In this document: piece after piece, positions 1 to 64,000 of the stretch
Position numbering within the stretch: position 1 is the stretch's first letter
Layout of the letters: the number at the start of each line of letters is the position of its first letter
Assembly: GCA_021802555.1 (NCBI GenBank)
Contig: JAJZRU010000012.1
Location: 1 to 64,000, forward strand
Length of the DNA stretch: 64,000 nt
Direction: 5' to 3'
From: Pseudomonadota bacterium
GTDB lineage: Bacteria > Pseudomonadota > Gammaproteobacteria > Burkholderiales > Thiobacillaceae
Notes under the pieces: generated by a model
What the model was told of the DNA's origin: nothing
Seen by the model: only the letters and a program-made list of their open reading frames with translations
Database searches by the model: none
Made by a program: the position numbers and the translations under genes

Positions 1-778
1 CATCCGCAATCACCGGGATGGTGCGCTCGGCGATGGGCAGGCGCACATGGCGGCCGACGAGGTGGCGATAGCGCGCATCGTCCGGATGCACGGCCACGGC
101 CACGTCGCCCAGCAGGGTTTCCGGCCGTGTGGTGGCGATTTCGAGAATCTCCTCGCTGCCCTCGATGGGATAGCGGATGTGCCAGAGCGTGCCATCCTCT
201 TCCTGGCTTGCCACTTCGAGATCGGACACCGCGGTTTGCAGTACGGGATCCCAGTTCACCAGGCGCTTGCCGCGGTAAATCAGGCCCTCCTCATACAGCC
301 GGACGAAGACCTCCGTGACCGCCTGGGACAGGCCCTCGTCCATGGTGAAGCGTTCCCGGCTCCAGTCCGGCGAGGTGCCCAGCCGGCGCATCTGGCGCGT
401 AATGGTCGAACCGGAATGCTGTTTCCACTCCCACACCTTTTCCAGGAATTTCTCCCGTCCCAGGTCGCGGCGGGAAATTTTCTGCGCGTCGAGCTGGCGC
501 TCCACTACGATTTGCGTGGCAATGCCGGCATGGTCTGTGCCGGGCTGCCACAGGGTGTTGTCGCCCTGCATGCGGTGATAGCGGATGAGGGCGTCCATCA
601 GGGTGTGCTGAAAGGCGTGCCCCATGTGCAGCGTCCCGGTGACGTTGGGCGGCGGCAGCATGATGCAATACGCGGGGCGGGAGGCATCCAGGCTCGGCTT
701 GAAATAGCCGGCAGACTCCCAGCGTGGGTACCAACGGGATTCGATGTCCGTGGGTTCGAAGGATTTGGCGAGTTCCAT
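1..778 (-). CDS. valS: Valyl-tRNA synthetase, N-terminal part (gene runs off the window)
   Basis: Charges tRNA-Val with valine in the cytosol. About 259 N-terminal codons are present; the rest lies to the left of the window. The start [20 protein letters not shown] is typical of ValRS, and the class I signature HMGH follows a [10 protein letters not shown] segment near residue 50. The later stretch ([14 protein letters not shown]) leads into the editing-domain region. It is the last gene of a leftward run pepA-holC-hypothetical-valS, with 50 bases between it and the preceding gene. No frame breaks are seen in the visible part. Confidence 0.95.
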
Positions 779-828
779 GTCGCAAAGGCGGCGCAAAACC
801 CGTAATTATAAGCGTTGGAGGGAGGCGG

Positions 829-1323
829 CTAAGAGTCGACGCGGCCTGCGGGAGGGCCGGCGATCCGCTCTCGTATGCTTTCCTGGACGGTATTGCGCAC
901 GTGTGCGTCCAATTGGGCGAGCAATTCCGAGAGGGTCTGATCCAGGCTTTTGCGCACTGTGGCGCTGATTTCGCGCGTGAGCAACTGATTGAGGCGGGGC
1001 TCAAGCAGCGAGAGGATTTGCTCGGCCACCTCGTCGGCATCGAAGGCCGGCGCCGCGGCCGCCGGCTCGGGTGCCGGCACGGGTTCAGGAATGGCTTGCG
1101 CCGGGGCTGCGGCCTCGACCGTTGCCGTCGGCTCGGGGGCGGGAGGCGGCGCCGGGGCGGGTGTTGCGGCGGCGGCTTCGACTGCGGCCTCTACCGGCGG
1201 GGCACCGCGCTTGACCACTTCGGTCAGCACCGGCATCCAGGCGGTGGCAGGTGCATCGTCGCCGGCTGCGTTTTTGTGCTTGTTGAGCAGAGCATCCAGT
1301 TTGTCCAGCACGTCCTTGCTCAT
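829..1323 (-). CDS. Conserved hypothetical protein with Ala/Pro-rich linker
   Basis: A protein of 164 residues with no recognised catalytic motif. A short N-terminal segment (MSKDVLDKLDALLNKHK) is followed by an Ala/Pro-rich stretch from about residue 40 to 90, then a predicted amphipathic helical C-terminus (VAEQILSLLEPRLNQLL). The start ATG overlaps the holC stop by four bases (ATGA), so the two are probably translationally coupled. A longer frame extends upstream through holC but is only a shadow. The position between holC and valS is common in betaproteobacteria; the function is unknown. The low-complexity linker suggests a scaffold or structural protein, which is inference. Confidence 0.8.
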   Translation of the reverse strand: MSKDVLDKLDALLNKHKNAAGDDAPATAWMPVLTEVVKRGAPPVEAAVEAAAATPAPAPPPAPEPTATVEAAAPAQAIPEPVPAPEPAAAAPAFDADEVAEQILSLLEPRLNQLLTREISATVRKSLDQTLSELLAQLDAHVRNTVQESIRERIAGPPAGRVDS

Positions 1324-1748
1324 CGCTCCCCCTCCTCCCGGCCGAGGTTGACGGTGTTCAAAGCATAGCCGCGCTCCTGGTAGAAGCGGTAGCGTTGGCG
1401 CGCGCGCAAACGGTCGTCTTCCGCGGCCGTGACGATTTCCACCACCCTGGCGAAGCGGCTGAACGGCTGGGGGCGCTCGTCCTCGAGGTTGATGAGGACG
1501 TCGGGCCGCACCAAGGCATCCACGCTCGTACCGATGAGCATCGGCGTTTGTGCCGCCAGCGGGTGGCGGTCGCGGCAATGCGGAAGAAAGCCGGACATGG
1601 CCCACAAGGACTGATCCAACAGATCGGCAAGCGGCCCATCGCTCACGTACAGCATGACATGCAGCTTCTGCCGATAGGCCTTGAGCGCGATCTGCCGTGC
1701 CACCGCCAGCTTGTCCTGTGCGAAGGTGTAAAAGCTGATTTCGGTCAC
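1320..1748 (-). CDS. holC: DNA polymerase III chi subunit
   Basis: Chi subunit of the clamp-loader complex; in the known family it binds the psi subunit and the C-terminus of SSB. It is 142 residues, the usual size. The N-terminus (TEISFYTFAQDKL) and the central FLPHCRD segment fit the family. The start codon is GTG. It follows pepA by 13 bases and overlaps the next gene by four bases, so it belongs to the pepA-holC-valS operon. Confidence 0.92.
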   Translation of the reverse strand: MTEISFYTFAQDKLAVARQIALKAYRQKLHVMLYVSDGPLADLLDQSLWAMSGFLPHCRDRHPLAAQTPMLIGTSVDALVRPDVLINLEDERPQPFSRFARVVEIVTAAEDDRLRARQRYRFYQERGYALNTVNLGREEGER

Positions 1749-1761
1749 GGCGCGGCGCCCG

Positions 1762-3279
1762 TCAGGCCTGTTGGGCGCGATCCATGAGGAAATGCGTCAG
1801 CAGGGGCACAGGCCGGCCGGTGGAGCCTTTTTTCTCCCGGCCGCCGACATAGGCGGTGCCGGCGATGTCGAGGTGGGCCCAGGGATAGCCCTTGGCGAAG
1901 CGGGCCAGGAAGCAGGCGGCGGTGATGGAACCGCCGGGACGCCCGCCGATGTTGGCCATGTCCGCAAGATTGCTCTTCAACTGCTCCTGGTAGTCATCCC
2001 ACAGGGGCAGACGCCAGACCCGGTCCCAGGCGGCGTCGGCCGCGCTTTGTATTTGCGCGACCAGGGCCTCGTCGTCGCTGAACAGGCCGCTGGGGTGGCT
2101 GCCCAGGGCGATGACGCAGGCGCCGGTGAGCGTGGCCATGTCCAGCACCGCCGCGGGCTTGAAGCGCTGCGCATAGGTCAGGGCGTCGCACAGGATGAGG
2201 CGCCCTTCGGCATCGGTGTTGAGGATCTCGATGGTCTGGCCGGACATCGAGGTGACGATGTCGCCCGGCTTGTTGGCCGCGGCGTCGGGCATGTTTTCGC
2301 AGGCCGGAATGAGGCCCACGACATTGAGCTTGAGGCCCAGCTCGCCGATGGCGCGGAAGGTGCCCAGCACCGAGCCGCCGCCGCTCATGTCGTAATTCAT
2401 CTCGTCCATTTCGGCGGCGGGCTTGAGCGAGATGCCGCCGGCGTCGAAGGTGATCGCCTTGCCTACCAGGACATAGGGTTTCTGGGTTTTCTTGCCGCCG
2501 TCGTGGCGCAGGACGATGAAGCGCGGCGGCTTGTCCGAGCCCTTGCCGACCGAAAGGAAGGAGCCCATGCCCAGCTTCTCGCAGGCCTTGCGGTCCAGCA
2601 CTTCGCACTTGAAGCCATAGGTCTTGGCCAAATCCTTGGCTTGCTCGGCCAGATGGTCCGGGGTGCAGACATTGGATGGCGTATTGCCCAGATCCTTGGC
2701 GAACGCGACGCCCAGGGCGATGGCCTGGGCGGCCGCGAGCGCACGCTCCACACCCGCCTTGCCCGCGCCTTGCGGCAGCGCGAAGCTGATCTTTTTCAAC
2801 GCCTTGGCCGGCGCCTTGGCTTGGCTCTTCATGGCATCGAAGCGGTACAGCGCATCCGCGGCCGACAGCGTGTCCTGCTCCACGCGCCAGGCGACGTCGC
2901 GCCCGGGGACGTCGGCTTCGTGCAGGCAGCTCAGCGCATCTGTGGCGCCGCCGTCCCTGAGCAGGCGCCAGGCGGCGGCGGAGGCGCTGCGGTAGTTTTT
3001 CTCGTTGAGCTCCTCGGCCTTGCCCAGGCTCACCAAGAGCACCCGTTCGGCCGCCACACCGGGCACGCGCTGCAGCAGCAGGGTGCTGCCGACGCCGGTA
3101 CCTAGATCGCCGCCTTTGAGCACGGCGCTCAGATACCCGCCGGATGCCTCATCCAGGGCGCGCGCGGCAGGCGAGAGCCGGCTGCCGTCGATCACGCCCA
3201 CGACCACGCAGGCGCTGCGCGCCTTTTCGGAGGCCTGGGCTTTTATGCTAAATTCCGGCAGATACTCTGGATGCTTCAT
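1762..3279 (-). CDS. pepA: Leucyl aminopeptidase (M17)
   Basis: Cytosolic dizinc/dimanganese aminopeptidase that removes N-terminal residues; some homologues also bind DNA. It is 505 residues, as expected. The M17 metal-site motifs are visible: a Lys/Asp segment (VGKAITFDAGG), a YDMSGGGSVLG loop and the signature NTDAEGRL near residue 350. The ATG start has AGGAG seven bases upstream. It is first in the leftward operon with holC and valS and diverges from lptF across about 130 bases. Confidence 0.95.
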   Translation of the reverse strand: MKHPEYLPEFSIKAQASEKARSACVVVGVIDGSRLSPAARALDEASGGYLSAVLKGGDLGTGVGSTLLLQRVPGVAAERVLLVSLGKAEELNEKNYRSASAAAWRLLRDGGATDALSCLHEADVPGRDVAWRVEQDTLSAADALYRFDAMKSQAKAPAKALKKISFALPQGAGKAGVERALAAAQAIALGVAFAKDLGNTPSNVCTPDHLAEQAKDLAKTYGFKCEVLDRKACEKLGMGSFLSVGKGSDKPPRFIVLRHDGGKKTQKPYVLVGKAITFDAGGISLKPAAEMDEMNYDMSGGGSVLGTFRAIGELGLKLNVVGLIPACENMPDAAANKPGDIVTSMSGQTIEILNTDAEGRLILCDALTYAQRFKPAAVLDMATLTGACVIALGSHPSGLFSDDEALVAQIQSAADAAWDRVWRLPLWDDYQEQLKSNLADMANIGGRPGGSITAACFLARFAKGYPWAHLDIAGTAYVGGREKKGSTGRPVPLLTHFLMDRAQQA

Positions 3280-3409
3280 TAAGGTCTCCTGAATCCGATG
3301 CTGGGGTTGGGTCTGTGCGCAGCCGAGGCGCGGGAGCGGACTTCCGCGCGGGCGTTCGGCGCAATCATCACTTAGTCATTCCCATTAGTCAAAAGGCCTG
3401 CCGCCTTAG
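3280..3409. promoter_or_regulatory. Divergent promoter region pepA / lptF
   Basis: A 130-base gap between two divergently read operons must hold promoters for both. Apart from the pepA ribosome-binding site next to its start, I see no strong -10/-35 pair or operator dyad and make no specific site call. Confidence 0.4.
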
Positions 3410-4483
3410 ATGCTGTTCAGCAAAACGCTCCTGCGCGAACTCACCCTGACCACCGCCGCAACGCTGACCGTGCTGGTGGCCATTGCGCTGGTGACGCTGT
3501 TCGTGCGCCTGCTGGGCAGCGCTGCCGAAGGCGACATGGCCAACGAGGCAGTCACCACTTTCCTGATTTTCACGCTCATGCATTTTCTGCCGGTGCTGCT
3601 CTCGGTGGCGGTGTTCGTCGGCGTGCTGATGAGCCTGTCGCGCATGTGGCGCGACCATGAAATGGTGATCTGGATGAATCTGGGCCAGGGGCTGCTGCGC
3701 TGGATCCCGCCGGTGCTGGGCCTGGCGCTGCCCATCGCCGTGCTTACGGCGCTGCTCACTTCGCTGGTCATTCCTTGGGCCAACAGCAAGAAGGACGAGT
3801 ATCGCCATGAGCTGCAAAGCCGCAACGACGTCTCCGCGCTGGTGCCGGGCGTGTTCGCGGAAACGCGCGACGGCACGCGGGTGTTCTACGTGGAAGGGCT
3901 TAATCCGCTGACCGACACGATCAAGCATGTTTTCCTGCAGACCCAGGACAAGGGCAAGATAGGCATCATCGTGGCAAGTTCCGGCCGGCGCGAGCAGAAG
4001 CCCGGCGGCACGCGCTACCTCGTGCTCAAGAACGGACGGCGCTATGAGGGTGTGCCCGGCCAGGCGCAGTACAACATCGCCAGCTTCCGCCACTACGCCA
4101 TGCGCATAGACCCCTTGCCGCCCCAGCCGCGCGCCGATTCCGCCAACAACGCCTACCTCGGCCAACTGCTGCGTTCCGATCGCCCCGACTATCTGGGCGA
4201 GCTGAGCTGGCGCATCGGCCTGCCTTTGAGCACGCTGGTGCTTGCGCTCCTGGCCATCCCCCTGAGCTTCGTCAATCCGCGCGCGCGCCGCTCCTACGGG
4301 CTGCTCATGGCAGGGCTGCTGTTCTTCATCTACAACAACCTCATGTCGGTCGCGCAGGTCTGGATAGAACAGGGGCGCGTGCCGCCCTGGATCGGCATCA
4401 TGCTGCCGCACCTGATCATGCTGGGGGCGGCGGCCTGGCTGTTCTACTACCGCACCCGGCTCAGGTCGGCGCCGCGCCCGTGA
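3410..4483 (+). CDS. lptF: LPS export ABC transporter permease LptF
   Basis: Inner-membrane permease that works with LptG and the LptB ATPase to extract LPS and push it across the periplasm. It is 357 residues, with two groups of three hydrophobic membrane segments (about residues 10-120 and 265-350) flanking a large periplasmic beta-jellyroll domain, the LptF/G fold. The stop overlaps the GTG start of lptG by four bases. It diverges from pepA, the common proteobacterial arrangement. Confidence 0.95.
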   Translation: MLFSKTLLRELTLTTAATLTVLVAIALVTLFVRLLGSAAEGDMANEAVTTFLIFTLMHFLPVLLSVAVFVGVLMSLSRMWRDHEMVIWMNLGQGLLRWIPPVLGLALPIAVLTALLTSLVIPWANSKKDEYRHELQSRNDVSALVPGVFAETRDGTRVFYVEGLNPLTDTIKHVFLQTQDKGKIGIIVASSGRREQKPGGTRYLVLKNGRRYEGVPGQAQYNIASFRHYAMRIDPLPPQPRADSANNAYLGQLLRSDRPDYLGELSWRIGLPLSTLVLALLAIPLSFVNPRARRSYGLLMAGLLFFIYNNLMSVAQVWIEQGRVPPWIGIMLPHLIMLGAAAWLFYYRTRLRSAPRP

Positions 4484-5553
4484 AAATCCTGAGCCGCTAT
4501 CTCGCGCGCGACATGCTGGCGGCGACCACCCTGGTGTTCGTCGCCGTCATGGCGCTGTTCGCCCTGCTCGATTTCATCCAGGAGTTGGGCGCAGTGCGGG
4601 CCGGCGGATTCAACCTGGCGCAAGCTGCGCTGGTGGTGGCCCTCAACGTCCCGGGCCATGTCTATGAAGTCGTTCCCATCGCGGCGCTGGTCGGCAGCCT
4701 GGTGGTGCTGTCGCGCCTGGTCGCCAACTCCGAGTTCGCGGTCATGCAGACTTCGGGGTATTCGTTGTGGCGTGCGGCCGGAGTGATGAGCCTGGTGGGC
4801 ATGGCGTTTGCCCTGTTTGCGCTCGTCAACGGCGAATACCTGGCGCCGCAGACCGAGCAGGGCGCCCAGCAGCTGCGCCTCATGGCCAACCATCAGCTGG
4901 TGGCGCAGCGCTTCCGTTCCGGGCTGTGGTTCCGCGACGACGGCGCCTTCGTCAATGTGCGGGAGATATTGCCCGATGCTCGTCTGCAGGGCGTCTACAT
5001 CTATCAGTTCGACCCCAACTGGAATCTTACCGCCGTCACCCAAGCGCAAAGCGGCCGTTGGCTGGGAAAGCAGGATTGGCGGCTGCGGCAGGTCACTATC
5101 GCGCGTTTCGGGGCGGATGGCGTGGCATTGAGCCATCTGCCCGATCTGCGCTGGCATTCCGTGCTGAGCCCGGACATCGTCGATGTGCTGCTGGTGGCGC
5201 CGGAAAAGATGTCCGCGCATACCCTCATCGAATATATCCGGCATCTCAAGGCCAACCATCAGCGCGCCAACCGCTACGAGATCGCGCTTTGGAGCAAGCT
5301 GCTGTTCCCTCTCACCATTCCCGTGATGATGCTTCTGGCCATGCCTTTCGCCCTGCATCGGCCGCGCGCCGAGAATCTCGGTGCGCGCGTGCTGCTGGGC
5401 ATCCTCGCCGGCCTGGCGTTCTACTTGAGCAACGGCTTCTTCGGCCATGTGGGCCTGCTGGACGACTGGCCGCCGGCCCTCACGGCCGTCACGCCCCTGG
5501 CGGCATTTTTCCTGCTCGCGCTGATGGGGCTCAAATGGGTGCAGCGCCGCTGA
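4480..5553 (+). CDS. lptG: LPS export ABC transporter permease LptG
   Basis: Partner of LptF in the LptB2FG complex of LPS export. It is 357 residues, beginning MKILSRYLARDMLAAT, typical of LptG. Three membrane segments precede and three follow a periplasmic domain. The GTG start lies inside the lptF stop (GTGA), so expression is coupled. Its stop is only six bases from the convergent stop of the RDD gene. Confidence 0.95.
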   Translation: MKILSRYLARDMLAATTLVFVAVMALFALLDFIQELGAVRAGGFNLAQAALVVALNVPGHVYEVVPIAALVGSLVVLSRLVANSEFAVMQTSGYSLWRAAGVMSLVGMAFALFALVNGEYLAPQTEQGAQQLRLMANHQLVAQRFRSGLWFRDDGAFVNVREILPDARLQGVYIYQFDPNWNLTAVTQAQSGRWLGKQDWRLRQVTIARFGADGVALSHLPDLRWHSVLSPDIVDVLLVAPEKMSAHTLIEYIRHLKANHQRANRYEIALWSKLLFPLTIPVMMLLAMPFALHRPRAENLGARVLLGILAGLAFYLSNGFFGHVGLLDDWPPALTAVTPLAAFFLLALMGLKWVQRR

Positions 5554-5559
5554 AGAAAT

Positions 5560-5967
5560 CTATTTCTTGACCAGCCGGGTGCCGGCTAGACGGTCGTGCA
5601 GGAATTGGCGATCCTTGTCCACCAGGGCCCAAAAGAGCCCCAGCCCGGCGCAGCCGATGCTGGGCAGCGCCAGCGCGAAGCGCGCCAGGGCGCGGGGCAG
5701 GGTGAGAGGCCGGCCCTGCACGGTAGTCAAACGGATGCGCCAGGTCTTCATGGCCAGCGTCTGTCCGCCTTTCACCCAGAAGAACGCGTAGTAGCCGAAA
5801 ATCACCGCCAGGAGGAACACCTGGAACAGCGTCCGGCGCCAGCCGGCTTCCGGATGCAGGGGGGAGGCGACGGCCGAGGCGAGCCACAGTACGCCGAACA
5901 GCAGGATGGCGTCGTAGAGCATGGAGGCGAGACGAACCAGGAATCCGGGGGTGTGGGAATCGTTCAT
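5560..5967 (-). CDS. RDD family membrane protein
   Basis: A small integral membrane protein of 135 residues with an RDD-domain layout: an N-terminal RLASMLYDAILLF helix, a second helix with FWVKGGQTLAMKTWRIRL, and a C-terminal helix ending in DKDRQFLHDRLAGT. These Arg/Asp patterns define the family, whose role is poorly known (ion or metabolite transport has been proposed). It is transcribed against lptG with six bases between the stops. Confidence 0.85.
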   Translation of the reverse strand: MNDSHTPGFLVRLASMLYDAILLFGVLWLASAVASPLHPEAGWRRTLFQVFLLAVIFGYYAFFWVKGGQTLAMKTWRIRLTTVQGRPLTLPRALARFALALPSIGCAGLGLFWALVDKDRQFLHDRLAGTRLVKK

Positions 5968-6041
5968 GGTGGGGCGTAGGCTGTACTCAAGTCTGTTTCG
6001 GGCAGCGCATCATAGCGCGCCGGGTTGGGGCTTGCGCGGCG

Positions 6042-6953
6042 TCAGGGGTCGGGGGGCGCGGCCACGGCGCGCCGCCGCCCGGCGGCTGGGGCGAGCAACC
6101 CGAGGCCCGCGCCGATGAGGACCATGCCGGCGATTTCGACCCGACCCGGCCGCTCGCCCAGCTGCAGCCAGGCCGCCAGCACGCCGATTACCGGTATTGC
6201 CAGGGTGCCCAGGCTGGCGACGCCGGCGGGCAGGTTTTGCAGCACGTACAGCCACAGCCACCAGGCCAGGGCGTTGCCCAGAACGACGTTGTAGAGCAGG
6301 GCGCCGATGAAGTAGGGCGTCCAGTGGATGGGCGGCTCCGGCAGCAGCAGGGCCAGCGCGATCAGCGGCAGCGAGCCCAGCGCCATCTGCCAGGCGGTGA
6401 GCGACAGCAGGTCGAAGCGCTGGCTGCGCCCCATGTGCTTGGCCTGCAATGCCGCCAGCGCCCAGGCCAGTCCTGCGGCGACGGCGAGCACCTCGCTCGT
6501 CGGGCTGCCGGCGGGGCGCCAGGGCGCCAGCACCAGCACCAGGCCGCCGCAGGCGAGCGCCACCGCAGGCCATTGCAGGCCGTGCAGGCGTTCGCCCAGA
6601 AAGGGCCGGGCCAGCAACAGCACCCAGAAGGGCATGGTGTACACCAGCACGGCAGTCTTGCCGGCGCCGCCGTGGATGAGCGCCGCCATGGTCAAACCCA
6701 CGAACAGGGCGGTCTGCAGTACGCCCAGGGTCAGCGTGGCCAGGGGCCGCGTGAGGGCCAGAGGCTTGCGCTGCCACCGCATGACCAGGAACAGGCTCAG
6801 GGCGCCCAGCGCCGAACGCAGCGCAGTGAAGGTGATCGCCCCGGCGTCGACGAGCGCCGATTTCATCACCACCCAGTTGTAGCCCCAGATCACCGAGAGC
6901 AGTGCAAGGCCCAGCAGCGCACGGGCCGGACGGGAGTGTCGGGGGGGATTCAA
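6042..6953 (-). CDS. EamA/DMT-family exporter
   Basis: Inner-membrane transporter of the drug/metabolite superfamily, 303 residues, with about ten hydrophobic helices in two EamA repeats (roughly residues 10-140 and 150-285). The N-terminal SVIWGYNWVVMKSAL motif is characteristic. The most upstream start I can support is TTG at 6953, and a slightly later start cannot be excluded. The substrate is unknown. It diverges from ilvB; an amino-acid exporter role would fit but is inference. Confidence 0.82.
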   Translation of the reverse strand: MNPPRHSRPARALLGLALLSVIWGYNWVVMKSALVDAGAITFTALRSALGALSLFLVMRWQRKPLALTRPLATLTLGVLQTALFVGLTMAALIHGGAGKTAVLVYTMPFWVLLLARPFLGERLHGLQWPAVALACGGLVLVLAPWRPAGSPTSEVLAVAAGLAWALAALQAKHMGRSQRFDLLSLTAWQMALGSLPLIALALLLPEPPIHWTPYFIGALLYNVVLGNALAWWLWLYVLQNLPAGVASLGTLAIPVIGVLAAWLQLGERPGRVEIAGMVLIGAGLGLLAPAAGRRRAVAAPPDP

Positions 6954-7074
6954 AGTCGCGGCAAGGCGGTGAAAAGGGGCAATTTTACAGGCTTTTCTTG
7001 ACCCTGCCAGGTGAAACGGCTACCCTAGCCAGCTTCCGGAAAACTTTGATTTCCCGCGTAATTTATGGAGTTTT

Positions 7075-8781
7075 ATGGAATTGACCGGCGCTGAAATCGT
7101 CGTTCGCTGCCTGGCCGAGGAGGGCGTGGAGTACGTCTTCGGCTATCCCGGCGGAGCGGTGCTCAACATCTACGACGAGATTTTCAAACAGGACAAATTC
7201 AAGCATGTGCTGGTGCGCCATGAGCAGGGCGCAGTGCATGCCGCCGACGGTTATGCGCGCGCGACCGGACGGGTGGGCGTGGCCCTGGTCACTTCCGGTC
7301 CCGGCGTCACCAATGCGGTGACGGGGATAGCGACGGCGTATATGGATTCCATTCCCATGGTGGTGATCACCGGCCAGGTGCCTACCGCGGCCATCGGCCT
7401 GGACGCCTTCCAGGAGGTCGATACGGTGGGAATCACGCGGCCCTGCGTGAAGCACAATTTTCTCGTCAAGGACGTGAGGGATCTGGCGGTCACCATCAAG
7501 AAGGCCTTCCATATCGCCGCCACGGGGCGGCCGGGCCCGGTGGTGGTGGATATCCCCAAGGACGTGACCATGCACACCGCCGAGTTCGCCTATCCGGCCG
7601 GCGTGGAAATGCGCTCCTACAATCCGGTGCTCAAGGGCCATGCCGGGCAGATCAAGAAGGCGCTGCAGATGGTGCTGGGCGCGCGCCGGCCGCTGCTCTA
7701 CACCGGCGGCGGCGTGGTGCTGGGCAATGCCGCCGAAGCGCTGCGCGAACTGGCGCGCCTGCTCAATTTCCCCGTCACCAGCACGCTCATGGGCTTGGGC
7801 GGCTATCCCGCCACCGACCGGCAGTTTCTCGGCATGCTCGGGATGCACGGCACCTACGAGGCGAATCTTTCCATGCAGCACTGCGACGTGCTCGTGGCCA
7901 TAGGCGCGCGTTTCGATGACCGCGTCATCGGCAACCCGGCTCATTTCGCCCGCGAGCAGCGCAAGATCATCCACATAGACGTGGACCCTTCCTCCATTTC
8001 CAAGCGGGTCAAGGTCGATGTGCCCATCGTCGGCGACGTCAAGGCCGTGCTGGAGGAGATGCTGCGCCAGATCAAGGCCGGCCGCGAGCGCCCGGACCAG
8101 GAGGCGCTCACCGCCTGGTGGACGCAGATCGAACTGTGGCGCGCCAAGGACTGCCTGCGCTACAACCGCCAGTCGCCCATCATCAAGCCGCAGTATGTAG
8201 TGGAAAAACTCTGGGAGGTGACCGGAGGCGAGGCGTACGTGACCTCGGACGTCGGGCAGCACCAGATGTGGGCCGCGCAATATTACCGTTTCAATGAGCC
8301 GCGGCGCTGGATCAACTCCGGTGGTCTGGGCACGATGGGGGTGGGGCTGCCCTACGCCATGGGGGTGCAGTTGGCGCACCCCGCTGCCCAGGTGGCGTGC
8401 ATCACGGGTGAGGGCTCCATCCAGATGAACATCCAGGAGCTTTCCACCTGCAAGGAATTCAATCTGCCGCTGAAGATCATCCTGCTCAACAACCGCTATC
8501 TGGGCATGGTGCGGCAGTGGCAGGAGTTCTTCTACAAGGAGCGCTATGCCGAGTCGTACATGGGCTCGCTGCCCGATTTCGTCAAGCTGGCGGAAGCCTA
8601 CGGCCACGTCGGCATGACCATCGAGAAGCCCGAGGACGTCGAGCGCGCGCTGCGCGAGGCCTTTGCCATGAAAGACCGCCTGGTATTCATGAATTTCATC
8701 ACCGACCAGGAAGAAAACGTCTTCCCCATGGTGCCGGGCGGCAAGGGCATCACCGAAATGATCCTGGCGGAGGAATTGTGA
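7075..8781 (+). CDS. ilvB: Acetolactate synthase large subunit
   Basis: Thiamine-diphosphate enzyme that condenses pyruvate (or pyruvate and 2-oxobutyrate) in the first shared step of valine, leucine and isoleucine synthesis. It is 568 residues. The N-terminal TPP-binding domain carries the catalytic Glu in VRHEQGAVHAADGYAR; a central FAD-type domain and a C-terminal pyrophosphate-binding domain with GEGSIQMN and LNNRYLGMVRQW follow. It heads ilvB-ilvH-ilvC; its stop overlaps the ilvH start (GTGA). Confidence 0.97.
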   Translation: MELTGAEIVVRCLAEEGVEYVFGYPGGAVLNIYDEIFKQDKFKHVLVRHEQGAVHAADGYARATGRVGVALVTSGPGVTNAVTGIATAYMDSIPMVVITGQVPTAAIGLDAFQEVDTVGITRPCVKHNFLVKDVRDLAVTIKKAFHIAATGRPGPVVVDIPKDVTMHTAEFAYPAGVEMRSYNPVLKGHAGQIKKALQMVLGARRPLLYTGGGVVLGNAAEALRELARLLNFPVTSTLMGLGGYPATDRQFLGMLGMHGTYEANLSMQHCDVLVAIGARFDDRVIGNPAHFAREQRKIIHIDVDPSSISKRVKVDVPIVGDVKAVLEEMLRQIKAGRERPDQEALTAWWTQIELWRAKDCLRYNRQSPIIKPQYVVEKLWEVTGGEAYVTSDVGQHQMWAAQYYRFNEPRRWINSGGLGTMGVGLPYAMGVQLAHPAAQVACITGEGSIQMNIQELSTCKEFNLPLKIILLNNRYLGMVRQWQEFFYKERYAESYMGSLPDFVKLAEAYGHVGMTIEKPEDVERALREAFAMKDRLVFMNFITDQEENVFPMVPGGKGITEMILAEEL

Positions 8782-9278
8782 AGAGCCGCCGCCACATCAT
8801 CTCCGTCCTCATGGAAAACGAAGCGGGCGCCTTGTCGCGCGTGGCCGGGTTGTTTTCGGCGCGCGGCTACAACATCGAGTCGCTCACCGTGGCGCCCACC
8901 GAAGACGCCACCCTGTCGCGCATGACCATCGTCACCACCGGCTCGGAGGAAGTCGTCGAGCAGATCGTCAAACAGCTCAACAAGCTGATCGACGTGGTCA
9001 AGGTGCTGGATCTGTCGGACGGCCACCATATCGAGCGCGAACTGATGCTGGTCAAGGTGCGCGCCGGCGGCAAGGACCGCGAGGAAATGAAGCGCATGGC
9101 GGACATCTTCCGCGGCCGCATCATCGACGTCACCGACAAGACCTACACCATAGAACTCACCGGCACCGGCTCCAAGCTGGATGCCTTTCTGGAGGCCATC
9201 GACGCGGCCGTCATCCTGGAGACGGTGCGCACCGGCGCGTCCGGCATCGGCCGCGGCGAGCGGGTGCTGAAACTCTGA
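8778..9278 (+). CDS. ilvH: Acetolactate synthase small (regulatory) subunit
   Basis: Regulatory subunit that binds valine and raises the activity of the large subunit. It is 166 residues: an N-terminal ACT domain (HIISVLMENEAGALSRVAG) and a C-terminal domain with the LMLVK and TGTGSKLDAFL segments. The GTG start overlaps the ilvB stop by four bases, ensuring matched synthesis. A longer frame reading upstream into ilvB is not the gene. Confidence 0.96.
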   Translation: MKSRRHIISVLMENEAGALSRVAGLFSARGYNIESLTVAPTEDATLSRMTIVTTGSEEVVEQIVKQLNKLIDVVKVLDLSDGHHIERELMLVKVRAGGKDREEMKRMADIFRGRIIDVTDKTYTIELTGTGSKLDAFLEAIDAAVILETVRTGASGIGRGERVLKL

Positions 9279-10346
<1,068 letters not shown>

Positions 10347-10361
10347 GGGCGGCGGCCGGGG

Positions 10362-10383
10362 CGCGGCAGCGCCGCGTTTCCTT
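10362..10383 (+). terminator. Possible weak intrinsic terminator after ilvC
   Basis: CGCGGC and GCCGCG form a six-base stem around an AGC loop, followed by TTTCCTT. The T tract is interrupted, so termination is probably partial and psd may still be co-transcribed. Confidence 0.4.
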
Positions 10384-10413
10384 GGCAGCCACGCTCCGAT
10401 CCTGACCCCCTCC

Positions 10414-11043
10414 ATGAAACATCCCCTCATTGCCCGCGAAGGCTGGTTTTATCTGGGCATCTGCACCCTGGTGGCCTTGGCCGTCACCTGGGCGCTGGCC
10501 TGGTGGGCGCTGCCTTTCTGGCTGACAGCGCTGTTCGTGCTGCAGTTTTTCCGTGATCCCCGCCGTGCAGCGCCCCAGGATGCGGAGGCTGTGCTGGCGC
10601 CTGCCGATGGCCGGGTCATCGTCGTCGAGCGCGCGCGCGATCCCTACCTCGACCGCGAGGCGCTGAAGATCAGCGTGTTCATGAACGTGTTCAACGTCCA
10701 CTCCAACCGCAGTCCCATGGCCGGGGAAGTAGGCGGGCGCTGGTATTTTCCGGGTGGCTACGTCAACGCCGCGCTGGACAAGGCGAGCGCCGAGAACGAA
10801 CGCAATGCGCTCGCCCTGCGCACGGCCCATGGCGACGTGACGGTCGTGCAGATCGCCGGCCTCATCGCGCGCCGCATCCTATGCTACGTGCGCACCGGGG
10901 ATAAGCTGGACGCCGGCCAGCGCTACGGATTCATCCGTTTCGGCTCGCGGGTGGACGTCTATCTGCCGCTCGCGGCGCAGGCGCAGGTCGGCCTGGGCGA
11001 CCGTGTCAAGGCCGGCCGCGACGTCATCGCCCGGTTTCCCTGA
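10414..11043 (+). CDS. psd: Phosphatidylserine decarboxylase proenzyme
   Basis: Makes phosphatidylethanolamine from phosphatidylserine at the inner membrane. It is 209 residues, the short PSD form. One or two N-terminal hydrophobic helices are followed by the HSNRSPM segment with a catalytic His. The self-cleavage site FGSRVD lies near the C-terminus; in the known family cleavage before Ser yields the pyruvoyl cofactor. It lies 18 bases upstream of pssA, so consecutive pathway steps are adjacent. Confidence 0.94.
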
Positions 11044-11061
11044 CAGGCTACAATCCGCCCC

Positions 11062-11829
11062 ATGCTGGATTTCAAACACGTCAAAGGCGAGCATCCGCGC
11101 CTGCGCGAACGGGGCATCTACATATTGCCCAACCTGTTCACGACGGGCGCCTTGTTTGCAGGCTTTTATGCCATCGTCCAAGCGATGAACGGCGACTATG
11201 AGCTATCTGCCATTGCGATCTTCGTCGCCATGGTGCTGGACGGCCTGGACGGGCGCGTGGCCCGCTTGACGCGCACGCAGAGCGCATTCGGGGCCGAATA
11301 CGACAGCCTCTCGGACATGGTGTCCTTCGGCATCGCGCCGGCGCTCATCCTTTATGTCTATGCCCTGAAGGGGCTGGGCAAGATGGGCTGGATTGCTGCC
11401 TTCGTGTACTGTGCCGGCGCCGCGCTCAGGCTCGCGCGCTTCAATACCCAGTTGGAAGTCGCCGACAAGCGCTTCTTCCAGGGCCTGCCCAGCCCCAGTG
11501 CGGCCGCCCTGGTGACGGGCTTTGTCTGGGTCATGCAGGAATACGGCATCGCGGGGCCCGAGGTGGCCTGGCCGGCCTTTGCCATGACGCTGTTCGCCGG
11601 CCTGACCATGGTCAGCAACATCCGCTACTACAGCGGCAAGGAAATCAACCTGCGCCGCACCGTGCCGTTTTTCGTGATCCTGCTGGTGGTGCTGTTCTTC
11701 GTCCTGGTTTCCACCAGCCCGCCGGAAGTGCTGTTCGGCATGTTCGCCTGCTACGCCCTTTCAGGCTATGTGTACAGCGCCTGGGTCCGGTGGCGCAAGC
11801 GCCGCGGGGGCTTGTCAAGGGAAAAATAA
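11062..11829 (+). CDS. pssA: CDP-diacylglycerol-serine O-phosphatidyltransferase
   Basis: Membrane enzyme that makes phosphatidylserine from CDP-diacylglycerol and serine, feeding Psd. It is 255 residues with about seven to eight hydrophobic helices. The CDP-alcohol phosphotransferase signature DG..(D)GR.AR...G...D...D is seen in DGLDGRVARLTRTQSAFG followed by AEYDSLSD. It lies directly downstream of psd. Its last codons contain the presumed -35 element for the leuA leader. Confidence 0.94.
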   Translation: MLDFKHVKGEHPRLRERGIYILPNLFTTGALFAGFYAIVQAMNGDYELSAIAIFVAMVLDGLDGRVARLTRTQSAFGAEYDSLSDMVSFGIAPALILYVYALKGLGKMGWIAAFVYCAGAALRLARFNTQLEVADKRFFQGLPSPSAAALVTGFVWVMQEYGIAGPEVAWPAFAMTLFAGLTMVSNIRYYSGKEINLRRTVPFFVILLVVLFFVLVSTSPPEVLFGMFACYALSGYVYSAWVRWRKRRGGLSREK

Positions 11830-11839
11830 TCCGCATAAT
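11812..11839 (+). promoter_or_regulatory. Candidate sigma-70 promoter for the leuA leader
   Basis: TTGTCA (11812-11817) and CATAAT (11834-11839) are separated by 16 bases and lie at the end of pssA. A start 6-7 bases downstream would fall at about 11846, immediately before the ATG of the Leu-rich leader frame, making that frame almost leaderless. Confidence 0.5.
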
Positions 11840-11846
11840 TTAAACC

Positions 11847-11933
11847 ATGTCCAAACGTTGCTGTGCCTTCCGCCAGCCCTCTTTTCTCCTCTGCCTGTCG
11901 AACATGCAGTTCGGCACCCTGCTGCTGCCCTAA
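11847..11933 (+). CDS. Putative leader peptide of leuA (28 residues, Leu-rich)
   Basis: A short frame ATG...TAA in the 195-base gap between pssA and leuA encodes 28 residues with six leucines (PSFLLCLS and TLLLP) and an early Cys-Cys. It ends CTG CTG CTG CCC TAA, and CTGCCC/GGGCAG around the stop form a six-base hairpin. Clustered codons for the pathway end product are the hallmark of ribosome-mediated attenuation leaders. No clear downstream terminator hairpin is visible, so the mechanism is unproven. The predicted promoter would start transcription right at the ATG. Confidence 0.5.
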
Positions 11934-12024
11934 GGGCAGACACGACCTCTTTCCCCCTCGAAGCATGATGCCCCGCCCGCGCCCTCGAAGGCCGGGCCAT
12001 CCGCCGCAGCTTTTGGAGAATGAA

Positions 12025-13560
12025 ATGACCGAACGTTTGTACATCTTCGACACCACCCTGCGCGACGGGGAACAAAGCCCGGGCGCTTCCATGACGCGCG
12101 ACGAGAAGCTGCGCATCGCGCGCCAGCTCGAAAAGCTTGGGGTGGACATCATCGAAGCCGGGTTTGCCGCCGCCAGCCCCGGCGACGCCCAGGCCATCCG
12201 CACCATCGCCGAGCACATCAAGACGTCGACGGTCTGTTCGCTGGCGCGCGCCAACGAAAAGGACATCCGCGCCGCCGGCGATGCCGTGCGGCCGGCGCAG
12301 TCGGCGCGCATCCACACCTTCATCGCTACCAGCCCCATCCACATGGAGAAGAAGCTGCGCATGACGCCGGACCAGGTATTGGAGCGGGCGGTGGCGGCGG
12401 TCAAGCTGGCGCGCGAATACACCGACGACGTCGAATTCTCCGCCGAGGACGCGGTGCGCTCCGATCTGGATTTTCTCTGCCGGGTGTTCGAGGCCGTCAT
12501 CACCGCCGGTGCGCGCACCGTCAACGTCCCGGATACGGTGGGCTATTCGATCCCCGCCTTGTGGGGCGAGCGCATGCGCCAGCTCATCGAGCGGGTGCCG
12601 AATGCCGACAAGGTCATCTGGTCCACCCATTGCCACAACGATCTCGGCATGGCCGTGGCCAATTCGCTTGCCGCGGTGATGGGCGGCGCGCGCCAGGTCG
12701 AATGCACCATCAATGGCCTGGGCGAGCGCGCCGGCAATGCTTCGCTGGAAGAAATCGTCATGGCCGTGCGCACCCGCCGGGACGTCTTCGGTTGCGATAC
12801 GCGCATCGACACTACGCAGATCGTGCCCACTTCCAAGCTGGTGTCCACCATCACCGGCTACCCGGTGCAGCCCAACAAGGCCATCGTCGGGGCGAATGCT
12901 TTTGCGCACGAATCCGGTATCCATCAGGACGGCGTGCTCAAGCACCGCGAAACCTATGAAATCATGCGCGCCGAAGACGTGGGCTGGAATGCCAACCGCC
13001 TGACCTTGGGCAAACTGTCCGGGCGCAACGCCTTCAAGACCAAGCTGGCCGAACTGGGCATCGTGCTGGACGGCGAGGAGGCCTTGAATGCGGCGTTTGC
13101 CCGCTTCAAGGAGCTGGCCGACAAGAAGCGGGAAATCTTCGACGAGGATTTGCAGGCGCTGGTGTCGGACGAAACCTCTGCCGACGAGCGCGAGCGCTAT
13201 AAGCTGGTCTCTATGCGGGTGGTGTCGGAGACGGGCGAAACCCCAAACGCCAAGGTGGTGTTTGCCGACGATGGGGTGGAGAAAGAAGCCCGAGGGGAGG
13301 GTTCGGGGCCCGTGGATGCCGCCTTCAAGGCCCTCGAGTCCGTGGTGCAGAGCGATGCCGACCTGCTGCTCTATTCGGTCAACAACATCACCAGCGGCAC
13401 CGATGCCCAGGGGGAGGTGACAGTGCGGCTGGCCAAGGCCGGGCGGGTGGTCAACGGCCAGGGGGCCGACACCGACATCGTGGTGGCCTCCGTCAAGGCT
13501 TATTTACATGCCCTGAACAAGCTCGATTCCAAGTTGGAGCGGGCGCACCCTCAGGTTTAG
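12025..13560 (+). CDS. leuA: 2-Isopropylmalate synthase
   Basis: Condenses acetyl-CoA with 2-oxoisovalerate, the committed leucine step. It is 511 residues. The start chosen is the ATG ([20 protein letters not shown]) preceded by TTTTGGAGAA, since family members begin here; an in-frame extension upstream is not supported. The TIM-barrel signature [13 protein letters not shown] and the metal site [13 protein letters not shown] are present, and a C-terminal regulatory domain for leucine feedback begins near residue 390. The 3' end lies three bases from a convergent gene. Confidence 0.96.
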
Positions 13561-13563
13561 GTG

Positions 13564-14031
13564 CTACAAGCCCAACGGCCGCGCGGGAATGCCGGCGCCG
13601 GCGCGCTCCCAGGCGGCCTCGAAATGCAGTTGCCAGGGCGCGGCGGCGCGTCGGTCGCGCGGCGCGTAGCGGGCATTCCAGTTGTCTGCGCTCGGGCGCA
13701 GCAAAAGGCCTTTGTCGTCGGCCAGAAAATAGCATTCCGGCGCCGGCTCTTCCTCCTGGAGCCGAATTTCGATGAGATGGCCGAAGCGGGCAAGAAGATC
13801 CAGCAGGGCGGGACAGCGGGCGTACAGATGGCGGGTATCGGAGAGCAGAAATTCTGCGCGGCGCTGCGGCCCGGCCAGCAAGAAATTTTTTAACGCCGGA
13901 GCCAGTTGGGCGTTGTTCCAGTTCTGATCGCTCAGGGCATCTTCCCGCAACCGTACGCGCCGGCTCGCCTGGTCGAGCATTTCCTGGGCGGCCCGGCGCC
14001 AATCGGCGGCGGTCAAAAGGCTTATTCCCAT
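13564..14031 (-). CDS. Conserved hypothetical protein
   Basis: 155 residues, no signal peptide or membrane segment, with a WxxxAQEMLDQASRRVRL N-terminus and a C-terminal WQLHFEAAWERA segment. The central part (RHLYARCPALLDLLARFGHL) could belong to a small mixed alpha/beta fold. Its start overlaps the end of the cupin gene by ten bases, so the two are probably co-translated. I do not recognise a function. Confidence 0.75.
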   Translation of the reverse strand: MGISLLTAADWRRAAQEMLDQASRRVRLREDALSDQNWNNAQLAPALKNFLLAGPQRRAEFLLSDTRHLYARCPALLDLLARFGHLIEIRLQEEEPAPECYFLADDKGLLLRPSADNWNARYAPRDRRAAAPWQLHFEAAWERAGAGIPARPLGL

Positions 14032-15125
14032 TGCAGCCAGCCCGCTTCGTACCAGCCGTGCAGAAGCGTTGCCAACGCCGGAGCATAGACGCCCGGGGCA
14101 AGCCTGCGGCCGTCCGCCAGGGCACGCAAGGCGGCCGCACTTCGGGGCGGCGCGGCCACTTCCTCGCCGTTGCAGAAAAAGCGGCGCCCGCGAAACAGCA
14201 GGCGGCTGCGCCGGTCGAGGGCGACGCCGCGGCGGGCCAGCTTGCGGGTGAAGGCCGCCAGACCCGGCGGACGGGCCGGCGGCTCGAAAAATACCGATGG
14301 CTTGGGTTCGGAGAACCAGCTGCCGGCAAATCGAGCCACATCGGCATCCGTCCAGCGCATACCCCCCAGCAGGGATGCGACCTGGGACACCAGATCGTCG
14401 CTCAACTCGCCGGGGTGGCGCTGCCGATGCAGGTCCGGGTCAGCGTAGCGCCCAGGCAAATCGAGGTGCTCGTGCAGCCAGTCGAGAAATCCGACGGCCA
14501 GTTCCTGCGCCGACGGGGCACGAAAGCCGATGGAATAAGTCATGCACTCGCCTTCGGCAATGCCGTCATGGGCGTAATGGGGCGGCAGATAGAGCATGTC
14601 GCCGGGCTCCAGCACCCACTCCTGTTCGGCCTCGAAGCGGCGCAAAATCCTGAGCGGCACGCCGGGGAGCAGTTCCATATCCTGCTGCGCTGATATGCGC
14701 CAACGCCGCCGCCCCAGTCCTTGCAGCAGAAACACATCATAGGAGTCGAAATGCGGCCCCACGCCGCCGCCGGGCGCGGCATAGCTGACCATGAGATCGT
14801 CCAGGCGGGCGCGGGGAATGAAATCGAAGCGCGTGAGCAAGTCGGCGCCCGCATCCAGCCAGTGGTCCACCGATTGCACCAGCAGTGTCCAACGCTTATT
14901 GGGCAGGCGCGTGAAATCCTTGGCCGCGAAGGGACCGTGGGCAACTCTCCAGCCCGTCCGCGTCTGCGACACCAGGCGCGACTCGACGTCTTCCCGGCAC
15001 GCCAGGTTCATGAGGTCGTGGGGGCTCAGCAGCCCCTTGAAGCCGGGTAGGGCCTGACGGATGAGCAGCGGCTTTTTGTGCCAGCAGCGGGCGAGAAAGT
15101 TTTCCGGGGCGAGGCCGCCGAGCAT
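14022..15125 (-). CDS. JmjC/cupin-type ribosomal oxygenase (RoxA/YcfD-like)
   Basis: A 2-oxoglutarate/Fe(II) oxygenase-like protein of 367 residues. The iron site motif HFDSYDVFLLQG (HxD) is seen near residue 125, followed by the double-stranded beta-helix segment ending LPPHYAHDG with the distal His, and a C-terminal winged-helix-like part. In E. coli the YcfD homologue hydroxylates an Arg of ribosomal protein L16; that activity is inferred. I chose the ATG at 15125 (MLGGLAPENFLARCW); another in-frame ATG lies at 15155. It diverges from slyD. Confidence 0.85.
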   Translation of the reverse strand: MLGGLAPENFLARCWHKKPLLIRQALPGFKGLLSPHDLMNLACREDVESRLVSQTRTGWRVAHGPFAAKDFTRLPNKRWTLLVQSVDHWLDAGADLLTRFDFIPRARLDDLMVSYAAPGGGVGPHFDSYDVFLLQGLGRRRWRISAQQDMELLPGVPLRILRRFEAEQEWVLEPGDMLYLPPHYAHDGIAEGECMTYSIGFRAPSAQELAVGFLDWLHEHLDLPGRYADPDLHRQRHPGELSDDLVSQVASLLGGMRWTDADVARFAGSWFSEPKPSVFFEPPARPPGLAAFTRKLARRGVALDRRSRLLFRGRRFFCNGEEVAAPPRSAAALRALADGRRLAPGVYAPALATLLHGWYEAGWLQWE

Positions 15126-15231
15126 GGGTAGGCTTGCTAAAATGCAATGGTGCATTATGCGGGCAATGCCGGTGCCTTGAAACCGTGCGCTCCCGCGATG
15201 TGCTCCCGCCAACCCCACGCAAGGATTCGCC

Positions 15232-15723
15232 ATGACCGCCATCGAAAAAGACACCGTCGTGACCCTCGAATATGAGGTCTATGACCTCGACGGCAAGCTG
15301 CTGGAAAAGAGCGACGAGCCCGTGAGCTATCTGCACGGCGGCTACGACAACATTTTCCCGCCCGTGGAGCGCGCCCTGGAGGGCAAGCAGGCGGGCGATG
15401 CCGTGGAATTGAAGCTGCAGCCGGCCGATGCCTTCGGCGAGTACGACGAGGCCCTCGTGCGCGTGGAGCCGCGCGACCAGTTCCCCGACAATATCGAGAT
15501 AGGCATGCAGTTCGTGGGTTCGCCGGTGGGGGCGGAAGAGGACGCCGAGGTGGTGTACACCGTCACCGAAGTGGCAGAGGACAAGGTGGTGGTGGACGGC
15601 AACCATCCCTATGCCGGGGAGGCGGTGCGTTTCAAGTGCACGGTTTCCGGCGTGCGCACCGCGGACGCTCATGAAGTCGCCCACGGACATGCGCATGCCG
15701 AACACGGCCATCACCACCACTGA
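15232..15723 (+). CDS. slyD: FKBP-type peptidyl-prolyl isomerase SlyD
   Basis: Cytosolic prolyl isomerase and chaperone, 163 residues. An FKBP half ([17 protein letters not shown]) flanks the inserted IF chaperone domain ([12 protein letters not shown]...). The C-terminal tail is His-rich ([13 protein letters not shown]), as in SlyD proteins that bind nickel and other metals. The stop lies 55 bases before accA. Confidence 0.94.
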
Positions 15724-15778
15724 TCGCCGCGCGGTTCGCGTTAAAATGCCGGCCTGCTTAGCCAGGTCGGCTTTTCCC

Positions 15779-16738
15779 ATGAAAATTACATTTTTGGAAT
15801 TCGAGCAGCCCGTTGCCGAATTGGAGTCCAAGATAGAGGAACTGCGCTTCGTGCAGGACGACTCGGCGCTGGACATCTCGGAGGAAATCCAGCGTCTGCA
15901 AAAGAAAAGCCGGACGTTGACCAAGGAGATATACGCCAAGCTGTCCGCCTGGCAGATCTCCCAGGTGGCGCGCCATCCGCAGCGCCCCTATACCCTGGAT
16001 TACATCGGCGGATTGTTCACCGAATTCCAGGAGCTGCACGGCGATCGCGGTTTTGCCGACGATCCGGCCATCGTCGGCGGCATCGCGCGCTTCAACGGCG
16101 CGCCGGTGATGGTGATCGGGCACCAGAAGGGGCGCGACATCAAGGAGCGGCAATATCGCAATTTCGGCATGCCGCGGCCGGAAGGCTATCGCAAGGCCCT
16201 GCGCCTCATGCGCCTGGCGGAAAAATTCTCGCTCCCGCTCTTCACCTTCATCGATACGCCGGGGGCCTATCCCGGCATCGGCGCCGAAGAGCGCGGCCAG
16301 TCCGAAGCCATCGCGCGCAATCTCTATGTCATGGCGGAGCTCAAGACGCCGGTGATATGCTCGGTCATCGGCGAAGGCGGCTCGGGCGGCGCGCTGGCCA
16401 TCGGCGTGGGCGACCGCACGCTGATCCTGCAATATTCCACTTATTCCGTGATCTCGCCCGAAGGCTGCGCCTCCATCCTGTGGAAGAGCGCGGAGCAGGC
16501 GCCTGAGGCGGCAGAGACCCTGGGCATCACCGCGCCGCGCCTGCTGGGCCTGGGTCTGGTGGATCGCGTGGTGGACGAACCTTTGGGCGGCGCGCACCGC
16601 GATTGGCCGGCCATGTTCGGCGCGCTCAGCGGGGCGCTGGCGGAGGCCGCGGCGGAAGTCAAGGCACGTCCCTTGGACGAGGTGCTCAACGCGCGTTACG
16701 AGAAACTCATGCGATACGGGCGTTTCAAGGAAGCGTAG
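15779..16738 (+). CDS. accA: Acetyl-CoA carboxylase carboxyltransferase alpha subunit
   Basis: With AccD transfers the carboxyl group from carboxybiotin to acetyl-CoA in fatty acid synthesis. It is 319 residues, starting [16 protein letters not shown], the expected N-terminus; an upstream in-frame extension overlapping slyD is not used. Family motifs include [32 protein letters not shown] and [10 protein letters not shown] (oxyanion hole). It is followed by tilS, a common betaproteobacterial pair. Confidence 0.97.
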
Positions 16739-16784
16739 TCCGGGCACCAACGGCACCGGCCGCGGTCTGAAGGCGGACAGGCCC

Positions 16785-18119
16785 ATGAACGCGAAATCCA
16801 CCCCGCTCATCGACATCGTGCGCGCCGTGCTGGCCGGCCACCTGGCCGGCGTTGCGCGCGTGCGGCTGGGCTTGTCCGGCGGCCTGGATTCGGTGGCGCT
16901 GCTGCACCTGCTCGGCCGCCTGCGGCGCGAGCGTGCTTTCGAACTTGCCGCCATGCACGTTCACCACGGGCTGAGTCCGGATGCCGATGCCTGGGCGGCG
17001 CACTGCCAGGCGCTGTGTCTGCAGTGCGGGGTGCCCTGCGAGGTGGTCCGCATCGAGGTCGGCAGGCGCCATCCGCAAGGTTTGGAGGGCGCGGCGCGGA
17101 TCGCCCGCTATCAGGCGCTGGCGGCGCCGGGGGCGGATATCCTGGTGACGGCCCATCACGAGGACGATCAGGCGGAAACCGTGCTCCTGGCGTTGCTGCG
17201 CGGCGGCGCCTTGCGTGCCCTGGCGGCCATGCCCGACGCCCGCGACCGATCGGGGCTGCGCCACCTGCGGCCGCTGTTGGGTGTGGCGCGCAGCGATCTG
17301 GAGGCGTATGCGCGCGAGCACTACCTTACCTGGGTCGATGACGAGAGCAATAAAGACACGATGTTTCGCCGCAATGCCTTGCGGCAGACGGTATTCCCTG
17401 TGCTGGAAGGGCATTTTCCGGATTATCGCAGGCGCCTGGCCGCGGCGGCGGCCGGCTTCGGCGAGGCCGCCGCGCTGCTCGACCAGCTGGCCGAGCAGGA
17501 CGCCGCCCTGGATGCCGGCGGGGGGCTGGCCTGCGCGCGTCTGGCAGCGCTGGGCGAGGCGCGCGCGCGCAACGCGCTGGCATGGTTCATCCGCCGCTCC
17601 GGCGTCCCGGTGCCGCCGCCGCGGCGCCTGCGGGAGGCCCTGCGCCAGGTGCTGGAGGCGGCGCCGCAAAGCCTGCCGGCCATCGCTCTGGAACGAGCCA
17701 GCCTCAGGCGTCATCGCGGCCATGTTTATGTGGTGCCGGCGATGTCGGCCCTGGGCTGCGCGTGCTGGCTTTGGCGCGGCGAGACGGTGCTGCCGCTGAC
17801 GGGCAGCCCGCTGCGGCTGAGGTTCGACGCCGTCACGGGGCACGGCCTGCGCCGGGCCGGACTGGCCGCGCGCACCGTCAGCGTGCGGCTGCGCCAGGGC
17901 GGCGAGCGCCTGGCGCTGCATGCGGGCGGACCGACGCGCAGCCTCAAGAACCTGTTCCAGGAGGCCGGCGTGCCGCCGTGGTGGCGCAGCCTGTGGCCCC
18001 TGGTCTGGGTCGATGAAACCCTGGCGGCCGTGCCCGGTGTCGGCGTACACCCCGACTGGCAGGCTCGCCCCGGCGAGCCGGGGCTGCGCATTTCGGCGCA
18101 AGAGGAGCCGGCATCCTGA
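16785..18119 (+). CDS. tilS: tRNA(Ile)-lysidine synthetase
   Basis: Modifies C34 of the tRNA-Ile CAU anticodon to lysidine so that it reads AUA. It is 444 residues. The N-type ATP pyrophosphatase P-loop is SGGLDS at residues 31-36; HHGLSPDAD and [12 protein letters not shown]-like segments follow (here [13 protein letters not shown]). The C-terminal lysidine domain includes [15 protein letters not shown]. It is separated from accA by 46 bases. Confidence 0.95.
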
Positions 18120-18183
18120 GGGCCCGGCATGCTATCATTTCCCGCTCGATTTTCCATCTGCAGACCAGAAATCCGGAGTGAAC

Positions 18184-18609
18184 ATGGCCCTAGAGCGCAC
18201 CCTGTCCATCATCAAGCCCGATGCCGTGGGCAAGAATGTCATCGGCAAGATCTACAGCCGCTTCGAAACCAACGGCCTGCGCGTCGTCGCCGCCAAGATG
18301 CGCCACTTGTCGCGGCGCGAAGCGGAAGGCTTCTACGCAGTGCATCGCGAACGCCCTTTTTTCAAGGATCTGGTCGATTTCATGGCGTCCGGCCCGGTCA
18401 TGATCCAGGTCCTTGAGGGCGAGAACGCGATTGCCAAGAATCGCGAGCTGATGGGGGCCACCGACCCCAAGAAGGCGGCTCCCGGCACCATCCGCGCGGA
18501 TTTCGCCGCCAGCATCGATGCCAACGCCGTGCACGGTTCGGACGCTGCGGAGACTGCCGCGGTCGAGATCGCCTATTTTTTTCCCGCCAGCGAAATCTGC
18601 GGCCGCTGA
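18184..18609 (+). CDS. ndk: Nucleoside diphosphate kinase
   Basis: Transfers phosphate between nucleoside tri- and diphosphates via a phospho-His. It is 141 residues. The start [15 protein letters not shown] is canonical, and the active-site His117 sits in NAVHGSD. It is the first gene of the ndk-rlmN-pilF-rodZ-ispG-hisS-yfgM-bamB-der cluster. Confidence 0.97.
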
Positions 18610-18627
18610 GCGGGACTTCCCAGCGTT

Positions 18628-19728
18628 TTGCAAAACCTGCTCGAACTCACCCTTCCGCAGCTGGCCGACTGGTTCGCGCAGCAGGGCGAGAAACCCTTCC
18701 GCGCCCGCCAGCTCATGAAATGGCTGCATCAGGCAGGCGTGGCGGATTTTATGCGCATGTCCGATCTGTCCAAGGGGCTGCGGGAAAAGCTGCAGGCCGC
18801 GGCGGTCATTGCGCCGCCCCTGGTGAAATTCGAGCATGCGTCCGCCGACGGCACGCGCAAATGGCTGTTCGACGCAGGCGTCGGCAATGGCATCGAGGCG
18901 GTCTTTATTCCTGAAGACGACCGCGGCACCTTGTGCATTTCCTCGCAGGTCGGCTGCGCCCTGGAATGCCGCTTCTGCAGCACCGGCCGGCAGGGCTTCA
19001 ACCGCAATCTCGGCGTGGGCGAAATCGTCGGCCAGCTGTGGCACGCGCAGCGCGCCCTGCGCGGTGCGCCCAATCGCCTGGGGGGCGAGATTGCCGACCG
19101 TCCGGTGAGCAATGTGGTGATGATGGGCATGGGTGAGCCCCTGGCGAATTTCGAGAACGTGGCGCAGGCGCTGGAAATCATGCTGGACGACCATGCCTAT
19201 GGCCTGTCGCGGCGCCGCGTCACGGTATCCACTTCGGGCTTGGTGCCCGCCATGGAGCGCCTGGCCCAGCGCGTGCCGGTGGCCCTCGCCGTGTCGCTGC
19301 ACGCGCCCAACGACGCCCTGCGCGACGAGCTGGTGCCCATCAACCGCAAATATCCCATTGCCCAGCTGCTGGCCGCCTGCGAACGCTATTTGGCGGTGGC
19401 GCCGCGCGACTTCATCACCTTCGAATACGTCATGCTCGACGGTGTGAACGACCGGCCGCAGCATGCGGCCCAATTGGCCGGCTTGCTGTGCGGCATCCCC
19501 AGCAAGCTCAACCTCATTCCTTTCAATCCGTTCGCCGGGGCCGGCCTGCGCCGCAGCCCCATGGAGCGCGTGCTGGACTTCCAGCGCCGCCTGCAGGATG
19601 CCGGTTACGTCGCCACGGTGCGCAAGACGCGCGGCGATGACATCAACGCCGCTTGCGGCCAGCTGGCCGGGCAGGTGCAGGACAAGACGGGCCGCGTCGT
19701 GCAGCATCCGGCGCGAGCCTCGGTATAG
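18628..19728 (+). CDS. rlmN: Dual-specificity 23S rRNA/tRNA C2-adenosine methyltransferase
   Basis: Radical SAM enzyme methylating A2503 of 23S rRNA and A37 of some tRNAs. It is 366 residues with a TTG start 18 bases after ndk. The radical SAM triad C110xxxC114xxC117 is in [25 protein letters not shown] and the C-terminal [14 protein letters not shown] segment, containing the catalytic Cys, are typical. Confidence 0.95.
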
Positions 19729-19736
19729 GAGTGGCC

Positions 19737-20498
19737 ATGTCGCGTTTCCGCTTTGCGTTCCTGTTCCTCGTCGCCGCGCTGGCGGGCTGCGCGCAAAATC
19801 CCGTGGCCGCGCCGGAAAGCAAGCAGGCGGCGGGAAATCTGCATCGTGCCAAAGTGATGACCGACCTCGCCGCGGCATATTTGCAGCGCGGCGAAATACG
19901 CGTTGCGCTGTCGCAGGTGCGCCAGGCCATCGAGGCCGACAAGCGCTATCCGGAGGCCTACGACGTTCTGGGCCTGATCTACATGGATCTGGCCGAGGAC
20001 AAGCTGGCCGAGGAAAATTTCCGCAAGGCGCTGGATCTCGATCCGAAAAACTCAGACATCCACAACAATCTCGGATATTTCTACTGCACCCGCGGCCGCT
20101 ACAAAGAGGGGCTGGAACAACTCCAGCGCGCGCTGCAGAACCCGCTGTACCGCACGCCCGAGCTGGCAATGTACAACACCGGCATATGCCATGAGAAGGA
20201 GGGGAAGATGGCGGAGGCCGAGGCCGATTTCCGCCGCGCGCTCACCTTGCGCCCCGATTACGGCTTCGCCATGCTGAGTCTGGCCAAACTCTATTATGCG
20301 CAGCATCGCCTGGCGGAAGCGGAGAAGCAGATGCTGCGCTACGGGCAGCTGGCCCGCCCCACGCCGCAAAGCCTGTGGTTCGGGGTGGAGCTTGAGCGCA
20401 AGCGCGGCGACAAGGCGCAGGAAGAAGCCTATGCCGATCAGCTGCGCAGGCTCTTCCCGAACTCCCCCGAGGCGCAGCAGCTGAATCCCGCGCCATGA
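19737..20498 (+). CDS. pilF: Type IV pilus biogenesis lipoprotein PilF/PilW (TPR)
   Basis: Outer-membrane pilotin that helps the PilQ secretin assemble. It is 253 residues with a lipoprotein signal peptide (lipobox LAGC at about residues 16-19) and at least five tetratricopeptide repeats, for example around YPEAYDVLGLIYMDL and NSDIHNNLGYFYC. The start used is the ATG just after rlmN; an in-frame GTG lies two codons upstream. Its stop overlaps the rodZ ATG by four bases. Confidence 0.9.
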   Translation: MSRFRFAFLFLVAALAGCAQNPVAAPESKQAAGNLHRAKVMTDLAAAYLQRGEIRVALSQVRQAIEADKRYPEAYDVLGLIYMDLAEDKLAEENFRKALDLDPKNSDIHNNLGYFYCTRGRYKEGLEQLQRALQNPLYRTPELAMYNTGICHEKEGKMAEAEADFRRALTLRPDYGFAMLSLAKLYYAQHRLAEAEKQMLRYGQLARPTPQSLWFGVELERKRGDKAQEEAYADQLRRLFPNSPEAQQLNPAP

Positions 20499-21298
20499 AT
20501 GAAAATTCCGCCGCCGTCGGCGCGCGCCTGCGCACCGCGCGCGAGGCCCAGGGCCTGGCGATCGAGCAGGTTGCCGCGCGCCTGAGGCTCATGAAGCGCC
20601 AGGTCGCCGCCATGGAAAGCGGTGATTTCGCGGCTCTGGGTCAGCCGGTGTTTGCGCGCGGCTTCGTGCGCAATTACGCGAAAGTGCTTGGCCTGGACGC
20701 GCAAGACCTCATGGCGCAGATGCGCGAGGGGCCGGCCCAGGAGAGCCCGCCCCGCGCTGAATTGAATCCCTTGCCTGCGGTGCCGCGCCGGCGCGCATTG
20801 TGGTGGCTGGGAGGATTGGCGGCCGCAGTGCTGGTGGCCGCGCCGATAGCCTTGTATGCCTGGCTTACCAGCGACGAGGGAGCGCGCGATAAGCTCCGTG
20901 TGCGGACGGCGGCCGCGCCCCCGCAGGCTGTGATCGCTGCAGCCCCGCAGGAAAAGCCGCCCGCACAAGCCGCGCCGCTCGCGGCGCCGCAGGCGCCCGC
21001 CGCTTTTTCCGCAGTGCCGGCGGCCGTGCCGGGCGCCGGTGTGTCGCTGCGTTTCCGCGCCGATGCCTGGGTCGAGGTGCGCGATGCCCAAGGCAGGCTG
21101 ATGGCGCGCGGTCTGTACCACCCTGGACAGGAGATCGACTTGAAGCAAGGATTCCCTCTGCATTTCGTCATCGGGAACGCGGCCCAGGTGATGGTGCGCT
21201 ACGCCGGGCGCGCGCTGGATCTGAGCCCCTATCTTTCCGCCAAGGTCGCGCGCTTCAGCCTGGCCGCCGACGGCGCGGCGGCGGCGCAAAAGCCATGA
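20495..21298 (+). CDS. rodZ: Cytoskeleton protein RodZ
   Basis: Links MreB to the membrane and helps keep rod shape. It is 267 residues. An N-terminal Xre-type helix-turn-helix ([14 protein letters not shown] ... [23 protein letters not shown]) is followed by one membrane helix near residues 101-122, a Pro/Ala-rich linker and a C-terminal DUF4115 beta domain ([14 protein letters not shown]). It overlaps pilF and ispG by four bases on each side. Confidence 0.92.
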
Positions 21299-22530
21299 GC
21301 GCCGCGCTGCCGACGCGCCGGCCGACGCGCCTCGTGAGAGTGGGCGGCGTTGCCGTGGGCCACGGCATGCCCGTGGTGGTGCAATCCATGACCAACACCG
21401 ACACCGCCGATGTGGCGGCCACGGTGCGCCAGGTCAGGGAGTTGCACGACGCCGGCTCGGAGCTGGTGCGCGTGACGGTGAATACCCTGGAGGCGGCGCG
21501 TGCCGTGCCCCTCATACGCGAGACGCTGGCGCGCCAGGGGGCCGAGATTCCCCTCATCGGCGATTTTCATTTCAACGGCCACAAGCTCCTGGGCCAGGCG
21601 CCGGAATGCGCCGAGGCGCTCGCCAAGCTGCGCATCAACCCAGGCAACGTCGGACGCGGCGAGAAGCGCGACGAGCAGTTTGCCACCCTGATAGAGATCG
21701 CCTGCCGCTACGACAAGCCCGTGCGCATCGGCGTCAACTGGGGCAGCCTGGACCAGGAGCTGGCGGTTCGTATGATGGACGAAAACGCCCAGGCGGCCGC
21801 ACCCGAAGACGCCGATGTAGTGATGAAGCGCGCCATGGTGGCCTCCGCCCTGCAGTCCGCACAACGGGCGCAGGAACTGGGGCTGGGGGCGGATCGCATC
21901 GTGTTGTCCTGCAAGATGAGCCGTGTGCAGGATTTGATCGCGGTGTACCAGGATCTCGCGGCGCAATGCGACTATCCCCTGCATCTGGGCCTGACCGAAG
22001 CGGGCATGGGCACCAAGGGCATCGTCGCCTCGACGGCGGCGCTCGCGGTGCTGCTGCAGCAGGGCATCGGCGACACCATACGTATTTCCCTCACGCCCGA
22101 GCCGGGCGGCGCGCGCGCGCGCGAAGTGGTGGTGGCACAGGAGATTTTGCAGGCCATGGGCCTGCGCGCATTTACGCCCCAGGTCACCGCCTGCCCCGGC
22201 TGCGGGCGTACCACCTCGACGGTGTTCCAGGAACTGGCGCGCGACATCCAGACCTATCTGCGCGAGCAGATGCCCCAATGGCGCAAGTATTACCCCGGCG
22301 TGGAAAACCTGCGCGTCGCGGTGATGGGCTGCGTCGTCAACGGGCCGGGCGAATCCAAGCATGCCGACATCGGCATCTCGCTGCCCGGCAGCGGGGAAAC
22401 CCCGGTGGCCCCGGTGTTCGTCGACGGGCGGAAGACCGTCACGCTCAAAGGCCGCGACATCGCGCGCGAGTTCCAGGCCATCGTCGAGAACTATGTCAAG
22501 AACAAATACGCTCCCGGCCGGGGGGGCTGA
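21295..22530 (+). CDS. ispG: 4-Hydroxy-3-methylbut-2-enyl diphosphate synthase
   Basis: [4Fe-4S] enzyme of the MEP isoprenoid pathway. It is 411 residues. The TIM-barrel part starts at [12 protein letters not shown], and the C-terminal cluster domain has the cysteines of CPGCGRTT and GCVVNGPGE. The start overlaps the rodZ stop (ATGA). Confidence 0.96.
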
Positions 22531-22547
22531 ATCCGTTTTTAGAGCCG

Positions 22548-23807
22548 ATGAGCGATAGTCTGCAGGCCGTGCGCGGCATGAACGATGCCCTCCCGCGGGA
22601 GGCGCAGCGCTGGGATTTTCTCGAGCAGGCGGTGCGTGCCTGGACAGCCAGCTATGGCTATCAGGCCATCCGCACGCCCATCTTGGAACACACTGGCTTG
22701 TTCAAACGCGCCATCGGCGAAGTGACCGACATCGTCGAGAAGGAAATGTACACCTTCCTCGACGAACTCAACGGCGAATCGCTCACCCTGCGCCCGGAGG
22801 GGACGGCGTCGTGCGTGCGTGCGGCGATCCAGCACAATTTGCTGTATGACGGCCCCAAGCGGTTGTGGTACATGGGGCCGATGTTCCGCCACGAGCGCCC
22901 GCAGAAAGGCCGCTACCGGCAGTTTCATCAAGTGGGCGTGGAGGCCTTCGGCTATGCCGACGCGGACTGCGATGCCGAATTGATCCTGATGGGGGCGGAC
23001 CTGTGGCGCCGCCTGGGCATCGAGCCGCGCCTGGAGATCAACACCCTGGGCGACGCGCAGGGCCGCCTGCGTCATCGCGAGCGTTTGATACGCTATTTCG
23101 AGGCCCATGCCGACGCCCTGGACGAGGATGCGCGGCGCCGCCTGCACAGCAATCCGCTGCGCATCCTCGATTCCAAGAACCCGGCCATGCAGGCGCTGAT
23201 CGAAGCCGCGCCCAAGCTGGCCGACGATCTGGACGAGGATTCGCTCAAGCACTTCGAAACCGTGCAGGCGCTGCTGCGCGCCGCCCATATCGCTTACGAA
23301 ATCAACACGCGCCTGGTGCGCGGCCTGGACTATTACAACCGCACGGTGTTCGAGTGGGTGACGGACAGCCTGGGGGCGCAGGGGACGATCTGCGCCGGCG
23401 GCCGCTATGACGGGCTGGTCTCCCAGCTGGGCGGGCGTCCCGCACCGGCGGCGGGTTTCGCCCTCGGGGTCGAACGCGTGCTGGCCCTGCTGGAGGCGCG
23501 CGGCGGCGTGCCTGCGGCGGCGGGGCCGCATGGCTATCTGGTGCACGTCGGCGAGCAGGCAGCGGCCTGGGCCTGGGAGATTGCCCCGCAACTGCGCGCC
23601 GCCGGGCTGGATATCGTTTACCATTGCGGCGGCGGCGGCTTCAAGTCGCAGATGAAGAAGGCCGACGCAAGCGGCGCACGCTACGCGATCATCGTCGGCG
23701 ACGACGAGGCGCAGAGCCGCGAGCTTACCCTCAAACCCCTGCGGGATGCGCGCGAGCAGGCGCGCCTGACGCCCGCTGCGGCCATTGCCCTGATGGAACA
23801 AGACTGA
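22548..23807 (+). CDS. hisS: Histidyl-tRNA synthetase
   Basis: Class II synthetase charging tRNA-His. It is 419 residues. Motif 2 ([19 protein letters not shown]), the His-specific loop [15 protein letters not shown] and motif 3 ([14 protein letters not shown]) are present, then a C-terminal anticodon domain. The ATG is used as start; longer frames upstream run through ispG and are shadows. The stop shares one base with the next start. Confidence 0.97.
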
Positions 23808-24448
23808 TGGCGACTTACGATCTGGAAGAACAGGAAAATCTGGAGATCCTCAAAGCCTGGTGGAAGCGCTGGGGCAATGCGGTGCTGCTGGCCGCTGCGC
23901 TGATCGCGGTGGCGGCCGCCGGCTGGCAATACTGGCAGCGCCACCTGGCGGCGCAGCGGGTGCAGGGCGCGGAGCTGTACGGCCAGTTCCTGCAGGCCGT
24001 GACGACGCAGAACGCGGCTCTCGTGCGTGAGACGGGAGGACGCCTGGTGGACAAGTTCGCGGATACGCCCTATGCCGCGCGCGCCGCGCTCATCCTCGGC
24101 AAATTCAACGTCGAGCGCGGCGACAACGCCAGCGCCGTGGCGCAGTTCAAGTGGGCGCTCGATCACACGCGCGAGCCGATCGTCAAAGACCTGGCGCGCT
24201 TGCGCCTGGCGGACTATTACCTGGAGCAGAAGCAGTACACGGAAGCGCTTGCCGGGCTGAACGCGCCGCACACGGACGCTTACGATGCCCGCTTCGAGGA
24301 CCTCAAAGGCGATGTGCTGCTGGCCCAGGGCAAGACGGCTGAGGCCAAGGCGGCCTATCAGGCTGCCTATGCCGGGTTGGCCAAGACCGATCCCCTGCGC
24401 GGGGTGGTGGGAGTGAAGCTGGATGCCCTGGGAGGGCCGGCGCAATGA
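23807..24448 (+). CDS. YfgM-family tetratricopeptide protein
   Basis: An inner-membrane anchored periplasmic protein of 213 residues. An acidic cytoplasmic N-terminus (ATYDLEEQENLEILKAWWKRWG) precedes one membrane helix (about residues 24-43), and the periplasmic part has TPR-like repeats. In E. coli the homologue works near the Sec translocon and periplasmic chaperones. It sits between hisS (TGATG overlap) and bamB (ATGA overlap), the conserved position. Confidence 0.9.
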   Translation: MATYDLEEQENLEILKAWWKRWGNAVLLAAALIAVAAAGWQYWQRHLAAQRVQGAELYGQFLQAVTTQNAALVRETGGRLVDKFADTPYAARAALILGKFNVERGDNASAVAQFKWALDHTREPIVKDLARLRLADYYLEQKQYTEALAGLNAPHTDAYDARFEDLKGDVLLAQGKTAEAKAAYQAAYAGLAKTDPLRGVVGVKLDALGGPAQ

Positions 24449-25590
24449 AGAAGCTGCTGCTTGCCCTCATGCTGCCCGCGCTGTTGGCGGGATGCAGCAC
24501 GGTGTCCGGCTGGTTCTCTTCCGCGCCCAAGCCGCTGCCTCCTGCGCCCCTGGTCGACTTCAAGCCTTCCGCCGAACTGGTGCGCGCGTTCAGCGTGGAC
24601 GCAGGCAGCCCGGGCTTTCATCGCTTGCAGGCTGCTGTGGTGCACGGCGTGCTCTACGTAGCGGGTGAGCGCGGCCGGGTGGCGGCCTACGGGGTGCTGG
24701 ATTCCAAGCGCCTGTGGGAAAGCGACATCGGCACCGGCATCGTCGCCGGCGTGGGAGCCGGAGAAGGGCTGGTAGTGGTGGGCGCCGCCCAGGCTGGGGT
24801 TGAAGCGCTGAGTGCGGCCAACGGAGCCAAGGCGTGGAGCGTGACCCTGGCAAGCGACGTGGCGGGTGCGCCTCTGGTGGCCGGTGGCGTCGTCCTGGTG
24901 CGCACCAGCGACGGCAGCATCTACGGCCTCTCGGCCAAGGACGGCAAGCAGCAATGGCTCTATACGAGGCAGCTGCCCAGCCTTACGCTGCAGGGCTCGG
25001 GCGGCATGAGCGTCAAGGACGGCATGCTCTATGCCGGCTACCCCGGCGGGCGTCTGGTCGCCCTCTCGGTCGCCAATGGCGCGCAGCTCTGGGATGCGAC
25101 GGTCGCCGTGCCGCGCGGAGCCACGGAGCTGGAGCGTCTCACCGACGTGGTCGGTCCGCCGGCTGTGAATGCAGCGCAGGTATGCGCGGTGGCTTACCAG
25201 GGGCGCGTGGCCTGTTTCGACCGCACCAGCGGCAATCTGCTGTGGGCGCGCGACACTTCCAGCGAAACCGGCCTCGCCATGGACGGCGCCAACGTGTACG
25301 TGACCGATACCTCCGACGCCGTCACCGCTTATGCGGCCGACAGCGGGCGCATCGTCTGGAAGCAGGATGCCCTGGCGCGGCGCGGGGTCAGCGCGCCGCT
25401 GGCCTATGCCGCTACGGTGATCGTCGGCGACAGCGAGGGGTATGTGCACGTCCTCTCCGCCCAGGACGGCTCTTTTCTGGCGCGCCGGCAGGCGCCCGGC
25501 GGCGCCGTCATCGGCCGGCCTTTCGACATCGGCCCGGGCATTGCGGTGGAAACCGCCAAGGGCGAGGTTACGGCCTTCCGCCTGAAGTGA
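24445..25590 (+). CDS. bamB: Outer membrane assembly lipoprotein BamB
   Basis: Subunit of the BAM complex inserting beta-barrel proteins. It is 381 residues with a lipoprotein signal peptide (LLAGC, acylated Cys near residue 17) and eight PQQ/beta-propeller repeats, seen as recurring segments such as [19 protein letters not shown] and GNLLWARD. The start overlaps the preceding stop by four bases; der follows after one base. Confidence 0.95.
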
Positions 25591-25591
25591 C

Positions 25592-27016
25592 ATGCTGCCA
25601 ACCCTGGTCCTGGTGGGCCGCCCCAATGTTGGCAAGTCCACGCTGTTCAATCGCCTAACGCAAAGCCGCGCCGCACTGGTGCACGATATGCCCGGATTGA
25701 CCCGGGATCGCCATTACGGCCGCGGGCGCACGGGCGATAAGGCCTATCTGGTGGTGGATACCGGGGGCCTGGAGCCGGTGGCGAAGGAGGGCATCCTGCA
25801 CGAGATGGCGCGCCAGACGCAGCAGGCCATCGACGAAGCCGATGTGGTGGTCTTCCTGGTGGACGGCCGCCAGGGGCTGGCGCCGCAGGACCGGGTGATC
25901 GCGGAACGCCTGCGGCGCGCGCACTGCCCGGTGCTGCTGGCCGTCAACAAGACCGAGGGGATGAATCCGGCGCTCGCGGCGGCCGAATTTCACGAGCTCG
26001 GCCTGGGCGAGCCCCGAGCCATTTCGGCCGCGCACGGCGAGGGAATCAGGGCCCTGGCGGAAGAAGCCTTGGCGCCTTTCCCGGCCCCGGAGCCGGAGGC
26101 GGACACGGCCGCGGCGCGCCCCAAGATCGCCATCGTGGGGCGCCCCAACGTTGGCAAATCCACCCTGGTGAACAGCCTGCTGGGGGAGGAGCGCGTCATC
26201 GCCTTCGACGAGCCGGGCACCACGCGCGATGCCATCCATGTGGATTTCGAGCGCAACGGCCGCGCCTATACCCTCATCGACACCGCCGGGGTGCGGCGCC
26301 GGGGCAAGATATTCGAGGCAGTGGAAAAATTCTCCGTGGTCAAGACCCTGCAGGCCATCGACGAGGCCAACGTGTGCGTGCTGGTGCTCGACGCGCAGGG
26401 GGAAATCTCCGAGCAGGATGCCCATCTGGCGGGCCATGTCCTGGAGACCGGGCGCGCCCTGGTGGTGGCGGTGAACAAGTGGGACGGCCTGGACGACTAT
26501 CGGCGCGACAGCGTCAAGCGCGAACTGGCGCGCAAGCTGCAGTTTCTCTCCTTTGCGCGCTTCCATTACATCTCGGCGTTGAAAGGCCAGGGGCTTGCGC
26601 CCCTGCTCAAGGACGTTGATGCCGCCTACGCGGCGGCGTTTGCCAAGCTGTCGACGCCGCGCCTGACGCGCGCCCTGCTGGCGGCGACCGCGCGCCATGC
26701 GCCGCCCAAAACCGGTTTGTTCCGCCCCAAGCTGCGCTATGCCCATCAGGGCGGGCGCAATCCTCCGGTCATCGTCATCCACGGCAATGCCCTGGGCAAC
26801 GTGCAGAGCGACTACCGGCGCTATCTGGAAAACACTTTTCGAGAGACCTTCGAGCTTGCCGGGACGCCTCTGCGCATAGAATTCCATGAAGGGCGCAATC
26901 CTTATGAGGAGAAAAAATCCCGGCCGCTCAGCGAAAGGGAGAAAAACCGCATTCGCCGCGAAAAGCGCTTCCGCCGCCGTACCTATGGCGCCGAAACCAA
27001 GGGCGCCAAGGCATGA
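25592..27016 (+). CDS. der: Ribosome-assembly GTPase Der (EngA)
   Basis: Double-GTPase needed for 50S subunit maturation. It is 474 residues. Two G domains each have a P-loop GRPNVGKST (near residues 9-17 and 182-190) and their own G3/G4 motifs (DTGG with NKTE; DTAG with NKWD). A C-terminal KH-like domain and a basic tail rich in Arg and Lys follow. It is the last gene of the ndk-der cluster. Confidence 0.97.
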
Positions 27017-27046
27017 AGGCGCTGCGCACCGAGGGGTGCGGCGTAA

Positions 27047-27063
27047 TGCACCATCATGGTGCC
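27047..27063 (+). promoter_or_regulatory. NtrC-binding site upstream of glnA
   Basis: TGCACCATCATGGTGCC contains the perfect dyad GCACCAT-C-ATGGTGC, matching the classical NtrC consensus TGCACC-N5-GGTGCA at all but the last base. It lies about 115 bases upstream of the candidate sigma-54 promoter, a usual enhancer distance. Confidence 0.75.
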
Positions 27064-27077
27064 ATTGCGGAAATTGA

Positions 27078-27094
27078 TGCACCGGAGCGAAGCA
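27078..27094 (+). promoter_or_regulatory. Second, weaker NtrC half-site
   Basis: TGCACCGGAGCGAAGCA keeps the left half TGCACC and ends GCA. Its centre is 31 bases (about three helical turns) from the strong site, the spacing expected for cooperative NtrC dimers. Confidence 0.5.
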
Positions 27095-27156
27095 TGTTCC
27101 GATACCTGCGGCGAAGGGGCGCTTGTGGCACAATGTGCGGGCTTGTGTTTTATGGA

Positions 27157-27172
27157 TGGTATGTTTTCTGCT
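27157..27172 (+). promoter_or_regulatory. Candidate sigma-54 (-24/-12) promoter of glnA
   Basis: TGGTATGTTTTCTGCT keeps GG and GC ten bases apart, as in the consensus TGGCACG-N4-TTGC, with substitutions in the CAC and first T positions. A start near 27184 would give a 62-base leader. A better-looking TGGCAC at 27126 lacks GC at the right spacing. Confidence 0.5.
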
Positions 27173-27245
27173 TTACGCCCAAAGCGCTTTAGCGTGATGC
27201 CCGCTTTTCACTAACTCTGTTTATCTTTAGATTGGAGATTGCACC

Positions 27246-28655
27246 ATGGCGGTGGCCGACGTTTTGAAAATGATCAAGGACAGCGAAGCCAAATTCGTTG
27301 ACCTGCGTTTTACTGACACCCGCGGCAAGGAACAGCATGTGACCATCCCGTCGCGCATCGTCGATGCGCCCTGGTTCGAGAACGGCCACCCTTTCGACGG
27401 TTCGTCGATCGCCGGATGGAAAGGCATTCAGGCGTCCGACATGCTGCTCAAGGCCGATCCGGTCACCGCCTTCGTCGACCCCTTCTTTGACGAATCCACG
27501 GTGGTGCTCACCTGTGACGTGATCGAGCCCTCGGACGGCAAGGGCTACGACCGCGATCCCCGCTCCGTGGCCAAGCGCGCGGAGGCTTATCTCAGATCCA
27601 CGGGCATTGCCGACGCTGCGTACTTCGGCCCCGAGCCGGAGTTCTTCGTTTTCGACTCCGTGACTTGGCACGACGACATGTCGGGGTCGTCCGTCAAGAT
27701 CGAGTCGGAGGAAGCCGCATGGTCTTCCGCCGAGAAATTCGAAGGCGGCAACATGGGTCATCGCCCCGGCATCAAGGGCGGCTATTTCCCCGTGCCCCCG
27801 GTCGATTCCCTACAGGACATCCGCGCCGCCATGGTGCTGGCCCTGGAAGAGATCGGCGTGCCGGTGGAAGTGTTCCACCACGAGGTGGCCACGGCCGGCC
27901 AATGCGAAATCGGCACGCTCTTCAACACCCTGACGCGGCGCGCGGACTGGACCCAGGTGCTGAAATACGTGGTGCACAACGTGGCCCACGCCTACGGCAA
28001 GACCGCCACCTTCATGCCCAAGCCCATCGTCGGCGACAACGGCTCCGGCATGCACTGCCACCAGTCGTTGTGGAAGGACGGCAAGAATTTGTTCGCCGGC
28101 AACGGCTATGCCGGCCTGTCCGAGACCTGCCTGCACTACATCGGCGGCATCATCAAGCATGCCAAGGCCCTCAACGCCATCACCAACCCCGGCACCAACT
28201 CCTACAAGCGCCTGGTGCCCGGTTTCGAAGCGCCCGTGATGCTGGCCTACTCCAGCCGCAACCGCTCCGCCTCGATCCGCATCCCCATTGCCGCGTCCGA
28301 GAAGGCGCGCCGCATCGAGGTGCGGTTCCCCGATCCGCTCGCCAACCCCTATCTGGCGTTCTCCGCCATGATGATGGCCGGCCTGGACGGCATCCAGAAC
28401 AAGATCCACCCCGGCGATCCGGCCGACAAGAACCTGTACGACCTGCCGCCCGAAGAGGAAGCCTCCATTCCCAAGGTATGCCACAGCCTGGAGATGGCAC
28501 TCGATCATCTGGACAAGGATCGGGAGTTCCTCACCCGCGGCGGCGTGTTCTCCAACGACATGCTCGATGCCTACATCGAACTGAAGATGGAGGAAGTGAC
28601 GCGTTTCCGGATGACTACCCACCCGGTGGAATTCGCCATGTACTACTCCCTCTGA
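27246..28655 (+). CDS. glnA: Glutamine synthetase type I
   Basis: ATP-dependent amidation of glutamate, the main ammonium-assimilating step. It is 469 residues, the GSI-beta size. Motifs include [12 protein letters not shown], the metal-site segment [25 protein letters not shown] and the adenylylation-site segment [10 protein letters not shown], whose Tyr (near residue 397) is modified by GlnE in known members. Upstream are NtrC sites and a sigma-54-like promoter; an intrinsic terminator follows. Confidence 0.98.
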
Positions 28656-28695
28656 TTCGGGAGGGCCGGCGCCATGCCGGCCGGTGCGCAGCAGG

Positions 28696-28724
28696 GGCGG
28701 CCGTTATGGCCGCCTTATGTTTTT
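28696..28724 (+). terminator. Intrinsic terminator of glnA
   Basis: GGCGGCC-GTTAT-GGCCGCC forms a perfect seven-base stem followed by TTATGTTTTT. A second hairpin, GGCCGGC/GCCGGCC around GCCAT, lies just upstream. Confidence 0.8.
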
Positions 28725-28793
28725 CGGGCTCTAAAAAAATTCCTGCGGGAACCGTAGAATGGGGCAAAGGCCGCCTCATGAACCCGACTTCCT

Positions 28794-28921
28794 CACCGCA
28801 GAGACACGGAGAAATACAAGGGACCAACAAGTTGCCGGCCCTTTGTCCCCCGCCCAACGGGCGGTCGGCGGTTGCGGTGCAACTCTTTGTTTTTTCTCCC
28901 ATGCCTCTGCGCCCTGTGGTG
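28794..28921. repeat. Imperfect inverted-repeat element (MITE-like)
   Basis: The left end CACCGCAGAGACACGGAGAA is mirrored, with a few mismatches, by the right end TTCTCCCATGCCTCTGCGCC followed by CTGTGGTG. The roughly 128-base unit carries an internal hairpin CCGCC/GGCGG. Sequences with such CGCAGAGACACGGAG ends are often seen dispersed between genes in environmental proteobacteria. It holds no plausible gene. Confidence 0.5.
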
Positions 28922-28938
28922 CGAATGCGGTTTTCAGG

Positions 28939-29415
28939 ATGAAACGTCTTCTGGCGATGCTGCTATTGTCCGCGCTTGCGCCGCTGCCGGCGCGCGCGGA
29001 AATCTACAAGTACGTGGACGCCAACGGCAACGTCACGTTCACCGACGTGCCGCGCAAGGGCGAGAAGGCGGCCAAGGTTTACGATCTTCCGGCCGGGCCG
29101 CTCGACGCCGCGCGCCCCAAAGAGGTGCGCAAGCGCGCCGCGGGGTACGGCCCGGCCAATTTTCCGCGCATCAGTCCGGCGGCTCAACGCAAGCGCGACG
29201 ACCTGCGCATGAGAATTCTCGACGACGAGCTGGCGCGCGAGCGCAAGGATCTCGCCCAGGCGCGCGCGTCGCTGGCCCGGGCGCAGCATCCCTTGCCGGG
29301 CGAGCAGGCTACCAGTCCCTCGTTCCTCGCGCGCTTGAAGCGGCTGCGGGACGCCGTAAACAGGCATCAGCAAAATATCGGCGCCATCCAGCAGGAAATC
29401 AGCCTCGTGCGTTGA
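28939..29415 (+). CDS. DUF4124-domain exported protein
   Basis: 158 residues: a signal peptide of about 20 residues (LLLSALAPLPARA) then the DUF4124 motif EIYKYVDANGNVTFTDVPRKG. The second half is helical and charged (ELARERKDLAQARASLARA), a probable short coiled coil. Found between glnA and ntrB in many betaproteobacteria; the function is unknown. The longer frame starting upstream crosses the repeat element and is not used. Confidence 0.85.
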   Translation: MKRLLAMLLLSALAPLPARAEIYKYVDANGNVTFTDVPRKGEKAAKVYDLPAGPLDAARPKEVRKRAAGYGPANFPRISPAAQRKRDDLRMRILDDELARERKDLAQARASLARAQHPLPGEQATSPSFLARLKRLRDAVNRHQQNIGAIQQEISLVR

Positions 29416-29516
29416 AGAGCCGCGACCCCGCACCTCTTGTCCGCGTGCCTTCGCGGTGTGCGGCGGCGTACCTGGCACAATCACTGCTTTGCATCGGGGG
29501 ATGCTAAGGTCAAATC

Positions 29517-30571
29517 ATGAATCTCGCCTCTCCACCCACGCGCATATCCGCCGCCCTGGATAACCTGGCGACGGGCGTGCTGATCATCGATCCGGCCGGC
29601 GTGGTGGACTATCTCAACGCTGCGGCCGAGAGCCTGCTGGGCGTGTCGGGGGCGCTGCTCGTCGGCGAGAACAGCGCGCTGCTGTTCGAGCGCAGCCCGG
29701 AACTCATGGCAGCCCTGGGCAATGCCCGCAGCAGCCGCGAGACGGTCACCGAGCACGACATGGAAATCACCCTGCCCGGCCATACCCCGGTGCGGGCAAG
29801 CTGCACCCTGTCCTACGTCGAGGGCGTGCTGGAGGGCTGGGTGCTCGAAATGCGGCCGGTGGACGCGCAACTGCGCATCGCGCGCCATGAGCAGATACGC
29901 CTGCAGCAGGAAGCCAGCCGCGAGCTGCTGCGCAACCTGGCGCATGAAATCAAAAACCCGCTCGGCGGCATCCGCGGCGCCGCGCAGCTGCTCGAGCGCG
30001 AGCTGCCGCGCGAATCCCTCAAGGATTACACCCAGGTCATCATCAAGGAATCGGACCGCCTGCAGTCGCTCATGGAACGCCTGCTCACGCCGCGCCGCCA
30101 GCCGCATTTTTCGGCGGTCAACGTCCATGAAGTCCTGGAGCGCGTGCGCAGCCTGCTGCTCGCCGAGACGCCCGAGGGCATCGTCATCCAGCGCGACTAC
30201 GACCTGAGCCTGCCGGAGATCGAGGCCGATGCGGAGCAGCTCATCCAGGCGGCATTGAACATCGCGCGCAATGCCGTGCAGGCCATGCACGGCCAGGGCA
30301 GGGTGATCTTCCGCACGCGCGTGGCGCGCCAGATGCTTCTGGGCAGCCGGCGCCTGAAGCTCGCCGTGCGGGTGGACATCGTCGACGACGGCCCGGGCAT
30401 CCCCGAGGCCATCCGCGAGCAGATATTCTTCCCGCTGGTTTCCGGCCGCGAAGGCGGCAGCGGCCTGGGCCTGCCGCTGGCGCAGACCCTGGTGGCGCAG
30501 AATTACGGCATGATCGAATGCGAATCGGAGCCCGGCAATACGGTGTTTTCCATCTACCTTCCCCTGCAAGC

Positions 30572-30575
<4 letters not shown>
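29517..30575 (+). CDS. ntrB: Nitrogen regulation sensor kinase NtrB
   Basis: Cytosolic histidine kinase/phosphatase controlling NtrC under PII control. It is 352 residues: a PAS domain (about 10-115), then the H-box LAHEIKNPLGG with His143, and an ATPase domain with N box (ALNIARNAVQA), DDGPGIP and GGSGLGLPLAQ. No membrane segment is present. The stop overlaps the ntrC ATG by four bases. Confidence 0.95.
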
Positions 30576-31990
<1,415 letters not shown>

Positions 31991-32053
31991 GCGGGGCGGG
32001 TTTGGCCGGCACGGAGGAGGCCGCCCTTTCCGGTAGGATATGCAAACGGTGTT

Positions 32054-32072
32054 GACAATGATTCTTATTTGT
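32054..32072 (+). promoter_or_regulatory. Candidate Fur box upstream of bfd
   Basis: GACAATGATTCTTATTTGT resembles the 19-base Fur consensus (about 12 matches by eye), lies 40 bases before bfd and stands out as AT-rich in GC-rich DNA. Iron-controlled bfd-bfr expression would be normal. Confidence 0.5.
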
Positions 32073-32111
32073 ATAAACTGGCTGCATGGAATTTTTCACG
32101 CGGGCCGGCTC

Positions 32112-32306
32112 ATGTACGTCTGTCTTTGCAAAGGGGTAAGCGACAAGGAAATCCGCCGGGCGGTGAGCGCGGGGCATTGCTCGCTGGCGGCACTGAGGCA
32201 GGAGCTGGGCGTGGCGGCGCAATGCGGCAAGTGCGCCCGCTGCGCGCGTGAGGTGCTGCGCGACGCCTTGCGGGAAGATCGCACCCGCAATCTGCTGGCG
32301 GCCTGA
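32112..32306 (+). CDS. bfd: Bacterioferritin-associated ferredoxin
   Basis: Small [2Fe-2S] protein, 64 residues, that in the known family reduces the heme of bacterioferritin to release iron. The Cys pattern is C4-x-C6 ... C38-xx-C41, the Bfd arrangement, with extra C23 and C44. I chose the ATG giving MYVCLCKG; the upstream extension is not conserved in type. It is followed by bfr, its partner. Confidence 0.92.
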   Translation: MYVCLCKGVSDKEIRRAVSAGHCSLAALRQELGVAAQCGKCARCAREVLRDALREDRTRNLLAA

Positions 32307-32429
32307 GCGGAGCCCCTTGATCCGCAAGGGCGCTGGCTATAATCCAGCGCAGGGCTCATGCATCCGCGGGCGGCAGCGGCATGGCCAAAGCCGCTCGCGC
32401 ATGGCCTTTTCCCCTGCCAGGAGACACGC

Positions 32430-32921
32430 ATGAAAGGCGATAAAAAAGTCATCCAGTATCTGAACCAGGCGCTCAAGCTGGAACTTACGGCGATCAACCA
32501 ATATTTTCTTCACGCCCGCATCTACAAGAATTGGGGGCTGTCCGAGCTGGGCAAGCACGAATACGAAGAATCCATAGAGGAAATGCGCCATGCCGACCAT
32601 CTCGTCGAGCGCATCCTGTTCTTGGAGGGCTTGCCCAATCTGCAGGATCTGGACAAGCTGCTCATCGGCGAGTCGGTGCCCGAATGCCTGGCCGGCGATC
32701 TCAAGCTCGAACTGAAAGGCCGCGCTCTGTACCAGGAGGCCATCGCGCATTGCGAATCAGTCAAGGACTACGTCAGCCGCCAGATACTGGACGGCAATCT
32801 CAGGGACACCGAGGAGCATATCGACTGGCTGGAAACCCAGCTCGAACTGGTAGACCGGCTGGGGCTGCAGAACTACCTGCAAAGCGCCATGGGCGTGCTG
32901 GGGGCGGCGGCGCCCTCCTGA
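32430..32921 (+). CDS. bfr: Bacterioferritin
   Basis: Heme-containing iron storage protein forming a 24-subunit cage. It is 163 residues. Ferroxidase ligands E18, E51 and H54 and the heme ligand M52 (EEMRHADH) are in place, and a second metal-site part appears near residues 94 and 127-130 ([10 protein letters not shown]). It lies 123 bases downstream of bfd. Confidence 0.96.
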
Positions 32922-32991
32922 GGCTTGCCTGCGCGCGGGGGCGGCGGGCTACAATGGGTGCTCGCAGCTCCGCTTGCAACGCCTCTTCTTT

Positions 32992-34071
32992 ATGTCGTCT
33001 TCGGAAGCAATCCCCGTCACGCTGCTCAGCGGCTTTCTCGGCAGCGGCAAGACCACCGTCCTCAACCATCTCATCCGCGCCCTGCCGCGCACGGCCGTGC
33101 TCATGAACGAGTTCGGGGAAGTGGGCCTGGATCATCTGCTGCTGGAGAAAATGCAGGGGCCGCTGGCGCTTCTGGCCGGAGGCTGCATTTGCTGCACGGT
33201 ATCCGGCAATCTCGCGCCGAGCCTGAAAAACCTGTACATGGCCCGGCAGAAGGGCGAGGTTCCGGCTTTCGAGCGGGCCGTCATCGAAACCACGGGTATT
33301 GCCGATCCCGCGCCCATCCTGGATGTGTTGTTGCACGACAAATGGTTGCGCGCCCGCTTCCAGCTCGACGGCGTGGTGACCACGGTGGATGCGGTGCTGG
33401 GGACGCAGCAGCTGGACAGCTATTTCGAGGCGCTGCGCCAGGTGGCCGTGGCGGACAAGCTGCTGCTCACCAAGACCGATCTGGCCGATGCTGCCGGGCG
33501 TGCTGTGCTGGAAGACCGGTTGCGCGTGCTCAATCCGGCGGCGCCCATCGTGCCGGCGCGACAGGGGGTGGTGGAGGCATCGGAAATTTTTGGTCTGGGG
33601 ATGTATGATCCAGCCGCGAAGACGCCGGACGTGCGGAACTGGCTCGGACACGGCCGCTACGCGCCGGTGCGGCGCAATGCCCTGGGCCGGGTGCGGCAAG
33701 CCGATGCAGGCGCGGAAAGCCACGACGGCCGCATCCGGGCCTTCAGTATCACTCTGGATACGCCGATAAGCCGGGTGGGACTGGAATCCGCACTGGCCAT
33801 GCTGGTGTCCTTCCGCTCGGAATATCTGTTGCGCTTCAAGGCCGTCGTCAATGTTGTCGGCGAGGATGCTCCCAGCGTGCTGCATGGGGTGCAGCACGTG
33901 CTGTATCCCCAGGCGAAGCTTGCGGCCTGGCCGGACGACGATCGGCGCAGCCGCTTTGTCTTCATCGTCCGGGATCTGGAGCCGGAGTTCGTCGCCCAGC
34001 TGCTGGCGGACTTTGCCGACGCAGTCGAGGGGACGCCGCCGCCGGTTGTTGAAAAGGAAAACCGCCCGTAA
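32992..34071 (+). CDS. COG0523/CobW-family GTPase metallochaperone
   Basis: A G3E GTPase of 359 residues. The P-loop GFLGSGKTT is at residues 14-22 and the metal-binding CxCC motif (CICC) at 65-68, followed by a TKTD base-recognition motif and a C-terminal CobW_C domain. Members deliver Zn, Co or Fe to client enzymes; the client here is unknown. It starts 70 bases after bfr, suggesting a metal-homeostasis role. No His-rich metal-binding insert is seen. Confidence 0.88.
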   Translation: MSSSEAIPVTLLSGFLGSGKTTVLNHLIRALPRTAVLMNEFGEVGLDHLLLEKMQGPLALLAGGCICCTVSGNLAPSLKNLYMARQKGEVPAFERAVIETTGIADPAPILDVLLHDKWLRARFQLDGVVTTVDAVLGTQQLDSYFEALRQVAVADKLLLTKTDLADAAGRAVLEDRLRVLNPAAPIVPARQGVVEASEIFGLGMYDPAAKTPDVRNWLGHGRYAPVRRNALGRVRQADAGAESHDGRIRAFSITLDTPISRVGLESALAMLVSFRSEYLLRFKAVVNVVGEDAPSVLHGVQHVLYPQAKLAAWPDDDRRSRFVFIVRDLEPEFVAQLLADFADAVEGTPPPVVEKENRP

Positions 34072-34097
34072 CATTGGGCTTTTGCGAGGTTCGAGCT

Positions 34098-35198
34098 TTG
34101 GCGCTGTCGTTTTTCAAGAAAGGCAAGGACAAGGAACCGCCGAAGGCGGCGGCTCCGGCGCCTGCTGCCGCGCCGGCGGAATCCCCCACCCAGGGACTGG
34201 AAAGCCCCAACAATCCTGCCCAGGGCGGCGGCATCGTGGTCGAAGAGGCGGGCGGCGGCCACTCGCTCCTGGATCAGGCGGCCCTGCTTTACGCCAGCAA
34301 CCAGATCGAGGACACCGAAAAAATCCTCCTGGCGTCGCTGGACAAGGAAGACCGCACCGCCTGGTACATGCTTTTCGATCTCTACCGCGTAACGGGCAAA
34401 AGCGATGCCTTCGAGAAGCTGGCGGTGAATTTTGCCATGCGTTTCGAAACCTCCCCTCCCATGTGGGCGGCGGCCAAGGCGGCGCAGCCCGCGGCGCCTG
34501 TCAAGGTGCTGAACTTGCCGCCGTTGCTGGATGCGCTGGCCGCCGGCCGCCTGAAAGACGATCTCGCCCATGTCGGCAAGAGCGCGCCGCTGCGGGTGGA
34601 CTTCAGCCGCACTTCGGACATCGACGAGGGCGGCGCGCGCCTGTCGGCTGCGGCGCTGGCCAACAGCAGGCACCTGGGCCAGCATCTGGAGGTCGGGGGG
34701 GTGGCGAAATTTCTCGATATGCTCAAGCGCAAACTCAATGCCAATCCCGGCACGGCGGCGTACTGGCTCATGCAGCTGGCGCTGCTGCAGCTGATGGGCC
34801 GGCAGAAGGAATTCGAGGATCTGGCAGTGGATTACGCGGTGCGCTTCGAGCTTTCGCCGCCTTCCTGGGACAATGCCGTGGCGGCGCGCGCCGTGGACAC
34901 TGCCGCGGACGAGGCCGAGGAGGAGGCCTGCCGCCTCGAAGGCGTGCTGGGGGACAAGAGCGACGCCTGGAGCCGGCTCGGCCAGTACGCCGCCCAGCAC
35001 GCCCAAGTGGTGCTGGATCTGTCCGCCGTGCCGCGCATCGAGTATGCCGGCGTGGGGCAGTTCATGGGCTTTCTCATGCAGGTGCTGGGCCAGGGTAAGA
35101 CCATCGTGCTGCGCGGGCAGAACACCCTGGTGCAGCAGCTGTTCCTGAGCATGGGCATCGGCCAGCTCGCCACCCTCTCGCCCAAGCCGCGCACCTGA
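34098..35198 (+). CDS. STAS-domain protein with TPR/FimV-like repeats
   Basis: About 366 residues. The N-terminus (ALSFFKKGKDKEPPK) is basic, then Pro/Ala-rich. A helical repeat part follows with two similar blocks (YALLYASNQIEDTEKIL-type near 60-120, and LALLQLMGRQKEFEDLAVDYA near 235-260), both containing FxxLAVxFAxRFE-like text. The C-terminus (about 300-360) looks like a STAS domain (QVVLDLSAVPRIEYAGVGQF). The start is uncertain: TTG at 34098 with GAGG upstream, or TTG at 34074. The function is unknown; a signalling or scaffold role is inference. Confidence 0.75.
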   Translation: MALSFFKKGKDKEPPKAAAPAPAAAPAESPTQGLESPNNPAQGGGIVVEEAGGGHSLLDQAALLYASNQIEDTEKILLASLDKEDRTAWYMLFDLYRVTGKSDAFEKLAVNFAMRFETSPPMWAAAKAAQPAAPVKVLNLPPLLDALAAGRLKDDLAHVGKSAPLRVDFSRTSDIDEGGARLSAAALANSRHLGQHLEVGGVAKFLDMLKRKLNANPGTAAYWLMQLALLQLMGRQKEFEDLAVDYAVRFELSPPSWDNAVAARAVDTAADEAEEEACRLEGVLGDKSDAWSRLGQYAAQHAQVVLDLSAVPRIEYAGVGQFMGFLMQVLGQGKTIVLRGQNTLVQQLFLSMGIGQLATLSPKPRT

Positions 35199-35206
35199 GG
35201 GCGCGG

Positions 35207-35653
35207 TCATGCGCCCGTGCCGGGGCCGTTTTTGCGCTGCAGCTGTTCCAGCATGTGGCGCTCGCGCTGGAATACCACGACCGAGCCGATGCGCAGCACG
35301 GTGAGCGACAGCAGCATGGCGGCCAGGGCGTAGAGATCTTCGTTGGCTATCTTGTTCTCGAACAGGCCGATCATGATGTCGCGCATGACGAACACCAGCG
35401 TCGCATCGACGATGAAGGTGAGGCGCAGGCGGTGCGCCGTGAAGTAGTCGGCGAGCGAGCGCGACAGCTCGATGAGGATAAAGAGCGTGAGCACGTCGCT
35501 CACGATGCTCACGTAATTGCCGGTGATGTCGCCGAATATGAAAAGATTGCCGAGAGTGAGGAACAGGCGTAGCGTGCCGATGACGATGCCCAGGGTCAGG
35601 AATACCAGCATGACCCCGAATACCCAGCGGGTGACCAGTTCGAACAGTTTCAT
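35207..35653 (-). CDS. PsiE-family inner membrane protein
   Basis: 148 residues with four hydrophobic helices (about 8-32, 45-66, 78-100, 107-127) and the PsiE-type pattern with polar segments RSLADYFTAHRLRL and RDIMIGLFEN. The E. coli relative is induced by phosphate starvation, but its action is unknown. It is transcribed toward the STAS gene with eight bases between the stops and diverges from hslV. Confidence 0.8.
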   Translation of the reverse strand: MKLFELVTRWVFGVMLVFLTLGIVIGTLRLFLTLGNLFIFGDITGNYVSIVSDVLTLFILIELSRSLADYFTAHRLRLTFIVDATLVFVMRDIMIGLFENKIANEDLYALAAMLLSLTVLRIGSVVVFQRERHMLEQLQRKNGPGTGA

Positions 35654-35756
35654 TTTTCGCGCCGCAGTGTAAAGGGACGGGGCGCCGTTGCCGGGCCCTC
35701 TTGAAATTTAGCCGACCCGAACCCATTTCCAAAGTTCTCAACGCCGGGCAGCCAAC

Positions 35757-36293
35757 ATGGAACAGTTTCACGGAACCACCATACTTGCGGTGCGGCGCGG
35801 CAGCGTCGTGGCGCTGGGCGGCGACGGCCAGGTGACCCTGGGCAGCGTGGTCATCAAGGGCAGCGCCCGCAAGGTGCGCCGGCTCTACCAGGACCGCGTC
35901 CTGGCGGGGTTTGCCGGCGGCACGGCCGATGCCTTCACGCTGTTCGAGCGCTTCGAGGCCAAGCTCGAAAAGCACCAGGGCCAGCTCATGCGCGCCGCCG
36001 TGGAGCTGGCCAAGGACTGGCGCACCGACCGCATGCTGCGCCGCCTCGAAGCCATGCTGGCGGTGGCGGACCGGGAGCATACGCTGATACTCACCGGCAC
36101 GGGCGACGTGCTCGAGCCCGAGGCCGGCATTGCGGCGATCGGCTCGGGCGGCGCCTATGCCCAAGCAGCGGCGCGCGCCCTGCTGGAGAACACCCCCCTG
36201 GCGCCGGCGGACATCGTCAAGAAATCGCTCGCCATCGCCGGCGACATCTGCATCTACACCAATCAGCAACACGTCATCGAAGTGCTCGATTAG
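35757..36293 (+). CDS. hslV: ATP-dependent protease subunit HslV
   Basis: Threonine peptidase of the HslUV proteasome-like complex. It is 178 residues. The mature enzyme in the family starts at the Thr of TTILAVRR; here a six-residue extension (MEQFHG) precedes it, so processing beyond Met removal is needed, as is usual in betaproteobacterial sequences. GGDGQVTLG is conserved. hslU follows after 30 bases. Confidence 0.96.
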
Positions 36294-36323
36294 GCCCGCG
36301 GGCCTGCCTGAATCCACCTTCCC

Positions 36324-37658
36324 ATGAATAATCTGACGCCGAAAGAAATTGTCCACGAGCTGGACAAATACATCGTCGGCCAGGCTGCCGCCAAGAAGGC
36401 GGTCGCCGTGGCCCTGCGCAACCGCTGGCGGCGCGCCCAGGTGGCGGAGCCCCTGCGCCATGAAATCACGCCCAAGAACATCCTCATGATCGGCCCCACC
36501 GGGGTGGGCAAGACCGAGATCGCGCGCCGCCTCGCCAGGCTGGCGGATGCGCCCTTCATCAAGGTGGAGGCGACCAAGTTCACCGAAGTGGGCTACGTGG
36601 GGCGCGATGTCGACACCATCGTCCGCGATCTGATGGAGAGCGCGCTCAAGGACATGCGCGAACGGGAAATGGCGAAAGTGCGCTTTCGCGCCGAAGAGGC
36701 GGCCGAGGAGCGCATCCTCGACGCGCTCCTGCCGCCCGCGCGCGGCGCGGGCTTCGGCGCCGAAGGCGAGCGCGCCGAGGACACGACGACGCGCCAACGT
36801 TTCCGCAAGATGCTGCGCGAGGGGCAGTTGAACGACAAAGAGGTGGAAATCGACGTCGCCATCGCCTCGCCGCACATGGAAATATTCGCGCCGCCCGGCA
36901 TGGAGGACCTCACCAGCCAGATCCAGGGCATGTTCCAGAACATGCAGGCCGGGCGCCGCAAGACGCGCAAGCTCAGGATAGGCGAGGCCATGCGCCTGCT
37001 GGTCGAAGAGGAGGCCGCGCGCCTGGTGAACGAGGACGACATCCGCCAGGCGGCCCTCACGGCCGTGGAGCAGAACGGCATCGTGTTTCTCGATGAGATC
37101 GACAAGATCGCCACGCGCACCGATGCCCAGGGCGTGGACGTGTCGCGCCAGGGCGTGCAGCGCGATCTGCTGCCCCTGGTGGAAGGCACCACGGTCACGA
37201 CCAAGTACGGCATGGTCAAGACGGATCACATCCTGTTCATCGCCAGCGGCGCGTTCCACCTCTCCAAGCCCTCGGATCTCATTCCCGAGCTGCAGGGGCG
37301 CTTTCCCATCAGAGTCGAGCTGGGCTCGCTCTCGGTGGAGGATTTCGAAAAAATCCTCACCAACACGGACGCCTGCCTCACGCGCCAATATGAAGCCTTG
37401 CTGGCGACCGAAGGCGTGCGCCTGGAGTTCGCCATGGATGGCATCACCCGGCTCGCGGCGATCGCTTTCCAGGTCAACGAAAAGACCGAAAACATCGGTG
37501 CACGCCGTCTGCACACTGTGATGGAGCGGCTGCTCGAAGAGATATCCTTCGCCGCAGGCGAGGGCGCCGCCGCGCAGATGCGCATCGACGCCGCCTATGT
37601 CGACGAGCGCCTGGGCGAGTTGGCCGGGCACGAGGATCTGGCGCGCTACGTCCTGTAG
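36324..37658 (+). CDS. hslU: ATP-dependent protease ATPase subunit HslU
   Basis: AAA+ unfoldase ring that feeds HslV. It is 444 residues: Walker A GPTGVGKT (57-64), an inserted I domain (about 110-240), Walker [11 protein letters not shown], and a C-terminal tail ending LARYVL that in known members inserts into HslV to activate it. Its stop is one base from the purN stop on the other strand. Confidence 0.97.
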
Positions 37659-37659
37659 T

Positions 37660-38304
37660 TCAGGCGCAAGGTCCGGGCAGCTGCGGGGCGAACAGCGCCT
37701 GGCTGGCCGCCGCCCCGCGCAGCCGCACCACGCCCTCGACGATCTCGATGCGGCCTTCCGCGAGCCAGCGCAGCGCCATGGGATAGAGCCGGTGCTCCTG
37801 CGCGAGCACGCGCTGCGCGAGCGTGGCTTCCGTGTCGTCGGCCAGCACCGGCACCGCCGCCTGGGCGATGATGGGGCCGTGATCCACCTGAGCGGTGACG
37901 AAATGCACCGTGCAGCCATGGATCTTGACGCCTTCGGCGAGCGCGTGCCTGTGGGTGTCCAGGCCTGGAAAGGACGGCAGCAGGGAGGGGTGGATGTTCA
38001 CCAGGCGACCCGCGTAATGGTCCACGAAGGCCTCCGTCAGGATGCGCATGTAGCCCGCCAGCACCACCACGTCGGGCCGACAGGCGTCGATATGGCGCAT
38101 GACCTCGGCGTCGAACGCGGCGCGCTCGGCATGGTCGCGGTGGTCCAGGGCGATGGCCGGGATGCCGCACCGGCGCGCGTGCCCCAGGCCTTCGGCCTGG
38201 GGCCGGTTGCTGATGACGGCGGCGAACTCCACCGGCAGGGAAGCCGCCAGCAGGGCGGCCAGATTGGAGCCCCGCCCGGAGATGAGGACGACGGCGCGGA
38301 TCAC
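37660..38304 (-). CDS. purN: Phosphoribosylglycinamide formyltransferase
   Basis: Transfers formyl from 10-formyl-THF to GAR, the third purine step. It is 214 residues. Visible motifs are [18 protein letters not shown] and the catalytic [12 protein letters not shown] with DxH-type HGCTVHFV. The GTG start overlaps the purM stop (GTGA); longer upstream frames inside purM are shadows. Confidence 0.95.
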
Positions 38305-39326
38305 GCGATGCCGACGGGCTCGCCGTTGCGGGGCGTGACCGAGCCGATCTGCCAGGCGCGCTCGCCGGCGGCCGCCAGCGCGGCGAGCGCGCCTGCGGCA
38401 TGTTCCTGGGCCACGACGACGGCGAGGCCGATGCCGCAATTGAAGGTGCGGTGCATTTCCGCCTCGGCGATGCGGCCGGTCTGCTGCAGCCAGTCGAACA
38501 GCGGGGGGCGCTGCCAGCTGTCGCGCTGCAGCGCGACGCCGCAGTTTTGCGGCAGCATGCGCGGAATATTGCCCGTCAGGCCGCCGCCGGTGATATGCGC
38601 CATGCCCTTCACCGGCACGCGCTGCATGAGATCGAGCATGGCCTTGACGTAGATGCGCGTGGGCTCCAGCAGCGCGTCGCCGAACGGGCGGCCGTGGAAA
38701 TCGCCGGCAAGGTCGACGCCGCTGACCTCCACCAGCTTGCGGATGAGGGAATAGCCGTTGGAATGCGCGCCGCTGGAGGCCAGCCCCAGCACGGCGTCGC
38801 CGGGGACGATGGAGTGTCCGGTAATGATGCGGGATTTCTCCACCACGCCCACGGCGAAGCCTGCCAGGTCATACTCGCCGTCAGGGTACATATCCGGCAT
38901 TTCCGCCGTTTCGCCGCCGATGAGCGCGCAACCGGACAGCTCGCAGCCGCGCGCGATGCCGCCGATGACGGCCGCGGCGACGCCCACATCGAGCCGGCCA
39001 CAGGCAAAATAATCGAGAAAAAACAGGGGTTCGGCGCCCTGTACCAGGATGTCGTTCACGCTCATGGCCACCAGATCGATGCCCACGCTGTCGTGGCGCT
39101 GCATGCGGAAGGCGAGCTTGAGCTTGGTGCCCACGCCATCGGTGCCGGAAACCAGCACAGGTTCTTGATATTTTTTGGAAATCTCCACCAGTGCGCCGAA
39201 TCCGCCGATGCCCGTGAGCACTTCGGGACGCAGGGTTTTCTTCGCCAGGGGCTTGATGCGCTCCACCAGGGCATCCCCGGCGTCGATGTCCACGCCGGCG
39301 TCCTTGTAGGTGTAGGAGGGGTTCAT
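38301..39326 (-). CDS. purM: Phosphoribosylformylglycinamidine cyclo-ligase
   Basis: Makes aminoimidazole ribotide, the fifth purine step. It is 341 residues. The start [14 protein letters not shown], the [12 protein letters not shown] segment, [11 protein letters not shown] and [13 protein letters not shown] are family marks. It is translationally coupled with purN and diverges from the permease gene at 39367. Confidence 0.96.
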
Positions 39327-39366
39327 GAGGGAAAATAGCAGGCTAAAATAATTATTTTACCCGACC

Positions 39367-40410
39367 ATGCCCGCTGGATACCTGAGCCTGATGCTGACCC
39401 TGGCGGTTATTTTCGCCCTGGGTTGGCTCGTCTGGCTGCTTGCGCCCATCCTCACGCCCTTCGTGGCGGCGGCGATCCTGGCCTATCTTTGCGATCCCCT
39501 GGTGGATCGCCTGGAACGCCTCGGCTTGCAGCGCGGCCCGGCCAGCGCCCTGGTCATGCTGGCGCTCGCCCTGCTCATCGCGGCCCTGCTGCTGGTGCTG
39601 GTTCCCGTGCTCAGCCACGAATTCAGCCTGCTTGCCGCCCAGGCCCCGCAGGTCCTGGCCTGGATTCAGGATGTCTTCCTGCCCTGGCTGAACCGGCATC
39701 TGGGGGTGCAGCTGCAATTCAACGTCCAGGCCCTGCGCCAGGGGATACTGAGCCAGGTCGGGCCGGGGGCGGCGCAGGCCTGGCTGCCGAGCCTGGGCAA
39801 CGGTTCCCTGGCGATTTTGGCGTTTTTTGCGAACTTGGTACTGGTTCCCGTGGTCATGTTCTATCTATTAAGGGACTGGGACCGTTTGATCGCATGGATA
39901 GAAACCAATCTGCCGCGCGCCTGGCACGAGGCTGTGGCGGGCTATTTCCGCGAACTGGACAGGGTGCTGGGCGAATTCCTGCGCGGCCAGCTCGCGGTCA
40001 TGCTCATCATGGCTGCGTATTACAGCATCGGGCTGGCGCTGGCGGGGCTGCAGTTTGCCCTGGCGATCGGTATTCTGGCCGGGATGCTGGTGTTCGTTCC
40101 TTATCTCGGCGCGGCCCTGGGGGTCACGCTTGCCACCCTCATGGGGGTGACGCAATTCGGCTCCTGGACCGGCTTGCTGCCGGTCTGGGGGGTCTTTCTC
40201 GCCGGGCAGATGATCGAGGCCTACGGCATTACGCCCAAGCTGGTGGGGGAGCGCGTGGGGCTGCATCCCGTGGGAGTGATTTTTTCCCTCTTGGCGTTCG
40301 GGCAGTTGTTCGGATTTTTCGGAGTGCTGCTGGCCATACCGCTGGCCAGCAGCACGCTGGTGGCGGCACGGCGCGGATTGGCGTGGTACAAGGCCAGCCG
40401 TTTTTATTGA
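39367..40410 (+). CDS. AI-2E/PerM-family membrane permease
   Basis: 347 residues with seven or eight hydrophobic helices: two N-terminal pairs, then a cytosolic/periplasmic stretch, then a C-terminal bundle ending in GVLLAIPLASSTLVAARR. The family includes an autoinducer-2 exporter and sodium/proton antiporters, so the substrate is not set by sequence. It is commonly next to purM in betaproteobacteria. The response regulator gene follows after 21 bases. Confidence 0.85.
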   Translation: MPAGYLSLMLTLAVIFALGWLVWLLAPILTPFVAAAILAYLCDPLVDRLERLGLQRGPASALVMLALALLIAALLLVLVPVLSHEFSLLAAQAPQVLAWIQDVFLPWLNRHLGVQLQFNVQALRQGILSQVGPGAAQAWLPSLGNGSLAILAFFANLVLVPVVMFYLLRDWDRLIAWIETNLPRAWHEAVAGYFRELDRVLGEFLRGQLAVMLIMAAYYSIGLALAGLQFALAIGILAGMLVFVPYLGAALGVTLATLMGVTQFGSWTGLLPVWGVFLAGQMIEAYGITPKLVGERVGLHPVGVIFSLLAFGQLFGFFGVLLAIPLASSTLVAARRGLAWYKASRFY

Positions 40411-40431
40411 CTTAGGCGGGAAGGGAAAATC

Positions 40432-41088
40432 ATGCGCGTATTGCTGGTGGAAGACGATCCCATGATAGGCGAGGCCATGCAAAAAGGCCTCAAGCAGGCC
40501 GGTTTTGCGGTGGATTGGGCGCAGGACGGCATTCGGGCGGAGGCGCTCCTCGCCGAGCAGGTCTACCATGTCGTCGTCCTGGACCTGGGATTGCCCGGAC
40601 GCGACGGCCTGGAATTGCTGAAGAGCCTGCGGGCTGCCGAGAACCAGGTGCCGGTGATCGTGGTGACGGCGCGCGACGGCGTCGACGACCGCGTCGGCGG
40701 GCTCAACCTGGGGGCCGACGACTACGTGGTCAAGCCCTTCGACCTCGACGAGCTGATCGCCCGGGTGCGCGCCCTGCTGCGCCGCCACGCCGGCAGCGGC
40801 AACCCGATCATGGTGTGCGGCGACCTCACTCTCGACCCCATGCGAAAATCGGTCAGCTACAGAGGCGATGCGGTGGACTTGTCGGGCAAGGAGCTGGCCA
40901 TACTCGAAGCTCTCATGCGCCGCCCCGGCGCCGTGCTCTCGCGCAAGGCGCTGGAGGAGGCCATCTACGGCAGCGGCGACGAGATCGGCAGCAACGCCGT
41001 GGAAGTCCATCTCCATCACCTGCGCAAGAAGCTGGGCGCGGATTTGATCCGCAACATCCGCGGCGTGGGCTATTGGGTGGCCGAATAA
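40432..41088 (+). CDS. OmpR-family response regulator (QseB/PmrA/TctD-like)
   Basis: 218 residues. Receiver domain with D8, D9, phospho-acceptor D51 (VLDLGLPGRDG) and the VKPFD lysine; C-terminal winged helix with SGKELAILEALMRRPG and the LRKKLGADLIRNIRGVGYW wing. It pairs with the kinase 34 bases downstream. Target genes are not evident. Confidence 0.92.
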   Translation: MRVLLVEDDPMIGEAMQKGLKQAGFAVDWAQDGIRAEALLAEQVYHVVVLDLGLPGRDGLELLKSLRAAENQVPVIVVTARDGVDDRVGGLNLGADDYVVKPFDLDELIARVRALLRRHAGSGNPIMVCGDLTLDPMRKSVSYRGDAVDLSGKELAILEALMRRPGAVLSRKALEEAIYGSGDEIGSNAVEVHLHHLRKKLGADLIRNIRGVGYWVAE

Positions 41089-41122
41089 TCGGCGCGCCCG
41101 CCCGCCGCCGCCCGCCAGAGCC

Positions 41123-42505
41123 ATGACGACGCTGCGGCGCTATCTGTCTCGCTGGCTCATGGGCGCGCTGGCGCTGGGCGCCTTGGTGCTGGTGACGGCG
41201 TCCTACCTCAACGCCCTGGCCGAGTGGAGCTCGGTGCTGGACCAGCAGCTGCGCCAGGTCGCCCTGGCGGTGCTGGCGCACCATCGCTTCGACAATTTCG
41301 GAGAACCCGGCTACGCGGCGCGCAAGCCGTCCGAGTTCGATTTCTTCACCCAAGTGTTCAGTCCCGCGGGGGTGCGCGAATTCGGCAGCGACCCCGACGT
41401 GAAGCTGCCGTTTTCCACGACCACCGGCTACAGCACGGTGGAAGTCAACGGCGAGCAATGGCGCCTCTACACCCTCGCCGCCGCGAGCGGCGTGGTGCAG
41501 GCGGCGCAGCGCGTGACGGTGCGCGAGAGCCTCGCCGCCGAGTCGGCCGGGCGCCTGGTGCTGCCTTTCCTGCTCATGATCCCGCTCATCGGGGCGATGC
41601 AGGCATACGCGCTCAAGCGCGGGCTGGCGCCGCTCGACCGCGCCGCGCAGGAGATCCACCACCGCAGCCCCAGATCCCTCACACCCATTCCGCAGAGCGG
41701 CCTGCCGGCGGAAGTGCAGCCCATGGTGGAAGCCATCAACGGCCTCATGGCCAGATTGGGCGAGGCCCTGGAGTCGCAGCGCCGTTTCGTCGCCGACGCC
41801 GCGCACGAATTGCGCACGCCGCTGGCGGCCCTGGGCTTGCAGATGCAGCTGCTGGAGCGCAGCGAGGACGAAGACGCGCGCGCGCGCGCCCAGGCCGACC
41901 TCAAGGCCGGATTCGAGCGCGCCCAGCGCGCCATCCGCCAACTGCTCGATCTCTCCCGCCTGGAGCAGGCGCCCGGCGAGCAGAGCGTCTTCGATCTGGC
42001 GGCGCTGGCCGCTTCCGTGGTGAAGGATTTCAGCGCCAAGGCGCAGCACCGCGGCATCGACCTGGGCTTGGTCGCGCCGGAGGCGGCTTTGCAAATCCAG
42101 GGCGATCCCCACAAGGTGCGCATCCTGCTGAACAACCTGGTGGAGAACGCTCTGCGCTACATCCCCGAGGGCGGGCGCGTGGACGTGCGCGTCGGACATG
42201 AGGCGGCAGGCACGCTGCTGGAGGTGTCCGACGACGGTCCCGGCATCGCCGCCGCCGAGCGCGAGCGCGTATTCGACCGCTTTTATCGCGGCAGCGCCGG
42301 GCGCAGCCAGATGGAGGCCGGCAGCGGGCTGGGGCTGGCCATCGTCAAGGCGGTGGCGGATGCCCATGGCGCCAAGGTCAGCCTGGCCGCGGCGAGCGCG
42401 GACGGACGGCGCGGACTCAAAGTGCGCGTGCTGTTTCCCCCCCCGGCGCAAGAGGCGGGCCGTAGCGAGAGCGCCCGCGTGCCGGATGGAGCTTCAGCTG
42501 CGTGA
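41123..42505 (+). CDS. Sensor histidine kinase (QseC/TctE-like)
   Basis: 460 residues: a membrane helix at about 11-30, a periplasmic sensor domain of the 2CSK_N type (to about 143), a second helix (145-163), a HAMP-like linker, the H-box with His228 (AAHELRTPLAAL), and an ATPase domain with NNLVENALRY, DDGPGI and GSGLGLAIVKAVADAHG. Its 3' end overlaps the convergent deacetylase gene by 89 bases. Confidence 0.92.
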   Translation: MTTLRRYLSRWLMGALALGALVLVTASYLNALAEWSSVLDQQLRQVALAVLAHHRFDNFGEPGYAARKPSEFDFFTQVFSPAGVREFGSDPDVKLPFSTTTGYSTVEVNGEQWRLYTLAAASGVVQAAQRVTVRESLAAESAGRLVLPFLLMIPLIGAMQAYALKRGLAPLDRAAQEIHHRSPRSLTPIPQSGLPAEVQPMVEAINGLMARLGEALESQRRFVADAAHELRTPLAALGLQMQLLERSEDEDARARAQADLKAGFERAQRAIRQLLDLSRLEQAPGEQSVFDLAALAASVVKDFSAKAQHRGIDLGLVAPEAALQIQGDPHKVRILLNNLVENALRYIPEGGRVDVRVGHEAAGTLLEVSDDGPGIAAAERERVFDRFYRGSAGRSQMEAGSGLGLAIVKAVADAHGAKVSLAAASADGRRGLKVRVLFPPPAQEAGRSESARVPDGASAA

Positions 42506-43283
42506 GCAATCGGGTAAAATCCGCGCTGCGCAGCACCTCGTATTCCACGCACCGCGCCGGGGCGATGGGGTCCACGGCAAGCCGCGCGGGATCGCTGCCG
42601 GGGTGGCACATGAACAGCGTGTCGGCCGGCATGCGCGCGAACCAATTCTGCAGCAGTGCCAGATAGCCCGGAACATCGGCGTTGAAGCCGTATATGCCGG
42701 TGAACGCGGGATTGTGCGGCCAGCCGGCCCGGCGGCAGCGCGCGGCGAGCTGGTGCGCGCCCAGCGCGGCGATGACGCGCGCCTTGAGCGCGCCGGCGCG
42801 GTCCGCGGCCACCAGCGGCGTGGTCACGCGCAGCCAGGGACGCCAGCCGCGCCGTTCCAGCACGTCCAGGAGGACGTCGCGGATTTGCGGCAGCTGGTGC
42901 ACATGGCGGTGGCCGTCCACATAGTCGGGCGGCATCTGCAGGGCGCCGGCGAAAGCGTCCAGCTGCGCTTCCAGGCTGGCGCGGATGCGCGCGACCGGCA
43001 GCAGGCGCAAGTGGCTGGCGGCAAGCAGTTCGGGCAAGGTGCGGCGCCAGGCGCTTCCCAGCGCCTCGGTCAGGTTGAAGTGCAGCCCGATGTCCACGTC
43101 TGCGCGCAACGGGGCGAGTGCGCGCGCCGCGGCCGGCCAGCGGGGCGATTGCACGAGGCAGCCCAGCGCGGTGAGGCGTCCGGCGGCGGCCAGCTCCAGG
43201 ATCGCGCGATCCACGCCCTCGGATAAGGCGTAATCGTCCGCGCACAGAACGATGGCGCGGGGCGGCGGGTCTGTCTCTGGCAT
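42417..43283 (-). CDS. ChbG/HpnK-family carbohydrate deacetylase
   Basis: 288 residues. The YdjC-fold metal site is seen in LCADDYALSEGVDRAI (DD) and HFNLTE, with DGHRHVHQLP (HxxH) near residue 130. HpnK members act on a hopanoid-linked N-acetylglucosamine, ChbG on chitooligosaccharides. The neighbouring glycosyltransferases favour envelope glycan or hopanoid work, which is inference. I chose the ATG giving MPETDPPP; a longer frame upstream lacks support. Confidence 0.82.
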   Translation of the reverse strand: MPETDPPPRAIVLCADDYALSEGVDRAILELAAAGRLTALGCLVQSPRWPAAARALAPLRADVDIGLHFNLTEALGSAWRRTLPELLAASHLRLLPVARIRASLEAQLDAFAGALQMPPDYVDGHRHVHQLPQIRDVLLDVLERRGWRPWLRVTTPLVAADRAGALKARVIAALGAHQLAARCRRAGWPHNPAFTGIYGFNADVPGYLALLQNWFARMPADTLFMCHPGSDPARLAVDPIAPARCVEYEVLRSADFTRLLTQLKLHPARGRSRYGPPLAPGGETARAL

Positions 43284-43379
43284 GGTCGGGGCGAGAGTGC
43301 GTGAGTGGATGGTTCTTTGATTTTTATGGCGCGTATGCGCGAACGACAGCGGCGACAACAGGAACTCGAATCAAACATT

Positions 43380-44984
43380 ATGCAGCAGCAACAATACCGC
43401 CCCGCACGTATTTTTTTCTGGCTCGCCTTCTGGCTGCTGGCCACCATCTGGGTGCGGCCGCTGCTGCCCCCGGACGAGGGCCGCTACGTCGGCATCGCCT
43501 ACGACATGCTGCGCCTGCATGACTGGAGCACGCCGCGCCTGGACGGCCTGCCCTTCTTCCACAAGCCGCCGCTGTTCTACTGGATCACCGCAGCGTCGCT
43601 CAAGCTCTTCGGCTACCATGCCTGGGCGGCGCGCATGGCCTCGGTGCTGGGCGCATTCACCGCGGCCGCAGTGCTGTTCTGGTTCATGGATCGCTGGATC
43701 GGCCGGCGCGCGGCGGCGCTGGCGCTTTTCGTGCTCGCCACCATGCCGCTGTTCTTCGGCGCCGCGCAATACGCCAGCATGGACGCGCTGGTCGGCGCGC
43801 TCATCGCGGTGACCATACTGCTGCTTGCCAGCGCTAGCGAACGCATGCAACGGGGGCAGCCGGCGGGCGCCGTGCTGCCGCTTGCCTATGTGGCGAGCGC
43901 CCTGGGAGTGCTCACCAAGGGCTTGATCGGGCTCGCCCTGCCGGGCCTGGTGATGCTGCTGTGGCTGATGCTGGAGCGGCGCTGGAGCCACCTCTACCGG
44001 CTGATCTCGCTGCCCGGCATCGTGCTCTTCCTGCTCATCGCCGTGCCCTGGTTCGTGCTCATGGAGGTCAAGTTTCCCGGTTTCCTCTATTACACCTTCA
44101 TCTACCAGCAGTTCGACCGCTATGTCACCACCGGCTTCAACAATCCGCAGCCGTTTTATTTCTATCCCGCGATCCTGTTCCTGGGGCTGCTACCCTGGTC
44201 TTTGCTGCTGACTTATCTGACCGTGCGGGCCAAACGCCAAGGGCTCACCGGGCACCCGCTCACGCGCTTGGCCTGGGTGTGGATAGGGGCCATTTTGCTG
44301 TTCTTCTCCATCCCTCATTCCAAGCTCATCGGCTACATCCTGCCTGTGGTGCCCGCCTTCGCGCTCCTGGCCGGTCATTGGCTGGACCGCCACTGGGAGA
44401 TTCCGAAGTGGCGCCGCGCGGCCTGGGCCTGCGCCTGGGGCGGCGCGGCGCTGGGCATCGCCGCGGTGATCGTCACCACCGTCGAGGACCGCAAGTCGCT
44501 GGTCGAACTGAGCGACACCGTGCGCGCGCAGATGAAGCCCGGCGACGAGGTCATGTTCATCGAAAGCTATTACTACAGCGTGCCCTTCTACCTGCACCGC
44601 GCCCGGCCCATCCGCGTCATGGGGCAATGGAACAATCCGAAGTACAGCGCCGGCGACAGCTGGACCACCGAACTGTACACCTCGGCGAGCTTCGATCCCG
44701 CGGCCAAGCGCGAGATCCTGGTGACGCCCGACCGCATCAAGCGCTACGTCTGCAGCGCCGCCGTGACCTGGGCCTTCATGCCCGACTGGGCGAAATCGCA
44801 ATATCCCTTGGTGGCCGCCAGCCCCGAGGTGGCGCACCAGTATGGCGTGGGCGTGTACCGACTAGGCGGGCAGAAAGGCCCAAAAGCGGCTCAGCAGATA
44901 TGTGGCGACGGCCACGGTGCCCAGCACCAGGACCAGCGCCCAGGTGTAGGGCAGGGGCGTGTAGGCCAGCAGCCAGGCGTATAA
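43380..44984 (+). CDS. GT39-type (ArnT/PMT-like) lipid-linked glycosyltransferase
   Basis: A polytopic membrane protein of about 534 residues using polyprenyl-phosphate sugars. The first-loop catalytic acidic pair is in PPDEGRYVGIAYDM, then FHKPPLFYW and about eleven hydrophobic helices to residue 390, followed by a soluble C-terminal domain. Similar proteins modify lipid A or other envelope glycans. The start is uncertain (ATGs also at 43305 and 43326). The last 40 or so residues (from about GGQKGPKAAQQ) lie antisense to gtrA and may be a non-functional read-through tail. Confidence 0.85.
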   Translation: MQQQQYRPARIFFWLAFWLLATIWVRPLLPPDEGRYVGIAYDMLRLHDWSTPRLDGLPFFHKPPLFYWITAASLKLFGYHAWAARMASVLGAFTAAAVLFWFMDRWIGRRAAALALFVLATMPLFFGAAQYASMDALVGALIAVTILLLASASERMQRGQPAGAVLPLAYVASALGVLTKGLIGLALPGLVMLLWLMLERRWSHLYRLISLPGIVLFLLIAVPWFVLMEVKFPGFLYYTFIYQQFDRYVTTGFNNPQPFYFYPAILFLGLLPWSLLLTYLTVRAKRQGLTGHPLTRLAWVWIGAILLFFSIPHSKLIGYILPVVPAFALLAGHWLDRHWEIPKWRRAAWACAWGGAALGIAAVIVTTVEDRKSLVELSDTVRAQMKPGDEVMFIESYYYSVPFYLHRARPIRVMGQWNNPKYSAGDSWTTELYTSASFDPAAKREILVTPDRIKRYVCSAAVTWAFMPDWAKSQYPLVAASPEVAHQYGVGVYRLGGQKGPKAAQQICGDGHGAQHQDQRPGVGQGRVGQQPGV

Positions 44985-45239
44985 GCTTTCGTTGACCGCG
45001 AAGCCTGTCAGGGCGACGGCGGCGAAGCGCGGCAGCGACTGCCGCACGGGTGCCGGCCGCGCGTGTGCAAAGCTCAAGTGGCGATGGCCGAAGAAGCTCG
45101 TCCAGAACGCGACCAGGAAGCCGCCGACGTTGGCGGCGAGCGGCGCGACGGCGTAGTGCGACACCAGCAGCCAGACCACCAGATAGTGCACGCCCGCCGC
45201 CGTCAGCCCCACCGCGCCGAAGGCCGCGAGTCTTTTCAT
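44862..45239 (-). CDS. GtrA-family membrane protein
   Basis: 125 residues with four hydrophobic helices, starting MKRLAAFGAVGLTAAGVHYL and ending FLLSRFWAF-like text (YLLSRFWAFLPA). GtrA-like proteins are thought to flip polyprenyl-phosphate sugars. The ATG overlaps the stop of the upstream GT2 gene, so the two form an operon. A longer frame reading into the GT2 gene is not used. Confidence 0.88.
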   Translation of the reverse strand: MKRLAAFGAVGLTAAGVHYLVVWLLVSHYAVAPLAANVGGFLVAFWTSFFGHRHLSFAHARPAPVRQSLPRFAAVALTGFAVNESLYAWLLAYTPLPYTWALVLVLGTVAVATYLLSRFWAFLPA

Positions 45240-46228
45240 GGCCTTTCCTGCCGGCTGGACAGATCGCGCTGGCGCAAGGGGCTGTTGTCGAACTTTTCGC
45301 CCACGATGTAACGCGGCCGCTGCTTCACTTCCTCGTACACGCGGCCGAGGTATTCGCCCAGTATGCCCACGGAAATCAGCTGCACGCCGCTGAAGAACAT
45401 GAGGCCGACGACCAGGGTGGCCCAGCCGGGTACGGTGTTTTCGTTGATGAAGTGGTCGATGATGATCCACACCCCGTAGCCCAGGGCCAGGGCCGCCAGG
45501 ATGAAGCCCAGCGCGCTCCAGAAGCGCAGCGGCAGGGTGGAGAACGAGGTCAGGCCGGTGAGCGCGAGCCCCGCCAGGCGGCGGAAGGAGAACTGGGTTT
45601 CTCCCGCCAGGCGGGGCGCCGGCGTGTAGGGCAGCGCCTGGGTGCGGAAGCCCACCCAAGCGTACAGGCCTTTCATGAAGCGGTTGCGCTCGGTCAATTC
45701 GCGCAGCGCCAGCACCACCTTGCGATCCAGCAGGCGGAAATCCCCCGCATCGGGCGGGATGTACACCGGCGAGCTCCAGTTCATCAGGCGGTACAGCCAG
45801 CGCGTGCCGATGCGCTTGAGCAAGCCCTCGTCGCTGCGGTTCTCGCGCACCAGATAAACCATTTCCGCCCCGCCGCGCCACGCCTCCAGCATGGGCGGCA
45901 GCAGCTCCACGGGATGCTGGAGGTCGGCGTCGAGCAGAAAGGTGACGTCGCCGCGCGCGGCGTCGAGGCCGGCGCTCAGGGCCGCCTCCTTGCCGAAATT
46001 GCGCGACAGGTGCAGCACCACCAGTCCCGGCATCTGGCGCCAGGGCAGCAGGGCCTCGCGCGTGCAGTCGCGGCTGCCGTCGTCCACCAGGATGATTTCC
46101 CAGGCGTCGGTCAGGCCCGAGAGGGTGTCCTTGAGCTGTTCCAGCAGGGTGGGCAGGTTCTCCGCCTCGTTGTAGGCGGGGACCACGCAGGAGATGCTGG
46201 GCGGGGCGGGCGGGGGCTGTATGTCCAT
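45236..46228 (-). CDS. GT2 glycosyltransferase (polyprenyl-phosphate sugar synthase, GtrB/DPM-like)
   Basis: 330 residues. The GT-A nucleotide-sugar fold begins at ISCVVPAYNEAENLP, with ILVDDGSRD and the DxD-like DADLQHP, then two C-terminal membrane helices (about 235-258 and 270-292). It makes polyprenyl-phosphate glucose or a similar sugar that GtrA could flip and the GT39 enzyme could use; this chain is inference from context. The start is not certain: ATG at 46228, or 46258. Confidence 0.9.
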   Translation of the reverse strand: MDIQPPPAPPSISCVVPAYNEAENLPTLLEQLKDTLSGLTDAWEIILVDDGSRDCTREALLPWRQMPGLVVLHLSRNFGKEAALSAGLDAARGDVTFLLDADLQHPVELLPPMLEAWRGGAEMVYLVRENRSDEGLLKRIGTRWLYRLMNWSSPVYIPPDAGDFRLLDRKVVLALRELTERNRFMKGLYAWVGFRTQALPYTPAPRLAGETQFSFRRLAGLALTGLTSFSTLPLRFWSALGFILAALALGYGVWIIIDHFINENTVPGWATLVVGLMFFSGVQLISVGILGEYLGRVYEEVKQRPRYIVGEKFDNSPLRQRDLSSRQERP

Positions 46229-46375
46229 GCAGGCGGGTTGACGTAGTGCGCTAAGCATCGAACCGGAGCGCGGGATGCCGGGGCTCGCGTGCGGCGGAGT
46301 TTGGCCGCGCCGGCTTCGGATCGACAGGGAGCCCAAAGTATAATGCAGCCCTCGACCCGCGCCATGCCCAGCCCC

Positions 46376-47275
46376 ATGACTGCCGCCCTGATGGAAAGCC
46401 ATATCGCCTCTTTGCCCCTCATCGCGCGCGGCAAGGTGCGCGACATCTACCGGGTGGACGACGAGCGCCTGCTGCTGGTGGCGACCGACCGCCTCTCGGC
46501 CTTCGACGTGGTGCTGCCCACGCCCATACCGGGCAAGGGCCGCATGCTGACGGAAATCTCGCGCTTCTGGTTCGGCAAGCTCGCAGCCGTGCTGCCCAAC
46601 CACCTGCTGGCCGACAGTCCGGAGCTCGTCGTGCGCGACGACGAGCGCGACCAGGTGGCGGGCCGCGCGGTGGTGGTGAAAAGCCTCCGGCCGCTGCCGG
46701 TCGAGGCCATCGTGCGCGGCTATCTCGTGGGCTCGGGCTGGCAGGACTACCAGGCCAGCGGCGCCGTGTGCGGCCAGGCGCTGCCCGCCGGCCTGCAACT
46801 TGCCGCGCGCCTGCCGCAGCCGCTCTACACGCCATCGACCAAGGCGGCGGCGGGCGCGCACGACGAAAACATCGACTATGCGCGTACCGTCGAGTTGCTG
46901 GGAGCGGAACTGGCGTCGCAGGTCAGGGACGCGGCGCTGGAGCTTTATCGCCGGGCCGCCGCATACGCGCTCACGCGCGGCATCATCATCGCCGACACCA
47001 AATTCGAATTCGGCGTCGATGCGGCCGGGCGGCTGTACCTGATAGACGAGGTACTGACCCCCGATTCGAGCCGCTTCTGGCCCGCCGATCTGTACCGCGT
47101 GGGAGAAAACCCGCCCAGCTTCGACAAGCAGTACGTGCGCGACTGGCTCACCGCGAGCGGCTGGAACAAGCGTCCTCCGGCGCCCGCCGTGCCGCCCGAA
47201 GTGGTGGAAAAAACCGCGCAGAAATACCGTGAAGCCTTGAGCCGGCTGACAGGTTCGCCGTCCGCTGCGGCATAG
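46376..47275 (+). CDS. purC: Phosphoribosylaminoimidazole-succinocarboxamide synthase
   Basis: SAICAR synthetase of purine synthesis, about 299 residues. Motifs are [46 protein letters not shown] and the Asp-containing [13 protein letters not shown] with [14 protein letters not shown]. Possible starts are ATGs at 46343, 46364 and 46376; the last fits the family N-terminus best. It is monocistronic and diverges from the GT2 gene. Confidence 0.95.
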
Positions 47276-47318
47276 TCGATTCGTCGGAGATTCGGGGCGC
47301 GCCGGAAAAATCGGGCGC

Positions 47319-47651
47319 TCAGGAAGGGCCTGCCCGTTGGGCTTCGTCGTTGAAGGCGCCGTCGATGAGATAAACGATTTCTTCGATCAGGCGAAAACCC
47401 TCCACCGGCGCGTCGTCGCGCATGAAGGCCAGGCGCAGCGGCCCCAGCGCGTTGATGGCGGAAGCACGTTCCACCGGAGCGTCCAGCCCGTCGCGACCCA
47501 GCTTTTCGTCCAGGGCACCGAGGATCTGCCCGGCCAAGGGATTGCGGTGGGTGCCGGCGCGGGTTTTCGTCAGGGTATCCGTCACGTCGCCATCCAGGAA
47601 GTCATGTTTGCTGTGCGCGCCCACATAAGCGAGCAGTTCCCGGAAAATCAT
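47319..47651 (-). CDS. Hypothetical protein
   Basis: 110 residues with no signal peptide or membrane segment and an acidic overall make-up. Helical segments such as LAGQILGALDEKLGRD and GFRLIEEIVYLIDG suggest a small alpha protein. It lies ten bases downstream of the EVE gene on the same strand, so it may be co-transcribed. I do not recognise it. Confidence 0.6.
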   Translation of the reverse strand: MIFRELLAYVGAHSKHDFLDGDVTDTLTKTRAGTHRNPLAGQILGALDEKLGRDGLDAPVERASAINALGPLRLAFMRDDAPVEGFRLIEEIVYLIDGAFNDEAQRAGPS

Positions 47652-47661
47652 GATCGCTCCT

Positions 47662-48117
47662 CTATAGTCTGCTCAGAATGAACGCATATTCGGCCGGATC
47701 GACCGGGGTGATGGACAGGCGGTTGCCCCTCTGCAGGACGCGCATGTGCGCCAGTTCAGGGTGGCTGCGCAATTCCTTGATGCCCATGAGGCGGGTTTTC
47801 TTCACCAGCCTGACGTCGACATTGAGCCAGCGCGGCGATTCCCGCGTGGCCTTGGGGTCGAAGTATTTGTCGGCCGGATCGAACTGGGTCTCGTCGGGAT
47901 AGGCGAGCCGGCTCACTTCGGCCAGCCCGGCGATTCCGGGTTCGGCGCAGCTGGAATGGTAGAACAGCACCGGATCGCCCACGCGCATCTGGTCGCGCAT
48001 GAAATTGCGCGCCTGGTAGTTGCGCACGCCGTACCAGGCCACCGTCTGCCCGGGCATGGCGGCAAGGTCGTCGATGCCGACGTCGGAAGGTTCGGATTTC
48101 ATCAGCCAGTAGCGCAT
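47662..48117 (-). CDS. EVE-domain protein (THYN1-like)
   Basis: 151 residues, a complete EVE domain: MKSEPSDVGIDDL at the N-terminus, TVAWYGVRNYQARNFMRD, VLFYHSS and a C-terminal NRLSITPVDPAEY. EVE/PUA-like domains bind modified bases in DNA or RNA; the ligand is unknown. Its context (argB nearby, small genes) does not point to a defence island. Confidence 0.9.
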   Translation of the reverse strand: MRYWLMKSEPSDVGIDDLAAMPGQTVAWYGVRNYQARNFMRDQMRVGDPVLFYHSSCAEPGIAGLAEVSRLAYPDETQFDPADKYFDPKATRESPRWLNVDVRLVKKTRLMGIKELRSHPELAHMRVLQRGNRLSITPVDPAEYAFILSRL

Positions 48118-48311
48118 GCTTCTCGTCCAGAAAAAGATTTGCCAATTTTAGCGCCCGCCTCAGGCCTGTCCTCGTGTGGATCGTGCTGGGCAGCGTGGAA
48201 AAATCCTTAAGCCGAAGCCGGTACGCTTAACCATGGGTAAATAAGCAAGCGCTGTTTGTCCCGCGCAAAAACTTGTCTAGAAAAAAAACTCAACCCCCCT
48301 GAGGAATATCG

Positions 48312-48515
48312 ATGAGCGCCCTGGAAATGCAGCTCGTGGAATACTTTCTTCATCCCGCCGTGCAGGTGCACCACTTCGATCCGGCGCAGTTTTGGGAACC
48401 TTTGAGCGACAGCAATCCGTTTGGCCGACTGCGGGTGAACGCCCGCGACCTGGAAGCCCTGCTGGTGTCCATCATCCAGGCGCAGGCCGGGGGCAGCCGG
48501 CCCGCGCAGCACTGA
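48312..48515 (+). CDS. Small hypothetical protein
   Basis: 67 residues (MSALEMQLVEYFLHPAVQ...), no membrane segment. A good Shine-Dalgarno (TGAGGA, seven bases before ATG) supports translation. It is alone between the divergent EVE gene and the convergent argB, with 12 bases to the argB stop. No function recognised. Confidence 0.55.
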   Translation: MSALEMQLVEYFLHPAVQVHHFDPAQFWEPLSDSNPFGRLRVNARDLEALLVSIIQAQAGGSRPAQH

Positions 48516-48527
48516 GCCGCCCTTGCC

Positions 48528-49824
<1,297 letters not shown>

Positions 49825-49825
49825 G

Positions 49826-49851
49826 TGCGAACCCTCCCTCGAAGGTTCGCA
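49826..49851. repeat. REP-like hairpin at the RAYT remnant
   Basis: TGCGAACC and GGTTCGCA form a perfect eight-base inverted repeat around a ten-base loop. REP palindromes normally flank RAYT genes. Confidence 0.55.
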
Positions 49852-50130
49852 GCACTATGCCATACGAGGCCGGCGCTATCAAGCATATACGTGTTTGTAT
49901 TTATGAAATGCCTACTAAGGGCTGAGCCGCTCTTTCTTCGAAACCCGGCCCGATGCCGCATCTTTTGCGGTGTCTGGGTTGGGTGCTTGGGCCCAAACCG
50001 ATAGCGGCCGCATTGCCTCCATGACTCATTAAGAGGTAAGCCCCCGGCTTTGCCGGTGGTATCTGACTGCCATCGGAGTTTCGTGAGATAGCAGCCAAGC
50101 GTGGCAGTGTCTCTGTGACCAGACGATGCA
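49852..50130. other. Non-coding stretch between RAYT remnant and PEP-CTERM gene
   Basis: No convincing gene. Short frames exist (for example leftward from 50134) but look like translated repeat sequence. A GC-rich hairpin, CCGGC-TTT-GCCGG within 50041-50059, and a second, CCGCA/TGCGG near 49953-49967, suggest further REP-type units. Confidence 0.45.
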
Positions 50131-50897
50131 TCACGTGAGCCGCTGCGGCAGAAATTTCAGGCGCGCGCTTTTCCTGCGCCGCATTCGAGTCATCACTAAG
50201 GCCAAGCCAAGGGCAGTAAGTATGCCGCCCCCTGGCTCCGGCACCGGCGAAAGAAAGGCGAAGGCCGGCACATCAGACTGGTAGCGAAGGCTGACCGCAT
50301 ACCAGTCACCGGGGATAGGCGTGAGCACCTGTCCTAAAATGATGCCGCCCGTTGCCGGATCGACAGTCTGCTCAAAAGAGGAGGTCACGAACTGCACCGT
50401 GAAATCGGCGGCAAAGTGGGTCAGCGCAGGTTGTCCGCCGACTTCTGCGGTGTCCATCTGCCCGACTACCACAGTCGTCAGGGCGGGGCCTGTATAGGCT
50501 TGATTATTAATGGTCGCGTCAACAGATCCGGCCCATGGCGTTTCGGGGTGATAGGTAATGGGAAGGGAGGCCGCTCAGGGAACGAAAAGGCCAGCCAGCT
50601 CTGTGCTGGGGGAGGAGATCCAGAAGACATGCAGGCGCAGATCATGCCGGATGGCTCGATGAAATTCGGTGATGGATCCTGGTGTTGAGCGACGGTGAAA
50701 TAGGCCGTGGTATAGCCATTTGACGCTCCGAATTGGGTCACGCTGAAGTCGTAGCCGGGCGAGGTCCAAAGAACGTTTGGGGAAGCGGCGGACAGGCCCG
50801 GGCCGTACAGCGCCGTGAGAGACGACGGCATTGCCGAAGCCTGGACTGCTAGGCATGCTAGGAACACGAAAAGCGTTCCGCTCCTGATGAGGGTCAT
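50131..50897 (-). pseudogene. PEP-CTERM exported protein gene with a frameshift
   Basis: The 5' part encodes a signal peptide (FVFLACLAVQASA) and about 110 plausible residues ending near SWLAFSFP. The 3' part, in another frame, encodes ITYHPETPWAGSVDATINN and later the PEP-CTERM sorting signal: VPEP, a hydrophobic helix (GILTALGLALVM) and Arg-rich RMRRRK. The frames join near 50560-50590 and a one-base loss explains the break; without it the protein would be about 255 residues. In known systems such proteins are processed by an exosortase, not seen here. The role is unknown. Confidence 0.7.
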
Positions 50898-51336
50898 TAC
50901 GGAACTCCAGCGTCGCTAAGGTCGAGGGGCACCCCGGTCATTTGGCGGGGCAATCTCCCGGCCCGTTGTACCGCGGCGGTTTTTTCTGACTGCGTTTCGA
51001 TGTGTCAAGGTTTTGGCTCCCTGATTTCTTTGTTCCGACTTTTACCAAATTGAGATTTCCGAACGTTGACAGGGAAATAGTCTGCCTCGGGGCGAGCAGC
51101 CGCCCAGACCCCAAAGTAGAGACAACGGCAGCCTGACCGGCATCTTCTGGCCGACGACCAGAAGATCGTTCCGTCGATTCCCAGCGCCGCCGCGACGCGA
51201 CTCAATTTAGCGTGAAACAACGCGCAGCGTTGCCGCGTCCCCCTCGCCCTCTGGGAGAGGGCTGGGGTGAGGGAAACGGACAGGGCGATAAGAGCGTTTC
51301 ATGATTTGGGGCGGCGATTCGCCATGTCCGTTAGGG
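50898..51336. other. Non-coding region before merR
   Basis: About 440 bases without a convincing gene. The base make-up is less GC-biased than that of its neighbours between 50980 and 51080. It contains one recognisable repeat (51241-51273). A 71-codon leftward frame at 51005-51220 has no family features. Confidence 0.5.
51241..51273. repeat. Palindromic intergenic repeat (CCCTCNCCCTCTGGGAGAGGG type)
   Basis: CCCTCGCCCTCTGGGAGAGG then GCTGGGGTGAGGG; the arms CCCTCgCCCTC and GAGGGctGGGG with TGAGGG pair. This palindrome type is dispersed in many proteobacterial genomes. It lies at the left edge of the mer region. Confidence 0.7.
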
Positions 51337-51744
51337 TCACCCCTCCCGCAAGGCATCGATGAGCGGGCATGACACCCGGCCGCCGCGGCTGCCGCATTCG
51401 CGCACCAGGCGGGACAGCACCCGCTCCATGCGTCTGAGGTTGGCCTGCCGGGCGCGGACATCGGCCAGGCGCAGGGCGGCGAGTGCGGCGGCTTCCCGGC
51501 AATGGGTGCCGTCTTCCAACTTCAGCAGCTCGATGATTTCGTCCAGGCTGAAGCCCAGGCGCTGGGCCGATTTCACGAATCTCAGCCGCGCCACGTCGGC
51601 CTCGCCGTAGCGGCGGATGCCGCCCAGGGGCCGCTCCGGTTCCGCCAACAGGCCGCGGCGCTGGTAGAACCGTATGGTCTCGACATTGACCCCGGCGGCC
51701 TTGGCGAAGGCGCCGATGGTGAGCTGCTCTGATGGGTTCGCCAT
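51337..51744 (-). CDS. merR: Mercury-responsive regulator MerR
   Basis: Represses and, with Hg(II), activates the divergent mer promoter by DNA twisting. It is 135 residues. An N-terminal winged helix ([24 protein letters not shown]) precedes a long dimer helix; the Hg ligands C82, C117 and C126 are all present at classical positions. The gene diverges from merT with the operator between. Confidence 0.96.
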
Positions 51745-51749
51745 TGTGC

Positions 51750-51780
51750 TTGACTCCGTACAGAGCTACGGGATTACAGT
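51750..51780 (+). promoter_or_regulatory. mer operator/promoter (19-bp spacer)
   Basis: -35 TTGACT (51750-51755) and -10 TACAGT (51775-51780) are 19 bases apart, the over-long spacer typical of MerR-controlled promoters. The dyad CCGTA-CAGAGC-TACGG (51756-51771) lies in the spacer where MerR binds. Confidence 0.88.
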
Positions 51781-51814
51781 GACTGTACCAAGCACGGGAT
51801 GGAAAGGAAACCGC

Positions 51815-52162
51815 ATGCCGCAATCGCACGCCAAAGGCGCCCTTTTCGCCGGGGGGCTGGCCGCCATCCTCGCTTCCAGCTGTTGCCTGGGGCCGCTGAT
51901 CCTGCTGTCGCTGGGCGTCAGCGGTGCGTGGATCGGCAACCTGACCCGGCTGGAACCCTACCGGCCCTACTTCATCGGGGCCGCCCTGCTTGCCCTGTTC
52001 TTTGCCTACCGCCGCGTGTTCAGGCCGGCATCGGCCTGCAAGTCCGGCGAAGTGTGCGCCGTGCCCCGCGTCAACCGGACCTACAAGATGCTGTTCTGGA
52101 TCGTCGCCGCGCTGATCGTCGTGGCCCTGTCTTTCCCTTATGTTGCGCCCTTGTTCTATTGA
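51815..52162 (+). CDS. merT: Mercuric transport protein MerT
   Basis: Inner-membrane Hg(II) importer passing mercury from MerP to MerA. It is 115 residues with three hydrophobic helices. The first helix carries C23-C24 (SSCCLGP), and the cytoplasmic loop carries C75 and C81. The start is the ATG (MPQSHAKGALFAGG) preceded by GGAAAGGAAA. Confidence 0.95.
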   Translation: MPQSHAKGALFAGGLAAILASSCCLGPLILLSLGVSGAWIGNLTRLEPYRPYFIGAALLALFFAYRRVFRPASACKSGEVCAVPRVNRTYKMLFWIVAALIVVALSFPYVAPLFY

Positions 52163-52173
52163 AAGGAACCCCC

Positions 52174-52452
52174 ATGAAAAAGCTCCTCCTTTCCGTCGCC
52201 ATCACTGCCGCCGTCGCCGGTCCGGTCTGGGCCGCCGAGCAGACCATCACTCTGGCCGTGCCAAGCATGACCTGTTCAGTTTGCCCGATCACGGTCAAGG
52301 ACGCCCTATCCAAAGTCCCCGGCGTCGAGAAGATCGATGTCAGCCTGGCAAAAAAAGACGCCGTGGTGACCTTCGACAATGCAAAAACCAATACCCAGGC
52401 GCTGATCAAGGCCACGACGGACGCGGGCTATCCGTCCAGCGTCGAGCAATGA
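52174..52452 (+). CDS. merP: Periplasmic mercury-binding protein MerP
   Basis: 92 residues: a signal peptide of about 20 residues ending VWA, then a heavy-metal-associated domain with C34xxC37 (SMTCSVC). Hands Hg(II) to MerT. It follows merT after 11 bases and has GAAAGGAA as ribosome site. Confidence 0.95.
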   Translation: MKKLLLSVAITAAVAGPVWAAEQTITLAVPSMTCSVCPITVKDALSKVPGVEKIDVSLAKKDAVVTFDNAKTNTQALIKATTDAGYPSSVEQ

Positions 52453-54156
<1,704 letters not shown>

Positions 54157-54220
54157 GGCCGTCGGCGCGCGGGTGTTGCAAACGCATCCGCATCAATGGG
54201 GCCATGCGTGCCGGAACTGC

Positions 54221-54248
54221 TTGATTTCCAGAATCCGCCTTATATAAT
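54221..54248 (+). promoter_or_regulatory. Sigma-70 promoter of the NRAMP-like operon
   Basis: TTGATT (54221-54226) and a perfect TATAAT (54243-54248) are 16 bases apart. A start near 54255 would give a 5' leader of about 235 bases. Confidence 0.65.
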
Positions 54249-54285
54249 TCGGCTCCTCTCGACTTGGGCCTGGCCCTCATCAACC

Positions 54286-54489
54286 ATGGGTAGTAACTGT
54301 TGTCGTTTATGCGGTAACGCCTGAAGGCCCCTGACAGCAGCTCCCATCGTCGCTGCCGCCAACCCTCAGGCTGGCGGCGGTGCCCGGACCCTCCCGGTCC
54401 GCACCTCCTCACTCTTAGTCATTCGATCGCCATGCGCGGCGAGCGCCGTGCATGTGCGGTGTTGAATCTCTCGCACGAGAGGAGGCGGC
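54286..54489 (+). promoter_or_regulatory. Long structured 5' leader, candidate metal riboswitch with anti-Shine-Dalgarno
   Basis: Five stem-loops are visible. (A) ATGGG/CCCAT (54286-54290 with 54343-54347) encloses an eight-base stem CTGTTGTC/GACAGCAG and a GCG-GTAA-CGC tetraloop hairpin. (B) GCCGCCA/TGGCGGC (54355-54378). (C) GGTG..CGGACC/GGTCCG-CACC (54379-54405). (D) CATGCGCGGC/GCCGTGCATG (54431-54454). (E) CTCTC/GAGAG at the ribosome site. CCTCCTC at 54404-54410 is exactly complementary to the Shine-Dalgarno GAGGAGG at 54479-54485 and overlaps stem C, so the two structures compete. It does not match the yybP-ykoY or M-box consensus that I can recall. Confidence 0.6.
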
Positions 54490-54684
54490 ATGTTTGCATT
54501 CAATAAGCTTGTGGGCCGGATTTGGCTCTTGCGACGGCGTGCGGCAGCGCGCCCCCCGGTCATCGCGCCTGCCGGCGGCGCTATGCGTTCCACCTATGCC
54601 GACGTGCGGCTGGTGTCTGTCGGCCTCGCCCCGATGGGCGGCCCGGCCGACCGCGACGATGTCAGGCGAGGAGGCCGCCCATGA
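54490..54684 (+). CDS. Small protein or leader peptide coupled to the NRAMP-like gene
   Basis: 64 residues (MFAFNKLVGRIWLLRRRAAA...), basic N-terminal half, Pro/Gly-containing middle, charged end (PADRDDVRRGGRP). The ribosome site GAGAGGAGG, four bases before the ATG, is the strongest in the region, and the stop overlaps the transporter ATG (ATGA). Translation of this frame therefore probably controls the transporter. No family is recognised. Confidence 0.6.
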   Translation: MFAFNKLVGRIWLLRRRAAARPPVIAPAGGAMRSTYADVRLVSVGLAPMGGPADRDDVRRGGRP

Positions 54685-56063
54685 ACACCGAAGCCCGCAC
54701 CCTGGATGCCCGTCTGTGTCCGGAATGCCCGCCGCTGCCGGAGGGCATCGAGCACCGCCTGCGCGACCGCCTGCACCTGGACGCGCTGCGCCGCGGCGCG
54801 CGCGACTGGCGCGGCCGGCTGGCCCTGGGGCTCGCGCTGATCGGCCCCGGCGTGCTGGTCATGCTGGGCGACAACGACGCCGGCGGCATCATCACCTATG
54901 CGCAAACCGGGGCGACCTACGGGCTGGGCCTCTTTCTGCCCCTGATGATCGTGCTGGGTGTCGTGGCCTATGTGGTGCAGGAAATGACCGTGCGCCTGGG
55001 CGCTGTCACCCGGCGCGGCCACGCCGAACTGATCTGGAAGCGCTACGGCGCCTTCTGGGGCTGGTTCTCCCTGATCGACCTGGTGGTCGCCAACGTGCTC
55101 ACCCTCATGACCGAATTCATCGGCATCCGCCTGGGCGGGCAGGCGCTGGGCCTGTCGCCCTGGCTGACCGTGCCGGTGTCGCTGGCCTTCGTGGCCTATG
55201 TGCTGGTATTCCTGCGCTATTGGACTTGGGAGCGCATTTCCTTGTTCATCGCCGTATTCAACCTGATCTTCGTGCCTCTGGCCATGCTCTCCCATCCGGA
55301 CTGGCACGCCGTGGCGCGGGCTTTCGTCGGGCAGGGCTGGGCGGTGCCGGGCGGCTTGCTGTCGCTGACCTTCCTGATTCTGATCTCGGCCAACATCGGC
55401 ACCACCATCGCGCCCTGGCAGTTGTTCTTCCAACAATCCTGCATCGTCGACAAGGGGCTCTTGCCGGGCGACATCCGGGCCGGGCGGCGCGACCTCATAA
55501 TAGGCGTGATCGGCATGGTGCTGGTGGCCATGGCCGTGATCGTCCTGGCCGCCAAGACGCTCAAGGGTGTGCCCGACGCGCAGGGTCTGGATGCGGGCAC
55601 GGTGCTGGCGGCCCTGCGCGCCGAACTGGGCGAGGGCATGATGGCCTTGTTTGCCCTGGGGCTGATGGAAGCCGGCCTCATCGCGTCCATCGTCGTCACC
55701 GCCAGCAGCGCGTGGGCCATCGGCGAGGCCTTCGATATCGACCGCTCCATCAACGCCCCGCCGCGCCAGGCATTGGGTTTTTATCTGCCGGCCATCCTGG
55801 GCACGGCGCTGGCAGCCATGGTGGTCATGATCCCCGGCCTCAACCTGGGCTTCCTCAACTTGAGCGTGCAGATCATCGCCACAGTCTTCATGCCGGCGGC
55901 CATGCTGTTCCTGCTCATGCTGCTCAACGACCGGGAGCTGATGGGCCATCACGTCAACTCGCCCGCCCGCAACGCCGTGTCCATCGCCATCATGGCCGGC
56001 CTGATCCTGTGCAACAGCCTATATGGCATTGCCACGTTGTTTCCCCATGCCCTGGGAGGGTGA
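54681..56063 (+). CDS. NRAMP-related divalent metal transporter (non-canonical metal site)
   Basis: 460 residues, about eleven hydrophobic helices in the NRAMP order. The helix 1 metal motif, DPGN in canonical Mn/Fe transporters, is DAGG here (GDNDAGGIITYAQ), and the helix 6 MPH motif is APW (TTIAPWQLFF). Loss of the Met sulfur ligand is a known trait of NRAMP-related Mg transporters, so Mg(II) is at least as likely as Mn(II); this is inference. The helix 8 text LFALGLMEAGLIASIV is otherwise family-like. It is coupled upstream to a 64-residue frame and downstream to a 65-residue membrane protein. Confidence 0.85.
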   Translation: MNTEARTLDARLCPECPPLPEGIEHRLRDRLHLDALRRGARDWRGRLALGLALIGPGVLVMLGDNDAGGIITYAQTGATYGLGLFLPLMIVLGVVAYVVQEMTVRLGAVTRRGHAELIWKRYGAFWGWFSLIDLVVANVLTLMTEFIGIRLGGQALGLSPWLTVPVSLAFVAYVLVFLRYWTWERISLFIAVFNLIFVPLAMLSHPDWHAVARAFVGQGWAVPGGLLSLTFLILISANIGTTIAPWQLFFQQSCIVDKGLLPGDIRAGRRDLIIGVIGMVLVAMAVIVLAAKTLKGVPDAQGLDAGTVLAALRAELGEGMMALFALGLMEAGLIASIVVTASSAWAIGEAFDIDRSINAPPRQALGFYLPAILGTALAAMVVMIPGLNLGFLNLSVQIIATVFMPAAMLFLLMLLNDRELMGHHVNSPARNAVSIAIMAGLILCNSLYGIATLFPHALGG

Positions 56064-56066
56064 GCC

Positions 56067-56264
56067 ATGAAACAGCTGAAAGACTTCGATCCCGCCGCCA
56101 TCCGCCGCTTGATCGAGCGGGAGGGCTGGCATCAGCCCCTGCCCGAAGTTCGGCCAGTCGCGCTTACCCCCGGTCAGCGGGCCTTGTTCTGGGGCCTGCG
56201 CGCTTACGTGCTGATCATGTCGGCGGTCGTGGTGTGGGCCTTCGTGCATGGGGCGCAGGGGTAG
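56067..56264 (+). CDS. Small single-span membrane protein, partner of the NRAMP-like transporter?
   Basis: 65 residues. A soluble N-terminal part (LKDFDPAAIRRLIEREGW) is followed by one membrane helix at about 43-60 (LRAYVLIMSAVVVWAF). It starts three bases after the transporter stop, with GGAGGGTGAGCC as ribosome site. Its placement suggests an accessory subunit; the function is unknown. Confidence 0.65.
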   Translation: MKQLKDFDPAAIRRLIEREGWHQPLPEVRPVALTPGQRALFWGLRAYVLIMSAVVVWAFVHGAQG

Positions 56265-56372
56265 TCTGTTGCCGCAACGCTTCCTCTCGCAGCCCTGCCC
56301 GGGGAGGAGTACGGCCGTTTAATAACCCAATTGTCATGGCCCCGACCCAGAATCGGGGTATGGAGACACGTG

Positions 56373-57734
56373 GTGAGAACAACAATATCTCAAACAGTCC
56401 TGGCACTGTTTCATCTGTCGATCAATCGCCTGCGACAGGTTCTTGGCGTGTGCGCGGCGTTGCTCTGCGCTCCTGCCGCGGCTGCGCTAGGGCCATCTCT
56501 GACGCTGGGTATGCAAAGCACATACATTTATCAGTACCAGCCCCGATTCGAGGTTCCCTATTCGGGACCCAACAGCCTTGCGCCCGGCCCGTCCCACGGC
56601 TACACCTTCAGCGCGACCGCCATGCTGGCCAGCCGGCCCTGGACGGGCGGCGAGTTCTATCTCGAGCCCGAGGCGGTCTCTTCCATTCCCATCTCCAACC
56701 TCACGGGGCTGGGGGGTCTCACCAACGGCGAGAACCAGAAGGGGGGCGGGGTCAGCCCCGAATATTACGTGGCGAGATTCTTTCTGCGTCAGACTTGGAA
56801 TCTTGGAGGGAAGCCGGTCGAACAGGAGGCCAGCCTTACCCAGCTTCCCACCACGGTCGACAGCAGGCGCGTGGTACTGACGGTAGGCAAATATGCCGTC
56901 ACTGACATCTTCGATACCAGCAACTACAGCGGGGACCCCCGCAATACCTTCCTCAATTGGTCGTTTTTGACCTATGGCGCCTGGGACTACGCCGCCGATG
57001 TGCGCGGCTATACCTGGGGGGCGACGCTCAGCTGTCACGATAACGACTGGACTTGGCGCGTGGGGCGCTTTCTGGAGCCGGCGGTGCCCAACGGGCCTAC
57101 CCTGGACACGCGAATCATGCAGAACCATGGCGACCAGATCGAAATCGAGCATGACCACGACCTGGCGGGCAGGCCGGGCTTCGTGAAGCTGCTGCTGTAC
57201 CGCAACGTGGCCGCTATGGGCAGCTATGCCCAGGCCGTGGAGCGGGCCTTGCAGGCCGGCGGCACGCCGAATCTTGCAAGCACGCGCAGGCAGCGCGCCA
57301 AGCTGGGAATCGGCCTGCACGTCGAGCAGCAGATCAGCCCCGCGCTCGGCCTGTTTGCGCGTGTGTCGAAAAATGATGGCGGCGAGGAAGAGAACGCCTT
57401 TACCGAAATCGACGAGCAGGCGCAAGCGGGCCTGGCTCTGAACGGCAGCGCCTGGCATCGTCCGGACGATACCTGGGGTTTGGCGTATGCCATCAACAGC
57501 CTGTCCGCCGCGCACCGCACCTATCTTGCCGCCGGCGGCTTGGGAAATTTCCTGGGCGACGGAAAACTTGATTACCGTCCCGAGCAGGTGTGGGAGAGCT
57601 ATTACCGCTATCAGGTCAGCCATGACTGGTCGCTATCGGCCGATGCTCAGGTCATTGCGAACCCGGGATACAACGCCGCGCGTTCCGGACCGGTAGGCTT
57701 TTTTGCGGTCCGGCTGCACTATCAAAGCTTCTGA
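56373..57734 (+). CDS. OprB-like outer-membrane porin
   Basis: About 453 residues: a signal peptide (VLGVCAALLCAPAAA), then beta-barrel text with alternating aromatic residues, ending in a C-terminal Phe (RLHYQSF), the usual BAM signal. Features such as QSTYIYQYQPRF, EFYLEPEAVS, FLNWSFLTYGAWDY and the WESYYRYQ C-terminal strands fit the carbohydrate-selective porin OprB family. The substrate is unknown. The start is uncertain: GTG at 56373 (or 56370), eight bases after GGAG. Confidence 0.8.
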   Translation: MRTTISQTVLALFHLSINRLRQVLGVCAALLCAPAAAALGPSLTLGMQSTYIYQYQPRFEVPYSGPNSLAPGPSHGYTFSATAMLASRPWTGGEFYLEPEAVSSIPISNLTGLGGLTNGENQKGGGVSPEYYVARFFLRQTWNLGGKPVEQEASLTQLPTTVDSRRVVLTVGKYAVTDIFDTSNYSGDPRNTFLNWSFLTYGAWDYAADVRGYTWGATLSCHDNDWTWRVGRFLEPAVPNGPTLDTRIMQNHGDQIEIEHDHDLAGRPGFVKLLLYRNVAAMGSYAQAVERALQAGGTPNLASTRRQRAKLGIGLHVEQQISPALGLFARVSKNDGGEEENAFTEIDEQAQAGLALNGSAWHRPDDTWGLAYAINSLSAAHRTYLAAGGLGNFLGDGKLDYRPEQVWESYYRYQVSHDWSLSADAQVIANPGYNAARSGPVGFFAVRLHYQSF

Positions 57735-57797
57735 AAAGATTTGGCCCGGAACGAGTTGGGCTAGAATGGCGCGCTCGTTCCACGATAGTCCCCAAAG

Positions 57798-58367
57798 ATG
57801 TCAGAAGGCGGTTTCCACGTCCATGGCGCGCACGATCACGCGGTCGAGCATGCGGCCCATCATGGCCCGGGGCTGGCGCAGTGGGTGGCCATCTTCACCG
57901 CCATCCTCTCCACCCTGGGAGCCGTAGTCGCCTATCAGGGCGGCAACACGCAGAACGAGGCCATGCTCTACAAGAACGAAGCCGTGCTGAAGAAGACGCT
58001 GGCTTCGGATCAGTGGAATTTCTACCAGGCCTTGAGCACCAAGCAGCACTTGATGGAGCTGGCGCGCGACATTCTCGCAGGCAAGAACCAGGCGTACTAC
58101 GCGGCGAAAATCGCCAAGTACCAAAATCAGAAAGTGGCCATCAAGGCCCAGGCCGAGGCTCTGGAGGCCGCATCGTCCAAGGCCAATGCGGAAAGCGCCC
58201 GCCTGCTGCGCCCGCACCACCGGCTGGCGCAGGCGCTCACTCTGATTCAAGTGGCCATCTCGCTCGCTTCCATCACCGTGCTCACGCGCAAGCGCTGGCT
58301 GTTCGCCCTGGCCGGCATTGCCGCGGCCGGCGGCATAGTGCTGTGGGTGAATGCTCTGCTGTTGTAG
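57798..58367 (+). CDS. DUF4337 membrane protein
   Basis: 189 residues. A His-rich N-terminus (HVHGAHDHAVEHAAHH) precedes a membrane helix at about 27-46; a helical middle (KQHLMELARDILAGKN ... KAQAEALEAASSKAN) may form a coiled coil; two helices close the protein (about 147-162 and 168-187). This is the DUF4337 layout; the function is unknown. The N-terminal histidines could bind metal, of interest beside metal genes. The PAP2 gene follows after seven bases. Confidence 0.82.
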   Translation: MSEGGFHVHGAHDHAVEHAAHHGPGLAQWVAIFTAILSTLGAVVAYQGGNTQNEAMLYKNEAVLKKTLASDQWNFYQALSTKQHLMELARDILAGKNQAYYAAKIAKYQNQKVAIKAQAEALEAASSKANAESARLLRPHHRLAQALTLIQVAISLASITVLTRKRWLFALAGIAAAGGIVLWVNALLL

Positions 58368-58374
58368 AGGCCGC

Positions 58375-58995
58375 GTGCTCAAGGCCGTGCTCTATGATTG
58401 GGGAGGCACCAATGCCGCGCTGTTCCACTGGGTCAACCGGCTGCACTCGCCGTTTTGGGATCGCCTCATGCTGTGGGGCACCGCGCTGGGCGATCATCGC
58501 AACTTTCCGGTCTATGCGGCGCTGCTGACGCTCGCCGGGCTGGTGCTCGCGGCGCGCGCGGGCAGGCGGGCGGCGGAGGATATTTCCCGCGCGCTTGCCC
58601 TGAGCTGGCTGGGTGCGCTGGCCGTGCTGGGCCTGGGATATGTGGTAGACGGCGGCTTGATCCTGTGGCTCAAGCCCTGGCTCGATTACCCGCGCCCCTT
58701 GCTGGCTCTGCCGCCGGGTTCGGTCACCGTGGTGGGCCGGCCGGAATATCACTACAGCCTGCCGAGCGGGCACTCGGCTTTTGCCATGCTCTTGGCGGCG
58801 AGCATGTGGCCTGTGCTCAACCGCTGCTGGCGCACGGCGGCGGCGATCTTCGTCCTCTGGGTGGGGGTTTCGCGCGTCAGCGTGGGGGCGCATTTCCCCG
58901 CCGACGTGGCGGCGGGCTGGCTGCTGAGCCTGGGCGTGGTGGCGCTGGTGCGCCCCGCCGTGGCCTGGCTTGCCGCACGCGCCGGCGGCAAATGA
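58375..58995 (+). CDS. PAP2-family phosphatase
   Basis: A membrane phosphatase of about 206 residues for lipid phosphates (undecaprenyl diphosphate or phosphatidic acid class). The three catalytic motifs are clear: K(x6)RP in KPWLDYPRP, PSGHS, and SR(x5)H(x3)D in SRVSVGAHFPADV. About six hydrophobic helices. I use the GTG start with GAGG upstream; an ATG-started frame from 58351 overlaps the DUF4337 gene. Confidence 0.9.
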   Translation: MLKAVLYDWGGTNAALFHWVNRLHSPFWDRLMLWGTALGDHRNFPVYAALLTLAGLVLAARAGRRAAEDISRALALSWLGALAVLGLGYVVDGGLILWLKPWLDYPRPLLALPPGSVTVVGRPEYHYSLPSGHSAFAMLLAASMWPVLNRCWRTAAAIFVLWVGVSRVSVGAHFPADVAAGWLLSLGVVALVRPAVAWLAARAGGK

Positions 58996-59017
58996 GGGCG
59001 CGCTTGCGTGCGCACCC

Positions 59018-60547
59018 TCAGGACGCACCGGCTTCGAATTCCACGCCGGGCTGGGCTTCCGGCAGCTCGTCCAGCAGCAGCCTGCGGCTGTTGCGCTCCA
59101 GTTTTTCCAGGTCCGCCTCGCTGAGATAAGACTTGGCATCGGCCAGCGCGGCTTCCATGAGGCGGCCCGCCAGGGCCTGCGGCTCGCTGCCGGCGAGCGT
59201 CGCCAGAGCGCGCAGGCAGTGGTAGGCATCGATGCTCAGCGGCACCTCCAGGCTGCGCCCGGAACTCACCGGGCCGCTGCCGCTGCCGGTCACCACGGTG
59301 TCCATGAGGCGCGCGATGCGGTGGGTCGAGGCGGCGCCATGGGGGGGCTTGAGGCGTATCTTGTTGAGAAAGTAATGCTCGAATTCGATCTTGGCCTGGT
59401 GCACCCAGCGGCCCTGGCGCAGCCACAGGATGTTGCGCAGCGGCACCTGGGGTTCCGCCAGATAGGCGGCGCCGTTGCTGCCCAGGTCGTTGAGCCAGAC
59501 CGCGTGCTGAAAGGCCGCCGCCTGCAGGGGCGCGCCGCGCGCCGCGGCGATCAGGTTGGCCACGGCGGCATCGGTTTCCTGCTGGATGGCATAGACAGAG
59601 TCCGGAACGCCGACGGGTACGGGGGTTTGCGCGAGCGCATCGTGAGCGATACACGCGCCAGCGGCAAAAATTTCCGGGTAGTCCGGACTGCGCATGTAGC
59701 TGTCGACTTTCACGCGTCCGTTGGCATCGGTCAGCCCGGGCGTGCGGCGCAAGGCGGCGACGCCCTCGAAGGGCGGCCAGTACACGCAATATTTGTACGG
59801 CAGATTGCTGGCAGCCCGCTTGAGCTCGGGGGGGCCGTGCTGGGCGATTTCCACATGGTTTTCCGTGATACGCAAGGTTTCCGCATTGCATATGACGCGG
59901 ATGTCGCTTTGCGCCAGGACGTTTTCCAGCAGCCGCCGGGTTTCGGTCTCCAAACCCAGCCCGAGATGGCCCGGGTAAGGCTCGGGCGTGACGACGGTGA
60001 TGGGAACGCGCTCGCGGATGCCTCGGCGGCGCAGGTCGGCATCCACCAGCAGAGCGTACTCGTACATGGCGCCGAGCACCGAGGCACGCTGCGTGGCGCC
60101 CACTACGATGGGACCGGGCTGGCGCACGAACTCGCGATAGGCGGCATAGGTCTTTTTGGCCTGCTCCAGGTGGGTCACGCCATGGGTGTGTTCGGCCAAG
60201 CCCGGGACGTGGCCGCCGGCCGGCAGCACGCCGGTGGCGAGCAGCAGGTAGTCGTAAGCCACCTCCTGGCCGTTGGCCAGTTCGACTTGCTTGCGATGGG
60301 TGTCCAGCGCCTTGAGGCCGCTGGCGACGAACTCTATGCCGCGCTCCGCCAGGTAGCTGCCGATGGGAAAGGCGATGTCATGCTCGTCCCGCCACCCCAT
60401 GGCAACCCAGGGATTGGAGGGGACGAAATGAAAATAATCCTTGTCCGACACCACGATCACCTTGCCCGCGGCGCCGAGCGCTTCTTTCAGGCGATAGGCG
60501 GCCGGCACCCCGGCGATGCCTGCGCCGGCAATCACGATTCTGGTCAT
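59018..60547 (-). CDS. SQR-like FAD/NAD(P) oxidoreductase, one redox Cys missing
   Basis: 509 residues. An N-terminal FAD motif GAGIAGVPAAYRL, LLLATGVLPAGG, and a C-terminal TPVPVGVPDSVYAIQQ segment are like sulfide:quinone reductases and flavocytochrome c flavoproteins. In SQRs a Cys follows GAxQGAS; here the text is GATQRASV, with Val157. Another Cys-containing SQR segment is kept (GACIAHD, C299). A C-terminal extension of about 110 residues is unusual. It lies 31 bases after narI on the same strand, so it is probably in the nar operon. Sulfide oxidation cannot be assumed; quinone reduction by another donor is possible. Confidence 0.75.
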   Translation of the reverse strand: MTRIVIAGAGIAGVPAAYRLKEALGAAGKVIVVSDKDYFHFVPSNPWVAMGWRDEHDIAFPIGSYLAERGIEFVASGLKALDTHRKQVELANGQEVAYDYLLLATGVLPAGGHVPGLAEHTHGVTHLEQAKKTYAAYREFVRQPGPIVVGATQRASVLGAMYEYALLVDADLRRRGIRERVPITVVTPEPYPGHLGLGLETETRRLLENVLAQSDIRVICNAETLRITENHVEIAQHGPPELKRAASNLPYKYCVYWPPFEGVAALRRTPGLTDANGRVKVDSYMRSPDYPEIFAAGACIAHDALAQTPVPVGVPDSVYAIQQETDAAVANLIAAARGAPLQAAAFQHAVWLNDLGSNGAAYLAEPQVPLRNILWLRQGRWVHQAKIEFEHYFLNKIRLKPPHGAASTHRIARLMDTVVTGSGSGPVSSGRSLEVPLSIDAYHCLRALATLAGSEPQALAGRLMEAALADAKSYLSEADLEKLERNSRRLLLDELPEAQPGVEFEAGAS

Positions 60548-60578
60548 GTCATGCTCCTTGGGGGCGGGGCGAAAAAAC

Positions 60579-61265
60579 TCAACCTTTCTGGCGCACCACC
60601 TGATAGGCCCGCCCGAGATAGCCGAGCGACGCGAAGCCGCTCCAGATGTGCACCAGACGGCTGAAAGGGAACAACAGAAACAGCGTCATGCCGAAGAACA
60701 GGTGCACCTTGTAGATGAGGGGAACGTTGGCCAGGTAGGCGGCGGCGCCGGCGCGGAAAGTGACGATGTGCTGGGCCCAGGCCGACAGCGCCAGCATTTC
60801 GCTGCCTTCCAGGTGCTGTGCGGAAAACGCGATGCTGGTGAGTCCCAGCAGGAGGGTCACCAGGATCCACAGCAGGATGAAAATATCCATGGGCTTGCTG
60901 GTCTTGCGGATGCGCGGGTCACCTAGGCGCCGCTGCAGCAACAGGACCACGCCGGCCAGGCACAGCAGCCCGGCGATGCCGCCGCTCACCATGGCCAGCA
61001 ACTGCTTGGCCGCTATGCTGAGCCCCAGGCCTTCATAGATATGGTGGGGCGTGAGCAGTCCCGCGGCATGGCCGAAGAACAAAAACAATATGCCGATGTG
61101 GAACAGATTGCTGCCCCAGCGCAACTGCCCGCGCCGCAGCAACTGGGAGGAATCGCTCTTCCAGGTGTACTGCTCGCGGTCGAAGCGGATCAGGCTGCCG
61201 AGCAGGAAGATGGTCGCGGCGACGTAGGGGTAGATGCCGAAGAGGAATTGCTGAAAGTAATCCAT
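60579..61265 (-). CDS. narI: Respiratory nitrate reductase gamma subunit (cytochrome b)
   Basis: Membrane anchor that takes electrons from quinol through two b-hemes to NarH. It is 228 residues with five hydrophobic helices. Heme-ligand His residues are visible in HIGILFLFFGHAAG and in KVHLFFGMTLFLLFPFSRLVHIWS. It is the last gene of narGHJI. Confidence 0.96.
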   Translation of the reverse strand: MDYFQQFLFGIYPYVAATIFLLGSLIRFDREQYTWKSDSSQLLRRGQLRWGSNLFHIGILFLFFGHAAGLLTPHHIYEGLGLSIAAKQLLAMVSGGIAGLLCLAGVVLLLQRRLGDPRIRKTSKPMDIFILLWILVTLLLGLTSIAFSAQHLEGSEMLALSAWAQHIVTFRAGAAAYLANVPLIYKVHLFFGMTLFLLFPFSRLVHIWSGFASLGYLGRAYQVVRQKG

Positions 61266-61290
61266 GAGGGGCTCCTCTGAGATGTTCGGT

Positions 61291-61953
61291 TCAACGCAGG
61301 CCGGCGGCCTGCTTCATGGGATGAAAATTCACCACGGCGGCCTCGGGCCGCGGTTTGAGCAGGGGTTCCAGGCCGTCGGACCCGGGACCGAACATTTCCA
61401 TGGCCTCGTCCATGTTCTTCACCGGCGGTTCCGTGAGCGGCTCGGCTGCCACGGGCGACAGCGCTTCCAACTGGCGCATGACCAGCGCGTAGGCACTGCC
61501 GTTGTCCGCCAGCTTGCGGCCCACGGCGGCAATGACGTGCACCGCCTCGGCGAGGAAGTCGAGCGCCTGCGCTTGCGGCAGCAGAGAGAGGAATTCCAGG
61601 AACAGGGGCAGGTAATCGGGCAGCTCCGCCTCGGCGATCTCCAGCCCGTGATTGCGATATTCCTCCATGAGGCTCACCAGGGCGGGGCCGCGGTCGCGCG
61701 ACTCGCCGTGGATGTGCTCGTACAGATGCAGGGAATGGGAGGGATTGCGGTCGAAGGTGGCGACGTATTCCTCCTGCAGCCGGATCGGCGGGCCCTGGCG
61801 CAGCGCCTCCAACAGCGGTGCGAGCGCTGCCAGGGCGCCGCCGTTTTGCGCATGCTCCGCCGCGAGCACGTCTTCCAGCTCGGGCAGGGCGCGGAGCCAT
61901 TCCTCCTGCGGATAGCTCAGCAGGATGGCGAATACTTTGAAGCTCTGCATCAT
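61291..61953 (-). CDS. narJ: Nitrate reductase assembly chaperone
   Basis: Cytosolic chaperone needed for molybdenum cofactor insertion and membrane docking of NarGH. It is 220 residues. The N-terminus FKVFAILLSYPQEEW and the middle EEYVATFDRNPSHSLHLYEHIHGESRDRG are typical. It begins six bases after narH; two adjacent Met codons make the exact start ambiguous by one codon. Confidence 0.95.
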   Translation of the reverse strand: MMQSFKVFAILLSYPQEEWLRALPELEDVLAAEHAQNGGALAALAPLLEALRQGPPIRLQEEYVATFDRNPSHSLHLYEHIHGESRDRGPALVSLMEEYRNHGLEIAEAELPDYLPLFLEFLSLLPQAQALDFLAEAVHVIAAVGRKLADNGSAYALVMRQLEALSPVAAEPLTEPPVKNMDEAMEMFGPGSDGLEPLLKPRPEAAVVNFHPMKQAAGLR

Positions 61954-61959
61954 GTCCTC

Positions 61960-63501
61960 CTAGCCGGCGATTTTCTTGCGCAGGTGGGTGAGGTCCACCG
62001 GCACGACGTTCTTGCGCTTGCCGAACAGGCTGGGCTTGCTTACCCCGTCCGAGCAGCCGTTGCCGAAGCTGAAGCCGCAGGCGGCTTTTTCCTCGAAGGT
62101 GTCGATGGCTTCTTCGCGATGGTTGGTGGGAATCACGAAGCGGTCTTCGTAATTGGCGATGGCCATGGTGCGGTACATTTCGTCGGCCTGAGAGACGGAG
62201 AGGCCCACCTGTTCCAGCGCAGCGACGTTGCCCTGGCCCTCCACCGACTTGCCGCGCATATAGGCGCGCATGGCAAGCATGCGGTCAAGCGCCGAAACCA
62301 CCGGCGCCTCCTTGCCGGCGGTGAGCAGGTTGGCCAAATACTTGACCGGGATGCGCAGGCTGCGAGTGTCCGGAATGATGCCGTTCATGCCCATGCGCCC
62401 GGATTCCGCCGCGGCCTGGATGGGCGACAGGGGCGGGATGTACCAGACCATGGGCAGGGTGCGGTATTCGGGATGCAGCGGGAAGGCGACTTTCCAGTCC
62501 ATGGCCATCTTCCACACCGGGGATTTCCTCGCCGCCTCCAGCCAGGCTTCGGGAATGCCGTCGCGCCGCGCCTGCTCCAGGACAGCCGGGTCGTTGGGGT
62601 CGAGGAAGACCTTCAATTGGGCCTCGTACAGATCCTCGGGGTTTTCCGTGCCGGCCGCTTCCTGGATGCGGTCGGCATCATAGAGCATGACCCCCAGGTA
62701 GCGGATGCGCCCCACGCAGGTTTCCGAGCACACCGTGGGCTGGCCGGCTTCGATGCGGGGGTAGCAGAAGATGCATTTCTCCGCCTTGCCGGACTTCCAG
62801 TTGTAGTAGATCTTTTTGTAGGGGCAGCCGGAGATGCACATGCGCCAGCCGCGGCACTTGTCCTGATCCACCAGCACGATGCCGTCCTCCTCGCGCTTGT
62901 AGATCGAGCCCGAGGGGCAGGAGGCCACGCAAGTGGGGTTGAGGCAGTGCTCGCACAGCCGCGGCAAATACATGAGGAAGGTGTTCTCGAAGGTGGCGTA
63001 CATCTCCTTCTGCACGTCCTCGAAGCAAGCGTCCCGGCCGCGCGAACCGAACTCGCCGCCGAGGTCGTCCTCCCAGTTGGGGCCCCAGTGGATCTTGTCC
63101 ATTTTCTCGCCGGTGATGGCCGACACCGGGCGCGCCGTGGGGGGCGTTTCCGACAGGGGGGCGTTCTGCAGGTGCTGGTAATCGTAGGTGAAGGGCTCGT
63201 AGTAGTCGTCGATCTCCGGCAGGTTGGGGTTGGCGAAAATGTTGGACAGGATCTTGCCGCGGCTGCCCTGGCGCGGCTCGATGGAGCCGTCGCCCTTGCG
63301 CTTCCAGCCGCCGTTCCAGACCTCCTGGTTCTCCCACTGCTTGGGATAGCCGATGCCGGGCTTGGACTCGACATTGTTGAACCATACGTATTCCATGCCC
63401 TCGCGCGAGGTCCACACGTTCTTGCAGGTGATGGAACAGGTGTGGCAGCCGATGCATTTGTCCAGGTTGAGCACCATGGCGATTTGGGCTCTGATCTTCA
63501 T
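61960..63501 (-). CDS. narH: Respiratory nitrate reductase beta subunit
   Basis: Iron-sulfur subunit linking NarI to NarG. It is 513 residues. Four cluster-binding Cys groups are visible: CIGCHTCSITCKN, CEHCLNPTCVASCPSG, CRGWRMCISGCPYKK (Trp in place of one Cys, giving the known 3Fe-4S cluster) and CIFCYPRIEAGQPTVCSETCVG. It begins 24 bases after narG. Confidence 0.97.
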   Translation of the reverse strand: MKIRAQIAMVLNLDKCIGCHTCSITCKNVWTSREGMEYVWFNNVESKPGIGYPKQWENQEVWNGGWKRKGDGSIEPRQGSRGKILSNIFANPNLPEIDDYYEPFTYDYQHLQNAPLSETPPTARPVSAITGEKMDKIHWGPNWEDDLGGEFGSRGRDACFEDVQKEMYATFENTFLMYLPRLCEHCLNPTCVASCPSGSIYKREEDGIVLVDQDKCRGWRMCISGCPYKKIYYNWKSGKAEKCIFCYPRIEAGQPTVCSETCVGRIRYLGVMLYDADRIQEAAGTENPEDLYEAQLKVFLDPNDPAVLEQARRDGIPEAWLEAARKSPVWKMAMDWKVAFPLHPEYRTLPMVWYIPPLSPIQAAAESGRMGMNGIIPDTRSLRIPVKYLANLLTAGKEAPVVSALDRMLAMRAYMRGKSVEGQGNVAALEQVGLSVSQADEMYRTMAIANYEDRFVIPTNHREEAIDTFEEKAACGFSFGNGCSDGVSKPSLFGKRKNVVPVDLTHLRKKIAG

Positions 63502-63525
63502 TGCGTTCTCCTTGCGGGCGTACGG

Positions 63526-64000
63526 TTACTTGTTCATCCAGGCCGGATTGGGGTGGGCCTCGCGCTCGGGGGTGAGCGGCCCTTCCATCCAATCCACCGT
63601 CTTCATCTTGCGCACGATCACGTATTCGTCGCGGTTGCTGCCGACCGTGCCGTAGTAGTTGAAGCCGTAGGCCAGCTGGGCATAGCCGCCGATCATGTGG
63701 GTGGGCTTGGTGACGGTGCGCGTGACGGAGTTGTGGATGCCGCCGCGGAAGCCGCTGGTCTCCGCACCCGGCACGTTCACGATCTTTTCCTGGGCGTGGT
63801 ACATGAGGCACATGCCGCGCGGCACGCGCTGGCTCACCACGGCACGCGCGGTGAGCGTGCCGTTGACGTTGAATACCTCCACCCAGTCGTTGTCGCGGAT
63901 GCCGGCCTCCTGCGCCTCGGCCTCCGAGACCCAGACGTGCGGCCCGCCGCGCGACAGGGTGAGCATGCGCAGGTTGTCGGTATAGGTGCTGTGGATGCCC
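63526..64000 (-). CDS. narG: Respiratory nitrate reductase alpha subunit, C-terminal part (gene runs off the window)
   Basis: The last 157 or so codons of the molybdenum-bearing catalytic subunit. GGPHVWVSEAEAQEAGI, DNDWVEVFNVNG and RGMCLMYHAQEKIVNVPG belong to the C-terminal molybdopterin-dinucleotide-binding domain of NarG. The rest of the gene lies to the right of the window. It is the first visible gene of narGHJI, which reads leftward. Confidence 0.96.
   Translation of the reverse strand, partial: GIHSTYTDNLRMLTLSRGGPHVWVSEAEAQEAGIRDNDWVEVFNVNGTLTARAVVSQRVPRGMCLMYHAQEKIVNVPGAETSGFRGGIHNSVTRTVTKPTHMIGGYAQLAYGFNYYGTVGSNRDEYVIVRKMKTVDWMEGPLTPEREAHPNPAWMNK

Follow-up and report, generated by a model that had tools for sequence, protein, structure and literature searches.

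How is the gene for an NRAMP-related transporter controlled by the long leader in front of it? The locus lies in a 64,000 nt stretch of Thiobacillaceae DNA (the window), and a preliminary description made from the letters had read its leader as a translational riboswitch of a possibly new class. Mg2+ sensing by the translating ribosome, the alternative considered below, is familiar from the enteric genes mgtA, corA and mgtB. The following genes lie downstream of the leader:

54490-54684, + strand: 64-residue ORF (ORF list), the first after the Shine-Dalgarno (SD) sequence; its stop codon shares ATGA with the start of the transporter gene
54681-56063, + strand: predicted NRMT-type NRAMP-related Mg2+ transporter, 460 aa (Pfam Nramp 205.9 bits; DxxG-TxxA; 7qia)
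56067-56264, + strand: 65-residue ORF, hydrophobic towards its C-terminus, following the transporter gene in the likely operon (ORF list)
56331-57734, + strand: OprB-family porin (domain match; neighbourhood in relatives)

The Pfam match and the NRMT signature support the view that the second gene encodes an NRAMP-related transporter. According to the available text of PMC8806188 the signature consists of DxxG in helix 1 and TxxA/T in helix 6, and the window protein has DAGG at residues 66-69 and TTIA at residues 241-244. The closest solved structure is EleNRMT (7qia) with 169.7 bits versus 51.0 bits for the best MntH, and the MntH model PRK00701 reached 87.5 bits at a cut-off of 430. Among 77 relatives 67 matched the signature pattern as searched and 10 did not. 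Judged by its sequence the window transporter likely imports Mg2+; the Acidobacterium capsulatum NrmT behaves as a Mn2+ transporter in the part of PMC4072509 available. The two small ORFs had no Pfam or NCBIfam match at E ≤ 0.001. Starts resembling that of the 64-residue ORF were found in the related loci L014 (MFVFN), L045 and L050 (both MLVFKK), and coupling to the transporter is likely because the stop of this ORF overlaps the transporter start. The OprB gene lies directly 5' of the transporter gene in Rhodanobacter (L060, L061), where it begins the operon, and in Rhodoferax (L110). In all three an upstream ORF (uORF) of the kind described below precedes OprB, and the porin possibly belongs to the same uptake module.

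For the leader itself we identified the following features:

54221-54248, + strand: sigma-70-type promoter TTGATT-16-TATAAT (one match, shuffle mean 0.0; similar promoter in L014)
54286-54324, + strand: uORF ATG GGT AGT AAC TGT TGT CGT TTA TGC GGT AAC GCC TGA = MGSNCCRLCGNA*, 12 codons, proposed leader peptide (sequence; counterparts in homologues)
54286-54347, + strand: hairpin A (P1-internal loop-P2); uORF codons form its 5' arm (MFE fold; window/L014 consensus)
54352-54381, + strand: hairpin B (MFE fold; consensus with L014; consensus with L045, L046 and L050)
54385-54401, + strand: hairpin C, two of six pairs changed on both sides relative to L014 (window/L014 consensus)
54404-54410, + strand: anti-SD CCTCCTC (sequence, MFE fold; not beyond chance in single-sequence tests)
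54429-54457, + strand: hairpin D, between anti-SD and SD (window/L014 consensus)
54467-54482, + strand: hairpin E (TCTCTCGCACGAGAGG), overlapping the SD and alternative to the anti-SD pairing (window/L014 consensus)
54479-54485, + strand: SD GAGGAGG of the 64-residue ORF (sequence)

The proposed promoter was borne out, and the L014 promoter (TTGACT-16-TATAAT) resembles it. The window leader (54256-54492, ∼235 nt) had a minimum free energy of -106.4 kcal/mol (z = -3.66) which none of 200 shuffles equalled; for the L014 leader z was -5.01 and again none of 200 shuffles was as stable. The composite hairpin at 54286-54347 and hairpins B and C, all proposed earlier, are present in the sequence and in the MFE fold. 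The window/L014 consensus contains 63 predicted pairs, 6 of them changed on both sides, and at the SD it forms hairpin E and not the anti-SD helix. The leader is structured and probably regulatory.

Such an RNA could belong to a new class of ligand-binding translational riboswitches; hairpin A would then be the aptamer, a metal the ligand, anti-SD and SD the expression platform and the short ORF incidental. The strong structure and the both-sided changes agree with this, as do the position before a Mg2+-type transporter and the lack of a fitting Rfam class. The covariance-model search recommended in the preliminary description recovered no known class: Rfam 15 gave no match at gathering in the 64 kb window, M-box included, and nothing relevant at E ≤ 10 in 54000-56400. 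In five relatives Rfam matched only a fluoride riboswitch, located elsewhere in L014. The supposed core of the aptamer, GGGTAGTAAC, however, consists of codons 2-4 of the uORF and varies codon-wise in the ORF family, with synonymous changes and a frame-specific bias towards AGU. Furthermore the RNAalifold consensus of five leaders kept hairpin B but not hairpin A, in a region where the alignment is poor. Two of 399 genomes from the order, those of the window and of L014, contain the exact seed ATGGGTAGTNACTGTTGTC, so there is little support for an aptamer; with up to three mismatches the seed occurred in at least 156 of the 399 genomes, and a reversed control pattern was frequent as well. We therefore regard a new aptamer class as improbable. 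The string GGGTAGTAAC had been likened to the core of the yybP-ykoY Mn2+ riboswitch; the likeness, a GGG-AGUA string, is superficial. Both occur in metal transporter leaders, but Rfam matched that class neither at gathering nor at E ≤ 10 and the window string is made of codons. L014 was the only leader close enough to that of the window for an aptamer comparison.

We also considered which signal the leader could respond to. A mer operon lies directly upstream of the leader locus. Mercury was rejected as the signal: no mer gene is annotated within ∼5 kb of relatives on three plasmids, and for this reason we take the mer operon as a neighbour. The leader DNA had no match in plasmids, and a protein search gave none in phages and viral contigs. 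An M-box (RF00380) was detected before the transporter gene in 8 of 12 relatives scanned. Across 15 genomes 11 contained one M-box each (11/13 Bacillota, 0/2 delta-like), and in 11 of the 13 Bacillota genomes this one M-box precedes a uORF and the NRMT gene. The earlier interpretation thus survives in part: given the NRMT signature and the M-boxes before orthologues, control of the leader by a divalent metal, Mg2+, is likely, whereas the new aptamer class found no support.

The leader had been described as ∼235 untranslated bases. This is probably wrong, since the 5' end of hairpin A coincides with the ATG of an ORF of 12 codons, for which homologues have counterparts. The uORF starts ∼38 nt downstream of the -10 box, no SD is evident in the sequence before it, and its start and first codons are conserved in L014. 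As in systems of the mgtL/corL/mgtQ type, the mRNA of a Mg2+ transporter operon is predicted to carry a short ORF in its leader, both in the window (54286-54324) and in the loci with counterparts. Peptides of that type have acidic or Pro residues near the N-terminus; the window peptide contains no D, E or P and is one of 7 among 59 peptides with neither an acid nor Pro. The window/L014 pair gave no coding signal (p = 0.17) and the uORF stem of the window was no better than chance in a single-sequence test (p = 0.28).

A recognisable uORF was found before 55 of 62 related transporters forming one clade of a 77-protein tree and was absent before the other seven; the count takes in L100, for which the start codon is not certain, and also three loci from Rhodanobacter, of which two are near-identical. 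The members of this uORF clade belong to Proteobacteria, Bacillota, a delta-like lineage and Thermoplasmata. The tree was built from 71 of 80 contig loci (the best 80 of 538 candidates) together with the window, L014, L015, L041, L042 and L043, and without L062, L102, L111, L112 and L120-L124. The uORF counts are not blind because many starts were chosen by eye or motif, chiefly in the beta/gamma-like group. All five loci fetched later have a uORF (L150 comes from a group already seen). Family peptides include MDCDPSRSSLSA, MSSDPGGSRP and MRSEPDSS.

Within about 420 nt before the 15 outgroup genes we found no uORF. At least one of the 15 has one nevertheless: in Rhodoferax L110 MDSGPSTCSPLAN is encoded before the OprB gene, directly after a TTGACA promoter, and the family is therefore not confined to the clade. 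The operon starts of the other outgroup genes were covered by a strict motif scan, which passes only 17 of 51 known uORFs. Upstream of 23 outgroup-type loci, over a distance of up to 5 kb, it gave 7 matches per strand, as expected by chance; the L110 match is well placed. A further outgroup uORF, in L119, is doubtful. The tiny peptide family before NRMT genes is apparently undescribed: no published NRMT leader peptide, M-box combined with a leader peptide or acidophile NRAMP leader was recognised among the matches listed, most subscription papers being outside the scope.

The peptides are rich in Ser (26% of residues 2-14) and mostly acidic or Pro-rich, with D/E in 50 of 59, P in 44 and both in 42; Cys is present in 28 of 59. 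Most noticeable is the AGU codon. It occurs in frame in 49 of 51 uORF loci versus 7.5 expected, with an excess in each of five groups. In GC-rich leaders AGT was in frame in 40 of 42 cases and the other two frames accounted for 3 and 1 (42 of the 51 loci, leaving out L072, L073, L074, L077, L078, L079, L083, L090 and L095). AGT makes up 50% of 136 uORF serine codons compared to 4% of 702 in the transporter genes. The homologues vary as codons, with synonymous changes in the uORFs of several groups. A coding signal was obtained in 5 of 11 group tests (p = 0.0010, 0.0030, 0.0072, 0.024 and 0.046) and the remaining 6 were not significant; the TTG-MDSS group, run at two lengths, is counted twice among the 11. 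DPGG within 8 codons of a start was found in 5 of 13 Bacillota leaders versus 0.0175 expected from mononucleotide shuffles.

The Ser and Cys content and the recurring AGU would also suit amino-acid attenuation, with the rare AGU and UGU codons sensing charged tRNA-Ser or tRNA-Cys. The frequency of acidic residues and Pro in the same peptides argues against it, the controlled gene belongs to a metal-importer family and Mg2+ riboswitches precede orthologues, which makes this explanation very unlikely.

We then compared the accessibility of the SD with that in shuffled sequences. The anti-SD CCTCCTC facing the SD GAGGAGG is present in the sequence and in the MFE fold as described, but this pairing is no better than chance: the SD had an unpaired probability of 0.17 versus a mean of 0.18 in 30 shuffles, the best SD duplex gave p = 0.82, and with a ribosome modelled at any uORF codon the exposure stayed at 0.17. 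Over 50 of the 51 uORF loci (L084, whose downstream start is not settled, was left out) the mean unpaired probability was 0.20 versus 0.27 for shuffles, with lower values in 33 of 50 (Wilcoxon p = 0.008). SD pairing was better than chance (p ≤ 0.05) in 8 of these 50 leaders and the uORF stem in 4. In the Bacillota loci L076, L085 and L096 SD pairing beat all 300 shuffles. In an alignment of 10 leaders from alphaproteobacteria, some of which are near-identical, the SD hairpin can pair in 75 of 80 cells versus 33-46 of 80 with the arm slid, and in 45 of 50 outside the three pairs used as anchor. Both-sided changes occur at three positions, and anti-SD covariation was seen in this group only. Sequence comparison thus supports an SD-hiding hairpin in homologues. 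In the window itself the SD exposure equals that of shuffles.

The chance-level pairing in the window would also fit Rho-dependent attenuation, in which the pyrimidine-rich tract at ∼54404-54427 is a Rho site and not an anti-SD, and uORF translation gates Rho. The mgtA and corA leaders work in this way according to the text available of PMC11552253 and PMC11282234. A strict criterion of our own (C-rich, G-poor, 24 nt) selected only 2 of 50 leaders, however, and not that of the window, and the SD hairpins covary in alphaproteobacteria. This makes control through Rho unlikely here.

Our preferred reading, with a probability of roughly 0.58, is that a magnesium importer of the NRMT type is controlled here by an mgtL/mgtQ-like leader-peptide attenuator that responds to Mg2+. 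The uORF at 54286-54324 would be translated. At low Mg2+ ribosomes would pause or fall off early, the cues being the acidic, Pro- and Ser-rich starts of most members and rare codons such as AGU, CGA and ACA. This would change which downstream hairpins form and so permit translation of the 64-residue ORF and the NRMT gene (or their transcription, should Rho take part as it does for mgtA). With sufficient Mg2+ the uORF would be read to its end and the downstream SD hidden. In most Bacillota examined an M-box followed by the uORF may represent two Mg2+ sensors in series.

As the peptide family precedes the same type of magnesium-uptake gene in many bacteria as well as some archaea, we suggest that ribosomes help to sense magnesium there. 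Only tentatively do we extend this to a leader-peptide family of Bacteria and Archaea, defined by an in-frame AGU serine beside Asp, Gly or Pro codons, that might serve as a ribosome-based Mg2+ sensor for NRMT and OprB-NRMT operons, alone in Proteobacteria, the delta-like lineage and Thermoplasmata and in series with the M-box in Bacillota. If this is true, ribosome-based Mg2+ sensing is no enteric peculiarity but a widespread control of NRAMP-related Mg2+ importers in different phyla, those of archaea included. There would then be a possible answer to how NRMT genes of Proteobacteria do without the M-box that precedes their orthologues in Bacillota, and a large set of natural leader variants would be at hand to examine which residues of the nascent chain and which codons make ribosomes Mg2+-sensitive. 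The recurring AGU codon is a specific and easily tested clue.

Several known systems resemble the proposed one. The M-box before NrmT genes serves the same transporter family and was also found here before Bacillota orthologues; the available text of PMC4072509 describes the riboswitch and mentions no uORF, whereas the window has a uORF and no M-box. In mycobacterial pe20 (PMC12810186, as far as available) an M-box is likewise followed by short ORFs, uORF1 and uORF2, with anti-SD control, and uORF1 contains rare codons and lowers reporter expression. The pe20 leader differs in preceding a PE/PPE operon, uORF2 being described as specific to mycobacteria and uORF1 as poorly conserved. For mgtL and corL the accessible parts of PMC11552253 and PMC11282234 describe a uORF within a stem of a Mg2+ transporter 5' leader, as here, and destabilisation by acidic and Pro residues near the N-terminus (EPDP in MgtL), residues common to most members of our family. 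Those leaders belong to other transporter families, Rho termination is a feature of theirs, and an AGU-serine signature such as the one found here is not mentioned in these parts. The mgtQ ORF of the Salmonella mgtCBRU operon contains acidic codons and overlaps stem-loops that are alternatives to each other, and the RBS of a Mg2+ transporter gene is hidden in one of them (available text of PMC8092293). Its position is intergenic and the transporter served is a P-type ATPase, whereas our uORFs lie near the 5' end of NRMT operons, are Ser/AGU-rich, lack acidic residues in the case of the window, and have a putative RBS switch. Like ours, the mgtQ ORF is very short, and poor translation of it goes with more translation of the transporter (PMC8092293, same text).

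The leader of the transporter operon comprises the following features of the window, all given on the forward strand:

54221-54248, promoter TTGATT-16-TATAAT
54286-54324, short upstream ORF (uORF) ATG GGT AGT AAC TGT TGT CGT TTA TGC GGT AAC GCC TGA, MGSNCCRLCGNA
54404-54410, anti-Shine-Dalgarno (anti-SD) CCTCCTC, facing the SD
54479-54485, SD GAGGAGG
54490-54684, 64-residue ORF, overlapping the next gene
54681-56063, NRAMP-family transporter gene
56067-56264, 65-residue ORF

The preliminary description had placed the promoter, the ∼235-nt leader, the CCTCCTC/GAGGAGG match and the three genes correctly. It had called the leader untranslated and missed the uORF: the ATG falls exactly on the first base of its hairpin, and its GGGTAGTAAC is the last base of this ATG plus codons 2-4. 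Upstream, a mercury-resistance operon (51337-54156) stops 64 nt short of the promoter; its merR is encoded on the minus strand, its merT, merP and merA on the plus strand. The 65-residue ORF is followed at 56331-58995 by genes for an OprB porin and a DUF4337 protein and by a phosphatase-like ORF with a weak undecaprenyl-diphosphatase match.

The leader (54256-54492) has a folding energy of −106.4 kcal/mol (z = −3.66), which none of 200 shuffles reached. The only close relative of this leader, at locus L014, has z = −5.01 (transporters 91% identical), and 6 of the 63 predicted pairs in the consensus of the two show changes on both sides. The structure thus exceeds chance, and an Rfam search of the window gave no relevant match to a known class. 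The anti-SD/SD complementarity is present in the sequence, but the pairing alone is at chance level in the window (SD unpaired probability 0.17 vs 0.18 in shuffles; best SD duplex p = 0.82). L014 also has a fluoride riboswitch on the minus strand (L014:3549-3607; 44.1 bits against a cut-off of 34), ∼1.2 kb downstream from its transporter gene.

We fetched relatives of the transporter and read their leaders (L-numbers denote these loci). A short ORF occurs at the matching place, encoding:

L014: MGSYCCHPLK
L045, L046, L050: MDCDPSRSSLSA
L047: MDSCPSRSCSK
L054-L058, L065: MGSS(S/C)(D/H)T
L048 and five others, TTG start: MDSSC or MGSS(C/R)
L043, Acidithiobacillus caldus plasmid: MDSDPSCFHK
alphaproteobacteria: M(K/N/S/R/Q)PRS...
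delta-like L072, L074, L077, L078, L083: MRSEPDSS
several Bacillota: (S/T/A)DPGG
Thermoplasmata: DKPPSS (L090), DEPPSS (L095)

Codon choice is the strongest signal that these uORFs code. Of 42 GC-rich leaders, 40 have an in-frame AGT among codons 2-14, while the two other frames give 3 and 1. AGT makes up 50% of 136 serine codons in uORFs vs 4% of 702 in the corresponding transporter genes; CGA, ACA, CCT and TGT are also over-used. Across codons 2-16, 49 of 51 uORF loci contain AGT, often after GAC, vs 7.5 expected from serine counts, where related loci are not independent of one another. By group these are 10/10 alphaproteobacteria, 11/13 Bacillota, 5/5 delta-like, 2/2 archaea, with starts chosen via open frames and peptide composition, and 21/21 beta/gamma-like, with starts chosen partly via motifs containing AGT. 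A column-permutation test, asking whether nucleotide differences fall so that amino acids are spared, gave p < 0.05 in 5 of 11 group tests (DPGG 0.0010, delta-like 0.0030, alpha 0.0072, MDCDP 0.024, MGSSS 0.046); the other six, including the window/L014 pair (p = 0.17), were not significant. In the delta-like group, variation in the first 8 codons is confined to four columns, all of them third positions. Among 13 Bacillota leaders, 5 have DPGG no more than 8 codons from a start, vs 0.0175 expected from mononucleotide shuffles.

In a FastTree phylogeny of 77 transporters (midpoint rooted), 62 form one clade (support 1.0). A uORF is recognisable in 55 of them (L100 included, start uncertain) and in none of the other seven, six archaeal (L075, L089, L093, L097, L098, L099) plus L087. 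A uORF is also present in all five clade loci retrieved later (68-74% identity): MDSSCSHIRYA (L147, with CGCCTGAGGGCC at the position of the window's CGCCTGAAGGCC), MNDCCSRPPFR..., MNDCCSRPPPR..., MGSSSHTAKA, from a group already sampled, and MGSSRPSLLR.... No uORF was counted within ∼420 nt before the 15 outgroup genes; L119 has a doubtful candidate. The gene directly ahead of the transporter is OprB in Rhodanobacter L060 and L061 and in the outgroup Rhodoferax L110. The Rhodanobacter uORF (MDIYPST...; similar in L063) lies before OprB. In L110 MDSGPSTCSPLAN likewise stands ahead of OprB, ∼1.72 kb before the transporter, and directly follows a TTGACA promoter, which hints that these peptides may accompany OprB-transporter operons outside the main clade. 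A strict scan of the region upstream of 23 outgroup-type loci (at most 5 kb) was otherwise at chance level, with 7 matches per strand; it passes only 17 of 51 known uORFs.

The window transporter carries the DxxG-TxxA binding-site signature (DAGG 66-69, TTIA 241-244) of NRAMP-related Mg2+ transporters (NRMTs; excerpt of PMC8806188) and scores 169.7 bits against EleNRMT (7qia) vs 51.0 against the best MntH. Of 12 relatives scanned, 8 have an M-box Mg2+ riboswitch before the transporter gene. A search of 15 genomes gave one M-box each in 11, all of them among the 13 Bacillota, directly before the transporter locus; M-boxes upstream of NrmT genes are already described in an excerpt of PMC4072509. 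Taken together, Mg2+ is the likely signal. In the same excerpt Acidobacterium capsulatum NrmT behaves as a Mn2+ transporter; its relatives fall in our outgroup. On the conjugative-type plasmid pACRY04 of Acidiphilium cryptum (L041:6234-7267), a small hypothetical gene and a gene of the MgtC/SapB family come after the transporter gene, a further magnesium link, with a Tn3-family transposase nearby. In a Bacillota MAG a selenocysteine tRNA (L096:4248-4338, minus strand, 59.3 bits) lies directly upstream of the M-box. The window's genome (G000) has two more NRAMP-family genes, C35:7985-9178 (38% identity), with no similar uORF noticed in the leader before it (read as L009), and C29:74319-75527 (29%).

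In mgtL, mgtQ and corL the ribosome takes part in sensing: at low Mg2+, inefficient uORF translation accompanies leader refolding and more transporter (excerpts of PMC8092293, PMC11552253, PMC11282234); for mgtL and mgtQ the inefficient translation is attributed to acidic or Pro residues (PMC8092293, PMC11552253, likewise excerpts). A ribosome on the uORF may help NRMT leaders to sense Mg2+ in this fashion. Their predicted architecture fits this plan, with the uORF in a stem's 5' arm, downstream hairpins and SD-hiding hairpins. In alphaproteobacteria the latter covary: 75 of 80 cells pair, vs 33-46 after sliding, 45 of 50 pair beyond the anchored core, and three positions have changes on both sides. 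The SD-hiding hairpins are also strong in Bacillota L076, L085 and L096. In a set of 59 peptides (51 curated plus 3 from Rhodanobacter and 5 from the later loci; L110 left out) Ser makes up 26% of residues 2-14, and D/E/P 21.6% in the uORF frame vs 13.4% and 12.7% in the others; 50 contain D/E, 44 P, 42 both and 7 neither, the window peptide among these seven. For the window itself we only infer the switch, since its peptide has neither acidic nor Pro residues and a ribosome modelled at any uORF codon left SD exposure unchanged. Thermodynamic tests over 50 loci were weakly positive: SD exposure was 0.20 vs 0.27 shuffled (Wilcoxon p = 0.008), and p ≤ 0.05 was reached by the SD duplex in 8 loci and the uORF stem in 4. 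Rho could possibly control the leader.

A mycobacterial M-box followed by uORFs is already described (excerpt of PMC12810186). In our literature search we recognised no paper describing an NRMT leader peptide, which is weak evidence of absence. NRMT leaders share their plan with the enteric Mg2+ leader peptides, but differ from them in transporter family, phylogenetic spread, the Ser/AGU signature and the tandem arrangement with the M-box.
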